From assembly GCA_029978085.1 (NCBI GenBank), contig JAPOJV010000006.1, positions 1 to 49,712 of the forward strand: a DNA stretch of 49,712 nucleotides. The letters are read 5' to 3'. Made by a program: the position numbers and the translations under genes. This document shows, piece by piece, positions 1 to 49,712 of this stretch. The DNA is from a bacterium (lineage in GTDB: Bacteria > Planctomycetota > Planctomycetia > Pirellulales > UBA1268). Each line of letters begins with the position of its first letter. Within the stretch, counting starts at the first letter, position 1. Under the pieces are notes generated by a model. The model saw only the letters and a program-made list of their open reading frames with translations. It was not told where the DNA came from and did not search any database.

Positions 1-2
1 TC

Positions 3-706
3 GACGCCGTCGATATCGTCGGCACCGCCGCCACCGCCGACGACGCCGAACGGTTTCTGGCCGGCCGTTCGGTGGACGTGGTGTTTCTCGACATCAACAT
101 GCCGGGACGCCTCGGGATCGATCTCGCCGGCCGTCTGCCCCCCGCACGAAGGTCGTGTTCGTGACGGCACACGAGGATTACGCGATTCAAGCCTTCCGGG
201 AGGGGGCCGTTGACTACATCCTCAAGCCGGTAGACCGGGATCGACTTGCGATCACGCTCGACCGACTGGATGCCGCACTGGAGCCGGCGGGCTCCGCGAC
301 CGAGAAAGAAGGAGACGACGCCGGCGAGTGGGGCGACGAAGCGGGTGACGCCTCGGCCGACACGGCCGACACGGTCACGCTCTCCGGCAAGCGAGGTCAC
401 TCGATCGACGTCGTGTCATACGCCGACATCGTCTGGGTCGAGGCTGTCAAAAACTACTCGCGGGTGCAGGCCCGTGGCCGGCGGTCGCGGCTCGTGCGGC
501 GAACGATGGCCGAGTGGGAGAAGCTGCTGCCTGCCACGGCGTTTCAGCGGGTCAGTCGGTCCCTCGTCGTGCAGCTGTCGGCGATCAAGTCGACGCAGTG
601 GCAGTCGCGCGACCAAACGCTCCTGTTCTTCTCAGGAGTGCCACACCCGCTGCCCATCGGCCGGACGGCGGCCGCGCGACTCAAGGAGCTTCTCCAACTC
701 GGGTGA
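3..706 (+). pseudogene. LytTR-family response regulator, 5' end outside window, apparent frameshift at the C run 138-143
   Basis: A two-component response regulator: receiver domain plus LytTR DNA-binding domain. In frame 3 the window opens inside the receiver and reads through VVFLDINMPG; the phospho-acceptor Asp codon is about 90-92. That frame hits TGA at about 162. The rest of the receiver (VTAHEDYAIQAF, then LKPVD with the conserved Lys) continues in the frame that starts at GTG 155. Adding one C to the six-C run at 138-143 restores LPPRTKVVFVTAHEDY, so a single-base deletion or sequencing error is the simplest explanation. The LytTR domain covers roughly 395-700 (IVWVEAVKNYSRVQ). The cognate histidine kinase, if linked, is upstream of the window. 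Family assignment is firm; whether the gene is broken in vivo cannot be told. Confidence 0.85.
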
Positions 707-727
707 TCCACGGTCGGGTGATTCCCG

Positions 728-1912
728 TCAGACCGTTTCTGCAGCCGCACGAGCCAGATACTCGCCGACGACGTCCGTGCTGCCGGGCAAGCGATCGGGG
801 GCGAAGGGCGAGGGGTCGAGTGCGGTCGGTTGCCCGGTGATCAGATCGGCCACGAGCACGGCCGTACCGGTGGACTGATGCAGTCCTGCGCGGAAATGCC
901 CCGCGGCGACGCAGGCGTCGTCGCAGGCCGGCACGCGGCCGATCGTGGGCAGGCCGTCGATCGATGCGGGCCGCAGGCCGGCCCACGACTGCTCCAGCGT
1001 GGCGCCGTCAGTGGTGCCGAGCAGATCCCGCACCATCACGAGCAGGCTGTCGATTGCCTCCGGCGTGGTCGTGGCTGCGAAGCCGGCGTCCTCCAGCGTG
1101 GAGCCGACCAAAAGCCGGCCGTCTTCACGTGGCACCAGATAGCCGAGCCCGCGGTTCACGACCCGGCGGAGTCTCTGGACGGGAAGCCGCAGCAGGGCGA
1201 TCTGGCCGCGGATCGGTCGCGTCATGAGTGCGAGCCCGAGCCGCTCGGCAAGCGCCCCCGACCAGGCGCCGGCGGCCAGCACGTAATGCTCCGCGTGCAC
1301 TGCTGTCGCGTGCCCCTCCTGCTCTGCCGCCACCGACCGCACCCGCCCGCCGCGGATCTCGAGATCGCGAACCGTGACGCCCGTTTCGATCGTGACGCCC
1401 CGCGTGAGGCACGACCGTTCCAGTGCCTGCAGGTGGCGTGGCGGTCGGATCTGCATCTCCGCAGGAAGGTGGAAGCCGCCGATGAGTCGCCCGCGGCTGA
1501 CGGCATCGGCCAGCGCGGGTTCCAGGGCAGCGATGCCCGCCGCGTCGAGCACATCGCACCGCGTGCCCTGTGCCTCCCAGAGCGCGACCGCCGCGCGGAG
1601 CCGCGCGAACTGGTCGTCATCGGCCGCGACGTGCAGGCCGCCGCATTCCCGAAGGCCGTTGTCGATGCCGGTCTCGTCGAGCAGATCGCGGGCCCATTGC
1701 CGATGCAGTTCGTCGCTCCAGGCCGTGAGCAGGTCGCCGGGCGGTGCGCCGGCATACCGCGGCGCCGGCGGAAAGATGCCGGCGGCGGCCCACGACGCGG
1801 TCTGGCGGGCAGGCTCACGGGCGAGCACCCGCACCGACAGCCCGCGGCCGGCGAGTTCGCGGGCGATCGAGAGGCCGATGATGCCGCCGCCGATGATGCA
1901 GACGTCTGTCAT
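728..1912 (-). CDS. thiO: Glycine oxidase-like FAD-dependent oxidoreductase (ThiO)
   Basis: 394 aa, the usual length for the DAO/glycine oxidase family. An N-terminal Rossmann FAD motif GGGIIG lies at residues 8-13, followed by SWAAAGIFPP, as in ThiO proteins. The C-terminal part has GLRPASIDGLPTIGR and GHFRAGLHQSTGTA, typical of the FAD-contacting end of the family. ThiO oxidises glycine to the imine used to build the thiazole of thiamin; other DAO-family amine oxidases are an alternative because no thiG or thiS is nearby. It lies 19 bp downstream of the DUF3500 gene on the same strand, so the two are probably co-transcribed. It converges on the LytTR gene with a 21-bp gap. Confidence 0.8.
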   Translation of the reverse strand: MTDVCIIGGGIIGLSIARELAGRGLSVRVLAREPARQTASWAAAGIFPPAPRYAGAPPGDLLTAWSDELHRQWARDLLDETGIDNGLRECGGLHVAADDDQFARLRAAVALWEAQGTRCDVLDAAGIAALEPALADAVSRGRLIGGFHLPAEMQIRPPRHLQALERSCLTRGVTIETGVTVRDLEIRGGRVRSVAAEQEGHATAVHAEHYVLAAGAWSGALAERLGLALMTRPIRGQIALLRLPVQRLRRVVNRGLGYLVPREDGRLLVGSTLEDAGFAATTTPEAIDSLLVMVRDLLGTTDGATLEQSWAGLRPASIDGLPTIGRVPACDDACVAAGHFRAGLHQSTGTAVLVADLITGQPTALDPSPFAPDRLPGSTDVVGEYLARAAAETV

Positions 1913-1931
1913 GTATCAGGCGCAGCGGGCT

Positions 1932-2942
1932 CTAGGCGTTGGTGGAGATCTCGGGCGTGTCGGCGATGTTCACCCACACATGCACGTGCGGGGCGCCACG
2001 GAAGTGCCAGACGAACGCCGGCCCTTCGAGCCGCCAGTTGTCCCACACACCGTCGCTGCCGATGTCGCCCTGCTTGTAAAACGCAAGCCGGCAACGGTCG
2101 AGCCCCCCCTGCTTCGCCAGACAGCCGCGAACTTCGTCGCGATCGGCGGTGCGATAGGGCTCCAGGAGAATCCCGAGCACCCGTTCCAGTTCGGCCCGCT
2201 GGTCGGGCGACAATTCGGAGACTGGGATCCCGGCCCCGGCATTCGCGCCCCGAAACCCGATCGCCGTTTCCTTCGGCAGTCCGTCAACGAGGGCCAGGGC
2301 CCGCTGCCGGCCGTCGAGCATGGCATAGACGCCGTTGGCCGCGACCGCCTGGGGCCAGAACACGTTGCCTGGGTGATCCTTCTCCTCGTTGAAGCCGCCG
2401 GCATCATGGCCGTAGAAGATCGGCCCGCCGAAGGCGACATGCTCGGCCGAGTCGCCATCGCAGCGGAGCGTCATGTGGCGGCCGGTGAGCAGGAACTGAA
2501 ACGTGCCGCTGCCGGGCTCGCCGATGAGCGCGATCGACTGCTCGTGGCCGAAGCCGCCGGTGTCATCCTCCAGTTGCTTGTCGAACCGGGCATGCCAATC
2601 GGGCTCGATGAGGCTCTCGAAGATCTCGCGGACGAGCTGCTGCTGGTCCTTCGTGAAGAAGTCGCTCTTCACGGCGGGCTCGGTGGCGTTCCAGTTGTTG
2701 CCCACGCGGGTGCGCAGCAGGCCGAATTTCGGATGGCGGTAGTCCCACGGGAAGCAGACCTTCGCCCGTTGGGCGGGCGTGAGCGACGCATGCAGCCGCC
2801 CCGCGAGCGTCTCGGCCGTGCCCGTGGCGGCCGCCGTGTCCACCCCCGCCGCGTTCAGGCCGTTTGCCGCGAGCACACCTGCACAAGCCGCGGCCCCATG
2901 CAGCAGACGACGACGGGAGAGTGAAACGGACGAGGTGGCCAT
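1932..2942 (-). CDS. Tat-exported DUF3500 family protein
   Basis: 336 aa from the ATG at 2942. This start is preferred over the upstream in-frame one at 3011 because AGGAG lies 8-10 nt upstream, and because it puts a twin-arginine signal (SRRRLLHG, then a hydrophobic Ala stretch) at the N terminus. The mature part (CFPWDYRHPKFGLLRTRVGN, FTGRHMTLRCDGD-like segment, GPIFYGHDAG, and the His-rich HVHVWVNI near the C terminus) matches my recollection of DUF3500 proteins, which are secreted and of unknown function. The repeated His/Asp patches could bind a metal, but that is speculative. It precedes thiO. Confidence 0.75.
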   Translation of the reverse strand: MATSSVSLSRRRLLHGAAACAGVLAANGLNAAGVDTAAATGTAETLAGRLHASLTPAQRAKVCFPWDYRHPKFGLLRTRVGNNWNATEPAVKSDFFTKDQQQLVREIFESLIEPDWHARFDKQLEDDTGGFGHEQSIALIGEPGSGTFQFLLTGRHMTLRCDGDSAEHVAFGGPIFYGHDAGGFNEEKDHPGNVFWPQAVAANGVYAMLDGRQRALALVDGLPKETAIGFRGANAGAGIPVSELSPDQRAELERVLGILLEPYRTADRDEVRGCLAKQGGLDRCRLAFYKQGDIGSDGVWDNWRLEGPAFVWHFRGAPHVHVWVNIADTPEISTNA

Positions 2943-3020
2943 GCGACGATCTCCTGCGGCTCGAAGGCTCCGATCATGAGACATCGTACCTGCTCCGTCC
3001 TCCAGACGCACACTCAGTGC

Positions 3021-3190
3021 CGCGGGTCGGCCTCCTGTTGTGCGGGTTCGGAGCTGCCCATGCCCCGTCGCCGGATGCTCGCTACGAACATCCTGTTCTT
3101 CGCTCGCTCGGATGCCGACTTCGCTCCGCCATCCTGGCTGCGCTCGTCGGCATACGCCGGCTCCTGGGGCACTGGCAGCCCCTCACGGCC
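3021..3190 (+). repeat. Interspersed repeat family A, copy 1
   Basis: This is most of the non-coding stretch 2943-3269. It runs from GGGTCGGCCTCCTG through GCCCCGTCGCCGG, CATCCTGTTCTTCGCTCGCTC and GCATACGCCGGCTCCTGGGG to GCAGCCCCTCACGG. The same order of blocks recurs at about 24528-24692 and 36175-36341 (both inverted) and, interrupted by a family B copy, at 33205-33438. Short open frames through it have no family resemblance, so it is treated as non-coding. It is followed after 6 bp by a palindromic cluster, exactly as copy 3 is. Confidence 0.8.
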
Positions 3191-3196
3191 GAATAA

Positions 3197-3273
3197 GTAG
3201 CCCGGTCACGCCGTGACCGGATCACATCCAGCAAGTCACGGCGTGACTTGCCCACGCGGAGTGACGGGGCTAC
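3197..3273. repeat. Palindromic repeat cluster 1 (core GTCACGSCGTGAC)
   Basis: GTAG followed by the palindrome CCGGTCACGCCGTGACCGG (3202-3220), then CAAGTCACGGCGTGACTTG (3232-3250), then a degenerate closing unit ending GGGGCTAC. The final CTA (3270-3272) is the complement of the mutM stop codon. It lies at the 3' end of mutM. Confidence 0.9.
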
Positions 3274-4151
3274 GGCCGCCGTCGCGAGCCCGGACGCGTC
3301 TGGCATCGTGGGCAGAAGAACGTCGCCCGCTGGGCCTGCACGATTCGCACGATGGACTGGCCACATGTGTGGCACGGCATGTCGGCGCGACCGTAGACGC
3401 GATGCCGATGCTGGAACCTGCCGACACGGTTGTCGGCCGTGCGGTAGGTCTCATCGCCGATCGACGAGCCCTCGAACCGCACCGCCTCGGCGAGCACGCT
3501 CCGCGCGGCCGACGCGATCCGCTCCCAGGCCTCGGCCGACAGCCGGCGGCAGAGCGACCGCGGGTCGATGCCCACGCGAAACAAGATCTCGGCTGCATAG
3601 ATGTTGCCGATGCCGGCGACTGCTCGTTGATCGAGAAGGGCCGGCTTCACCGCCCGCCGCGACTGGCCGAGCCGCGCAGCGAGCTCGATGCCCGTCACCT
3701 CGAGGCCATCGGGACCGAGCTTCCCGGCACCGCAGGCAGCCTCGAGCCCGGCCCGGTCGTAGAGCGTGATCGTGCCGAGGCCCCGCCGATCCCAAAACAA
3801 CACCCGCCGCGGGCGGTCGCGTCGGCCGTGATCGAGTTCGAGCACGAGTCGCACGTGCTCCGACGACGGCGGCTCGGTGACGAGCATCAGGCCGGTCATC
3901 CGCGGCTCGATCGCCAGCCAGAGCGGGTCGGCCGACCGATCGTCAGTTGCCAGTTCGAGCACCACCCGCTTGCCCCGCCGGCGCACGGCCGCGAGCGTGC
4001 GGCCTGCGATCCGCCGGCCGAGGGTTGCGGGTGCCGGCCTGATCGCGAGCGGCCGCACGCGGCTCCGCGGAAACTCCACCGCGACGATCCGTCCGCCGAC
4101 GACGCAGTCCAGCCCGCGGCACATCGTCTCGACTTCGGGCAGTTCGGGCAT
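3270..4151 (-). CDS. mutM: Formamidopyrimidine-DNA glycosylase (Fpg/MutM)
   Basis: 293 aa. It removes oxidised purines (8-oxoG, FapyG) and nicks the abasic site in base excision repair. The N-terminal catalytic motif PELPEVE (Pro2, Glu3) is intact. A Lys at position 61 in RRGKRVVLEL matches the beta-elimination Lys. The helix-two-turn-helix region contains AVAGIGNIYAAEILF. The C terminus has a complete zinc finger, with cysteines at about 260, 263, 280 and 283. The TAG stop is formed by the GTAG end of palindromic cluster 1. It is divergent from trpB, with 92 bp between the starts. Confidence 0.97.
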   Translation of the reverse strand: MPELPEVETMCRGLDCVVGGRIVAVEFPRSRVRPLAIRPAPATLGRRIAGRTLAAVRRRGKRVVLELATDDRSADPLWLAIEPRMTGLMLVTEPPSSEHVRLVLELDHGRRDRPRRVLFWDRRGLGTITLYDRAGLEAACGAGKLGPDGLEVTGIELAARLGQSRRAVKPALLDQRAVAGIGNIYAAEILFRVGIDPRSLCRRLSAEAWERIASAARSVLAEAVRFEGSSIGDETYRTADNRVGRFQHRHRVYGRADMPCHTCGQSIVRIVQAQRATFFCPRCQTRPGSRRRP

Positions 4152-4188
4152 CGCACGTGGTCCGGATGGTGGCTCGAACGGCTCAGGC

Positions 4189-4194
4189 TACAAT
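4189..4194 (+). promoter_or_regulatory. Possible -10 element upstream of trpB
   Basis: TACAAT lies about 50 nt before the trpB ATG, in the 92-bp gap between divergent mutM and trpB. No good -35 hexamer is visible at 16-18 bp, so this is a weak call. Confidence 0.3.
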
Positions 4195-4243
4195 CGGAGC
4201 GTCCCGTTGAGTACGTCTTCCCCGCCCCTCAGGATTTCGTCCC

Positions 4244-5472
<1,229 letters not shown>

Positions 5473-5476
<4 letters not shown>

Positions 5477-6300
5477 CAGCACTGACTCAGAACGCGACGC
5501 CGATCGCGAAGCTCGAGGCAGCGTTCGCGGCCGCCCGGACTGCCGGCCGCAAGGCACTCGCGCCGTTCGTGACCGCCGGCGATCCCGACCTGGCGACGAC
5601 CGTGGCCGTGCTCGAGGCGGTGGACCGGGCCGGGGCCACACTCTGCGAGCTCGGCGTGCCCTACAGCGACCCGATCGCCGACGGGCCCGTGATCCAGGCG
5701 TCATACACCCGCGCGCTCGGGGCGGGCATCACGCTCGATGGCGTGCTCTCGATCGCGAAGCAGGCGTCGGCGAAGGTGACGATGCCGATCCTGGCGATGG
5801 TGAGCTATTCGATCATCTTCCGCCGCGGCATCGACCGGTTCGTGGCCGATGCGAAAGCCGCCGGTCTCGCCGGCTTCGTGGTGCCCGACCTGCCGCTTGA
5901 GGAGAGCGACGAGCTCGACGCCGCCTGCCGCGCGGCGGGCCTCGCCCTCGTGCGGCTCGTGACGCCGACGACGCCACCGGAGCGGGCCGAGGCGATCGCG
6001 CGGAAGTCCACCGGGTTTCTCTACTGCGTGTCGGTGGCGGGCGTGACGGGGGCCCGCACCGATCTTCCCCCCGGGCTGCTCGACCGGATCGCGTGGCTCC
6101 GCACGAAGACCGACGTGCCGATCGTCGTGGGCTTCGGCATTTCGTCGCCCGAGCAGGTGCGGGCGGTGGCCGCCGTCGCCGACGGCGTGATCGTGGGCTC
6201 GGCGCTCGTGCGGCTCGTCGCCGAGTCGGCGCCGGAGGGACAGCCGGCGATGCTCGCGAAGGTCGAGCGGTTCGTCACGGATCTCGCCGCCGCCACATAG
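5473..6300 (+). CDS. trpA: Tryptophan synthase alpha chain
   Basis: 275 aa TIM-barrel protein that cleaves indole-3-glycerol phosphate to indole and glyceraldehyde 3-phosphate. The catalytic acids are in place: Glu59 in [10 protein letters not shown] and Asp70 in IADGP. The C-terminal phosphate-binding region [10 protein letters not shown] is present. Its start codon overlaps the trpB stop (ATGA), implying translational coupling. A palindromic repeat cluster begins 4 bp after its stop codon and may act as the transcript end between it and the convergent CxxCH gene. Confidence 0.98.
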
Positions 6301-6303
6301 GCC

Positions 6304-6395
6304 GTAGCCCGGTCACGCCGTGACCGGAAAGCAGCATGTCACGGCGTGACATGACCACACCCGAAAGCCTGCCCGTCACGGAGTGACGGGCCTAC
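6304..6395. repeat. Palindromic repeat cluster 2
   Basis: Three palindromes in a row with different outer arms: CCGGTCACGCCGTGACCGG (6309-6327), CATGTCACGGCGTGACATG (6335-6353) and CCCGTCACGGAGTGACGGG (6372-6390). The cluster is bracketed by GTAG on the left and CCTAC on the right. It sits between the convergent ends of trpA and the CxxCH gene. A further half-core, GGTCACGGCGTG (6411-6422), contains the stop codon of the CxxCH gene. Confidence 0.9.
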
Positions 6396-6412
6396 GGGAA
6401 GCGGTCAGCGGG

Positions 6413-7720
6413 TCACGGCGTGCGCCATGCGTCCGGGGCGCCTGGCTTCGTGGCCGCCAAGATTCCACGAATCGCGGACCGGTCGTCCGCCGAAAGGTGG
6501 GCGAACGCATCGCTCGTCTCGCTGCCGCTGAGCACCACGTCCATCCGTTTCCAGAACCGCTCCCGCAGTTCGTCCGGTAGGGCGTCGAAGCTTTCCGTGT
6601 AGATGAGGAAGCTGCACGGGTGCCGGAACAGCCGCGTCTGGAGATCGAGCTGCCGCAGCGACCGCCCCTGCGAATCCCGCGGGCCCGCGGCCGCAAACTC
6701 CTGCGCAAAGTCCGTCGTGCCGGCGATCGGTGCCTCGAGCGGCGCCTCGTCGCACATCAGGAAACACTCCACGAGCGCCGTCGCCGCCGCGTCGAGCACG
6801 GTGTTGGTGCTCGGCCACCGGTGCCCCGCGGGCTCGTTCAGCTCACGATTGAGCGCATCCTCGCGGTGGAGCGCGGTGCGGGCGTCGAAGGAGGCCTTCG
6901 TGAGCACGTTGTGGCCGTGGGCCTGATGGGCCAGCACGGTGAGGGCCACGAGGTCGCTGTGCGGCGTGAGATAGCCGGCCTCGTTGAATCGCTCGCTCAC
7001 GTCGGCGACGTTGAGCCCCGACCGATCCTCTCCCATGTCGCCGTCGGGCCGCGAGCGATACGTGATGTTGCCGAGGTGCGTGGCATCCCCGTGCCGGCCC
7101 GTCACATACCAGCCCCCCCAACGTTGCCCGTGCGGCGTCGTGTGGTCCACGCGATACGAGCCGGCCGAGAAGAGCGGCTGCCCGGTGGGATCGGGATAGA
7201 CGGAGCGGACGACGTGGCCTGGGGCCCCGCGGGTCTGCGAGCCGCCGTGGCAGATGAGGCAGTCGTCGGTCTGCCGGACGAATCGCGGCTTCTCCACGGC
7301 CGCCTGGTCGAGGGCGTAGAAGACGGTGCCGAGTTTCGGATCGGCCACCGACACCTCCACCACGTCGCCCGACCGCACGTAGCCGATGTAGACGTCGTCG
7401 TTGAAGTAGAGGGCCCGGGGATTGCTCGGCCGGATCCGGTGCTGCTGCAGGCTCGTCTTCGAGAACACGAGCGTCTGGCTGGAGACCGGCACGTCGAGCG
7501 CGTCGAGCACGCTCCGCAGGTAGCCATAGCGGTCGTCACAGTCGAGCGTCACCTCGCCGGCATCGAGCCGCCGCTGGAGCCGCTCGATTGCGTTATCGGG
7601 CGTCGTCGCGCTGTAGCTGATCGGCGGCCGCTCGAAATCATCCTCCGCCCGGGCCCATGACGCCGTCACGAGCACTACGGCGAACAGGGGCGTCATCCAT
7701 CGCACAAAAACGGTCGGCAT
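6413..7720 (-). CDS. Secreted CxxCH-containing protein, function unknown
   Basis: 435 aa from the ATG at 7720. This start is chosen over 7759 because GGGAGGTGATC directly precedes it and because it gives a clean signal peptide (MPTVFVRWMTPLFAVVLV, with cleavage near SWARAEDD). About 180 residues in, DDCLICHGG supplies a single CxxCH haem c-type motif. Following segments (SAGSYRVDHTTPHGQRWGGW, NITYRSRPDGDMG) look conserved but I do not recognise a characterised family. Export and one haem site suggest a periplasmic electron-transfer or haem protein; this is inference. It lies 44 bp downstream of the Rrf2 regulator on the same strand. Confidence 0.7.
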   Translation of the reverse strand: MPTVFVRWMTPLFAVVLVTASWARAEDDFERPPISYSATTPDNAIERLQRRLDAGEVTLDCDDRYGYLRSVLDALDVPVSSQTLVFSKTSLQQHRIRPSNPRALYFNDDVYIGYVRSGDVVEVSVADPKLGTVFYALDQAAVEKPRFVRQTDDCLICHGGSQTRGAPGHVVRSVYPDPTGQPLFSAGSYRVDHTTPHGQRWGGWYVTGRHGDATHLGNITYRSRPDGDMGEDRSGLNVADVSERFNEAGYLTPHSDLVALTVLAHQAHGHNVLTKASFDARTALHREDALNRELNEPAGHRWPSTNTVLDAAATALVECFLMCDEAPLEAPIAGTTDFAQEFAAAGPRDSQGRSLRQLDLQTRLFRHPCSFLIYTESFDALPDELRERFWKRMDVVLSGSETSDAFAHLSADDRSAIRGILAATKPGAPDAWRTP

Positions 7721-7764
7721 GATCACCTCCCATTCCGGATACGCGGCACCGTCAGACACCAGAG

Positions 7765-8214
7765 TCAGTTCGGACTACACGCCGGGATACCCGGAAAACT
7801 GCACAGCGGGATGCTCTGCGACGGCTCCGCGAGCACTTCAGCCAGGGTCGATGTGGAAAAGGCCCGCTCCATCTCGGCGAGCGCGTTGTCGAGTCTGCGG
7901 TGCAGCGGACAGAGCTTCTTGCCGTGCGACGCGATGCCGAGCGGGCAGGTCGTGATCCGCTGGATCGGATCGACCGCCTGCACCACCTCGAGAATCCGGA
8001 GCGTGTCGGGCTGCTTGGCGAGCATGAAGCCGCCGCCGACTCCCCGCCGGCTGGCCACGATCTTGCCCCGCACGAGCTGCTGCATCACCTTCGCCAGATA
8101 GGCCACCGGCACGTGCGTCGCCTCGGCGATCCGATCGACCGTATGCGGGGCCTTGGGCGCCGTGGCCATGTAGGTGACGGCCCGCAAGGCATATTCGACG
8201 GTCTGGGACAGCAT
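7765..8214 (-). CDS. Rrf2-family transcriptional regulator
   Basis: 149 aa. The N-terminal winged helix (MLSQTVEYALRAVTYMA, then PVAYLAKVMQQLVRG and SRRGVGGGFMLAK) is diagnostic of Rrf2 proteins such as IscR and NsrR. Cysteines at 90 and 102 flank the usual Fe-S ligand loop. The middle Cys of the three-Cys NsrR/IscR loop is missing, but two C-terminal Cys (138, 146) occur, so an Fe-S cluster with altered ligands is possible. A consensus promoter and a dyad lie upstream, suggesting autoregulation. It sits between the antiporter and the CxxCH gene on one strand, so it may control the latter. Confidence 0.88.
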   Translation of the reverse strand: MLSQTVEYALRAVTYMATAPKAPHTVDRIAEATHVPVAYLAKVMQQLVRGKIVASRRGVGGGFMLAKQPDTLRILEVVQAVDPIQRITTCPLGIASHGKKLCPLHRRLDNALAEMERAFSTSTLAEVLAEPSQSIPLCSFPGIPACSPN

Positions 8215-8257
8215 GGCAGTGCCTCATATCGGCAGGGGACGGTCGACACCTGCACAA

Positions 8258-8286
8258 ATAAGACACACCTGTCCTGAATGTGTCAA
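8258..8286 (-). promoter_or_regulatory. Promoter and overlapping dyad upstream of the Rrf2 gene
   Basis: On the minus strand TTGACA (8286-8281) is followed after 17 bp by TCTTAT (8263-8258), giving a start about 37 nt before the Rrf2 ATG. The dyad GACACA-N11-TGTGTC (8262-8284) covers the spacer and overlaps the -35 hexamer, where a repressor would block polymerase. The -35 hexamer overlaps the antiporter stop codon. Confidence 0.55.
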
Positions 8287-9632
8287 CTGCTGGCTTTTTC
8301 TCGGAGAAAACCCCGCTCTATCAGCCGCGACTCGTAGAGGCTGCCCCGCAGCAGCCTGGTTGCCAGCGGCGTCGCCATGAGCGTGGTCACGATCGCCATC
8401 AGCACGAGCATGCAATAGACCGCCGGCGGGATGACGCCGAGATCCATCCCCACGTTGATCACGATCAGCTCCATGAGCGCCCGCGTGTTCATGAGCACGC
8501 CCACGCACGCCGCCTCGCCCGCCGGCAGCCCGCCGAGCCGGGCCGCGAGGCCGCAGCCCCCCCACTTGCCGATCACGGCGACGGCCAGCACCGCGGCACA
8601 CCAGCCCCAGGCCTCGAGGCTGCCGAGCGAGCCGATGTTGGTGCGGAGGCCCGTATACGTGAAGAAGATCGGCAGGAAGAACACGGTGACGAAGTCGGAG
8701 AGCTGGCTCGCAAAGGCCTCGCGCACCCGCGGCGAGCCGGAGAGGACCGCCCCCAGCAGAAACGCGCCGAAGATCGCGAAGATGCCGATCCGACTCGTCG
8801 CGTAGGCCGCCACCAGCAGCACCGCCAGCGTGAGCGACAGCATCCCGAGCGGCAGCCGGCCGTCAGCCCCCACGCTCCGCTCCAGCCGCGGAAGGAGCAG
8901 TGGCCGCACGACGACGAGCATCGCCACGGCCATACCGAGCGTGGCCGCAATCATGCCCGCCACGTTCGCCAGCTCGAACTGGCCGACCGCGATCGCCGAC
9001 ACGGCAGCCAAGAGCGTCCACCCCACGGCGTCGTCGCATGCGGCTGCCGCGATCACGGTGGCGCCGAGCGGCGTGTGCTGCATGCCCATCTCGATGAGCA
9101 TCCGGCCCAAAATAGGAATCGCCGTGATCGACATCGCCGTGCCGAGAAAGAGGGCGAAGGCCCGCGTGTCGATCGCGGCCTCGGCACCAAGCACCCCCAG
9201 TCGCGGAGCCATGAGGGCTGCCAGCCCGAGCCCGAGCGTGAACGGGGCCACGATCCCGGCCAGCGACACGGCCGCCGCCAGCCGCCCCTGCCGCCGAATA
9301 TGTGAGAAGTCGAACTCGATCCCAATGAGGAAGAGCAACAGGATCAGGCCGATCTGGCTGAAACCGGTGAGAGCCGCTTCCAGTTCGCCGCCGCTGGCAC
9401 CGCCGCTGAAGATCGCCGCGGAGAGCTCGGGAGCGACGGCGCCGAATGCCGAAGGCCCCAGCAGCAATCCGGCCACGATCTCCCCCACCACGCTCGGCTG
9501 CCGCAGCCACCGGGCCAGGATCGCCCCGGCCCGGGCGGCGAGGATGATCACGACGAGCTGCACGAGCAGCGGCCGCAACGCCCCCTCGCGGCCGGCCGCC
9601 AGCAGGAGCGGCATGCAGGTTGCAGCATCCAT
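8283..9632 (-). CDS. CPA2-family cation/proton antiporter (Kef/NapA-like)
   Basis: 449 aa, hydrophobic throughout, about 12-13 membrane helices. It has the CPA2 hallmarks: GEIVAGLLLGPSAFG near the N terminus, LLLFLIGIEFD, and AAACDDAVGWTLLA with the paired acidic residues of the ion site. It ends after the membrane domain, with no KTN/RCK nucleotide-binding domain, so regulation by NAD(H) is unlikely. Role: exchange of Na+ or K+ for H+ at the inner membrane. An alternative start at the Met about six residues in would barely change the protein. It is divergent from the 9726 gene (93 bp) and upstream of Rrf2. Confidence 0.9.
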   Translation of the reverse strand: MDAATCMPLLLAAGREGALRPLLVQLVVIILAARAGAILARWLRQPSVVGEIVAGLLLGPSAFGAVAPELSAAIFSGGASGGELEAALTGFSQIGLILLLFLIGIEFDFSHIRRQGRLAAAVSLAGIVAPFTLGLGLAALMAPRLGVLGAEAAIDTRAFALFLGTAMSITAIPILGRMLIEMGMQHTPLGATVIAAAACDDAVGWTLLAAVSAIAVGQFELANVAGMIAATLGMAVAMLVVVRPLLLPRLERSVGADGRLPLGMLSLTLAVLLVAAYATSRIGIFAIFGAFLLGAVLSGSPRVREAFASQLSDFVTVFFLPIFFTYTGLRTNIGSLGSLEAWGWCAAVLAVAVIGKWGGCGLAARLGGLPAGEAACVGVLMNTRALMELIVINVGMDLGVIPPAVYCMLVLMAIVTTLMATPLATRLLRGSLYESRLIERGFLREKASS

Positions 9633-9725
9633 CGCCCGTGAATTCCGGTGGCCTCGAAGGGGAACCGCCGCCTATAACGACGCGTAGCAACGATAGCTGC
9701 CGCACCACCACTGTGCGAGGCTGCA

Positions 9726-10235
9726 ATGTTTGCCGCGCATGAACCATCCGACATCGAACGCTTCTTCCGTGGGCTCACGGAATACGCCTTCCATTCCCGG
9801 CTGGGCGTTGTCGATCCGCCGCTGGTCGATTACGTGGCCCTCTTGCTCGTGCGGTTTCTCCGGCACGATGCCCTGACACCGCCGCCATCCGGCGATGTAG
9901 GCCCGTCCGACGTGGCCCGCCGGCTCGTCGCCGCCCGCACGCACGAGGTTCAACACGAGGCCCAGGAGGCGCTCGCCGAGTATCGCCACATCGGCGACGC
10001 CACGCTCTTCTGGAGCGGCCTCTATCCGGAGGCGGTCGCCCGGCGGCAGCCCGGCCGGCCCGACCACATGCTCGACTTCCGCGCAGCCGGCAGGCGGGCC
10101 TACTGGCTGGCGAGCACGCTCGAGCCCGACGACGCCGCCGAGGAGCGGCTGCTCTTCGAGCGGCTCAGCCACGACTACGACCTGTGTGTCGAAGGCCTCG
10201 GCGAAGTCCGCCGCGCCTGGGGCGACGCTGCGTGA
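9726..10235 (+). CDS. Conserved-looking hypothetical protein
   Basis: 169 aa, soluble, mostly helical and acidic, with no signal peptide or membrane segment. It begins MFAAHEPSDIERFFRGLTEY and contains THEVQHEAQEALAEYRHIGD and FWSGLYPE. I recall similar proteins of unknown function in planctomycetes but cannot name a domain. Codon usage (GC-rich third positions) matches real genes around it, and it is the only plausible gene here. It converges on the ABC ATPase gene with a 17-bp gap. Confidence 0.7.
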   Translation: MFAAHEPSDIERFFRGLTEYAFHSRLGVVDPPLVDYVALLLVRFLRHDALTPPPSGDVGPSDVARRLVAARTHEVQHEAQEALAEYRHIGDATLFWSGLYPEAVARRQPGRPDHMLDFRAAGRRAYWLASTLEPDDAAEERLLFERLSHDYDLCVEGLGEVRRAWGDAA

Positions 10236-10252
10236 GCGGCGTTGAACCGTGG

Positions 10253-11149
10253 TCACTCGACGAGCTGCGCGGTCCACGTGGGATGGAAGCCGGCCGCATC
10301 GACGGGGATGCCGGCCGCGACGACGGCGGCGACGAGGCGGGATGCGGGAAGAGTGGCGGGCTCGAATACGACGTCGACGTGATCGAGATCGACGGCTGCT
10401 GCCTCGACGGGCAGGCCGCGGAGTGATCGCACGGCGTCTTCGGCGCGACCGCGGGAGGTGATCCGGTAGCGGAACCGCTTGTCGCCGCTGAAGGCCGCCG
10501 GATCGGCGGCGCCTGCGGCCACGAGCCGCCCCTCGCGGAGCACGGCGAGATGCGTGAAGCAGGCCGGCACGTCGCCGTCGTCGACGGCCGCGAGCACCGT
10601 CCGCCCCATCAGGTGGGCGTCGGCCACGAGTCGTTCCAATTCCCGCCGCTCGACCGGATCGAGACCGCCGAACGGGTCGTCGAAGAGAAGCATGTGCGGA
10701 TCGTGCGCCAGCGCTCGGGCGAGCAGGAGCCGTTTGGCGTGGCCGTCGTCCAAGGCCTCCAGCGGCTCGTGCCCCCGGCGTTCGAGGCCGGCGAGCGAGA
10801 GGGCTCGGTCGATCGCCGCACGGAGCGGCTCACCTCGCAGCCCCCCTTCGGCGGCCCAGAGTTCCACGAACTCGTCCACGCGAATGCCCGGCCACACGGG
10901 CAGCCGGGACGGCACATAGCCGATCGTCCGCCGCACGGCCTCTGGCTCCCGCCGTGCAGACCGCCCGTCCACCACGATATCGCCAGCGTGCAGGGGCAGC
11001 ATGCACGCGGCCGCAGCGAGCAGCGCCGACTTGCCGGCGCCGCTGCGACCGATGACGGCAAGCGACTGGCCGGCCAGCACCCGGAGCGAAAGCTCTTCCA
11101 CAATGACATGCCCGGCCCGGGCGACGGTCGCACGGTCGAACTGGATCAT
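10253..11149 (-). CDS. ABC transporter ATP-binding protein with altered signature motif
   Basis: 298 aa. The nucleotide-binding domain occupies the first ~215 residues, with an extra C-terminal domain of ~80. Walker A is intact (GRSGAGKSA, 34-42). The ABC signature, normally LSGGQ, reads LDDGH (133-137). In Walker B (MLLFDDPFGGLD) the catalytic Glu is replaced by Asp158. Hydrolysis may therefore be slow, or the protein may be regulatory. No permease or substrate-binding gene is adjacent. It follows trpE by 18 bp on the same strand, so it is probably co-transcribed with it. The substrate cannot be inferred. Confidence 0.85.
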   Translation of the reverse strand: MIQFDRATVARAGHVIVEELSLRVLAGQSLAVIGRSGAGKSALLAAAACMLPLHAGDIVVDGRSARREPEAVRRTIGYVPSRLPVWPGIRVDEFVELWAAEGGLRGEPLRAAIDRALSLAGLERRGHEPLEALDDGHAKRLLLARALAHDPHMLLFDDPFGGLDPVERRELERLVADAHLMGRTVLAAVDDGDVPACFTHLAVLREGRLVAAGAADPAAFSGDKRFRYRITSRGRAEDAVRSLRGLPVEAAAVDLDHVDVVFEPATLPASRLVAAVVAAGIPVDAAGFHPTWTAQLVE

Positions 11150-11167
11150 GATGACACCGCTCTGGGG

Positions 11168-12685
11168 TCAGTCACCGGCGAGTCGGGCGGCCGTCATCGC
11201 GATCGACACGAGCATGCCCTTCGCCTTGTTGAGCGTCTCCTCGAATTCCTTCTCGGGCACGCTGTCGGCCACGATCCCGGCGCCGGACTGCACGTAGGCC
11301 TTGCCCCCCGCCACCACGATCGTCCGCAGGGCGATGCAGGTGTCCATCGCGCCGCTGAAATCGATGTAGCCGACGGCCCCGGCATACGGACCGCGGCGGA
11401 CGGGCTCCAGTTCGTCGATGATCTCCATCGCCCGGATCTTCGGGGCGCCCGAGACGGTGCCGGCAGGGAGGCAGGCCCGCAACGCGTCGAACGCCGTGAG
11501 CTCCGGCCGCAGCCGGCCGGTCACATTGCTCGTAAGGTGCATCACATGGCTGTACCGCTCGATCGTCATCACGTCGGAGAGCTCCACCGAACCGATCGCC
11601 GCCACGCGGCCCACGTCGTTGCGACCGAGGTCGATGAGCATCACGTGCTCGGCCCGCTCCTTGGGATCGGCGAGCAGATCCTCCGCGAGGGCCCGATCCT
11701 CCTCGGGCGTCACCCCGCGCTTCCGGGTGCCGGCCAGCGGCCGCACGGTCACGCGGCCATCCACCGCCCGCACCATGATCTCGGGCGAGCTGCCCACGAG
11801 CGTGTAGGCCGGCGTGCGAAGATAGAACATGAACGGGCTGGGGTTCACCACCCGCAGCGTGCGATAGATCTCGAGGGCCGGCCCCGTGAACGGCACCTCC
11901 ATGCGGCGGCTGAGCACCACCTGAAAGATGTCGCCGGCACGGATGTATTCGATCGACCTGTCCACCGCGGTGAGAAACGCCTCGCGGCTGAACCGCGACG
12001 TGATCGACAGCGGCGCCGGCTCGGCATAGGGATCGGGCCGCGGCCCGATGTCGGCCGGCGGCGGCCAGTCCGACGGAGCAGAGAGCCGGGCGATCGTGGC
12101 GTCGATCCGCCGACAGGCCTCGTCGTAGGCGTGGGCGATGCCGGCAGGCGACTCGTCGTCGATCCGGGCGAGCACGACCACGTCGATCGCCTTCGTGACG
12201 TTGTCGAACACGACCATCCGGTCATAGAAGGCGAACGAGAGGTCAGGCAGGCCGAGATCGTCGGCGGGCGGGTTCGGCAGCCGCTCGACGTACCGCACGC
12301 TGTCATAGGCGGCGCAGCCGACGACGCCGCTGGTGAACGGCGGCAGCTCCGGCAGGTGGGCCGGCCGGAAGGCGGCCATCCGCCGCTCGAGCTCGGCCAG
12401 CGGATCCACGCACGAGAGCCGCTCGGTGCCGTCGCGTCCGATCCCCTCGACGGCCGTGCCGCGGGCCTCGAGCCGCAGGAAGGGATCCGCCGCGAGAAAG
12501 CTGTAGCGGCCCACGTTCTCGCCGCCGACGACGCTCTCGAACAGGCAGGCGGCCTCGCCAGCGTCGAGCCGGGCGAAGGCCGAGAGCGGCGTGAGGCTGT
12601 CGGCAAACAGCCGGCGATAGACGGGAACCAGGCGGCTTGTCCGGGCCAGTTCGGCGAAACGCGGCCTCTCCGGAAGATGCGACAT
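11168..12685 (-). CDS. trpE: Anthranilate synthase component I
   Basis: 505 aa from the ATG at 12685. The longer in-frame start at 12745 adds 20 residues that do not resemble TrpE. It converts chorismate plus ammonia (from TrpG) to anthranilate, the first committed step to tryptophan. The chorismate-binding domain carries LIDLGRNDVGRVA, GTVSGAPKIRAMEIIDELEP and AGIVADSVPEKEFEE, all near-invariant. The N-terminal LxxSxF-like allosteric region (DSLTPLSAF) suggests tryptophan feedback. An aminodeoxychorismate synthase (PabB) role is the main alternative; the sequence fits TrpE better. No trpG is adjacent. Confidence 0.92.
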   Translation of the reverse strand: MSHLPERPRFAELARTSRLVPVYRRLFADSLTPLSAFARLDAGEAACLFESVVGGENVGRYSFLAADPFLRLEARGTAVEGIGRDGTERLSCVDPLAELERRMAAFRPAHLPELPPFTSGVVGCAAYDSVRYVERLPNPPADDLGLPDLSFAFYDRMVVFDNVTKAIDVVVLARIDDESPAGIAHAYDEACRRIDATIARLSAPSDWPPPADIGPRPDPYAEPAPLSITSRFSREAFLTAVDRSIEYIRAGDIFQVVLSRRMEVPFTGPALEIYRTLRVVNPSPFMFYLRTPAYTLVGSSPEIMVRAVDGRVTVRPLAGTRKRGVTPEEDRALAEDLLADPKERAEHVMLIDLGRNDVGRVAAIGSVELSDVMTIERYSHVMHLTSNVTGRLRPELTAFDALRACLPAGTVSGAPKIRAMEIIDELEPVRRGPYAGAVGYIDFSGAMDTCIALRTIVVAGGKAYVQSGAGIVADSVPEKEFEETLNKAKGMLVSIAMTAARLAGD

Positions 12686-12805
12686 GCCGCAGAGACTACC
12701 GGTGAAACGAGAGGCCAACAACACGCGGCCCTGCCGCCCGCCCACGGCTCCCCCCGTGATGCCTCCGACCCGCTATCATTGGAATGGTATTCGAGCGAGG
12801 GTGTC

Positions 12806-13354
12806 ATGAAGTGCCAGCAGTGCGACAAGCCGGCGGTGTTCCACATCACTGAATTGGAGGCGGGCGAGGTCCGCGAACTCCATCTCTGCGAGGACCACGC
12901 CCGCGTCTATCTCAACCAGTCGGAGGCGGCCGGCGGCTCCCCGGAGCCGAAGCCGAAGGGGGGCGGCCTGACCGCACCGCTGGGCGTGGGACAGACGGCG
13001 GACGAACTGGCCGCCCTCGACCAGAAGGCCTGCGACATGTGCGGCATCACCTTCTTCGAGTTTCGCAACCAGGGCCGCCTCGGCTGCCCGCACGACTACG
13101 TCCATTTCGAGAAGGAACTCGAGCCGCTGATCGCCAACATCCACGGCGCCACGCAGCACACCGGCCGTCGGCCCTCGCGGCCCGCGGTGACGGGCGAGCC
13201 GCTGCCCGAGGGCACCGAGCCGCTCACGGCCGTGATCGGGATGCGGACCGGCATGAAGGAGGCGATCGAGTGCGAAGACTACGAGCGGGCCAAGGAGCTC
13301 CGCGACCGCATCCGTGACACCGAGCAGCGGTGGCTCGACCGCCCGACTGAATGA
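12806..13354 (+). CDS. mcsA: McsA-like UVR-domain zinc protein
   Basis: 182 aa. The ATG at 12806 gives the typical start MKCQQCDKPA. It has two zinc-type Cys sets (CQQC ... CEDH, and CDMC ... CPHDY) and a C-terminal UVR motif (MKEAIECEDYERAKELRDRI). This is the McsA architecture, which activates the protein arginine kinase McsB; the mcsB homologue follows 37 bp downstream. In Bacillus the pair controls CtsR and marks proteins for ClpCP. Neither ctsR nor clpC is linked here. It is divergent from trpE, with 120 bp between. Confidence 0.92.
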   Translation: MKCQQCDKPAVFHITELEAGEVRELHLCEDHARVYLNQSEAAGGSPEPKPKGGGLTAPLGVGQTADELAALDQKACDMCGITFFEFRNQGRLGCPHDYVHFEKELEPLIANIHGATQHTGRRPSRPAVTGEPLPEGTEPLTAVIGMRTGMKEAIECEDYERAKELRDRIRDTEQRWLDRPTE

Positions 13355-13391
13355 CCTTCGCCCCGCCGCACGCGCCGGGCACACCCGCATC

Positions 13392-14483
13392 ATGGACCCC
13401 TCCGCTCAGATGAACCTCGAAACCCTCACCAACAACGTCGGCGAATGGCTCCGTGGCACGGGGCCGGAATCCGACATCGTGATGAGCAGCCGCGTGCGGC
13501 TGGCCCGCAACGTGGCCCAGTATCCGTTCGTCAGCCGCGCCTCGGAGCAGGATCGGGCCGAGATCGAGAAGTTCCTCCGGGAGCGGATCGCGATGGTGCC
13601 GGCCGGCAAGGAGCTGCAATACATCGACGTCGGCCACCTCGAGGAGGTCGACCGGCAGTTCCTCGTCGAACGACAGCTGATCAGCCGCGAACTGGCCGAC
13701 GCCCAGGGTGCCCGGAGCGTGGCGATCGACGGCCGCGAGCAGGTGAGTCTGATGATCAACGAGGAGGACCACCTCCGGATCCAGTGCATGCACAGCGGGC
13801 TCGACCTCAAGGGCGTGTGGGACCAGATCCGCCTCGTCGACGACCAGATCGAGCGGGCCGTGCCCTACGCCTTCCATCCCCGCTGGGGCTACCTCACCGC
13901 CTGCCCGACGAACGTGGGCACCGGCATCCGCGTGAGCGTCATGCTCCACCTGCCGGCCCTGGTGATCACGCGGCAGATCGACAAGGTGTTTCGCAGCCTG
14001 CACAAGATCTCGCTCGCGGTCCGCGGCCTCTACGGCGAGGGCTCGCAGGCGATGGGCGACTTCTACCAGATCTCCAACCAGACCACGCTCGGCAAGACCG
14101 AAGAGGAACTGCTCGAGCAGGTGGGCGACGTGGTGCCCGTGCTCATCGACTACGAGCGGCGGGCCCGCGAGTTCCTGGTGCGGGAGACCCAGCAGAACGT
14201 CCACGACCAGGTGAGCCGCGCCTACGGCATCCTGCGGACGGCGCAGACGATCACGGCCGAGGAGACGATGCAGCTCCTCTCGCGGGTGCGCATGGGCGTG
14301 CTCCTCGGCCTCATCGGCGACGTCGACATCTCCGCCATCAACGTGCTGCTCGTCCGCACGCAGCCGGCCCACCTCCAGAAGCTCCGCGGCCTCGAGCTCG
14401 ACACGAAGGACCGCAACATCGAGCGGGCCCGCTACCTCCGCCAGCACTTCGAGGGCAACGGCCCCAAGGCCGCTGCGAACTGA
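13392..14483 (+). CDS. mcsB: Protein arginine kinase McsB (ATP:guanido phosphotransferase)
   Basis: 363 aa from the ATG at 13392; another in-frame ATG seven codons on is possible. The phosphagen-kinase catalytic domain is complete: VMSSRVRLARN (nucleotide-binding arginines), NEEDHLRIQ (acidic loop), CPTNVGTGIR (active-site Cys) and RGLYGEGSQAMGDFYQISN. The C-terminal ~110 residues form the McsB-specific domain. It phosphorylates arginine side chains on proteins as a degradation tag. It pairs with the upstream mcsA. The stop is followed by palindromic cluster 3. Confidence 0.96.
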   Translation: MDPSAQMNLETLTNNVGEWLRGTGPESDIVMSSRVRLARNVAQYPFVSRASEQDRAEIEKFLRERIAMVPAGKELQYIDVGHLEEVDRQFLVERQLISRELADAQGARSVAIDGREQVSLMINEEDHLRIQCMHSGLDLKGVWDQIRLVDDQIERAVPYAFHPRWGYLTACPTNVGTGIRVSVMLHLPALVITRQIDKVFRSLHKISLAVRGLYGEGSQAMGDFYQISNQTTLGKTEEELLEQVGDVVPVLIDYERRAREFLVRETQQNVHDQVSRAYGILRTAQTITAEETMQLLSRVRMGVLLGLIGDVDISAINVLLVRTQPAHLQKLRGLELDTKDRNIERARYLRQHFEGNGPKAAAN

Positions 14484-14493
14484 TCGGGCATAA

Positions 14494-14658
14494 GTAGCCC
14501 GGTCACGCCGTGACCGGAATTCAAGTCACGGCGTGACTTGCCCACACCGGAATTCAAGTCACGGCGTGACTTGCCCACACCGCAATTCAAGTCACGGCGT
14601 GACTTGCCCACACCGCAATTCAAGTCACGGCGTGACTTGCCCACCATGGCGGGCCTAC
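14494..14658. repeat. Palindromic repeat cluster 3, with four 33-bp tandem units
   Basis: An opening unit CCGGTCACGCCGTGACCGG (14499-14517, preceded by GTAG) is followed by four copies of CAAGTCACGGCGTGACTTG starting at 14522, 14555, 14588 and 14621, exactly 33 bp apart. The linkers between them read CCCACACCG(G/C)AATT. A closing GGGCCTAC follows; its CTA (14655-14657) is the stop codon of coaD on the other strand. It lies between convergent mcsB and coaD. Confidence 0.95.
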
Positions 14659-15158
14659 GTCGCAAGCTTCCGCCGCAGTTCGGCGACGACCGGGGCGGGC
14701 ACGAACCTGAGGAGCGCCTCGTCGTCGGCCAGCGGCGTGATCTGCTTCAGGAGCGACGACGAGATGTGCGAGTAGGCCGCGTCGGACATCAGAAACACCG
14801 TCTCGACCGAGGGATCGAGCTTGCGGTTGGCGAGCGTCATCGTGAACTCGGCCTCGATGTCGGTGAGCGACCGCACGCCGCGGAGCAGCACGCTCGCCCC
14901 CTGCTCGCGGACGAAGGCCACCGAGAGGCCGCTGAAGAGTTCCACCTGCACGTTCGGCAGCCGGGCCACGCTCGCCTGCACGAGCCGCACCCGCTCCTCG
15001 AGCGAAAACAGCGGGTGCTTGTCGGGGTTGATGCCCACGCCCACGACGATCCGGTCGAAGATCCGGCTCGCCCGCTCGATCACGTCGAGGTGCCCCAGCG
15101 TGATCGGGTCGAACGACCCGGTATAGACGGCGGTGCGGCAGGTGTTCGGCGGCGTCAC
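14655..15158 (-). CDS. coaD: Phosphopantetheine adenylyltransferase
   Basis: 167 aa, the standard length. It transfers AMP from ATP to 4'-phosphopantetheine, giving dephospho-CoA, the penultimate step of CoA synthesis. The nucleotidyltransferase motif YTGSFDPITLGHLD (HxGH-type) is at the N terminus, LLRGVRSLTDIEAE in the middle and YSHISSSLLKQI near the C terminus, as in bacterial CoaD. The stop codon comes from the repeat end of palindromic cluster 3, so the C-terminal residues (ELRRKLAT) abut the repeat. Confidence 0.97.
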   Translation of the reverse strand: MTPPNTCRTAVYTGSFDPITLGHLDVIERASRIFDRIVVGVGINPDKHPLFSLEERVRLVQASVARLPNVQVELFSGLSVAFVREQGASVLLRGVRSLTDIEAEFTMTLANRKLDPSVETVFLMSDAAYSHISSSLLKQITPLADDEALLRFVPAPVVAELRRKLAT

Positions 15159-15260
15159 GGTGGCCCTTTCACGTCAGGACGGGTATGGTACGCCGACGGC
15201 GGCGTTGACGAAACCAGTGCCGGTGACGAACCGCGGACTCCGAACGGAGGGCCCACACTC

Positions 15261-15449
15261 ATGGCGAAACTCCTCGGCTTCGGCGGCATGGTGATCGCGG
15301 GCCTGATCGCGATCCTGTTCGTGGCCGACCTCGCCGTCGGCATCCCGTTCGAGCGTGCCAGCCTGGCGGTCGACATCGGCTTCATCGTCGCCAGCCTGAT
15401 CGTGGCCTATCTGAGCTGGTCGATCGTCGAGCGGCCACGGGCCGGCTGA
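15261..15449 (+). CDS. Small two-helix membrane protein
   Basis: 62 aa, starting MAKLLGFGGMVIAGLIAIL. Two hydrophobic stretches (residues ~4-24 and ~36-54) suggest two membrane helices with a short loop (PFERASLAVD) between. Family unknown. Codon use matches the neighbours. A longer open frame extends upstream through the coaD gene, but only this part looks like a protein. It converges with the 15469 gene (19-bp gap). Confidence 0.55.
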   Translation: MAKLLGFGGMVIAGLIAILFVADLAVGIPFERASLAVDIGFIVASLIVAYLSWSIVERPRAG

Positions 15450-15468
15450 GCGGTCGCGCCGGCCGCCA

Positions 15469-16224
15469 TCAGGCAGCCCGGAGCACCGATCCGCCGAACG
15501 GCTGCCGCTGCCGTCGTTCCACGATCGCCGGCAGGTCGGCGAGCGTGGCGGCCACCACGGCCCCGCGGGCCTGCCGCGGCTGAGCCCACTCGATCCAGCG
15601 CTCGATCCGCGGGCTCATCGCGGCCCGCCCACCCGGCACGACCGTGCGATCCACGAGCACGTGCAGCCCGCCGGGGCGGGCCACCGGCAAGGACGTGAAC
15701 CGCGGCAGCCAGGCCCGCAGGCCCGTCGGCTTGCGGCGGGCCGACTCCACCTCCCACAGCCCCCAGGCCACGTTGCGGCAGGGCCAGCCATGCGGCGCCG
15801 GCCGTCGGCTGCCACGGTCGGTATCGGCGAAGGCATCGACGAGCACCACGCGGATACCGGCCTCGGCGAGGAGTTCGCGATGCTCGAGCGGCGCACGCCG
15901 CAGCACGGCGGCTTCGATGCCGGGCACTGCGGCCCGCGCCCGGGCGATCGCGCCGCGAAGCTTCTGCCGCGAGGCGAACCATTCGGGCTCGAGATCGAGC
16001 GCGAGATCCGAGCGGTCAGGAGCGAAGCCGCCGGTGACGAGCGTTTCGAGGCTGCCGATCCATGTGACCGGGATGGCCGGGGTGGCCGGGTTCACCGAGA
16101 TCGCTGATGTGACGGGCACGGTCGCAGACGCGGCACGAAGCCGACCTGCCGTGGTGCCGCTGCGGTCCGCCTGCGGCAACGCCGCACAGATGAGCACCGT
16201 GGCCGGTGCGACCGATTTCGACAT
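15469..16224 (-). CDS. Hypothetical protein
   Basis: 251 aa, soluble, no signal peptide. It opens with MSKSVAPATVLICAALPQ. The middle has LEHRELLAEAGIRVVLVDAF and AWGLWEVESARRKPTGLRAWLPRF, and the end KRGAVVAAT-like ARGAVVAATLADLPAIVE. The alternating strand/helix pattern with repeated Arg/Pro loops is reminiscent of a divergent TIM-barrel or NodB-like fold, but no catalytic motif is visible, so I do not assign a function. It lies 134 bp downstream of cobA-hemD on the same strand. Confidence 0.6.
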   Translation of the reverse strand: MSKSVAPATVLICAALPQADRSGTTAGRLRAASATVPVTSAISVNPATPAIPVTWIGSLETLVTGGFAPDRSDLALDLEPEWFASRQKLRGAIARARAAVPGIEAAVLRRAPLEHRELLAEAGIRVVLVDAFADTDRGSRRPAPHGWPCRNVAWGLWEVESARRKPTGLRAWLPRFTSLPVARPGGLHVLVDRTVVPGGRAAMSPRIERWIEWAQPRQARGAVVAATLADLPAIVERRQRQPFGGSVLRAA

Positions 16225-16358
16225 CGCGTTCCCCCAATCCGACAGCGAACCCCGTGACTCCCTTCAGGCGTTCCCCTTCGGCACCTCACGTATCGACCTG
16301 CCGCCCGCGGCACTCAAGCCGGCAGCCCGCCGGTGGCAGAACCGGTCGGGCCGCGGCA

Positions 16359-17933
16359 TCAGCGGGCTATCTGGGGCGACTTTGCCGGCGGGGGGACCGC
16401 TCGAGCCTCGCTGCCCACGATCGCCGCCACGAGCCCGGCGGCCGTCGCCTCCACAGCTTCCGCCGCCACACTGATGCCCGCCCGGCGAAGCGTGGCCGAC
16501 GTGATGGGGCTCAGGCTCGCCACCCGCCAGCGGTGCAGCCGGTCGCCGAACACCCGCACGGCCGCCTCGGCGATCGCCGAACTGGTGATCGTGATCCAGT
16601 CGACGCCAGCCCGATCGACCGCCGCGAGCCGCTGCGGATCGAGCGGTTCGACGGGCACGCTGCGGTACGCCGCCACCTGGTCCACCACATGGCCTCGGGC
16701 GACGAGCTCCTTGTGCAGCACATCGCGGCCCTTGTCTGCCCGCACGAGCAGGAACCGGCCGCCGCGCGGCACCTCGGCGAAGGCCGCCACGAGCCCTTCT
16801 GAATTGAATGTGTCGGGAGCGAGATCGACGTGGAGTCCGGCGCGATCCAGCTCGCGGCATGTCGCCGGACCGATGGCGGCGAGCCGGGCGGTGCCGAGCG
16901 CCCGTGCGTCGCGGCCCGTCCGTCGCAGCCGCTCGACGAACGACCGCACGCCATTCGCGCTGGCACACACGATCCAGTCGTAGGTGTCGGCCCGGGCGAT
17001 CGCCGCGTCGAGGTCCGCCCACGACTCCGGCGGCTCGATGCGGACGAGGGGCTCGTGCAGGCAGCCGCCGCCGGCGGCGCGGACGAGCGCGGCGAGCTCA
17101 TCCCCCTGCCCTGCCGGCCGCGTGATGAGCACACGGCGGCCGGCGAGCGGCCCGGTGGCGACGAGCGGCTGCGCGGCCTCGCCCACGATCACGACCGCCG
17201 GCGGCTGCCAGCCGTGACGGACCGCGTCGGCGGCACAGCGGGCGAGCGTCGTGACTGCGATCTGCTGATCGGGCCAGGCGCAGCGGCTGACAACGGTGAC
17301 CGGCGTGTCGCCCGGCGTGCCGGCATCGAGCAACTCGGCCGACCAGCGGGCGATCTGCTCGACGCCCATGTACACGACGAGCGTGCCCGGCACGGATGCC
17401 ACCGAGTGGAAATCGATGCCCGCAGCTTTGTCGTCGGCCTCATGGCCGGTCACGATCGTGAGGCTCGATGCCGCCGACCGGCTCGTGAGCGGCACGCCCG
17501 CCGCCGCGGCCGCTGCCAACGCCGCGGTGACACCGGGAACGAACTCGACGGGCACGCCCGCCTCCCGCAGCGGCTCGAGCTCCTCGACGAGCCGCGCGAA
17601 GACGCTCGGGTCGCCCCCCTTGAGCCGCACGATGCTCCTCCCCTCGCGGGCCAGCCGCGCGAGGAGCTGGCCTGCCACCTCGCCGGGGTTCGCTTCGCCG
17701 CAGGCCTCACTGCCACGCGGCACGGGCAGCAGCTCGGCCACCGGCGATGCCAGGTCGAGGATGGCCGGTGGCACGAGCTGATCATGAACGACCACGTCGG
17801 CCTTCCGCAGGCACTCCAGGGCCCGGAGCGTGAGCAGGTCGGGGGCACCGGGCCCGGCCCCGACGAATACGACCCGTCCGGCGGGCTGCGCGGGGCGACT
17901 GGTCGTGGCAGAGGCTGGCATAGACAGGGTCAA
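16359..17933 (-). CDS. cobA-hemD: Fused uroporphyrinogen-III C-methyltransferase / uroporphyrinogen-III synthase (CobA-HemD)
   Basis: 524 aa in two domains. Residues ~20-260 are a SAM-dependent uroporphyrinogen-III methyltransferase: VVFVGAGPGAPDLLTLRA, VRLKGGDPSVFARL, FVPGVTAALAAAA, and GTLVVYMGVEQI. Residues ~265-515 are a HemD-type synthase (LAGRRVLITRPAGQGDELA, WIVCASANGVRSFVERL, and WITITSSAIAEAAVRVF). HemD closes and inverts ring D of the tetrapyrrole, and CobA methylates the product towards sirohaem or cobalamin. The fusion is seen in several phyla. No hemC, hemB or cysG partner is next to it. It is divergent from the TPR gene. Confidence 0.94.
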   Translation of the reverse strand: MTLSMPASATTSRPAQPAGRVVFVGAGPGAPDLLTLRALECLRKADVVVHDQLVPPAILDLASPVAELLPVPRGSEACGEANPGEVAGQLLARLAREGRSIVRLKGGDPSVFARLVEELEPLREAGVPVEFVPGVTAALAAAAAAGVPLTSRSAASSLTIVTGHEADDKAAGIDFHSVASVPGTLVVYMGVEQIARWSAELLDAGTPGDTPVTVVSRCAWPDQQIAVTTLARCAADAVRHGWQPPAVVIVGEAAQPLVATGPLAGRRVLITRPAGQGDELAALVRAAGGGCLHEPLVRIEPPESWADLDAAIARADTYDWIVCASANGVRSFVERLRRTGRDARALGTARLAAIGPATCRELDRAGLHVDLAPDTFNSEGLVAAFAEVPRGGRFLLVRADKGRDVLHKELVARGHVVDQVAAYRSVPVEPLDPQRLAAVDRAGVDWITITSSAIAEAAVRVFGDRLHRWRVASLSPITSATLRRAGISVAAEAVEATAAGLVAAIVGSEARAVPPPAKSPQIAR

Positions 17934-18063
17934 TCAGGGCCGGTGGTCGGGGACCGCAGTTTCGGGGTCGGTGTTTCTGGCACCCGCGGAGGCCACTACA
18001 CTCTGGTCGACGCGGCCACGTGCTGCTTTCGCAGGATCCGATCGACCAGTATCGTCAACAACC

Positions 18064-19500
18064 ATGCCGAACGAGTCTACAGGGGCGGCTCCCGCTCCGG
18101 TCGATCCCCACGCCTCCGCGTCCGCCGCCCAGCTCTCGCCGGTGGAGCGGGCCAGGCTGCAGCAGTGCTTCAATCGCGGCACGCAGAACGCGCCGACGAA
18201 TCTCGACTACGCGATCGAGATGTACACGATCTGCGTGATCGGCGATCCCGGCAATGCCGTCTACCTCCAGGCCCTGCTCGGCGTCCTCCGCCGCAAGCAC
18301 GGGCCGCGCAAGGGGGGCGGCCTCTCCGCCCTCTGGGCGACCGGCTCCCGCACGCAGCTCAAAAAACACGCGGCCAACGCCCAATGGCGAGACGTCATCA
18401 AGGCCGGCGTCGAGATCATCAAGGCCAATCCGGCCGACCACACCTGCCTGCTGGCCATGGCCGAGGCCTGCGGCAACCTGATGTTCTTCGAGGCGCAGGG
18501 GGTCTATCTCAAGGCCGCCCTCGACGCGGCGCCGGCCGACATCGAAGTGAACAAGCAGTGCGCCCGCTACGCCGCCAACCAGGGGCAGTTCGATCAGGCC
18601 ATCGCCTGCTGGGTGCGGATCTCGAACATGAAGGGCATGGGCGAGGAAGCCCAGCGGGAAATCGCGCGGCTGCAGGTCGAAAAGACGATCGTCGCCGGCC
18701 AGGGCATGTCGGGCCGCCCAGGCACCACGCGGCCGGCCGCGGCAGGCGGCGGCGACGCAGCGGGGGCCACAGGCGACCGCGTGGCCGAACTCAAGGCGGA
18801 GATTCAGCACAATCCCGCCGCCATCGAGGCCTACCTCGAACTGGCCGATCTGCTCGAGCGGGACGGCAGCGTCGATCAGGCGGAGCAGGTGCTCGCCCGG
18901 GCGCTGGCCGCTTCGGGCAACGACCTCAAGGTGCGGGAGCACGTCGAAGACCGACAGCTCCGCTGGGCCCGACACAAGGTGATGATCGCCGAGAAGCGGG
19001 TCGCGACGGATGATTCGCCCGACACGCGGGGCACGCTCGAGAAACTGAAGGCGGAACAGCTCAAGCGGGAGATCGACGTCTACTCGGCGCGGTGCATCCG
19101 CTACCCCGAGAACGTGATCTGGAAGTTCGAGCTGGCGATGCGGCTCAAGGCGGGGGGCAACCACGCCGAGGCGATCCGCCACTTCCAGGAGGTGCTCCAA
19201 GATCCCCGCCGGAAGGGGCAGGTCTCGCTGGAACTCGGGGAATGCTTCCAGAAGATCAAGCAGTATCAACTCGCGGCCCAGAACTACCAGACGGCCGTCG
19301 AGCTGCTGACCGACCGGGAGCTGGAGTTGCGGAAGCGGGCCCTCTATCGGGCGGGGGTGCTGGCCGCCGGACTCGGCGACGCCGACACCGCCCGCAAGCA
19401 TCTGGCGACCCTGGCCGGCCTCGACTTCGGCTACCGGGATGTGGCCCAGCGTCTGGACAAGCTGGGGTCCGGACACGATAACAATCCCTCACCCGAATAA
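18064..19500 (+). CDS. Tetratricopeptide-repeat protein
   Basis: 478 aa from the ATG at 18064; an open frame continues upstream through the divergent-promoter gap but the upstream part overlaps cobA. It has no signal peptide. TPR-like helix pairs begin at about residue 120 (ANPADHTCLLAMAEACGNL, AQGVYLKAALDAAPADIEV, NQGQFDQAIACWVRI). They resume near residue 240 (HNPAAIEAYLELADLLERDG) and near the C terminus (NHAEAIRHFQEVLQDP, QYQLAAQNYQTAVELL). A low-complexity Gly/Ala linker separates the two blocks. It is a cytoplasmic scaffold of unknown partner. rpsT follows after 41 bp. Confidence 0.85.
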   Translation: MPNESTGAAPAPVDPHASASAAQLSPVERARLQQCFNRGTQNAPTNLDYAIEMYTICVIGDPGNAVYLQALLGVLRRKHGPRKGGGLSALWATGSRTQLKKHAANAQWRDVIKAGVEIIKANPADHTCLLAMAEACGNLMFFEAQGVYLKAALDAAPADIEVNKQCARYAANQGQFDQAIACWVRISNMKGMGEEAQREIARLQVEKTIVAGQGMSGRPGTTRPAAAGGGDAAGATGDRVAELKAEIQHNPAAIEAYLELADLLERDGSVDQAEQVLARALAASGNDLKVREHVEDRQLRWARHKVMIAEKRVATDDSPDTRGTLEKLKAEQLKREIDVYSARCIRYPENVIWKFELAMRLKAGGNHAEAIRHFQEVLQDPRRKGQVSLELGECFQKIKQYQLAAQNYQTAVELLTDRELELRKRALYRAGVLAAGLGDADTARKHLATLAGLDFGYRDVAQRLDKLGSGHDNNPSPE

Positions 19501-19541
19501 CCCTTTCCCCCCTCCTCGCACGCCGCCAAGGACACGCCCGC

Positions 19542-19862
19542 ATGCCCCACTCCGCCAGCGCCAAGAAGCGCCACCGCCAGAACCTCCGCAACCGTGACCG
19601 CAACCGCGCCGTGAAGTCGGCCATCAAGTCGGAGGTGCGGAAGGTGCTCGAGGCCATTTCGACGGGCGACGTCGGCGGCGCCAAGGAGCATCTGAAGACG
19701 GTCGCCAAGCGGGCCGATCAGGCCGCGGCGAAGAAGACCATCCACCGCAATCGTGCCGCCCGCATCAAGTCGCGGCTCTCCGCCCGCGTGAAGGCCGCCT
19801 CCACCGGAGCCCCGGCGAAGGCCGCGCCGGCCAAGGGCCAGAAGAAGGCCGCGAAGGCGTAG
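19542..19862 (+). CDS. rpsT: Small ribosomal subunit protein bS20
   Basis: 106 aa, highly basic. The N terminus, MPHSASAKKRHRQNLRNRDR, is the 16S rRNA-binding helix of bS20, and KKTIHRNRAARIKSRLSARV is the conserved C-terminal helix. The tail is extended with Ala/Lys/Pro repeats (PAKAAPAKGQKKAAKA). AAGGA precedes the ATG at good spacing. It stands alone apart from the TPR gene upstream. Palindromic cluster 4 begins 8 bp after the stop codon, where the transcript should end. Confidence 0.97.
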   Translation: MPHSASAKKRHRQNLRNRDRNRAVKSAIKSEVRKVLEAISTGDVGGAKEHLKTVAKRADQAAAKKTIHRNRAARIKSRLSARVKAASTGAPAKAAPAKGQKKAAKA

Positions 19863-19870
19863 GCCGGAAA

Positions 19871-20023
19871 GTAGCCCGGTCACGGTAGCCCGGTCACGGT
19901 AGCCCGGTCACGGTAGCCCGGTCACGCCGTGACCGGAAGCATGTCACGGCGTGACAAGCCCACACCGGAAGCATGTCACGGCGTGACAAGCCCACACCGG
20001 AAAGCAAGTCACGGCGTGACTTG
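19871..20023. repeat. Palindromic repeat cluster 4, with 14-bp tandem GTAGCCCGGTCACG x4
   Basis: The 14-mer GTAGCCCGGTCACG is repeated exactly four times from 19871. The fourth copy runs into CCGGTCACGCCGTGACCGG (19918-19936). Two units CATGTCACGGCGTGACAAG follow (19940-19958 and 19972-19990), whose outer arms no longer match. Then comes a perfect CAAGTCACGGCGTGACTTG (20005-20023). It lies between convergent rpsT and pyrK. Confidence 0.95.
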
Positions 20024-20043
20024 CCGACACCGGCCCACCAGCT

Positions 20044-20931
20044 TCATTCGCCCCACACGACGTCCCGCGAGTCGAACACCGGCCCCTCGATGCACGTGCG
20101 GCGGTAGTCCCAACTGCCATCGGGCTGGCGAATGCGGGCCACGCACGTGAAGCAGATGCCCACGCCACAGGCCATCGGCTCCTCGAGCGAGACGTGGCAA
20201 CCGGTCTGACGGCCAGCCGCCCACTGTGCCACGGCCGCCATCATCGGGCCCGGACCGCAGCAGGCCACGTGCATCGATTCGCCACCACTCGCCCCTGACG
20301 ACACGACCGTGTCGAGCAGATCGACCACGGTGCCGCGAATCCCAGCCGAGCCGTCGAGCGTGGCGAGATGGACGTCGAAGCCGGCCGCACGGAAATCATC
20401 CACGTCGCCGAACATGCCCGCATGCCGGGCGCCCCAGCAGAACGTCACGCGGCGGGCCCGCGGCGCCGATCGGGCAGGCGAGCCATACGCGGCCTGACCG
20501 AGCCGCTCGCGGCCGAGGGAGAGGAGCGCCGTCTGGCCGATGCCGCCGGCCACGAGCACGAGGTGATCGACTGCGGGGAGATCGAAGCCGTTGCCGAGCG
20601 GCCCCCACACCGTCAGCTCGTCGCCGACCCGGAGGCCGGGCAGGGCCGTCGTGAACTTGCCGTGCACGAGATAGATGAAGTCGGCGTGACGGCGACGGCC
20701 GTCGACGGCGAACGTGTCGTAGACGGCGAGCGGCCGGGCAAGGAGCGGGTCGGCGCGGTCGGGAATCCGCAGCATCGCAAACTGGCCCGGCACGGCCCGC
20801 TCGGCGATCTCCGGGCAGTCGAGGCGAATCCGCCAGGTCCGTTCCGCGACCTGGGTGTGAGCCACGATCCGGGCCCGGAGGTGACTGGCATGATCGGCGT
20901 GGCAGACGGCAGCTGGAGCGGCGGCAGTCAT
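20044..20931 (-). CDS. pyrK: Dihydroorotate dehydrogenase electron-transfer subunit (PyrK-like)
   Basis: 295 aa. It is a ferredoxin-reductase-type flavoprotein that carries electrons from the PyrD FMN through a [2Fe-2S] cluster and FAD to NAD. The FAD-binding region has PGQFAMLRIPD and DPLLARPLAVYD. The NAD-binding region starts LVLVAGGIGQTALLSL. The C terminus has the PyrK cluster motif MACGVGICFTCV followed by TCIEGPVF, supplying four Cys. No pyrD is adjacent. Its start overlaps the end of the pseudouridine synthase gene by 4 bp, so translation is probably coupled. The name rests on the C-terminal cluster; related reductases are possible. Confidence 0.88.
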   Translation of the reverse strand: MTAAAPAAVCHADHASHLRARIVAHTQVAERTWRIRLDCPEIAERAVPGQFAMLRIPDRADPLLARPLAVYDTFAVDGRRRHADFIYLVHGKFTTALPGLRVGDELTVWGPLGNGFDLPAVDHLVLVAGGIGQTALLSLGRERLGQAAYGSPARSAPRARRVTFCWGARHAGMFGDVDDFRAAGFDVHLATLDGSAGIRGTVVDLLDTVVSSGASGGESMHVACCGPGPMMAAVAQWAAGRQTGCHVSLEEPMACGVGICFTCVARIRQPDGSWDYRRTCIEGPVFDSRDVVWGE

Positions 20932-22118
20932 GCCTCACCCCCCTGCCCTGGCCGGCTCCCCTTCGGGGCTCGCCATGTCGAGGCCTTGCCGGGCCGCTTC
21001 CGCCGCGTCGGTCGCATCGGCTGACCGGGCTTCGCCGGCCGGCCGCCGGGGCGACCATCGGGGCGGCCTGAGCCAGCAGGTCGGCCAGCTCCAGTCGGTC
21101 GTCCAATAGCGCCTGGTCGTCCAGCAGCGCCTGCTCGGCCTGTCGTGCCCGTTCGTCCCGTCGTGCCGGGGCGGCCTGCAGCTGCCGGCCGCCCGGGCCC
21201 GCGTGGCCCAGGCTTGCCACCGCCTGCCGCGCCACGCCCGACGCCGCGTGGGGCACCGCGTCCCCCGGCGGACGGCCGTCCGCCCGCTCCGGGCCGCCCC
21301 CGCGGCCGCCGCTCCCGATCCTCTGCGGGCATCCGCTCGGCATCGGGGCCGACGGCAGCCAGCGCGTCGCGCCGCAGTTCGTCGGCCTCGCTCCACGACA
21401 GCGGCCGCCATTGTCCGGGCAGCAGGTTGCCGAGCGACAGCCCGCCCACGGCGACCCGCTTCAGCTGATGCACCTTGTGGCCGAGCCGGGCGAGCATCCG
21501 GCGGATCTCGCGGTTCTTGCCCTCGTCGAGCACCATCTCCAGGACGGCGCTCTGCTTGTGCTGCGACTTGATCGCCACCCGCTTCGCGTGTACCTCGCCC
21601 TCGGCGAGCCGGATGCCCCGCCGCAGCTTCTCGAGCAGTTCTTCGTTCGGCACGCCCGCAACCTGCACGAGGTATTTCTTCTCGACTCCGTAGCGCGGAT
21701 GGGCGAGCAGATTGGCGAGCGGTCCATCGTTGGTGAGCAGGATCAGCCCCTCGCTCATGCGGTCGAGCCGGCCGATCGCAAACAGCCGCTGGTCGCCCGG
21801 CACCAGATCGACCACGCGGGGCCGGCCCGTTGGATCGTAGTTCGTGGTCACCACCCCGACGGGCTTGTTGAGCAGGTAGACGACGCGGCGGACCTTTGGC
21901 AGCCGCTCGCCGTCGACGCGGATCTCCTGCTTCTCGGGATCGACGCGGCTGCCGAGTTGCGTGACGACCTGCCGATCGACCTCGACACGGCCGGTCGTGA
22001 TCAGCTCCTCGCAGGCCCGGCGGCTCCCGAGGCCGGCGGCTGCGAGCACCTTCTGCAGCCGCTCCAGGCCGTCGTCGGGTGCGCGGGGTTTGCGAAACGG
22101 CTTCTCAGGGGGGGGCAT
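20928..22118 (-). CDS. rluB: Pseudouridine synthase, RluB/RsuA family, with long low-complexity tail
   Basis: 396 aa. Residues ~17-63 form an S4 RNA-binding domain (RLQKVLAAAGLGSRRACEEL). The catalytic domain follows, with the active-site Asp in GRLDRMSEGLILLTNDG and the C-terminal IREIRRMLARLGHKV-like segment. It modifies uridine in rRNA, probably large-subunit rRNA if a true RluB. From about residue 265 to the end the protein is a Gly/Arg/Pro/Ala tail with repeated GRPG, GRTG and GRAG units, ending in the basic PTRRKRPGK. Such tails often bind RNA non-specifically. It overlaps pyrK by 4 bp. Confidence 0.93.
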   Translation of the reverse strand: MPPPEKPFRKPRAPDDGLERLQKVLAAAGLGSRRACEELITTGRVEVDRQVVTQLGSRVDPEKQEIRVDGERLPKVRRVVYLLNKPVGVVTTNYDPTGRPRVVDLVPGDQRLFAIGRLDRMSEGLILLTNDGPLANLLAHPRYGVEKKYLVQVAGVPNEELLEKLRRGIRLAEGEVHAKRVAIKSQHKQSAVLEMVLDEGKNREIRRMLARLGHKVHQLKRVAVGGLSLGNLLPGQWRPLSWSEADELRRDALAAVGPDAERMPAEDRERRPRGRPGAGGRPSAGGRGAPRGVGRGAAGGGKPGPRGPGRPAAAGRPGTTGRTGTTGRAGAAGRPGAIGRPTGAGRPAGSGRPDGRPGGRPAKPGQPMRPTRRKRPGKASTWRAPKGSRPGQGGEA

Positions 22119-22201
22119 GCGGGTCTTCTCGCGGGTGTCACTCGGGTGAGACCGCGATCATACACGCCCCGCTGGCACGCCGGGGGCCGGGGGTCAGCGC
22201 G

Positions 22202-22465
22202 TCACTGCAACGGCTGGCTCCACCAGCGGGAGCGACGGACTTCGGGCACCGGCTCGGCGTAGTCGCGGGGCCGGCTGCCGTCCATGATGCCGTACTGCCG
22301 GAAGGCATAGGGGCCGATGTCGTTCTGCATGTAGGGATCGAACCGGACGGCCTTCCGCTGCTGATTGCGGGCGGGGCCGGGCTCCAGCCACTGGGGCTTG
22401 CCGAGCGACGCGCAGCCCGTGGCCGCGAGCACGACGAACGTGAGCAGCGTGAGGGCAGACTTCAT
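22202..22465 (-). CDS. Small lipoprotein
   Basis: 87 aa. The N-terminal signal MKSALTLLTFVVLAATGC ends in a lipobox (LAATGC), so Cys18 should be lipidated. The mature part is about 70 residues, rich in Pro, Arg and Tyr (FDPYMQNDIGPYAFRQYG). Family not recognised beyond resemblance to short planctomycete lipoproteins. It lies downstream of manA on the same strand, separated from it by palindromic cluster 5. Confidence 0.7.
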   Translation of the reverse strand: MKSALTLLTFVVLAATGCASLGKPQWLEPGPARNQQRKAVRFDPYMQNDIGPYAFRQYGIMDGSRPRDYAEPVPEVRRSRWWSQPLQ

Positions 22466-22540
22466 ACGTCCATCCGGGGGGGCGAGGGATGGGGAGTGTA
22501 GAACCGCGGGCCCGGCCGCCCTAGGCCGGTTTCGGGGCCC

Positions 22541-22645
22541 CGTAGGCCCGTCGCGACCCCCGTAGGCATGTCACGCCGTGACATGTTTTCCGGGTGGTCG
22601 TGTCACGCCGTGACATGTTTTCCGGTCACGGCGTGACCGGACTAC
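22541..22645. repeat. Palindromic repeat cluster 5 (inverted orientation)
   Basis: CGTAGGC occurs twice (22541 and 22561) before CATGTCACGCCGTGACATG (22567-22585). A partial unit with core 22602-22614 follows, then CCGGTCACGGCGTGACCGG (22622-22640) and CTAC. Read on the minus strand it has the same order as the other clusters. The CTA at 22642-22644 is the stop codon of manA. Confidence 0.92.
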
Positions 22646-23619
22646 CCGCCCGGCGTCACGTGCAGGAGCTTGGCCGGACCGTCGGCTCCGGCCGTCGCCC
22701 GCACCTGCTGTCGCGGGAGCGAGGCCGGCAGCAGTACGCACGAGCCCCGGCCGAGCGGCGGCAGATTCCACGCGGGATCGAGCGCGACCTCACCCGAAAG
22801 CACGGCCAGCAGATGACACGTGCCATCCCCGGCAACCTCCCAGTGCCCCTGCGGCACCACCTCGTCGAACGAAAAATAATCGCAGCGCACGAGTCGCCGC
22901 ACCGAGAGATCATCCGTGGCCGCGGGCGTTACCGGCGCGACCGGCCCGAACCGTGTGACGGCATCGAGCCCGGCCTCGATGTGCAGCGGACGCGGTCGGC
23001 CGTCTGGCCCCGTGCGGTTCCAGTCGAAGAGTCGATAGGTGACGTCGCTCGCCTGCTGGATCTCGGCCACGAGCAGTCCGGCACCGATCGCGTGCACGGT
23101 GCCGGCCGGGATGAACACGCAGTCGCCGACTCGCGGCTCGAACGAGTGCAGCACCTCCGCACAGCGGCCCGCGCGAATCGCCGCCTCCAGTTCCGCCCTG
23201 CCCACGTTCTCGCGCAGACCCGCATAGATCCGACTGCCGGCTGCGGCATCGACGACATACCAGGCTTCGGTCTTGCCGAGGTCGGGGGGCGTGAGCCGCG
23301 CAGCCCGGGCGTCGTCCGGATGCACCTGCACGGACAGGTCGCGCTGCGCGTCGAGAAACTTGAACAACAGCGGAAACGCCGGCGGCGCCGCCAGTCCCCC
23401 GAGCAGATCACCAGCCCGCTCGCGGACGAGCGAGCCGAGTGTCGTGCCGGCGAGCGGACCGGCGGCGACGATGCTTTGGTCGGCGCCGTGGTCCACGATC
23501 TCCCACGACTCGGCGAAGTCGTCGCCCGGCGGCAGTGTGCGGCCGAGGGCCGTGGCGAACCGGCGACCACCCCAGAGGTAGCGGCGGTAGAGGGGCTCGA
23601 ACGTCAGCGGCGGAAGCAT
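22642..23619 (-). CDS. manA: Type I mannose-6-phosphate isomerase family protein
   Basis: 325 aa from the ATG at 23619. This is preferred to the GTG at 23625, which would place the GGAG only 4 nt away. Cupin-type zinc metalloenzyme interconverting mannose 6-phosphate and fructose 6-phosphate. Metal ligands are visible in FLDAQRDLSVQVHPDD (Gln, His), LGKTEAWYV (Glu) and IPAGTVHAIGAG (His). The N terminus (PLYRRYLWGGRRF) is typical of the short bacterial form. The stop codon is supplied by palindromic cluster 5. Upstream, after 25 bp, is a small membrane protein gene on the same strand. Confidence 0.92.
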   Translation of the reverse strand: MLPPLTFEPLYRRYLWGGRRFATALGRTLPPGDDFAESWEIVDHGADQSIVAAGPLAGTTLGSLVRERAGDLLGGLAAPPAFPLLFKFLDAQRDLSVQVHPDDARAARLTPPDLGKTEAWYVVDAAAGSRIYAGLRENVGRAELEAAIRAGRCAEVLHSFEPRVGDCVFIPAGTVHAIGAGLLVAEIQQASDVTYRLFDWNRTGPDGRPRPLHIEAGLDAVTRFGPVAPVTPAATDDLSVRRLVRCDYFSFDEVVPQGHWEVAGDGTCHLLAVLSGEVALDPAWNLPPLGRGSCVLLPASLPRQQVRATAGADGPAKLLHVTPGG

Positions 23620-23644
23620 GGGCACGGCACTCCGTGGCCGCCGG

Positions 23645-23815
23645 TCAGGTCCCGGCCAGCCCCTCGAGGATCCGGCCGATCCAGAAACAGCAGACCGCAG
23701 CCACGAGCAGCATCAGCATCTGCCCGAGCGTGATCCGATGGTTGAGCTCGAGGATGATCGCGAACGCGGGAATCCCCAGGCCCAGTAGCTGCCCGAACCG
23801 GCCGATGGCTCTCAT
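23645..23815 (-). CDS. Small membrane protein
   Basis: 56 aa from the ATG at 23815, giving MRAIGRFGQLLGLGIPAFAI. An upstream start at 23860 would add 15 non-hydrophobic residues and is less likely. There are two hydrophobic stretches (residues ~8-24 and ~33-48) joined by ELNHRITLG. The function is not recognised. It is divergent from tpx (121-bp gap) and lies just upstream of manA. Confidence 0.55.
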   Translation of the reverse strand: MRAIGRFGQLLGLGIPAFAIILELNHRITLGQMLMLLVAAVCCFWIGRILEGLAGT

Positions 23816-23936
23816 GGCGGGGATTGTAGCGGCGGCTTGCCGATCCGCCCGAGACCGCAATACTGCCGGCGAACGGGAGCGACGCGGATCCCCGGTCGCC
23901 GGTTCAGTTCCGAGGCATCATTCAGGAGATTCACGC

Positions 23937-24458
23937 ATGGGTCGGCACGGCGCAGTGACGTTCAAGGGCAATCCGCTGACGCTGGTGGGCGAGGAAGTGA
24001 AGGTGGGCGCCCCGGCCCCCGACTTCGATCTCTGCGCCTATGAGTCGGGCTCGATGAACCACATCCGCAAGGCCGACCTCCTTGGCAAGCCCGCCTTCAT
24101 CAGCGTGGTGCCGTCGCTCGACACCCCCGTCTGCCAGGTGCAGACGAAGACGTTCAACAAGCGGCTGGCCGCCCTCGGCGACAAAGTCACGGCCCTCACC
24201 GTGAGCCTCGACCTCCCGTTCGCGATGAACCGCTTCTGCGGCGCGGAAGACATCACGTCGATGCGGAATGGCAGCGACTACATGGACCGCAGCTTCGGCA
24301 CCCACTGGGGCGTGCTGATCGACGAGCTGAAGATTCTGGCCCGAGCCGTGTTCGTGCTCGACGCCCAGGGCATCGTTCGCTACGCCGAAGTGGTGAAGGA
24401 AGTGGCCAGCGAGCCCGACTACGACGCCGCCCTCGCCGCACTCGAGAAGCTGGCGTAG
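23937..24458 (+). CDS. tpx: Thiol peroxidase (Tpx, atypical 2-Cys peroxiredoxin)
   Basis: 173 aa from the ATG at 23937. It reduces hydroperoxides with thioredoxin as electron donor. Peroxiredoxin fold: VTFKGNPLTLVGEEVKVG at the N terminus is the Tpx signature. The peroxidatic Cys is in PSLDTPVCQVQTKTFN and the resolving Cys in MNRFCGAEDI, 34 residues later, as expected for Tpx. The first motif has Leu where the family usually has Ile. The C terminus (YDAALAALEKL) is standard. Downstream is a 376-bp repeat-filled stretch. Confidence 0.96.
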   Translation: MGRHGAVTFKGNPLTLVGEEVKVGAPAPDFDLCAYESGSMNHIRKADLLGKPAFISVVPSLDTPVCQVQTKTFNKRLAALGDKVTALTVSLDLPFAMNRFCGAEDITSMRNGSDYMDRSFGTHWGVLIDELKILARAVFVLDAQGIVRYAEVVKEVASEPDYDAALAALEKLA

Positions 24459-24527
24459 TTCGGTCAGACGGACGCAAGGGCCGAGCACCTCGTCAACTCG
24501 CAGAAACCGCTCTCCTGCTGGCAATAC

Positions 24528-24692
24528 GCCGTGAGGGGCTGCCGATGCCCCGTCGCCGGCGTATGCCGCCGAGCGCAGGCAGGATGCCGAAGCGAAGGCG
24601 GCATCGAGCGAGCGAAGAACAGGATGTTCGTAGCGAGCGTCCGGCGACGGGGCATGGGCAGCCCCGAACTTCCACCACACGGGGCCGACCTG
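24528..24692 (-). repeat. Interspersed repeat family A, copy 2 (inverted)
   Basis: It reads GCCGTGAGGGGCTGCC ... GCCGGCGTATGCCGCCGAGCGCAGG ... AACAGGATGTTCGTAGCGAGCG ... GGCAGCCCCGAAC ... GGCCGACCTGCC, the reverse complement of copy 1 block by block. With family C and a partial A it fills the gene-free stretch 24459-24834 between tpx and the VWA gene. Confidence 0.8.
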
Positions 24693-24757
24693 CCGAGGAA
24701 TAGACGGTTCTGCGGTGTTCAGACCGCGGGCCGCATGCGGAGCATGCGGACTACGGT
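24693..24757. repeat. Interspersed repeat family C, copy 1, with two hairpins
   Basis: It contains GCGGT-GTTCAG-ACCGC (24712-24727) and CCGCATGC-GGA-GCATGCGG (24731-24749). The same pair recurs at 36342-36405, where the second stem has become CCACATGC/GCATGTGG, a compensated base-pair change. Confidence 0.8.
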
Positions 24758-24797
24758 TCGTAGCGAGCGTCCGGCGACGGGGCATGGGCAGCCCCGA
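24756..24797. repeat. 42-bp exact direct repeat of part of family A copy 2
   Basis: GTTCGTAGCGAGCGTCCGGC and the 22 bases after it duplicate 24626-24667 exactly, 130 bp apart. It flanks family C, so C is bracketed by two identical A fragments. Confidence 0.9.
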
Positions 24798-24834
24798 GCC
24801 CACGCCACTGACGACCAGCCCCTACAATGGAGTC

Positions 24835-26550
24835 ATGCCACACCGCGACTCGCTTGGCGGGATCGTCCACACGTACCAGCGGTACGATCCGGCGCGGATC
24901 CCGCCGCCGCGGCCTCCGGCGGCCGACCTTGTGTCGGCGGCGATGGAGCACCTGCTCGAATACGGTGATTCGGCCGACGCGGAGTTCACCGAGGAGCAAC
25001 TGGCGGCTGCGATCGAGCTTGACCCGGAGCAGTTTCGCAACCTCGGTCCGTCGCTCGACTCGCTGAAGCGGCTCCTGCAGGAGCAGCGACGGAAGCTGCT
25101 GGAGACCTACGAGACCGCGACGGTGCGGAAGAAGGCCCGGAATGCGTTTCGCACGGCCGCCCAGCAGGCGCGGCCGCCGGCGGCGTTCCGTCAGGAATTC
25201 GAGCGGGCGGTGCGCGAGGAGCGGCTCCAGAGGCTGGAGCGGCTCTGGTATGCGCAGGACGACGACCAGAGCCGGTTCGGCGCCGAACTGGCGGGGCTGA
25301 TCGACCGGCTTGGCGAGGTCTACGAGATCGACGAGCTGGCCGCGAAGTGGACGTTCACCGGCCGCGAGAAGCTCACGGTGCCCGAGGCGCTGGAGGTGAA
25401 GCGGCGGCTCGAGGAGATCGACGATCTGCTCAAGCAGTTGGAGGCGGCCCGGGAGAATGCCCAGCTCTATTTCATCGACATGGACAAGCTCGGCCGCTAC
25501 GTCGAGCAGGGGGAGCTCGACGATCTCGACCGCCTCAGGCGGCAGGTGCAGGCGATGGTCGAGCAGATGGCAGCGCAGCAGGGGCTGGAGCGAACGAAGC
25601 GCGGCTACGAGCTCACGCCCAAGGCGATGCGGACGTTCCAGGGCAAGCTGCTGGAAAAAATCTTCTCGTCGCTCGATCCGTCGCGGACGGGCCGGCATCA
25701 GGTGAACGTGACGGGCGACGGCGCGGTCGAGCTCGTGCCGACGCGACCGTACGAGTTCGGCGACTCGGTGGCCCACATGGACATTCCCGGCTCGCTCGTG
25801 AACGCGATGCTGCGGCAGGCGGGCGAGCCCGCCGGCGGCCGGCTGCGACTGACGCCCCGCGACATCGAGGTCCACCGCACGCGGAACACACCGAAGTGCG
25901 CCACGACGGTCGTGCTCGATATGAGCGGCTCGATGCGATATGGCGGCACGTACATCAACGTCAAGCGGATGGCGCTGGCCCTGCAGGGGCTCGTCCACCG
26001 GGAGTTTCCTGGCGACTTCCTCCAGTTCATCGAGATGGCGTCGTTCGCCAAGCCGCGGTCCGCGGGGGAGATCGTGAAGCTCCTGCCGAAGCCGGTCACG
26101 ATCTTCGACTCGGTCGTGCGGCTGCGGGCCGACATGAGCGATCCGCGGATCACGGAGGCCGACGTGCCTCCCCACTTCACCAATATCCAGCATGCGTTGC
26201 AGCTCGCGCGGCAGCACCTTGCCAGGCAGGACACGCCAAACAAACAGGTGATCATCATCACCGACGGGCTGCCCACGGCCCACTTCGAAGGGAGCGAGCT
26301 CTATCTGCTCTACCCGCCGCACCGGCGAACGGAGGAGGCGACGATCCGCGAGGCGCAGGCCTGCCGCCGCGAGGGCATCACCGTGAACGTGTTCCTGCTT
26401 TCAGGCTGGTCGCAGTCGCGGGAGGACATTCAGTTCGCCTATCGGCTCGCGGAGACGGCGCGGGGCCGCGTGTTCTTCACTGCCGGGAAGGACCTCGACC
26501 GGTTCGTCGTCTGGGACTACGTCTCCCGCCGCCGCTCGATCATCGGGTGA
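24835..26550 (+). CDS. von Willebrand factor A domain protein
   Basis: 571 aa from the ATG at 24835, with GGAG just upstream. The N-terminal ~300 residues are helical and charged (coiled-coil-like, for example ERLQRLERLWYAQDDD and VPEALEVKRRLEEIDDLLKQ). A VWA domain starts near residue 355: MIDAS motif DMSGSM, then VKRMALALQGLV, and the distal ITDGLPTAHF. There is no signal peptide or membrane helix, so it is cytoplasmic. Proteins of this form commonly work with MoxR-type AAA+ ATPases as chaperones; none is linked here, so that role is inference. It converges on the 26606 gene. Confidence 0.88.
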   Translation: MPHRDSLGGIVHTYQRYDPARIPPPRPPAADLVSAAMEHLLEYGDSADAEFTEEQLAAAIELDPEQFRNLGPSLDSLKRLLQEQRRKLLETYETATVRKKARNAFRTAAQQARPPAAFRQEFERAVREERLQRLERLWYAQDDDQSRFGAELAGLIDRLGEVYEIDELAAKWTFTGREKLTVPEALEVKRRLEEIDDLLKQLEAARENAQLYFIDMDKLGRYVEQGELDDLDRLRRQVQAMVEQMAAQQGLERTKRGYELTPKAMRTFQGKLLEKIFSSLDPSRTGRHQVNVTGDGAVELVPTRPYEFGDSVAHMDIPGSLVNAMLRQAGEPAGGRLRLTPRDIEVHRTRNTPKCATTVVLDMSGSMRYGGTYINVKRMALALQGLVHREFPGDFLQFIEMASFAKPRSAGEIVKLLPKPVTIFDSVVRLRADMSDPRITEADVPPHFTNIQHALQLARQHLARQDTPNKQVIIITDGLPTAHFEGSELYLLYPPHRRTEEATIREAQACRREGITVNVFLLSGWSQSREDIQFAYRLAETARGRVFFTAGKDLDRFVVWDYVSRRRSIIG

Positions 26551-26562
26551 TTGCGGTGTGGG

Positions 26563-26632
26563 TATGTCACGCCGTGACATACGTGCCGGTCACGGCGTGA
26601 CCGGGCTACCGTGACCGGGCTACGTGGGCTAC
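26563..26632. repeat. Palindromic repeat cluster 6
   Basis: TATGTCACGCCGTGACATA (26563-26581) has a fourth perfectly paired outer arm. CCGGTCACGGCGTGACCGG (26586-26604) follows, then three GGGCTAC ends. The CTA at 26606-26608 is the stop codon of the leftward gene, whose last residues (AHVARSR) are encoded by the repeat ends. Confidence 0.92.
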
Positions 26633-26998
26633 CTCGCGGGCCAGCATGGCGGCGGAGCCGACGGCGGCGGCGGCGGCGAGGCTGGCGAGCGTCCACAGCG
26701 GCACGATCCGCTCGGCAGGCCGTGCGTCGGCGGCGCGGGCCGACTCGGCGAGGTCGATCGCCGGCAGCCCTGCCGCCCGCCGCTCGCGTTCGATCGCGGC
26801 CTCCTGGCGGCCGAGAAACCGGCCCTCCACCTGCCGTTGTCGCCGATCGAACTTCGGGGCGATGGCGACGATCCCCACAAGGGCCATGACGGCAAACATC
26901 AAACCCCAAAACCACGGACTGTCGGTGAGCCGAACCGGGGGTGCGGGCTGGTCGGTCTGCGGCGGTTGTTCGGTGCGAATCACGCAGAGCTCACACAT
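26606..26998 (-). CDS. Two-helix membrane protein with N-terminal CxxC
   Basis: 130 aa from the ATG at 26998 (MCELCVIRTEQPPQTDQ). A start at 27079 is possible but adds a low-complexity Pro/Arg stretch. The N terminus has a CxxC pair. Hydrophobic helices lie at about residues 31-50 (WFWGLMFAVMALVGIVAIA) and 101-118 (LWTLASLAAAAAVGSAAML), separated by a charged helix (QVEGRFLGRQEAAIERERR). No known family. The C terminus and stop are encoded in palindromic cluster 6. It is divergent from sufR. Confidence 0.6.
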   Translation of the reverse strand: MCELCVIRTEQPPQTDQPAPPVRLTDSPWFWGLMFAVMALVGIVAIAPKFDRRQRQVEGRFLGRQEAAIERERRAAGLPAIDLAESARAADARPAERIVPLWTLASLAAAAAVGSAAMLAREVAHVARSR

Positions 26999-27106
26999 CG
27001 GGAACAGCGGACCCCGCGATTGCCCGGAAGCCCGCCGCGCAGGCGAAGGGAAACCGCTCAGCCTCACCGGAAGCGGCACGCATGGATGCTTTTTTCACAC
27101 AGGAAC

Positions 27107-27134
27107 TTGTCAGAATTCGGCGGCCCGCTACAGT
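27107..27134 (+). promoter_or_regulatory. Candidate sufR promoter
   Basis: TTGTCA (27107-27112), 16 bp, TACAGT (27129-27134). The -10 ends only 6 nt before the sufR ATG, so the transcript would be leaderless or nearly so. No SD sequence is visible before this ATG, which agrees. Confidence 0.45.
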
Positions 27135-27140
27135 CAGGGT

Positions 27141-27839
27141 ATGACACATATCCCCTCACAGCCAGAGGCCCGGCAGACCGATCAGGCGGTTATCGACCTG
27201 CTGCGGGGCGATGCGGCTCTGAGTGTCGGCGACTTGGCCGAAGCGTTGGGAGTCACGGCCACGGCCATTCGACAGCGGCTCGACCGGCTGATGCGGAACG
27301 GCCTCGTCGAGCGCAGGGCCGTGGGCGGACGCCGAGGCCGGCCCTCGCATGCCTACAGCCTCACCCAGCAGGGCCGGAAGGTCGGTGGCGATAATTTCCG
27401 CGATCTGGCGTTCGTGCTGTGGCGGGAGATCCGCGGGATCAAGGACCCGGCCGTCCGGCGGGGCCTGCTCGGGCGGATCGGCTCGGGCTTGGCCGAGATC
27501 GATCGCGGTTCCGTCGCGGGCGACACGCCGGCTGCACGCCTCGACGGCGTGGCCGACGTCCTGCGCCGGCGGCAGATCGCCTGTGGCGTCGAGCCATACG
27601 GAGACGGTGGCCTGCCGGTGCTCACCACCTATTCCTGCCCCTACCCCGACCTGGCCGAGGCCGATCGCGGCATCTGTGCCGCCGAGCGATCCATGATCGA
27701 GGAACTCGTCGGCAGCTCCGTGCGACTATCCGAGTGTCGGCTGGACGGCGGCTCGTGCTGCCGGTTCACGGTTGGTGCGGAGATCGGCGACTCCGCCGCC
27801 GAACCGCGGCATGACGAGCCCTTGCAATCCCGGGTCTAA
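27141..27839 (+). CDS. sufR: SufR-like Fe-S-sensing transcriptional regulator
   Basis: 232 aa. The N-terminal winged HTH ([25 protein letters not shown], wing [14 protein letters not shown]) is of the SufR/DeoR-like type. The C-terminal half carries Cys166, Cys179, Cys199, Cys206 and Cys207, with the CX12C spacing and distal Cys expected of SufR, which binds a [4Fe-4S] cluster. Its position at the head of the suf genes supports this: known SufR proteins repress the suf operon when Fe-S clusters are plentiful. Start at the ATG 27141, close behind a putative promoter. The gene ends 85 bp before nuoB. Confidence 0.88.
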
Positions 27840-27858
27840 AGGCGTCGAATGCCCCACG

Positions 27859-27872
27859 GCCTTCGGGCTTTT
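27859..27872 (+). terminator. Short TTCG stem-loop followed by TTTT between sufR and nuoB
   Basis: GCC-TTCG-GGC followed by TTTT, extendable by a G-T pair. The stem is only 3-4 bp, so at most a weak terminator or attenuator, perhaps giving more sufR than downstream transcript. Confidence 0.3.
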
Positions 27873-27924
27873 GTCGAAAAAACCTGCACAGAATCCCACC
27901 GACCAGCAATTTGGAGCCCAGCCC

Positions 27925-28587
27925 ATGACCGTCACCGCCCCCACCAGCTTCGGCACCGCGCTCACCGGCTCCGCGGCCACTCCCGGCGCCCCGTGGATCG
28001 AGGGCCGCTTCGAGGAGAACCTCGTCCTCACGACGGTCGAGCAGGCCATCAACTGGGCCCGGCAGTCGAGCATCTGGCCGATGACGTTCGGCCTGGCCTG
28101 CTGTGCGATCGAGATGATGGCGGCCGGCGCCAGCCGCTACGACATGGATCGCTTTGGCGCCGGCGCCTTCCGGGCCACGCCGCGGCAGGCCGACCTGATG
28201 ATCGTGGCCGGCACGGTCACCTACAAGATGGCGAGCCGCGTGCGTCGCCTCTACAACCTCATGCCTGATCCGAAGTACGTGATCGCCATGGGCGCCTGCA
28301 CGACCGGCGGCGGGCCGTACTTCAAGTGGGGCTATCACGTCGTCAAGGGCGTCGACCTGGTCGTGCCCGTCGACGTCTACGTGCCCGGCTGCCCGCCCCG
28401 CCCCGAGAGCCTCCTCGAGGGCCTGATGCGGATCCAAGACAAGATCCTCGGCCAACGGATCGCCAAGCAGAAGGGGGCCGCCGGGAAGGTGGCCGACGAA
28501 CTGCCCGTCCCGCACCACTCGGGTTACGTGGCCCCCGCCGCGGGCGAGGGAACATTGGTGTTCGATCATCAGAAACTGACCGGCTGA
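27925..28587 (+). CDS. nuoB: NADH-quinone oxidoreductase subunit B (lone NuoB)
   Basis: 220 aa. Complex I subunit that holds cluster N2, the last Fe-S centre before quinone. All four ligand cysteines are present: Cys59-Cys60 in [10 protein letters not shown], Cys125 in MGACTTGGG and Cys156 in PGCPPRPE. The C-terminal ~50 residues ([13 protein letters not shown] onwards) extend past the core. No nuoA, nuoC or nuoD is adjacent; instead the gene lies between sufR and sufC on the same strand. That placement suggests co-regulation with Fe-S assembly, or simply scattered nuo genes. Confidence 0.95.
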
Positions 28588-28675
28588 GGCCGTTGGTTTC
28601 GCAGCGGTCTTACGGTTCGACAGGTACGGCGTAGCGACAGTCACAACACATTCAGTCAGCGTGGAGCAAGCGGTC

Positions 28676-29530
28676 ATGACGGCGACGGGAACGGCAGGCG
28701 AGCAACTGGTCATCAAAGGCCTGCACGTGGCAGTGGAGGGCCAGGAAATCCTCAAGGGAGTCGATCTCACGATCGGCCGCGGCGAGATCCACGCGCTAAT
28801 GGGACCGAACGGCTCGGGCAAGAGCACGCTCGGCTACGCGATCATGGGCCATCCCAATTACGAGGTGACGGCCGGCTCGATCGAGCTCGTGACCGCCGAC
28901 GGCACGCGGCACGACGTCTTGGCGATGGAGCCTGACGAACGAGCCCGGGTGGGCATCTTCCTGGCCTTCCAGCGGCCGATGTCGATCCCCGGCGTGCGGC
29001 TGGCCGAGTTCCTGCGGCATTCGGTCACGAATGTCCGCAACCCCGACCGCAAGGAGGGGGAGGAGCTGATGCCCATGCGGGAGTTCCGCTCCGAGCTCAA
29101 GGCCAAGATGGGCGAGCTGTCGATGGATTCGGAGTTCGCCAAGCGGTATGTCAACGACGGCTTTTCCGGCGGCGAGATGAAGCGGGCCGAGATCCTGCAG
29201 CTGGCCATGCTGCGGCCCAAGTTCGCGATCCTCGACGAGACCGACAGCGGCCTCGACGCCGACGCCGTGCGGCTGGCGAGCGAGAGCATCGCCCGCATCG
29301 GCGGCGCCGAGATGGGCATCCTCATCATCACGCACCACGAGCAGCTGCTCGAGCACAACATCCCGCTCCGGACGCACGTCATGCTCGGCGGCAGGATCGT
29401 GGAGTCGGGTGGCCCGGAACTCGCGGCCGAACTGCACAAGAAGGGCTACGAACGGATCCGCGCCACCTACCCCGAAGCGGCTGCCGCCGAACGGGCCCTG
29501 GAGCAAACGGCCGTACCCGTCGGCGCCTGA
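28676..29530 (+). CDS. sufC: Fe-S cluster assembly ATPase SufC
   Basis: 284 aa from the ATG at 28676; GGAG lies 9 nt upstream, whereas the GTG at 28661 lacks one. SufC is the ABC ATPase that drives the SufBC2D scaffold. Walker A is GPNGSGKS (residues 43-50), the signature is FSGGEMKR, and Walker [11 protein letters not shown], as in all SufC proteins. IHALMGPNG and [13 protein letters not shown] are SufC-specific. It is slightly longer than usual at the C terminus ([16 protein letters not shown]). sufB follows after 76 bp. Confidence 0.97.
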
Positions 29531-29548
29531 GCAGAGTCCGATCCTGAG

Positions 29549-29572
29549 GAAGCCCGCGGCGCGAGCCGAGGG
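29549..29572 (+). repeat. Short hairpin repeat D, copy 1 (GCGA tetraloop)
   Basis: GAAGCCCGCGGCGCGAGCCG then AGGG: stem CCCGCGGC (29553-29560), loop GCGA (29561-29564), stem GCCGAGGG (29565-29572), one G-A mismatch. The same element occurs at 48498-48521. It sits in the sufC-sufB gap, 35 nt before the sufB start. Confidence 0.65.
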
Positions 29573-29606
29573 ACGCAACGCTCACACACGCAGAGATCCG
29601 TCACCC

Positions 29607-31019
29607 ATGCCTACCGCCATCGAACCCTCCCCGACCCTCGCGATCGGCGAGATCAACAAGTACGACTTCCGCACCGACTCGCCGGCCGTGTTCAAGGCCC
29701 GGAAGGGGATCGACCCCGAGATCGTCTGCCAGATCTCCGAGATGAAGCGGGAGCCGGAGTGGATGCGGGACTTCCGCCTCAAGTCGCTCGAGATCTTTAA
29801 CTCGAAGCCGATGCCCAACTGGGGCGGCCGGATCGGCGTCGACTTCCAGGACATCTACTACTACCTCAAGCCTGCCGAACAGCAGGGCAAGACATGGGAG
29901 GAGGTGCCCGACGCCATCAAGCAGACCTTCGACCGGCTGGGCATCCCCGAGGCCGAGCGGAAGTTCCTCGCCGGTGTGAAGGCCCAGTTCGAGAGCGAGG
30001 TGGTCTACGGCTCGCTGCAGGAGGACCTCGCCAAGAAGGGCGTGATCTTCACCGACACCGACACCGCCGTCCGCGAGCACTCCGACATGCTCCGGGAGTA
30101 TTTCGGGAAGATCATCCCCCCGACCGACAACAAGTTCGCCGCCCTCAACTCGGCGGTCTGGTCCGGCGGCTCGTTCATCTACGTGCCCAAGGGCGTGTCG
30201 ATCGAGTTTCCGCTCCAGGCCTACTTCCGCATCAACGCCGAGAGCATGGGGCAGTTCGAGCGGACGCTGATCATCGTGGACGAGGGCGCCCACGTGCACT
30301 ACGTCGAAGGCTGCACCGCGCCGATGTACTCCACCGAGAGCCTCCACTCGGCCGTCGTCGAGATCGTGGTGAAGAAGCACGGCCGCTGCCGCTATACGAC
30401 GATCCAAAACTGGGCCAACAACATCTACAACCTCGTCACCAAGCGGGCCATGGCCTACGAGGGAGCCCTCATGGAGTGGATCGACGGCAACCTCGGCAGC
30501 CAGCTGACGATGAAGTACCCCGCCGTCTACATGATGGAGCCGGGCGCCCGTGGCGAAATCCTCTCGATCGCGTTTGCCTCGGCCGGCCAGCACCAGGACG
30601 CCGGCGCCAAGCTCGTCCATGCCGCCCCGCACACCAGCGGTCGCATCGTCTCCAAGAGCATCTCGAAGAACGGCGGCCGGGCCAGCTACCGCGGCCTCGT
30701 GAAAGTGGAGCCGGGGGCCCGCAAGAGCCGGTCGAGCGTCGTCTGCGATGCGCTCATCCTCGACGACAAGAGCCGCAGCGACACCTATCCCTACATCGAG
30801 ATCGAGGAGCAGGACGTGTCGATCGGCCACGAGGCGAGCGTCTCGAAGATCGGCGAGGAGCAGCTCTTCTACCTGATGAGCCGCGGCCTGACCGAGGCCG
30901 AGGCGAGCACGATGATCGTCGGTGGATTCATCGAGCCGCTCGTGAAGGAGCTGCCGATGGAATACGCCGTCGAGATGAACAAGCTGATCCAGCTCCAGAT
31001 GGAAGGCTCGGTGGGCTGA
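29607..31019 (+). CDS. sufB: Fe-S cluster assembly scaffold SufB
   Basis: 470 aa, the usual SufB length. It forms the SufBC2D complex on which Fe-S clusters are built. Characteristic segments: [61 protein letters not shown], and [21 protein letters not shown]. The Cys in [12 protein letters not shown] is at the position of the sulfur-accepting cysteine of the family. Start at the ATG 29607, the only one fitting the family N terminus. It is followed 4 bp later by sufD. Confidence 0.98.
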
Positions 31020-31023
31020 CATC

Positions 31024-32400
31024 ATGACGACCGCCGTCGCTCCTCCTGCCTCCACGCCCTTCACTCGCGACCTGCTCGAGCTGATGATCCGCGGCTCGGC
31101 GGCGCCCGACTGGTCCTCCGACCTCCGCCGTGAGGCCGTGGCTCGCCTCGCAGCCCTCGGGCTGCCCAACCGGCGAGACGAGAACTGGATGCGGACCGAT
31201 CTGCGGCTGTTCAAGCCGGCCGGCTGGTCGTTTCGGCCGGCCCCGGCGGCCGGTGCAGCGTTGCCCGTCGGCCTGCTCACGGCCGGATCCACGGCGCTCG
31301 CGGAAGACTTCGACGGAATTCCGGCCGAGGCGGTGGCACCGGCCGCGCTCGCGGGCCGATTCGCGGCCCTCGACGGTCATGTCGTGGTCGATGAAATCGC
31401 CCCGGAACTGGCCGCGCAGGGCGTGGTCTTCGGCTCGGCCGATCGGCTGCTGGCAGAGCGGCCGGATGCGTTCCGCCCACACTGGTTCTCGGTCATCGAC
31501 TCGGGCTGCGATTGGTTCGCCGCGTTGCACGCGGCGTTTCATCGAGCGAGTGCCGTGCTCTACGTACCCCCGCGGGTGCGGGTGACGACGCCGTTCCACG
31601 TCCTCTCTGCCCTCTCCGACGGCGGCCTCGACACCGGCCACGTGCTCGTGGTGCTCGGCGAAGGCGCCGAGGCCACCGTGCTCACCGAGACGGCCGGCGG
31701 CGGCGCCAGCGGCAATGGCGGCCTCCACTGCGGCGGCACCGAGATCGTGGTCGGGCAGTCGGCCTTCCTGCGGATGGTGAATCTCCAGAATTGGAACACG
31801 GGCGTCTGGCACTTCGCCCGACAAAAGGCGGTGGTGCATGCGGGGGGCCGGCTCCAATGGACGCTCGGCGCCCTCGGCAGCCGGCTCTCGCAGGTGGCAC
31901 AGGATGTCGCCCTCGTCGGCCGCAATGCCGACGCCCAGGTCAACGGCGTGATGTTCACCGAAGGCCGGCAGCAGCTCGTCTACAACACGCTTCAGCACCA
32001 CGAGGCTCCGGCCTGCAAGAGCGATCTCCTCTACAAGGGCGCCCTGCAGGATCGCAGCCGGCTCGTGTGGCGGGGCATGATCAAGGTCGACAAGGCCGCC
32101 CAGAAGACCGACGGCTACCAGCGAAACGACAACCTGATGCTCTCGAAGGAGTCGCGGGCCGACTCGATCCCGGGCCTGGAGATCGAGGCCGACGACGTGC
32201 GGTGCACCCACGGTGCGACCAGCGGCCGCGTCGATACGGACCAGATCTTCTACGCCCAGGCCCGTGGCCTGACGGCCGACGAGGCGGCGCGGCTGGTCGT
32301 GGCCGGTTTCTTCCAGCAGGTGTTCGACCGCATCACGATCGCCCCCGTTCGCGAGGCCCTCGCCCGCGCGATCGGGCAGCGAATCCGGCGGATTAGCTGA
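31024..32400 (+). CDS. sufD: Fe-S cluster assembly protein SufD
   Basis: 458 aa, paralogous to SufB and its partner in SufBC2D. The N-terminal region has PNRRDENWMRTDLRLF, the typical SufD lead-in. The beta-helix core includes GGLHCGGTEIVVGQSAF and VVHAGGRLQWTLGALGS, and the C-terminal part has YNTLQHHEAPACKSDLLYKG and ARGLTADEAARLVVAGFF. It begins 4 bp after sufB and ends 13 bp before the Rieske-SufT fusion, so one transcript is likely. sufS is not in the cluster. Confidence 0.95.
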   Translation: MTTAVAPPASTPFTRDLLELMIRGSAAPDWSSDLRREAVARLAALGLPNRRDENWMRTDLRLFKPAGWSFRPAPAAGAALPVGLLTAGSTALAEDFDGIPAEAVAPAALAGRFAALDGHVVVDEIAPELAAQGVVFGSADRLLAERPDAFRPHWFSVIDSGCDWFAALHAAFHRASAVLYVPPRVRVTTPFHVLSALSDGGLDTGHVLVVLGEGAEATVLTETAGGGASGNGGLHCGGTEIVVGQSAFLRMVNLQNWNTGVWHFARQKAVVHAGGRLQWTLGALGSRLSQVAQDVALVGRNADAQVNGVMFTEGRQQLVYNTLQHHEAPACKSDLLYKGALQDRSRLVWRGMIKVDKAAQKTDGYQRNDNLMLSKESRADSIPGLEIEADDVRCTHGATSGRVDTDQIFYAQARGLTADEAARLVVAGFFQQVFDRITIAPVREALARAIGQRIRRIS

Positions 32401-32413
32401 GGGACTGCGACGC

Positions 32414-33193
32414 ATGGCCGAATTCCTGAAAGTCGCCGACGTCTCCGAAGTGCCCGATCCGGGCAAGACGCTCGTCGAGGTCGACGGCGAGATGGTGGCC
32501 CTGTTCCACGTCGATGGGCAGTGGACCGCGATCGACGACGTCTGCACGCACGACGGCGGCCCGCTGGCCGACGGCGAACTCCGCAACCACACGATCGCCT
32601 GCCCGCGGCACGGGGCGAAGTTCGACATCCGCACCGGGGCCGCGCTCACCATGCCCGCCGTCCGGCCGACCCGGGCCCACGACGTGAAGGTCGAAGGGAA
32701 CGCCGTGTTCGTGCGACTGCGGGCCGAGCCGGGCTCAGCCGGTCCGGCGGCCCACGCCCTGCCGAGCCAGGCGACGGGAACGGCCGGCGTTGCGATGCCG
32801 ACGTCGACCGCATCAGCCACGCCTGCCCCCGCCCCACCGCAGACGGCATCCGCGGCAGCCACCACGGGCCAGCCGCTCGGCGAGGATGCGGTCCGTGAAC
32901 TGCTCAAGGAAGTGAAAGATCCTGAGCTGTTCGTCAACATCGTCGATCTCGGGCTGATCTACGGCGTGACGCTCTCCGCTGCAGCCGATGCAGCCGGCAA
33001 GCAGCACGTGGCGATCGACATGACGATGACGAGTCCGGCCTGCCCAGCCGGGCCGCAGTTGATCGGCGACACGAAGCGGGTGCTCGGTGGGCATCCGGAG
33101 GTCTCGGCCGTCGAAGTGCGGATCGTGATGGATCCCCCCTGGACCCCCGACCGCATGACCGAAGCCGCCCGCGACCAGCTCGGGATTTTTTGA
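32414..33193 (+). CDS. Rieske-type ferredoxin fused to a SufT/MIP18 (DUF59) domain
   Basis: 259 aa in two domains. Residues 1-105 are a Rieske ferredoxin: Cys44-x-His46 in CTHDGGPL and Cys63-x2-His66 in CPRHGAKFD coordinate a [2Fe-2S] cluster. Residues ~106-150 are an Ala/Pro/Thr linker. Residues ~153-259 are a DUF59 domain of the SufT/PaaD/MIP18 type (DPELFVNIVDLGLIYGV, TMTSPACPAGPQL), which helps Fe-S maturation. It is the last gene of the suf run (13 bp after sufD). The reading frame is continuous across the linker, so this is a true fusion. It may deliver electrons during cluster assembly or transfer; that is inference. Confidence 0.9.
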   Translation: MAEFLKVADVSEVPDPGKTLVEVDGEMVALFHVDGQWTAIDDVCTHDGGPLADGELRNHTIACPRHGAKFDIRTGAALTMPAVRPTRAHDVKVEGNAVFVRLRAEPGSAGPAAHALPSQATGTAGVAMPTSTASATPAPAPPQTASAAATTGQPLGEDAVRELLKEVKDPELFVNIVDLGLIYGVTLSAAADAAGKQHVAIDMTMTSPACPAGPQLIGDTKRVLGGHPEVSAVEVRIVMDPPWTPDRMTEAARDQLGIF

Positions 33194-33204
33194 AGCGCGA
33201 CCCG

Positions 33205-33438
33205 CAGTGGGTCGACCTCCTGTGGCGGGGTTCGGGGCTGCCCACGCCCCGTCGCCGGACGCTCGCTGAGGTAGCGCAGGTACAAGGTGTGTCGCCGGCT
33301 CGGGGGCGGTACAAGTCTCGTCGCGGGACCTCGAAGACTCGGTCCAAATGCTCCTCGAGCTTGCACCGACCCCCTCGCCTCCCTGGCTGCGCTCGGCGGC
33401 ATACGCCGGCTCCTGGGGCATGGGCAGCCCCTCACGGC
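33205..33438 (+). repeat. Interspersed repeat family A, copy 3, interrupted by family B
   Basis: The left part of A (33205-33268, GGGTCGACCTCCTG to GGACGCTCGCT) and the right part (about 33382-33438, CCTGGCTGCGCTCGGCGGCA to CAGCCCCTCACGG) match copy 1. The central block of A is missing and family B occupies its place. It lies in the gene-free stretch 33194-33529. Confidence 0.8.
33294..33383 (+). repeat. Interspersed repeat family B, copy 1 (inside A copy 3)
   Basis: It starts GCCGGCTCGGGGGCGGTACA and ends GCACCGACCCCCTCGCC. Its core hairpin is GGACC-TCGAAGACTC-GGTCC. Copies at 39363-39480 and, inverted, 43611-43703. Confidence 0.85.
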
Positions 33439-33443
33439 ATTAC

Positions 33444-33502
33444 GTAGCCCGGTCACGCCGTGACCGGAAAGGAGCCAGCCCGTCATGGAGTGACAGGCCT
33501 AC
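33444..33502. repeat. Palindromic repeat cluster 7
   Basis: GTAGC then CCGGTCACGCCGTGACCGG (33449-33467), then a degenerate closing unit CCCGTCATGGAGTGACAGG (33479-33497) and CCTAC. It lies directly after family A copy 3, as cluster 1 does after copy 1. It separates the suf operon from mfnD. Confidence 0.88.
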
Positions 33503-33529
33503 GGGCATGTCGCTCTGTATGCTCTCCGC

Positions 33530-34573
33530 ATGCGGCTCGTCATCTACGAATACTGCTGCGCCGGCGGCAGCGGCCTCGACTCGCTCGCTCCCGAAGGACG
33601 CGCGATGCTGCAGGCCCTCGTCGCCGATGCCGTGACCGGCGGGGGGCTCGAGGTCGCCGTGCTCGTTGCGGAGAACCTGTCGCTCGCGCTGCCGACCGGC
33701 GTGCGCGTGCTGCCCGTCGCTGCGAGTCGTGAACTCGACACGCTCGTTGCCGCGTCGACGGCCGCCGACGCGGTGCTGATCGTGGCGCCCGAGACCGATG
33801 GGATCCTCGCCACGCGGGTCACAGCCGTACGGGCAGCCGGCGCGACCGTGCTCGCGCCATCTCGAGCCTTCATCGACATCGCCAGCGACAAGCAGGCCAC
33901 GATCCAGGCTCTGTCCGCTGCCGGCGTGCCGGTGCCGGCGGGGCGGACGCTCGCCGCCGGGGAACAATGGCCCGACGCCTTCATCCGCCCCGCGGTCCGC
34001 AAGCCGCTCGACGGCACCGGCGGCGATGGCTTCGTCGTCGTGGACCACGGTGCTGCTCCGCCGCCCCCCACCCAGCAGCCCACGCGGATCGAAGCCTTTG
34101 TCACGGGCATGGCCGTGGGCGTGTCCTGCCTCTGCGGTCCGCGCGGCGTGGATCCGCTGCCGCCGTTGCGTCAGGTGTTCACGACGACGAGTTCTGCGGT
34201 CGCATACGCCGGCGGCGAACCGCTTTCAGATCGACTCCTGGCAGCACGGGCCGAGGCGCTGGCCCGGCGGGCAGTTCATGCGGTCGCACGGGCGACAGGC
34301 GGCGAGGAATTCGCCGCAGGCTGGATCGGCATCGACATGATTCTCGGTGAGCGGAGCGACGGCCGCGGTGACCGGGTGCTCGAGATCAACCCGCGGGTCA
34401 CGACCTCGTTCGTGGGCCACGCGTCAGGCTTGAGCGGCGGCCTCGTGCGGGCGATGCTCGATGCCGCCGCCGGCCGAACGCCGATGCCCCCAGCAGGCGG
34501 TCGGCTCTCCCCGCGTTCCTTCAGGCTCTCCAGTAATGCCCACGCCGCCGCAGACCGATCTCGTGGCGATTGA
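33530..34573 (+). CDS. mfnD: ATP-grasp protein, tyramine-glutamate ligase-like (MfnD)
   Basis: 347 aa. It is an ATP-grasp ligase: MRLVIYEYCCAGGSG at the N terminus resembles MfnD (MJ0815-type) proteins, SDKQATIQALSAAGVPVPAG is the typical ATP-grasp entry, and GWIGIDMIL with VLEINPRVTTSF supplies the Mg/ATP-binding acid and Asn. In methanogens MfnD joins glutamate to tyramine in methanofuran; bacterial homologues belong to the H4MPT C1 pathway. The two genes that follow match MfnF and MfnE, which supports the name. It overlaps the next gene by 38 bp. The last ~25 residues look disordered. Confidence 0.75.
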   Translation: MRLVIYEYCCAGGSGLDSLAPEGRAMLQALVADAVTGGGLEVAVLVAENLSLALPTGVRVLPVAASRELDTLVAASTAADAVLIVAPETDGILATRVTAVRAAGATVLAPSRAFIDIASDKQATIQALSAAGVPVPAGRTLAAGEQWPDAFIRPAVRKPLDGTGGDGFVVVDHGAAPPPPTQQPTRIEAFVTGMAVGVSCLCGPRGVDPLPPLRQVFTTTSSAVAYAGGEPLSDRLLAARAEALARRAVHAVARATGGEEFAAGWIGIDMILGERSDGRGDRVLEINPRVTTSFVGHASGLSGGLVRAMLDAAAGRTPMPPAGGRLSPRSFRLSSNAHAAADRSRGD

Positions 34574-35573
34574 TGTCGGCGGCGCGAACCTCAAGGCCGC
34601 CGATGGCCGGGGGTGGACGCAGGCCGTCGCCTTTCCGCTGTGGCAAGAATGGCAGCGCCTTCCGGAGGCTCTTGCCGGCCTCGTTGGGCCCGTCACGCCG
34701 CGGCGGGTCGTGGCCACGATGACCGGCGAAATTGCCGACTGCTATCCGTCGCGGGCAGCAGGCGTCGCACACATCGTCGATGCGGTGCTCACCGCGGCGG
34801 CTGCGATGCGGTGCGTCGATACCCCCGGCATCTATCTGCTCGACGGCCGGATTGTCTCGGCCGCGGAGGCGAAGGCTGATCCGCTGCATGCGGCGGCCAG
34901 TAACTGGCATGCCCTCGCCCGGCTCGCCGCCGCCCATGCGCCGACCGATCGCGCGCTGCTCATCGACGTGGGCTCGACCACCGTCGACGTCGTGCCGATC
35001 ATCGGCGGCATGCCGGCACCGCGGGCGCATGACGACGCCGGTCGGCTGCTCGCCGGCGAGCTCGTGTACACCGGCATCGAGCGGACGCCACTGGCGGCCG
35101 TCGTGCGGTGGCTGCCGCACCGCGGCCTGCGACGTCCCGTCGCCGCGGAACGATTTGCCGACTCCCGCGACGTCTGGCTGCTGCGTGGCGGGCTGCCGGA
35201 ACGCCCCGATGCGACCGACACGGCCGACGGCGGCCCGGCCACACGCGACGCCGCCCGGATTCGCCTGGCACGGTCACTGCTCGTGGAGCCGGCCGACTTC
35301 TCTTTGACCGATGCAGCAGCTGCGGCAGCGGCGTTCGCGGCCAGGCAGGCGCGGCTCGTCGCGCGGGCCATCGGTCGCGTCGTCATGGGCTGTGGCTGGC
35401 GGCCGACGAGCGTCGTGATCGCCGGTCACGGCGAGCAACTCGCGCGAATGGCGATCGACCGGGCCTGCCTAAGCGGCCCACTCGTCTCGCTGCCGGAGGT
35501 GCTCGGGGCCGACGTCTCGCGGGCGGCTCCCGCACATGCCCTCGCCCTCATTGCCCGGGGAGTGCTCGCGTGA
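34536..35573 (+). CDS. mfnF: Hydantoinase/oxoprolinase-like protein (MfnF-like)
   Basis: 345 aa from the ATG at 34536; an earlier in-frame start at 34461 would lie deep in mfnD. An actin-like/ASKHA-type fold is suggested by LVAIDVGGANLKAADG at the N terminus and LLIDVGSTTVDVVPI in the middle, the phosphate loops of the family. DPLHAAASNWHALARLAA and VMGCGWRPTSVVIAGHGEQL also fit the MJ0830-type (MfnF) branch. MfnF condenses the aminomethylfuran and tyramine-glutamate parts of methanofuran. It overlaps mfnE by 4 bp (GTGA). Confidence 0.75.
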   Translation: MPTPPQTDLVAIDVGGANLKAADGRGWTQAVAFPLWQEWQRLPEALAGLVGPVTPRRVVATMTGEIADCYPSRAAGVAHIVDAVLTAAAAMRCVDTPGIYLLDGRIVSAAEAKADPLHAAASNWHALARLAAAHAPTDRALLIDVGSTTVDVVPIIGGMPAPRAHDDAGRLLAGELVYTGIERTPLAAVVRWLPHRGLRRPVAAERFADSRDVWLLRGGLPERPDATDTADGGPATRDAARIRLARSLLVEPADFSLTDAAAAAAAFAARQARLVARAIGRVVMGCGWRPTSVVIAGHGEQLARMAIDRACLSGPLVSLPEVLGADVSRAAPAHALALIARGVLA

Positions 35574-36157
35574 CGGCAGGCTGGACGACCGGCGCGATTC
35601 GCAGGCGAGCAGGTGTGGGCGATCGACGCCTGCTCGTCGTGAAGCTGGGGGGCAGCCTGCTCACGCGGCCGCAGTGGCCCGAGGAGCTCGAACTGCTCCT
35701 GCCCGGGCTTCAGCAACCGCTGCTCCTGATCATCGGCGGCGGAGCGGTCGTGGACGGCCTGCGAGCGATCGACGCTGAAGCACCGCAGCCCCCTGCTCTG
35801 ATGCATCGGCTGGCGATCGAGGCGATGCGGCTCACGGCGGCCATCGTCGCCGAATCACTCACGCTGCCGATCGTGACGACCGCAGATGACGCTCATGGGG
35901 CGGCGATTCTCGACGTCGCGACCTGGCTCACGATCCACGCTGCGCCACTGCCCGAAGACTGGAGCGTCACGAGTGATTCGCTCGCCGCGGCCGTCGCCGC
36001 CGCAGTCGATGCCGACCTGCTGCTGGTCAAGAGCGTGCCACCTCCAGCGGCGGCGAATGACCTCCAGGCACTGTCAGCTGCCGGCTGGGTCGACGAGGCG
36101 TTTCCGACGGCCGCACACGGAGTGGCCGGGATCGAGTGGGCCGCGCCGGCGCCCTAG
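35570..36157 (+). CDS. mfnE: Amino-acid-kinase family protein (MfnE-like)
   Basis: 195 aa from the GTG at 35570, overlapping the mfnF stop (GTGA). It has LLVVKLGGSLL with Lys25, and LLIIGGGAVVDGLRAID, both phosphate-binding motifs of the amino acid kinase superfamily. VTSDSLAAAVAAAVDADLLLVKS is the C-terminal half. MfnE phosphorylates aminomethylfuran phosphate to the diphosphate used by MfnF. It is short for the superfamily but matches this branch. The name depends on context as well as sequence. A family A repeat follows 18 bp after the stop. Confidence 0.72.
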   Translation: MTAGWTTGAIRRRAGVGDRRLLVVKLGGSLLTRPQWPEELELLLPGLQQPLLLIIGGGAVVDGLRAIDAEAPQPPALMHRLAIEAMRLTAAIVAESLTLPIVTTADDAHGAAILDVATWLTIHAAPLPEDWSVTSDSLAAAVAAAVDADLLLVKSVPPPAAANDLQALSAAGWVDEAFPTAAHGVAGIEWAAPAP

Positions 36158-36174
36158 ACGGTTGCCAACCAAAA

Positions 36175-36341
36175 CGCCGTGAGGGGCTGCCCATGCCCCA
36201 GGAGCCGGCGTTTGCCGCCGAGCGCAGGCAGGATGCCGAAGCGAAGGCGGCATCCGAGCGAGCGAAGGACAGGATGTCCGAAGCGAGCGTCCGGCGATGG
36301 GGCGTGGGTGGCCCCGAGCTCTCGCCGCAGGAGGTCGACCC
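36175..36341 (-). repeat. Interspersed repeat family A, copy 4 (inverted)
   Basis: CGCCGTGAGGGGCTGCCC to GAGGTCGACCCGC, the reverse complement of copy 1 with internal substitutions (for example CCAGGAGCC for CCGTCGCC). It occupies the convergent gap between mfnE and the DUF1598 gene. Confidence 0.8.
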
Positions 36342-36405
36342 GCGGAGGAGTAGACGGGCCTGCGGTGTTCAGACCGTGGGCCACATGCGGAGCATGTGGA
36401 CTACG
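36342..36405. repeat. Interspersed repeat family C, copy 2
   Basis: Hairpins GCGGT-GTTCAG-ACCGT (36362-36377) and CCACATGC-GGA-GCATGTGG (36381-36399). It is directly downstream of A copy 4 in the same relative orientation as the pair at 24528-24757. Confidence 0.8.
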
Positions 36406-36422
36406 GCGCGGAGCGGGTGAAC

Positions 36423-37781
36423 TCAGTCCCACCACACGCCCGTCTGCGGGCGGGCGGCGAGCGCAGCGGTCCGTTGTTCACCCAGGTCAGCGGCTGCCTG
36501 GGCATTGGCTGCGAACTGCCAGGGCTGGAATTGCACGCCGCCGGAGGCACTCAGCACCCAGGTGGTGCCCTTCTTGAGGCCGCTGGCCACGGTCGGCACC
36601 GTCTCGGGCACATCGTACGTGGGGAGCGGCACGGCCGTCGCATCGAGCAACGGTGCGAGATCGAGCCCTGCCCGGGCGTCGAGCTGCCGCCCCTTGATGA
36701 GCGCCGCCACGACGGCGAGATCGACGCAGTTCATGAGTTCGGCGAACACCGGCTGCTTCAGGGCCAGATCGTCGTAGTGGGCGGTCATCGCGTCACACCA
36801 CTTCTCGGCAACCTTGTCGGCGCGGCCTGCCCCGCGCTCGATACCGTTCTTGCTGAAAAGGTCGCTCTCGGTGAGGCACTTCATTCGGCGTCCGGAGAGC
36901 CGCCAGGCGAGCTCGTCGGCGTCGCGGGCGATCGGGTCATACTCGGCCTCGAGCCAGAAGCGGGGCAGCGATGCCGCCTGACCGCCCGCGGGCACCATCG
37001 ACAGGTAGCTCGGCAGCTGCCTCACGCCCGATGGCTCGAACCCCATGCCGATCCGCTTCATGCGGTAGTCCGCGGCCACGAGCACCTGGGCGAACCGGCT
37101 GTCGGCCGGCACGCCTCCCACGGTCACGGTCTGCAATCCCAACGCCTGCTCCATGCCGCGAAACAGCGGCTCAGGGTTGCCCATGACGGCCCGCTGCTTG
37201 GCAAGGAAGGCATCGAGCCGGGCGAGTCCGTCGCGGGTCGGATCGATCGAGCAGCGGATGCCCCCCGCCCGAGCACCGTCGATCGCCCGGAGCGCCACGA
37301 CGAAATCCTCGAACTGCAGGAGCGGCCGCTTGCTGACTGCGCCCACGATCGCACCCGCAGGCCCCACGACGGGCGTGTCGGCCGGGCCGACGAGCACGAT
37401 GTCGTGACGGTCGGGATCGACGAACACCGCCGTGATTTGTTGGAGGCCGCCCAGGAACACCACGTCGGACGGAACCGGCTTGCCGGCAGCGGCGGCATCA
37501 CGAACGGCGGCGGTCATGGCGGCCAGCGAGACCTTGCGCAGCGCACCGGCCTTCACGGCGTCGGCGTCAGCGAGGGCCGCACGGCGCTCTGCAGCCAGCG
37601 ACTCGACCGCTCGCGCATCGAGGTTTCGCACGATGCCATCGGCATCGATCGCGATCCCGCCGACCGCACCAAAGCCACCGCGACCAAACTGCCCGAAGGC
37701 ACTGCCACCGAGCGTGAGCGCCACGAGCACGGCGGCCGCTGCAGTCTGAAGGAGCGACTGAGATCCATCTCGGAGATACAT
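36423..37781 (-). CDS. Secreted DUF1598 family protein
   Basis: 452 aa. N-terminal signal peptide (AAAAVLVALTLGGSAFGQ) followed by a Gly-rich stretch. The body contains FLGGLQQITAVFVDPDRHDIVLVGPAD, GGIRCSIDPTRDGLARL and RMKRIGMGFEP, which I associate with DUF1598, a family found almost only in planctomycetes. Function unknown; it is expected in the periplasm-like space or outside. No metal or catalytic motif is apparent. It is divergent from the FHA gene with a 221-bp gap. Confidence 0.82.
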   Translation of the reverse strand: MYLRDGSQSLLQTAAAAVLVALTLGGSAFGQFGRGGFGAVGGIAIDADGIVRNLDARAVESLAAERRAALADADAVKAGALRKVSLAAMTAAVRDAAAAGKPVPSDVVFLGGLQQITAVFVDPDRHDIVLVGPADTPVVGPAGAIVGAVSKRPLLQFEDFVVALRAIDGARAGGIRCSIDPTRDGLARLDAFLAKQRAVMGNPEPLFRGMEQALGLQTVTVGGVPADSRFAQVLVAADYRMKRIGMGFEPSGVRQLPSYLSMVPAGGQAASLPRFWLEAEYDPIARDADELAWRLSGRRMKCLTESDLFSKNGIERGAGRADKVAEKWCDAMTAHYDDLALKQPVFAELMNCVDLAVVAALIKGRQLDARAGLDLAPLLDATAVPLPTYDVPETVPTVASGLKKGTTWVLSASGGVQFQPWQFAANAQAAADLGEQRTAALAARPQTGVWWD

Positions 37782-38002
37782 AATCGGGCCCCTGCGTGCG
37801 GTTACGACCGATCCATAAATCGGACTCTGATGCTAGTTGCCGGCGAAATCCCCGGCAAACCCGGTTCTCACGAGAAAACAGGCAATCTGGGCCCCTTCCC
37901 CCGTCGGCCCCTCGCCAACCCCGCGGGCCTCGATCATGATTCGGGATGGAGTCGCCTTCACGTGTCCCCTCATCCGTCCGCTCGAGCGGACGCCGCGCCG
38001 CG

Positions 38003-39349
38003 ATGGATCACACCCCGCCACCGGCCTTCCTGGTCGTGAACGACCCGATCATGGGCCGGAGCATCGGCCAGCTCACGCCCGGCCAGCACATCGCCATCGG
38101 ACGAGCACCCACCAACGCGATCGTGATCCACGACGAGCGGGCCAGCCGGTTCCATGCCGAGGTCTTCCCTACCTCCCGCGGCTGGATGGTTCGCGACCTC
38201 CAGAGCCGCAACAGCACCCAGGTCAACGGACAGACGATCTCATCCGATCATCTGCTCGCCTCTGGCGACACGATCACGATCGGGAATGCCACGCTCGTTT
38301 ATGGTGAAGGCGACACGCCGACTGCGCAGACCGTCTCGGCGGAGCGGCCGGCGGCGGCTGCCCCACCATCACCTCTTCCGCCGGCACGTCGGCATGCGGA
38401 TGCAGGAAGCCCGATGGTCGGCCGCAGCGGCGTGATCCAGGCCATCCGCGAGCAGATCGAGCGGGTCGCCGGAACCAAGGCGACGGTGCTCGTCCGTGGT
38501 GAGAGCGGCTCGGGCAAGGAGCTCGTGGGCCATGCCATCCACGAGGCCAGCGATCGCCGTGGCGGCCCCTTCGTCTGTCTCAACTGCGCCGCCTTGTCTG
38601 AAACGCTCCTGGAGAGCGAGCTGTTCGGCCACGAGAAAGGCGCCTTCACCGGCGCGACCGACCGCAAGATCGGCAAGTTCGAGGCCGCACACGGCGGCAC
38701 GCTCGTGCTCGACGAGATCGGCGAGATGAGCCAGGCGATCCAGGCCAAATTCCTTCGCGTGCTGGAGGGACATCCGTTCGAGCGGGTCGGCGGCAGCACG
38801 CGGGTGCAGGTCGACGTGCGGGTGGTGGCCGCCACGAACCGCGACCTCGAGGCAGCCGTCACCGCGGGCACCTTTCGCCGCGACCTCTACTTCCGGCTCA
38901 AGGTGGTCGAAATCCTCGTGCCGCCGCTCCGCCGCCGGCCCGAAGACATCGCCGTGCTGGCGACGCATTTTCTGGAGCGATTCGCCGCCGAGACCGGCCG
39001 TCGGCTGCGCGGCTTCACCCCCGCCGCGCTCGAGGCGCTCGAGGCCTACCCCTGGCCGGGCAACATCCGCGAACTCCGCAACTGCGTGGAGCGGGCGGTC
39101 GTGCTCGCCCAGCGGGAATGGATCGACGTCGACGACGTGGCCCTCACACAGCTCCCTGTGGCCGGCGACACGGGGAAGGCCCCGCAGTCCGCAGGCCCCT
39201 TCACGCCGATGTCGATCGACGAAATGGAGCGGCGGCACGTGCTGGCCACGCTCGAGGCCGTCGGCGGCAACAAGACGAAGGCCGCGGCCATCCTCGGCAT
39301 CGAGCGGTCCACGCTCGACCGCAAGCTCGCGAAGTGGGCGCGAGTGTAG
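38003..39349 (+). CDS. FHA-domain sigma54-dependent transcriptional activator
   Basis: 448 aa from the ATG at 38003. Residues ~25-105 are an FHA phosphothreonine-binding domain ([29 protein letters not shown]). Residues ~137-365 are the AAA+ sigma54-activation domain: GESGSGKE (Walker A), GAFTGA (sigma54 contact loop), LVLDEIGEM (Walker B) and [15 protein letters not shown]. The C terminus has a Fis-type helix-turn-helix ([20 protein letters not shown]). A Ser/Thr kinase signal read through FHA would replace the usual receiver domain, which fits the kinase-rich planctomycetes. Its target genes cannot be told. Confidence 0.95.
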
Positions 39350-39362
39350 GCGTTCGAGGCGC

Positions 39363-39480
39363 GCCGGCTCGGGGGCGGTACAAGTCTCGTCGCGGGGACC
39401 TCGAAGACTCGGTCCAATGCTCCTCGAGCTTGCACCGACCCCCTCGCCTTCCCGCGCGCGGGCGAGGGGATCGAGCCGGC
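39363..39480 (+). repeat. Interspersed repeat family B, copy 2, with 9-bp inverted ends
   Basis: It begins GCCGGCTCG (39363-39371) and ends CGAGCCGGC (39472-39480), perfect inverted ends. Inside are GGACC-TCGAAGACTC-GGTCC and, near the right end, CCCCTCGCC/GGCGAGGGG. It lies between the convergent FHA and NYN genes. Confidence 0.85.
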
Positions 39481-39481
39481 G

Positions 39482-39970
39482 TCACATGTCGAAGTACTTT
39501 TTCCAGTATTCGACGTCGGCGGGGGTTGGCGCGGCGGGCTTTTCGTCGGCGGCCCGGTGGGTGCGGCGGCGGCGGTCGGCGGGGGGGGCGGCGGGGAGCC
39601 ACTCTTCGCATGAGACGGCCTTGGCGCGACGGCGGCGGGCGGCGGCCTGGAGCCGGCGGTCGCTCGACACCACGACGAGATGAGACGGCGCTGTGTCGTC
39701 TTCGACGAGTTCCTCGATCAGCGTGTCGGCATCGGGATATTCGCGGGCGAACCACACGCGGATGCCACGGTGGACGAGCCGACCGGGCAGGCCGTCGGGC
39801 GCCCGGGCCGCGTCGAACACGACGATCGTGTCGGCGGCATGGTCGTCGAGCAGTTCGCACAGCAAGTCGAGCAGCGCCACCCGCGACTGCTCGAAGCCGC
39901 GGGGGCCGCGTTCGGCCCCGAACACCCCCGACGCATGCAGGAGGTTGTAGCCGTCGATGATGAGGGTCAT
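39482..39970 (-). CDS. NYN-domain (YacP-like) nuclease
   Basis: 162 aa from the ATG at 39970, giving the standard N terminus MTLIIDGYNLLHASGVFG. Asp and Asn here, with Asp in TIVVFDAARAPDG and Asp in VVSSDRRLQAAARR, form the acidic PIN-like active site of NYN/YacP RNases, the Bacillus homologue being Rae1. The C terminus is basic and disordered, ending VEYWKKYFDM. It is third in an apparent operon, 10 bp after pyrC. Confidence 0.85.
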   Translation of the reverse strand: MTLIIDGYNLLHASGVFGAERGPRGFEQSRVALLDLLCELLDDHAADTIVVFDAARAPDGLPGRLVHRGIRVWFAREYPDADTLIEELVEDDTAPSHLVVVSSDRRLQAAARRRRAKAVSCEEWLPAAPPADRRRRTHRAADEKPAAPTPADVEYWKKYFDM

Positions 39971-39980
39971 GAGCGAGGGC

Positions 39981-41270
39981 TCACCCCAGCCGATATTTGA
40001 CGCGGCCACCCACGATCGTGGCGACCGCCCTGCCCCGCAGCGTCCACCCATGGAACGGCGAGTTGATGCTCTTCGACCGGAACGTATTGATGTCGACCTG
40101 CCACGACCGCTCGGGATCGATGAGCGTGATGTCGGCCACCGCTCCGGGCCGGAGCGTGCCGCGGTTGATACCCAGGATCCGGGCCGGCAGCGTGCTGAGC
40201 GCCTCGATGAGCCGCGGCCAGCCGATGCGGCCGGTGGCCACGAGCCGGGTCACCGACAGCCCCACGGCCGTCTCCAGGCCGAGGATGCCGAACGGCGCCC
40301 GGTCGAGCTCCAGCATCTTCTTCTCACGGGCGTGCGGCGCGTGGTCGGTCGCGATGCAGTCGATCGTGCCGTCGACGAGTCCCTCGATGATCGCCTCGAC
40401 GTCGGCGGCCGTCCGCAAGGGCGGGCTCATCTTGTAGTTCGAGTCGAAGCCCCGCAGGCTCTCGTCGGTGAGCGTGAAGTGGTGCGGGCAGGCCTCCGCG
40501 GTGACGCGGACGCCCCGCCGCTTGGCGTCGCGAATGAGCGCCACCCCCCCGGCGGTCGAGACGTGCATCACGTGCAGCCGGCCGCCGGTGGCCTCGGTGA
40601 GGATGATGTCGCGGCCGATCATCACGTCTTCGGCGGCCGCGGGCATGCCGGGCAGGCCGAGGAGGAGCGACACGAGCCCCTCGTTCATCACGCCGCCGCG
40701 GGAGAGTTCGAGCACCTCCTCGTGGGCGAGGATCGGTTTGTCAAACATGCGGCAGTATTCGAGGGCCCGCCGCATGAGTTCGGCGTCGTAGACGGGCGCC
40801 CCGTCGTCGCTGAACGCCACCGCCCCGGCCTCGACGAGCCGGCCGATCTCCGCCAGTTCCTTCCCCTCGCGGCCGCGGCTCACGCAGGCGACCACGAACA
40901 CGTTGCACGTGTCGGCCCGAGCCGCCTTCTGATGGATGAACTCCACCGCCGCCTGCGTGTCGATCGGCGGCTCGGTGTTCGGGATGCACGCGACGCTCGT
41001 GAAGCCACCGGCCAGGGCGGCTTGCGTGCCGGTCTCGATCGTCTCGTCTTCCTCGCGGCCCGGCTCACGCAGGTGCACGTGCATGTCAACGAGGCCGGGC
41101 GCGACGATCAGCCCGCTGGCTTCGATCGTCTCGTCGGCTCGGCCCAAGGCCTGGCCCCCTTCGTGGCCGATCGACACCACGAGCCCGTCGCGGACGAGCA
41201 CGTCGTCGATGCGGTCGATGTTCTGGGCCGGGTCGATCACCCTGCCGCCGCGAATGAGAAGCGTGGCCAT
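39981..41270 (-). CDS. pyrC: Dihydroorotase (PyrC, class I)
   Basis: 429 aa from the ATG at 41270; AGGAAAGGAT lies upstream. It closes carbamoyl aspartate to dihydroorotate in pyrimidine synthesis. Metal motif DMHVHLREPG (His64, His66), substrate loop FTSVACIPNTEPP, CPHHFTLTD, and ATDHAPHAREKK with the catalytic Asp are all present. This is the longer bacterial type that often associates with PyrB. The start codon overlaps the pyrB stop by one base (TGATG), implying translational coupling. Confidence 0.97.
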   Translation of the reverse strand: MATLLIRGGRVIDPAQNIDRIDDVLVRDGLVVSIGHEGGQALGRADETIEASGLIVAPGLVDMHVHLREPGREEDETIETGTQAALAGGFTSVACIPNTEPPIDTQAAVEFIHQKAARADTCNVFVVACVSRGREGKELAEIGRLVEAGAVAFSDDGAPVYDAELMRRALEYCRMFDKPILAHEEVLELSRGGVMNEGLVSLLLGLPGMPAAAEDVMIGRDIILTEATGGRLHVMHVSTAGGVALIRDAKRRGVRVTAEACPHHFTLTDESLRGFDSNYKMSPPLRTAADVEAIIEGLVDGTIDCIATDHAPHAREKKMLELDRAPFGILGLETAVGLSVTRLVATGRIGWPRLIEALSTLPARILGINRGTLRPGAVADITLIDPERSWQVDINTFRSKSINSPFHGWTLRGRAVATIVGGRVKYRLG

Positions 41271-42271
41271 CAGACGATCCTTTCCTGTCGGGCGCTGGAG
41301 CCGCCGGCCGAGCCGCCACGCGGACCGCAGAGCAGCCAGAGCACGGCCATCCGCACGGCCAGCCCGTTGGTCACCTGGTCGAGAATAAGCGATTGCCCAC
41401 AGTCGGCCACCTCGGCCGTGACCTCGACGCCGCGATTGATCGGGCCGGGAGCGAGGATGAGCAGGTCGGGCTTCGCCCGCCGCAGCCGCTCGCCCGTCAT
41501 CGCATAGAGGTGGGCATATTCCCGCACCGACGGAAACGGCCGGGTGTTCTGCCGCTCGAACTGGATTCGCAGCAGATTGAGCACGTCGCACCGCGGGATG
41601 ATCGCGTCGAGGTCGTGCGAGACCTCTACGCCGATCTCCCGCCAGCGATCCGATACGAGCGTCGGGGGGCCACAGAGGATCACGTGGGCACCGAGCTTCA
41701 TCAGTCCCCAGAGGTTGGAGCGGGCGGTCCGGCTGTGGGAGATGTCGCCCACGAGCCCCACCGTCACGCCCTTGAGATCACCCCGTCGCTCGCGGATCGA
41801 GAAGATGTCGAGCAGGCCCTGGGTCGGATGCTCGTGCGGACCGTCACCGGCGTTGATCACACCGACATCGAGATACTGCGCCAGCAGATGCGGCGTACCG
41901 GGCGTGGCATGCCGCACCACGACGGCGTCGATCCCCATCGCCTCCAGATTCTTCGCCGTGTCGATGAACGACTCCCCCTTCGACAGGCTGCTCGAAGCGG
42001 CCGTGAAGTCGACCACGTCGGCCCCGAGGCGACGGGCCGCCAGCGAGAAGCTCGTGCGGGTGCGGGTGGAGTTCTCGAAGAACAAATTGACGACCGTGCG
42101 GCCGCTGAGCAGGGCGAGCTTCGTGCGACAGCCGTCGGTCGCCTCCTTGAAGAGGGCCGCGGTGTCGAGCAGGAGCCGCACCTCATCGGGCGTGAGCCGC
42201 TCGAGGTCGAGCAGGTGCCGATGCTGCCATTGGGGGGGAACCGACTGCCGGTCGAATGTCGCCGCAGGCAT
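41270..42271 (-). CDS. pyrB: Aspartate carbamoyltransferase catalytic subunit
   Basis: 333 aa from the ATG at 42271; the open frame continues upstream but lacks family sequence. It condenses carbamoyl phosphate with aspartate. [12 protein letters not shown] (residues ~65-76) is the carbamoyl-phosphate loop; [33 protein letters not shown] and [10 protein letters not shown] (aspartate-side PxNRG-type loop) follow. No pyrI or pyrR is next to it. First gene of a pyrB-pyrC-NYN unit. The C terminus ([15 protein letters not shown]) is a short extension. Confidence 0.97.
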
Positions 42272-42504
42272 GGGCTGCACTTTCCTCACGCAATCTGAAC
42301 ACGAACTGAACACGTCCGCGGGGCCGAAGTCTAGCAGAACACCGCAGTTTGCCACGGCCACGGCCGCAACCGGCCCGCACGGCCTCCTGCCCCGCCGCTG
42401 GCCTTGTCGCGGCGGTTCGGGCACTTCTATCCTCCGCCCCGTGTAGGTCCTGTTTCGGGGAAGCACGCCCGGCCATTTCGCCGGCGGGCCAACCGCTCTT
42501 GGCG

Positions 42505-43572
42505 ATGCATCATATGACACCCTGCCTCCGCGGCTTCCCGATTCCGCTGCTCGCGATCGCTCTGGCCACGATGCTCACGGGGGTGACCGGCTGCACGTCG
42601 GCGCTGACCACCGCGTCGCTCCGAGGTCTCCCCTGGGACACCGCCGACAAACAGGCGGACGTCGCCGACGAAACGGCCGCCGTTGCCGCCGACAGCGACT
42701 CGAAGGAGACGGACGAGACCGAGGCTCCCGTCGATCACGACGCCAGACGGGCGGCAGCCATCGAGGAGGCGATCGCCCGACTCTCCAAGGTGGGCAGCCT
42801 CGACGAACAGACGCAGGCCACACTGATGGCCACGCTGCAGAACACGGCGACTGAGGACTGGCCCGTCGTCGTCGCCGAATTCGCGACTGCGCTCACCAAA
42901 GCCGGCACCGAGACCACCGCCGCCCACGTCGTCGCCAAGGTCGACATCGCGGCCCCGGTCCCGGTATCCGCCCCCGTTCCATCCCCCTCCCCTGATGCGA
43001 CTCCCGAGCCGGCCCCCGCGAGCGAACCGGCGGCCGCACCGGAACCACTCGCCGCGGCCACCGACATCACAGTCGCGCCGACCGCTGATCCCGATGCCTC
43101 TCCGGCCCCCGAACCGGCCGAGACTGCAGACGTGCCCCCAGCGAGTGCACCTCCGACCGTTGCCGAGCCCGCCCCCGGCGTCTCGATACGCACCGCCTGC
43201 TTCGCCTCGCGGGTGCAGGCCTGGGGCGTGTTCGACCGGTTTCCAGCCGACCGCTTCTCGCCGGGCCAGGAAGTGATCGTCTACGTGGAACTCGACGACC
43301 TCGCGGCCACGACCGCCGCGGATGGCCACACCACCTGCATCGATGCCGCACTCCGGCTCGTCGCAGCCGACGGCCGCACGCTCAGCGACTGGAATTTCGA
43401 GCCGATCGCCGAGACCTGCGCGAGTCGCCGCCGCGACTACTTCGCCCGGTTCGTCGTGAGGATTCCAGAGACGGCCGCCGCCGGTCGCGGCCACGTCGCC
43501 CTCACCGTCACCGACACGCTCGCCGGCAAGACCGTCGAAACGACGCTGCCGCTCGAAATCACCGCCGACTGA
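42505..43572 (+). CDS. Putative lipoprotein with Pro/Ala-rich linker
   Basis: 355 aa; ATG 42514 is an alternative that shortens it by three residues. The signal ([17 protein letters not shown]) ends in a lipobox, so Cys30 should be lipidated. Residues ~45-155 are acidic and helical, ~155-235 a Pro/Ala/Glu-rich spacer, and ~235-355 a beta-rich globular domain ([47 protein letters not shown]). The layout suggests an envelope-anchored domain held away from the membrane. The end domain resembles bacterial adhesive or sensing domains, but I cannot name it. Confidence 0.75.
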
Positions 43573-43610
43573 CCGCACGCTTCACGGTCACGCTGACTTC
43601 ATATGTCAAG

Positions 43611-43703
43611 CGGGTAGGCGAAGGGGTCGGTGCAAGCTCGAGGAGCGTTTGAACCGAGTCTTCGAGGTTCCGCGACGCGACTTGTACCGCCCCGGAGCCG
43701 GCG
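43611..43703 (-). repeat. Interspersed repeat family B, copy 3 (inverted)
   Basis: On the minus strand it reads GCCGGCTCCGGGGCGGTACA through to CCCCTTCGCCTACCCGC. Its core hairpin is GAACC-TCGAAGACTC-GGTTC, with a G-C pair of copies 1 and 2 replaced by A-T. It occupies the left half of the gap 43573-43857; the rest (43704-43857) shows no clear feature. Confidence 0.82.
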
Positions 43704-43857
43704 GCCACGGACAAGCGGATTCCCTCAAGCCAGTCCGGCAAACTGTCTGCCGTCGTTTCGTCGCATGTTTTCCGACTGACGACGAACGTTCGTGACCGGC
43801 ACGCCATTCCGCTCCTACTCTCTCTCGACCGTTCGTCCACGAGAGAGGTTCAGGGCG

Positions 43858-44457
43858 ATGCAGACCCAGCCGCAGGTGTCGTTCGACGATCTTCCAGTGG
43901 ACGAGTCGGTCCGCGCCGCGGTCCTCGACCACGTGAGCCAGCTCGAGCGGCTCTCTGACCGAATCACCGGCTGCCACGTCGTGATCGCCCAGCCGCACCG
44001 GCATCATCGCGAGGGGCGGCTCTATTCGGTGCGGGTCGATCTCGTGGTTCCCGGCGGCGAGATCGTCGTCAATCGCGATCACCATCTCGACCATGCGCAC
44101 GAAGACGTCTACGTCGCGGTCCGCGACGCGTTTCTCGCCGCCCGCCGCCGGCTCGAAGATCATGCGCGCCGCATGCGCGGCGCCGAGAAATCACACGTCC
44201 CGCGGGCCCACGGTCGGATCGCCCAACTCTTTCCGCTGCAGGGCTACGGCTTCATCGAGACGCCCGACGGCCGGGAGATCTACTTTCACCGCAACGCGAT
44301 CTCCGATCACGACTTCCATATCGTCGACATCGGAAGCCCGGTCTATTTCAGCGAGGAGGAAGGGGACGACGGGCCGCAGGCCCTGGCGGTGCAGCTCGTT
44401 CACCCCCATCGCCACGTGCTCCATGAGGGAGCGTCACCCGAAGGGGAAGCTCCATGA
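43858..44457 (+). CDS. HPF/RaiA-like ribosome-associated protein with C-terminal cold-shock domain
   Basis: 199 aa. Residues 1-~105 match the S30AE (hibernation factor) fold (VSFDDLPVDESVRAAVLDHV, YSVRVDLVVPGGEIVVNRD, DVYVAVRDAFLAARRRLED). Residues ~118-185 form a CspA-like domain (HGRIAQLFPLQGYGFIETPD, EIYFHRNAI) with the RNP-type aromatic residues. This S30AE-CSD layout is known in bacteria and suggests binding to ribosomes or RNA in stress. Its stop overlaps the hydrolase start by 4 bp, placing it first in a three-gene unit. Confidence 0.88.
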   Translation: MQTQPQVSFDDLPVDESVRAAVLDHVSQLERLSDRITGCHVVIAQPHRHHREGRLYSVRVDLVVPGGEIVVNRDHHLDHAHEDVYVAVRDAFLAARRRLEDHARRMRGAEKSHVPRAHGRIAQLFPLQGYGFIETPDGREIYFHRNAISDHDFHIVDIGSPVYFSEEEGDDGPQALAVQLVHPHRHVLHEGASPEGEAP

Positions 44458-45119
44458 CGCTCGTCAATGCGATCGAATCGTTCGACGTGTCCATTCCGGC
44501 CACCAGTGCCGAGGGGGGGCAGATTCGGCTGCCCGGCACGCTCTGCCTGCCGGCGCCGCCGACGGGCCTCGTCCTCTTCGCCCACGGCAGCGGGTCGAGC
44601 CGGCACAGCCCCCGCAACGCCTTCGTCGCCTCGGTGCTCAACGAGTCGTGGCTCGGCACGCTGCTCTTCGACCTGCTCACCGAGCAGGAAGCTACCGACC
44701 GGGTCAACGTGTTCGACGTCGGCCTGCTGGCGGAGCGGCTGCTCGCTGCGATCCGGTTCGTCGGTGAACTCGAGCACACGCGACACCTGCCGATCGGCCT
44801 CTTCGGCGCGAGCACCGGCGCGGCCGCCGCACTGGTCGCGGCCGCCCGCGAGCCCAAGGTTGGGGCCGTCGTGTCGCGGGGCGGCCGGCCCGACCTCGCC
44901 GGCCGCAAGCTGCGGGCCGTGCGGGTGCCCACGCTGCTCATTGTCGGTGAACTCGACACCGACGTGCTGGCACTCAACGAGCAGGCCTCGGCGCTCCTCG
45001 ACTGCGAGAAGCGGCTGGCTGTCGTTCCGGGCGCGACGCATCTCTTCGAGGAGCCCGGCACGCTCGACGAGGCCGCCCGGCTCGCCGCCGAGTGGTTTGC
45101 CAAGCACCTGCACGAGTGA
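44454..45119 (+). CDS. Alpha/beta hydrolase (dienelactone-hydrolase-like)
   Basis: 221 aa. The nucleophile elbow GASTGAAA (Ser120) follows LPIGLF. The acid is probably the Asp in LIVGELDTDV and the His is in PGATHLFEE, completing a Ser-Asp-His triad. LVLFAHGSGSSRHSPRN supplies the oxyanion loop. It starts inside the upstream HPF-CSD gene (4-bp overlap) and is 34 bp from the phosphoribosyltransferase gene. The substrate is unknown. This hydrolase plus phosphoribosyltransferase pairing recurs in stress-type gene sets. Confidence 0.88.
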   Translation: MTLVNAIESFDVSIPATSAEGGQIRLPGTLCLPAPPTGLVLFAHGSGSSRHSPRNAFVASVLNESWLGTLLFDLLTEQEATDRVNVFDVGLLAERLLAAIRFVGELEHTRHLPIGLFGASTGAAAALVAAAREPKVGAVVSRGGRPDLAGRKLRAVRVPTLLIVGELDTDVLALNEQASALLDCEKRLAVVPGATHLFEEPGTLDEAARLAAEWFAKHLHE

Positions 45120-45153
45120 GCGTTTTCCTACCTCGATACGGAGCCACCCCGCG

Positions 45154-45834
45154 ATGAATCACCGCACGTTCACCGACCGCGACGAGGCAGGCTGGATGCT
45201 CGTGGAGAGGCTGCGGGGCCAGTCGCTCGACAAGCCGGTCGTGCTCGCCATCCCGCGCGGCGGCGTCGAGGTCGGCGCGGCGATCGCCCGCGGCCTCGGG
45301 TGCGAGCTCGACGTCGTACTCTCACGGAAACTTCGTGCTCCGCACCAGCCCGAGCTCGCCCTCGGCGCCGTCTCGGAGGATGGCGACGTCTACCTCAACC
45401 ACTTCGCCTCGGCGATGACCGACGTGGGCGACGCCTACATCGAGGCGGAGCGCACACGGCAATTGGCGGAGATCGGCCGTCGCCGGACGATGTTTCGGGC
45501 GGTCCGGCCGCAGGCCGACGTCAGAGACCGCACGGTCATCCTCACCGACGACGGGATCGCCACCGGTGCGACGATGATCGCCGCGCTGCACACGGTGCGG
45601 GCGGCCGGTGCGAAGGAAATCATCGTGGCGGTGCCCGTCGGCGCCCCCGACCGGATCGACGCGATCCGGCCGCTCTGTGACCGCGTGATTTGCCTGCAGG
45701 AGCCGGAGGCGTTCTGGGCGATCGGCCAGTTCTATCGAAACTTCGAGCAGGTGGAGGACGAGCGAGTCGTGGAGCTGCTCCGCGACTACGGCCTGCCAGC
45801 CACGAAGTGGGAACGCGCCACGGCTACCCTTTGA
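45154..45834 (+). CDS. Phosphoribosyltransferase family protein
   Basis: 226 aa. The PRPP-binding motif VILTDDGIATGATM carries the two adjacent acids and the GATM loop. The pyrophosphate loop is VVLAIPRGGVEVG, and CELDVVLSRKLRAPHQPELAL resembles predicted phosphoribosyltransferases found next to hydrolases. The nucleobase, if any, is unknown, and the family may act in regulation. Its last 11 bases overlap the 3' end of rtcB on the other strand. Confidence 0.9.
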   Translation: MNHRTFTDRDEAGWMLVERLRGQSLDKPVVLAIPRGGVEVGAAIARGLGCELDVVLSRKLRAPHQPELALGAVSEDGDVYLNHFASAMTDVGDAYIEAERTRQLAEIGRRRTMFRAVRPQADVRDRTVILTDDGIATGATMIAALHTVRAAGAKEIIVAVPVGAPDRIDAIRPLCDRVICLQEPEAFWAIGQFYRNFEQVEDERVVELLRDYGLPATKWERATATL

Positions 45835-47317
45835 TCACGCCCAGCGGCCGCAGCCGAGCCACCTTGAGCGAGAGCCCCGCGCGGTGCACCACGTCCACGA
45901 CGATGTCGACGTCCTTGTAGGCCGCCGGCTGCTCCTCGGCGAGTCCCTCACGGCTGCGACAGCGGGCCACCACGCCGCCGCGTTCGAGCTCATGCTGAAT
46001 GTTCCGGCCGCGGGCCGCCTTGGTGGCGGCGGTGCGGCTCAGGCAGCGGCCCGCCCCGTGGCAGGTCGTGCCGAACGACCGCTCGAGCGACCGTGGCCCG
46101 CCCACGAGCACCCAACTCGCCCGTCCCATGTCACCCGGGATGATCACCGGCTGCCCCCACTCGCGATACCGCGCGGGGATGTCGGCATGCCCGGCCGGGA
46201 ACGCCCGCGTGGCCCCCTTGCGGTGCACGCACACGTCCTTCGCCGTGCCATCGACGACATGCCGCTCGATCTTCGCCATGTTGTGGGCCACGTCGTACAG
46301 CAGCGTCATCCCCAGCGACTCCCACGACCGGCCGAACATCCGGGCGAAGACCTCACGCACCTGCCACATGAGCAGCTGGCGGTTGCAGAAGGCGTAGTTG
46401 GCGGCGGCCCGCATGGCGCCGAGGTAGTGCCGCCCCTCCGGGCTCTCGACCGGCGCGCAGACCAGCTGGCGATCGGGCAACTCCAGGCCATACTTCGCGG
46501 GCGCGTCTCGCAGGGCCCGCAGCGCGTCGTCGCACACCTGATAGCCCAGGCCCCGCGATCCCGAGTGGATCAGCACGCAGATCTGGCCTGCATGCAGGCC
46601 GAATGCGGCCGCTGCCCGCTCATCCTCCACGCGATCGACCACCTGCACCTCGATGAAATGGTTGCCGGCGCCCACGGTGCCGCACTGGTCGGCGCCGCGG
46701 GCGAGCGCCCGGTCGCTCACCAGCCCCGGCTCCGCCCCGGCGATCGTGCCCTCGGCCTCGGCGCAGGCGATGTCGTCGGGGGTGGCCAGACCGCGGCTGG
46801 CGAGGAAGGGAACGCCCTCCGCCATGAGCGTGCGCAGTTCGGCCGGCGAGAACAGATACCGTCCCCCCTGCCCCACGCCCACGGGCACGTCACGGATCAG
46901 CTGGTTGACGAGCTGCACGAGTGTCGGCTGCACGTCGGCGAGTGTGAGGTTCGTCCGCACGAGCCGCACGCCGCAGTTGATGTCGTAGCCCACGCCGCCG
47001 GGTGACACCACGCCGCCGGCCGCCGGATCGGTCGCACACACGCCTCCGATGCAGAAGCCGTAGCCCCAGTGGATGTCGGGCATCGCCAGGCTGGCCTGCT
47101 GAATGCCCGGCAGGAAGGCGACGTTGGCAACCTGCTCAGGGGCCCGGTCGCTGCGAAGCTGCGGAATCAGCCGGTCGTCGGCGAAGATCAGGCCGTCCAC
47201 CCGCATCCCCGGCTTGTACGACCGGGGAATCCGCCAGGTGCAGTCATCGACCCGCTCGAGCGGGCCTTCGAACGACCGGGCGGCGACAGGTTCGATGCGT
47301 TGCGTCTGATCGGCCAT
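45824..47317 (-). CDS. rtcB: RNA 3'-terminal-phosphate ligase RtcB
   Basis: 497 aa. GTP- and Mn-dependent ligase joining 2',3'-cyclic or 3'-phosphate to 5'-OH RNA ends in tRNA splicing or RNA repair. Metal and catalytic elements: AMPDIHWGYGF, GGVGYDINCGVR, VGAGNHFIEVQ, IHSGSRGLG, and HRKGATRAFPAG, together with CHGAGR near the C terminus. The last ~90 residues (IVVDVVHRAGLSLKVARLRPLG) are complete. The archease gene lies 41 bp upstream, matching its known cofactor role. The gene overlaps the phosphoribosyltransferase 3' end by 11 bp. Confidence 0.97.
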   Translation of the reverse strand: MADQTQRIEPVAARSFEGPLERVDDCTWRIPRSYKPGMRVDGLIFADDRLIPQLRSDRAPEQVANVAFLPGIQQASLAMPDIHWGYGFCIGGVCATDPAAGGVVSPGGVGYDINCGVRLVRTNLTLADVQPTLVQLVNQLIRDVPVGVGQGGRYLFSPAELRTLMAEGVPFLASRGLATPDDIACAEAEGTIAGAEPGLVSDRALARGADQCGTVGAGNHFIEVQVVDRVEDERAAAAFGLHAGQICVLIHSGSRGLGYQVCDDALRALRDAPAKYGLELPDRQLVCAPVESPEGRHYLGAMRAAANYAFCNRQLLMWQVREVFARMFGRSWESLGMTLLYDVAHNMAKIERHVVDGTAKDVCVHRKGATRAFPAGHADIPARYREWGQPVIIPGDMGRASWVLVGGPRSLERSFGTTCHGAGRCLSRTAATKAARGRNIQHELERGGVVARCRSREGLAEEQPAAYKDVDIVVDVVHRAGLSLKVARLRPLGVIKG

Positions 47318-47358
47318 CGGAGCTCTCTTGGCGAACGGGCTGCAATCCTATGCATGGC

Positions 47359-47769
47359 CTAGATATCGACGATGAAAAAAGCCTCCCAGCCATCGGCCGT
47401 CTGACGGACCTCCAGCTCGTGCTGCGTGATCGCCTTCACCTCGTGAGCCAGCACGTGCCGGGCCGGGTCGTAGGGCTCACCTCGCGCGACCGCCCGCAGA
47501 CCCTGCGGCTCGACGGTCACCGTCGCGTCGCGAAACAGCAGCCGCCGCACTTCGAAGGCGGCGTGCAGCTCGCTGAGCCAGTCGAACAGGAGCCAGGTCG
47601 GATCGGTGCCGGCGACGGCGAACGACTCGGTGACGGCCGGCTGGATCAGTGCCGGGTCATCACAGAGGACGGCCGTCAGGCCGCGGGCCGCATCCGCGCA
47701 CAGATCGGCAAGCGTGCCGGCTCGCACGCGAATGCCGAGGTCGGCGGTGTGGTCGCAGATCTCGTACAT
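47359..47769 (-). CDS. Archease
   Basis: 136 aa, the normal length. The N terminus EICDHTADLGIRVR and C-terminal VKAITQHELEV ... AFFIVDI are the archease motifs, with the conserved acidic residues that bind Ca2+ or Mn2+. Archease speeds RtcB guanylylation and allows more than one turnover; rtcB is directly downstream on the same strand. It is followed upstream, after 39 bp, by the basic protein gene on the same strand. Confidence 0.93.
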   Translation of the reverse strand: MYEICDHTADLGIRVRAGTLADLCADAARGLTAVLCDDPALIQPAVTESFAVAGTDPTWLLFDWLSELHAAFEVRRLLFRDATVTVEPQGLRAVARGEPYDPARHVLAHEVKAITQHELEVRQTADGWEAFFIVDI

Positions 47770-47808
47770 GCGCCGTTCTCGAGCCCGACGGCATCCGCTG
47801 CCCGCAAC

Positions 47809-48324
47809 CTATCGGCCGCGGCGAGCCCCCTTCGCGGCCTTCTTCGCGGCCTTCTTCTCTGGGGACACTTTCGTGCGGACGGCCGTCTTCGCCACCTTCT
47901 TTGGGGCCGTCTTTTTCGGAGTCACCTTCTTCACCGCGGATCGCTTCACGGCCTTGGCTGCTGGCTTCGCCTTGCGCCGCGGCGTCGATGCAGCCGCCTC
48001 GACCTCATCAAGAAACGCATTGGCCGTCTCGGTCAGGTCGGCGGCGGAGAGCGGCTCCACCTCGTCGAGGATGAAGAGCGCGAGTTCGCCCCGCTGCTGC
48101 GCGGTCATCAGCGTCTGATACTCGCCCAGCGAGAGGTCGTCGTGGTCGTCATCCTCGCTCGTGAGAAACTCGAATCCGACCCGCTTCTTCGCATCCCAGC
48201 CGTCGATGTGGAAGCTCACACCGTACTCGCGAAACATGAGATTCCGCATGATGGCGTAGCCGCGCTTCTTGAACAGGCGGGCCAGCAGGTCACAGGCCGT
48301 GGTTTCGCTCAGAATGTCAGACAT
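47809..48324 (-). CDS. Hypothetical protein with histone-H1-like basic tail
   Basis: 171 aa from the ATG at 48324 (MSDILSETTACDLLARLF). The in-frame extension to 48540 gives Arg/Pro-rich sequence and is unlikely. Residues ~1-110 form an acidic domain (RNLMFREYGVSFHIDGWDAK, GFEFLTSEDDDHDDLSLGEY). Residues ~112-171 are almost only Lys, Ala, Pro, Arg and Thr (AAKAVKRSAVKKVTPKKTAP), like histone H1 tails or bacterial DNA-condensing proteins. It may bind nucleic acid; next to rtcB-archease, RNA is as likely as DNA. Function unproven. Confidence 0.78.
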   Translation of the reverse strand: MSDILSETTACDLLARLFKKRGYAIMRNLMFREYGVSFHIDGWDAKKRVGFEFLTSEDDDHDDLSLGEYQTLMTAQQRGELALFILDEVEPLSAADLTETANAFLDEVEAAASTPRRKAKPAAKAVKRSAVKKVTPKKTAPKKVAKTAVRTKVSPEKKAAKKAAKGARRGR

Positions 48325-48459
48325 GGGTCCTCGCTTCGGTATGCCGGGAATGAAACTGTACGTATCGGGGCGACGCCGCGGTCGGCCGGGTGACAATCCT
48401 ATCCGGTTCCGAGCGGTGGACGGGAGGCCCGTCACCCCTGCACAAGCAGATGGCAGGCA

Positions 48460-48744
48460 GTGTCCATCGGCCTGCACAGGTCCTACGAGGGTGCCGTGAA
48501 GCCCGTGGCGCGAGCCGAGGGTGTGCGGTCTACCTCGCATGAGACCACACGAATTCCCTCAGCTCGCGCTTCGGGCTTCCAGGCACAACGGGTGACGCCA
48601 TCGCGGCCGGTCCCACAAATTCATTCCGGACCACTTTGGGTGGCCCCCGATCTCGGAGACCTGGTTCGACTCCTCGCGGATCTCCCGGATGGTCAACGCC
48701 AGGCCCTCGTGAGCCTCATGCGGCGCGCCGCCGGCGGCGGGTGA
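48460..48744 (+). pseudogene. Possible remnant or short ORF with a conserved-looking C-terminal helix
   Basis: 94 codons inside the 468-bp stretch 48325-48792. The N-terminal two thirds look random and include repeat D. The last ~35 residues (DLVRLLADLPDGQRQALVSL) resemble the C-terminal helical tail of small phage-origin or uncharacterised proteins of this phylum. It may be the surviving end of a degraded gene. The rest of the stretch, apart from repeat D, shows no feature. Confidence 0.25.
48498..48521 (+). repeat. Short hairpin repeat D, copy 2 (GCGA tetraloop)
   Basis: GAAGCCCGTGGCGCGAGCCG then AGGG: stems CCCGTGGC (48502-48509) and GCCGAGGG (48514-48521), loop GCGA. One base differs from copy 1 at 29549, and it converts a G-C pair to G-U. 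Confidence 0.6.
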
Positions 48745-48792
48745 AGTGCGCACTTTTTGCCGCCGGATTCGGGGTGAGATAGACTTTCTGGC

Positions 48793-48999
48793 ATGAAGTT
48801 TCTCATCACGCTGACGCAGGACGAAGACCGCATGTGGGTCGCGGAATGCCCGAGCATTCCCGGCTGTGTGTCCCAGGGCCAGTCCCGCAATGAAGCGATC
48901 GAGAACGTGCGCGAAGCGATTGCGGCCTGTCTCGACGTACGAGCGGATCGGGGAATGCCACTGACCGTGGAGACGCAGCAGGTTGAGGTCACGATCTGA
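48793..48999 (+). CDS. hicB: HicB-family antitoxin
   Basis: 68 aa, a short HicB. It has the partial RNase-H-like fold MKFLITLTQDEDRMWVAECP followed by IPGCVSQGQSRNEAIENVREAI, the family signature. It lacks the extra C-terminal DNA-binding domain of long HicB proteins, so autoregulation may depend on the toxin or another protein. Its TGA overlaps the hicA ATG by one base (TGATG), giving coupled translation. In this family the order can be B then A, as here. Confidence 0.9.
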   Translation: MKFLITLTQDEDRMWVAECPSIPGCVSQGQSRNEAIENVREAIAACLDVRADRGMPLTVETQQVEVTI

Positions 49000-49226
49000 T
49001 GGGCCGGCTCCCCGTCTTGAGCGGAGCGGACGCGGTGCGGATTTTCGGAAAGGCTGGCTGGACGGTCGATCGCCAGCGCGGCAGCCATGTCATCCTCGTG
49101 AAGGATGGCCACATCGCGACTCTCTCCGTTCCCGATCACAAGCAACTCGCCCGAGGGACGCTCCGCAGCCTTCTTCGTGCCGCAGGCATGACGACCGAAG
49201 ATTTCGAGGCACTCGCAAAAGACTAA
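48999..49226 (+). CDS. hicA: HicA-family mRNA-interferase toxin
   Basis: 75 aa. A dsRBD-like fold with the catalytic His30 in RGSHVILVKDG and the lead-in SGADAVRIFGKAGWTVDRQ. The C terminus DHKQLARGTLRSLLRAAGM is typical. HicA cleaves mRNA and is held inactive by HicB. The pair sits at the edge of an apparent accessory patch with an AbiEi-like gene. No distinct codon bias is obvious. Confidence 0.92.
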   Translation: MGRLPVLSGADAVRIFGKAGWTVDRQRGSHVILVKDGHIATLSVPDHKQLARGTLRSLLRAAGMTTEDFEALAKD

Positions 49227-49296
49227 ACTCTCGTCTTTCGTGCCATCATGGATCGGCTAAATCGCTCGCGTGGGGCGGCCGTCTACCAGACTTCGT

Positions 49297-49671
49297 TCAT
49301 TGTTGCACCAGCGCCCGGGGCACGACGACCTCATACTTCGCCACGTAGGCGCCTTTGGGGACGATGCTCCGGGCGCCTTTCCCAAGGTCGATCCGGTTCC
49401 GCGCAAGCCTTGCCACCACCGGAAGCCCGGCCCGCTCGGCCAAGAACATGAAGAGCCTCTTCACCTTGACCGAGGAGCATCCCTCCTGGAGCGACTGCAT
49501 CACCTGGGGCCGCAGCGTCCGCGGATTCTCGAGCAGGCCGTAGGTCTCCACGAGGTCCATCCGCTCGGGTGCCAAGAGTAGGCATTCGAGGATCGCCCGT
49601 TCCGGCGCGGAAGCCACGAGCGGAAAGCCGCCGAAACCAGAGAGGCGGTCGCACAGAATCCGGCACAGTCA
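49297..49671 (-). pseudogene. AbiEi-like antitoxin, C-terminal part (N terminus missing or disrupted)
   Basis: From GTG 49617 the sequence ASAPERAILECLLLAPERMD, then MQSLQEGCSSVKVKRLFMFL and IDLGKGARSIVPKGAYVAKY, is what I expect for the C-terminal half of AbiEi-type antitoxins (type IV toxin-antitoxin). In frame upstream, LSGFGGFPLV still fits the family, but a TGA occurs at 49669-49671. Homologues should reach about 150 residues further, beyond the window. So the gene is either truncated by a frameshift near 49650-49671 or starts late. No AbiEii nucleotidyltransferase lies downstream; the hicA gene is there instead. Confidence 0.6.
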
Positions 49672-49712
49672 GTGCACGCAGAGAGCCGCACCGACTCGCA
49701 CCAGCAAAGCGA

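Follow-up and report, generated by a model that had tools for sequence, protein, structure and literature searches.

Three overlapping genes in a planctomycete DNA stretch of 49,712 nucleotides (the window) very probably constitute an mfnD-mfnF-mfnE operon for the biosynthesis of methylofuran, which would carry formyl groups as a coenzyme in the H4MPT-linked C1 pathway of bacteria. This assignment draws on gene anatomy, homology, conserved gene order, protein fold, co-occurrence with FhcD and the presence in the same genome of most other genes of the pathway. Enzyme activities, substrates, co-transcription and cofactor structure are predicted from these features, and the individual steps are assigned by homology.

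The three genes are co-directional and lie head to tail on the plus strand. The first (33530-34573) encodes an mfnD-like (orf1-type) ATP-grasp ligase of 347 residues, a predicted tyramine (or tyrosine):L-glutamate ligase. The second (34536-35573, with an ATG start at 34536) encodes an mfnF-like ASKHA-fold protein of 345 residues (orf9-type, TIGR03123), which is predicted to couple furanmethyl-PP with glutamyl-tyramine or glutamyl-tyrosine, and the third (35570-36157, with a GTG start at 35570) encodes an mfnE-like (orf21-type) protein of 195 residues with an amino-acid-kinase fold, the predicted [5-(aminomethyl)furan-3-yl]methyl phosphate kinase. An earlier, sequence-only reading of this DNA had described three overlapping genes, and the sequence confirms both overlaps, one of 38 bp between mfnD and mfnF (34536-34573) and one of 4 bp (GTGA) between the mfnF stop and the mfnE start (35570-35573). 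The mechanically called open reading frames begin earlier, at 34461 for mfnF and 35108 for mfnE; relatives of the mfnE product align from residue 1 of the start at 35570 (MTAGWTTGAIR versus MTIGWTRGVIR), and the mfnF start at 34536 is likewise matched by homologue alignments. All three frames are intact and retain their invariant residues, and dN/dS against the nearest relative is approximately 0.25 for mfnD, 0.18 for mfnF and 0.43 for mfnE, indicating purifying selection. These ratios and the conservation of the genes in relatives exclude chance open reading frames. A scan of positions 33100-36500 for promoters and terminators, which is uninformative in such a GC-rich genome, found none.

The sequence-only reading had likened the first product to an ATP-grasp ligase, the second to an MJ0830-type ASKHA protein and the third to an amino-acid kinase. 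The locus tag MJ0830 appears in none of the open-access papers searched. Pfam agrees with the three assignments, with all three above the gathering cut-offs: ATP-grasp_3 (PF02655) at 68.9 bits for the mfnD product, which additionally matches PF18301 at 39.5 bits, Hydantoinase_A at 48.7 bits for the mfnF product, and AA_kinase at 32.7 bits for the mfnE product. The proposed search with MfnD, MfnE and MfnF profiles returned the expected families as best NCBIfam matches, all of them below the curated cut-offs. The mfnF product falls just under the cut-off of TIGR03123 (234.7 versus 244.1 bits, spanning 3-326 of 327), a cut-off that is passed by 18 of 40 relatives, among them every sampled one that belongs to a different family within the order; its second-best model is MfnF (NF040623; 147.5 bits versus 520). 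The mfnD product lies far below the cut-off of MfnD_Meth (NF040722; 45.2 bits versus 400), and so does the mfnE product, scanned within the longer open reading frame, below that of MfnE (NF040622; 31.7 bits versus 300). NF040722, NF040623 and NF040622 are equivalog models of archaeal enzymes, and the archaeal proteins of Methanocaldococcus and Methanococcus are the best curated families for the trio, yet the scores against them stay well below the equivalog cut-offs and count against a methylofuran operon, those of MfnE and MfnD most of all. The top fold match of the mfnD product is 3df7, an ATP-grasp protein of Archaeoglobus, and the mfnF product matches structure 3c0b (Methanococcus protein Q6M145; E 1e-30). 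For the mfnE product, the weakest of the three by score, a profile of its relatives finds 7qrh (E 7e-18), the MfnE of Methanococcus vannielii, and the predicted AlphaFold structure (pLDDT 92.8) has the same entry as its best Foldseek match (TM 0.70).

To tell MfnD from the pathway's remaining ATP-grasp ligases, with which it could be confused, a tree was built with the proteins of annotated proteobacterial clusters, whose ORF names were assigned here by neighbours and mutual similarity. In published nomenclature, orf1 is mfnD (PMC5020050), Orf9, Orf21 and Orf22 are MfnF, MfnE and MfnB, and OrfY and Orf5 have been renamed MyfA and MyfB (PMC8141765). The window ATP-grasp protein joins the Orf1 proteins of proteobacteria with support of 92/86, separate from both OrfY (MyfA) and RimK/Orf5 (MyfB), and pairwise and profile scores match this placement. 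The tree rules out that the window protein is itself OrfY/MyfA, a type that sits on another contig (C237). The mfnF product, in turn, is 36-38% identical to proteobacterial Orf9. A tblastn search of a plasmid collection, less sensitive than a profile search, gave no match to the window MfnD, though Orf1 proteins are present in that collection.

The bacterial cofactor, unlike the archaeal one, serves formaldehyde oxidation and bears a long polyglutamate chain (PMC8141765). In the described pathway, MfnD forms gamma-glutamyl-tyramine or -tyrosine, MfnE forms a furan pyrophosphate, and MfnF joins both (PMC8141765, PMC11365854). By homology, the window MfnD would combine glutamate with tyramine (or tyrosine) to give glutamyl-tyramine or glutamyl-tyrosine, MfnE would convert (aminomethyl)furanmethyl phosphate to the pyrophosphate, and MfnF would join these two products into a methylofuran core carrying one glutamate. 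The sequence-only reading had taken the trio for three consecutive activities of side-chain assembly; instead, D and E are parallel branches joined by F (PMC8141765, PMC11365854), and the trio would build the core with its first glutamate, leaving the long chain to MyfA and MyfB. Ligases of both these types, encoded on contigs C237 and C187, would then add the further glutamates. From the joint presence of the MfnD, MyfA and MyfB types, we expect the cofactor to be polyglutamylated. The finished methylofuran would sit in the Fhc complex and take the formyl group from formyl-H4MPT, with hydrolysis yielding formate.

The genome was searched for fae, mtd, mch, fhcA, fhcB, fhcD and mfnB, and all are present, on contigs with a GC content of 0.68-0.71 (0.69 in the window). 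A fae gene on C237 adjoins a methylene-H4MPT dehydrogenase gene (Mpt_N; L037:2314-3270), which may be of the planctomycete MtdC type, and beside both lies the OrfY-type (MyfA-like) ATP-grasp ligase identified by the tree. On C187, mch is directly followed by a RimK/MptN-type ligase gene whose product groups with Orf5, that is, MyfB. fhcD is on C42 and mfnB on C61; fhcA is divided between contig ends of C62 and C241, and its C241 part adjoins fhcB. The best profiles of the trio are thus those of MfnD, MfnF and MfnE, and H4MPT genes accompany them in the genome; neither unrelated best profiles nor a lack of H4MPT genes, which the sequence-only reading had named as evidence against itself, was found, and its proposal of a methylofuran-type cofactor for formaldehyde oxidation is supported on both counts. 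A second fae-type gene, on C65 (L038:8404-9123), stands apart from the rest of the C1 genes; its neighbour is an ApbE-like gene. Within the window, a minus-strand amidohydrolase gene (39984-41777) shows a weak match to the FhcA model (36.7 bits, over 41070-41261), and its Pfam family is that of a generic amidohydrolase.

The scattering of C1 genes over several contigs and the division of fhcA between two contig ends could be taken to mean that the trio is what remains of a pathway that has decayed or no longer functions. The break in fhcA coincides with the contig ends and is thus an assembly cut, and given dN/dS values of roughly 0.2-0.4, intact frames and retained invariant residues, such a remnant is scarcely credible.

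Further features of the genome also speak against a methylofuran operon: the trio stands apart from the other C1 genes, and an MfnA-level tyrosine decarboxylase was not found in the genome. The only PF00282 protein (C2, L060:5021-6562) scores 41.8 with the MfnA model against a cut-off of 299.4 and is nearest to L-2,4-diaminobutyrate decarboxylase; it is a possible but unproven candidate for the source of tyramine. MfnC, too, has no assigned counterpart in this genome, and none is known from other bacteria. The operon might instead make a furan-type cofactor that differs from proteobacterial methylofuran in its core or side chain, with another amine or a short glutamate chain. The missing decarboxylase, the low scores against the archaeal equivalogs and the identity of 30-38% to the proteobacterial proteins would fit such a cofactor, and proteobacteria themselves have cores of two types (PMC8141765). 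The MyfA-like and MyfB-like ligases point rather to a polyglutamate chain, and of six strains named as carrying an MfnD orthologue in addition to MyfA, five produced methylofuran of the tyramine type (PMC8141765). Three tyramine producers, half of the strains of that type, lack a recognisable MfnA (PMC8141765), so that its absence here needs no new core. We regard a distinct cofactor as unlikely and retain methylofuran as the predicted product.

The distribution of the genes follows that of Fhc. Of 294 genomes of the phylum, which are related, so that a Fisher test on them gives no real probability, 58 have both MfnF and FhcD and 235 have neither, one has FhcD alone and none has MfnF alone (weak partial MfnF matches of about 22 bits in G131 and G324 were left out of the MfnF count). 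The pattern covers 13 families, and one family of the same order (f17) has neither gene. Of the 58 genomes, 55 also have MfnD, which never occurs without MfnF, and in 41 it is encoded directly upstream of mfnF. The D-F-E order is present in 79 of 110 fetched loci (two sets, with some genomes in both), several of the others being cut by contig ends. In a genome of another planctomycete family (G160), a stretch of about 8 kb holds fhcD, mch, a MyfB-like ligase gene, mfnD, mfnF and mfnE, together with mfnB in convergent orientation; in one Gemmataceae genome, mch and a MyfB-like ligase gene are close to the mfn genes. Outside the phylum, plasmid pAZKH of Azoarcus sp. KH32C carries the same families in the same order, orf1 (MfnD)-orf9 (MfnF)-orf21 (MfnE), with overlapping ends, beside mfnB and at a short distance from fae and mch; Azoarcus and this organism share orfY and orf5 as well as these three genes. 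Among bacteria the D-F-E arrangement is nothing rare or novel: it is widespread in the order and found also in Azoarcus, and this gene order is common to planctomycetes and a betaproteobacterium.

The window locus differs from its proteobacterial counterparts in lying beside suf genes rather than C1 genes. sufB, sufD and a gene for a Rieske+FeS_assembly_P (SufT) fusion (29409-33193) are directly upstream of the trio. Where related loci were eligible, linkage was found for sufB in 33 of 54 and for the Rieske/SufT fusion in 41 of 65; Blastopirellula marina and Lacipirellula limnantheis are among the species that show it. Many related loci also keep a divergent DUF1598 gene and a downstream FHA/sigma-54 regulator gene. 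This long synteny, with the generic folds and low equivalog scores of the products, could suggest that the trio belongs to an unrelated ATP-grasp/kinase pathway, such as peptide or amino-acid modification, and is adjacent by chance or serves the suf genes. The near-perfect co-occurrence with FhcD, and the grouping of the trio with fhcD, mch, myfB and mfnB elsewhere among planctomycetes and with C1 genes in Azoarcus, led us to reject this reading, which is extremely improbable also in view of the fold match of MfnE and of several loci in which the trio is present with no suf genes nearby. The suf-mfn synteny may reflect simple shared ancestry. It is quite doubtful that planctomycetes make a distinct methylofuran, in core or glutamate chain, by divergent enzymes with tyramine from an unrecognised source, and that the suf linkage at the same time means that Fe-S assembly is functionally connected with the C1 pathway.

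That planctomycetes possess H4MPT-linked C1 genes, as the sequence-only reading stated, was already described: such genes, together with those for methanofuran, have been known in the phylum since Chistoserdova et al. 2004, as cited in PMC5020050 and PMC9874027, and pathway and phylum are the same as here, with no difference of principle. Within the open-access literature searched, every identification of methylofuran comes from proteobacteria, and we found no description of the D-F-E operon of this lineage or of its suf linkage. Planctomycete methylofuran now has a gene-level prediction, a directly testable extension beyond the proteobacteria.

The intergenic regions on both flanks of the operon (33191-33529 and 36158-36425) are mosaics of short repeats, approximately 25-250 bp in length and 80-100% alike, with further copies in either orientation throughout the window and on other contigs of the genome.
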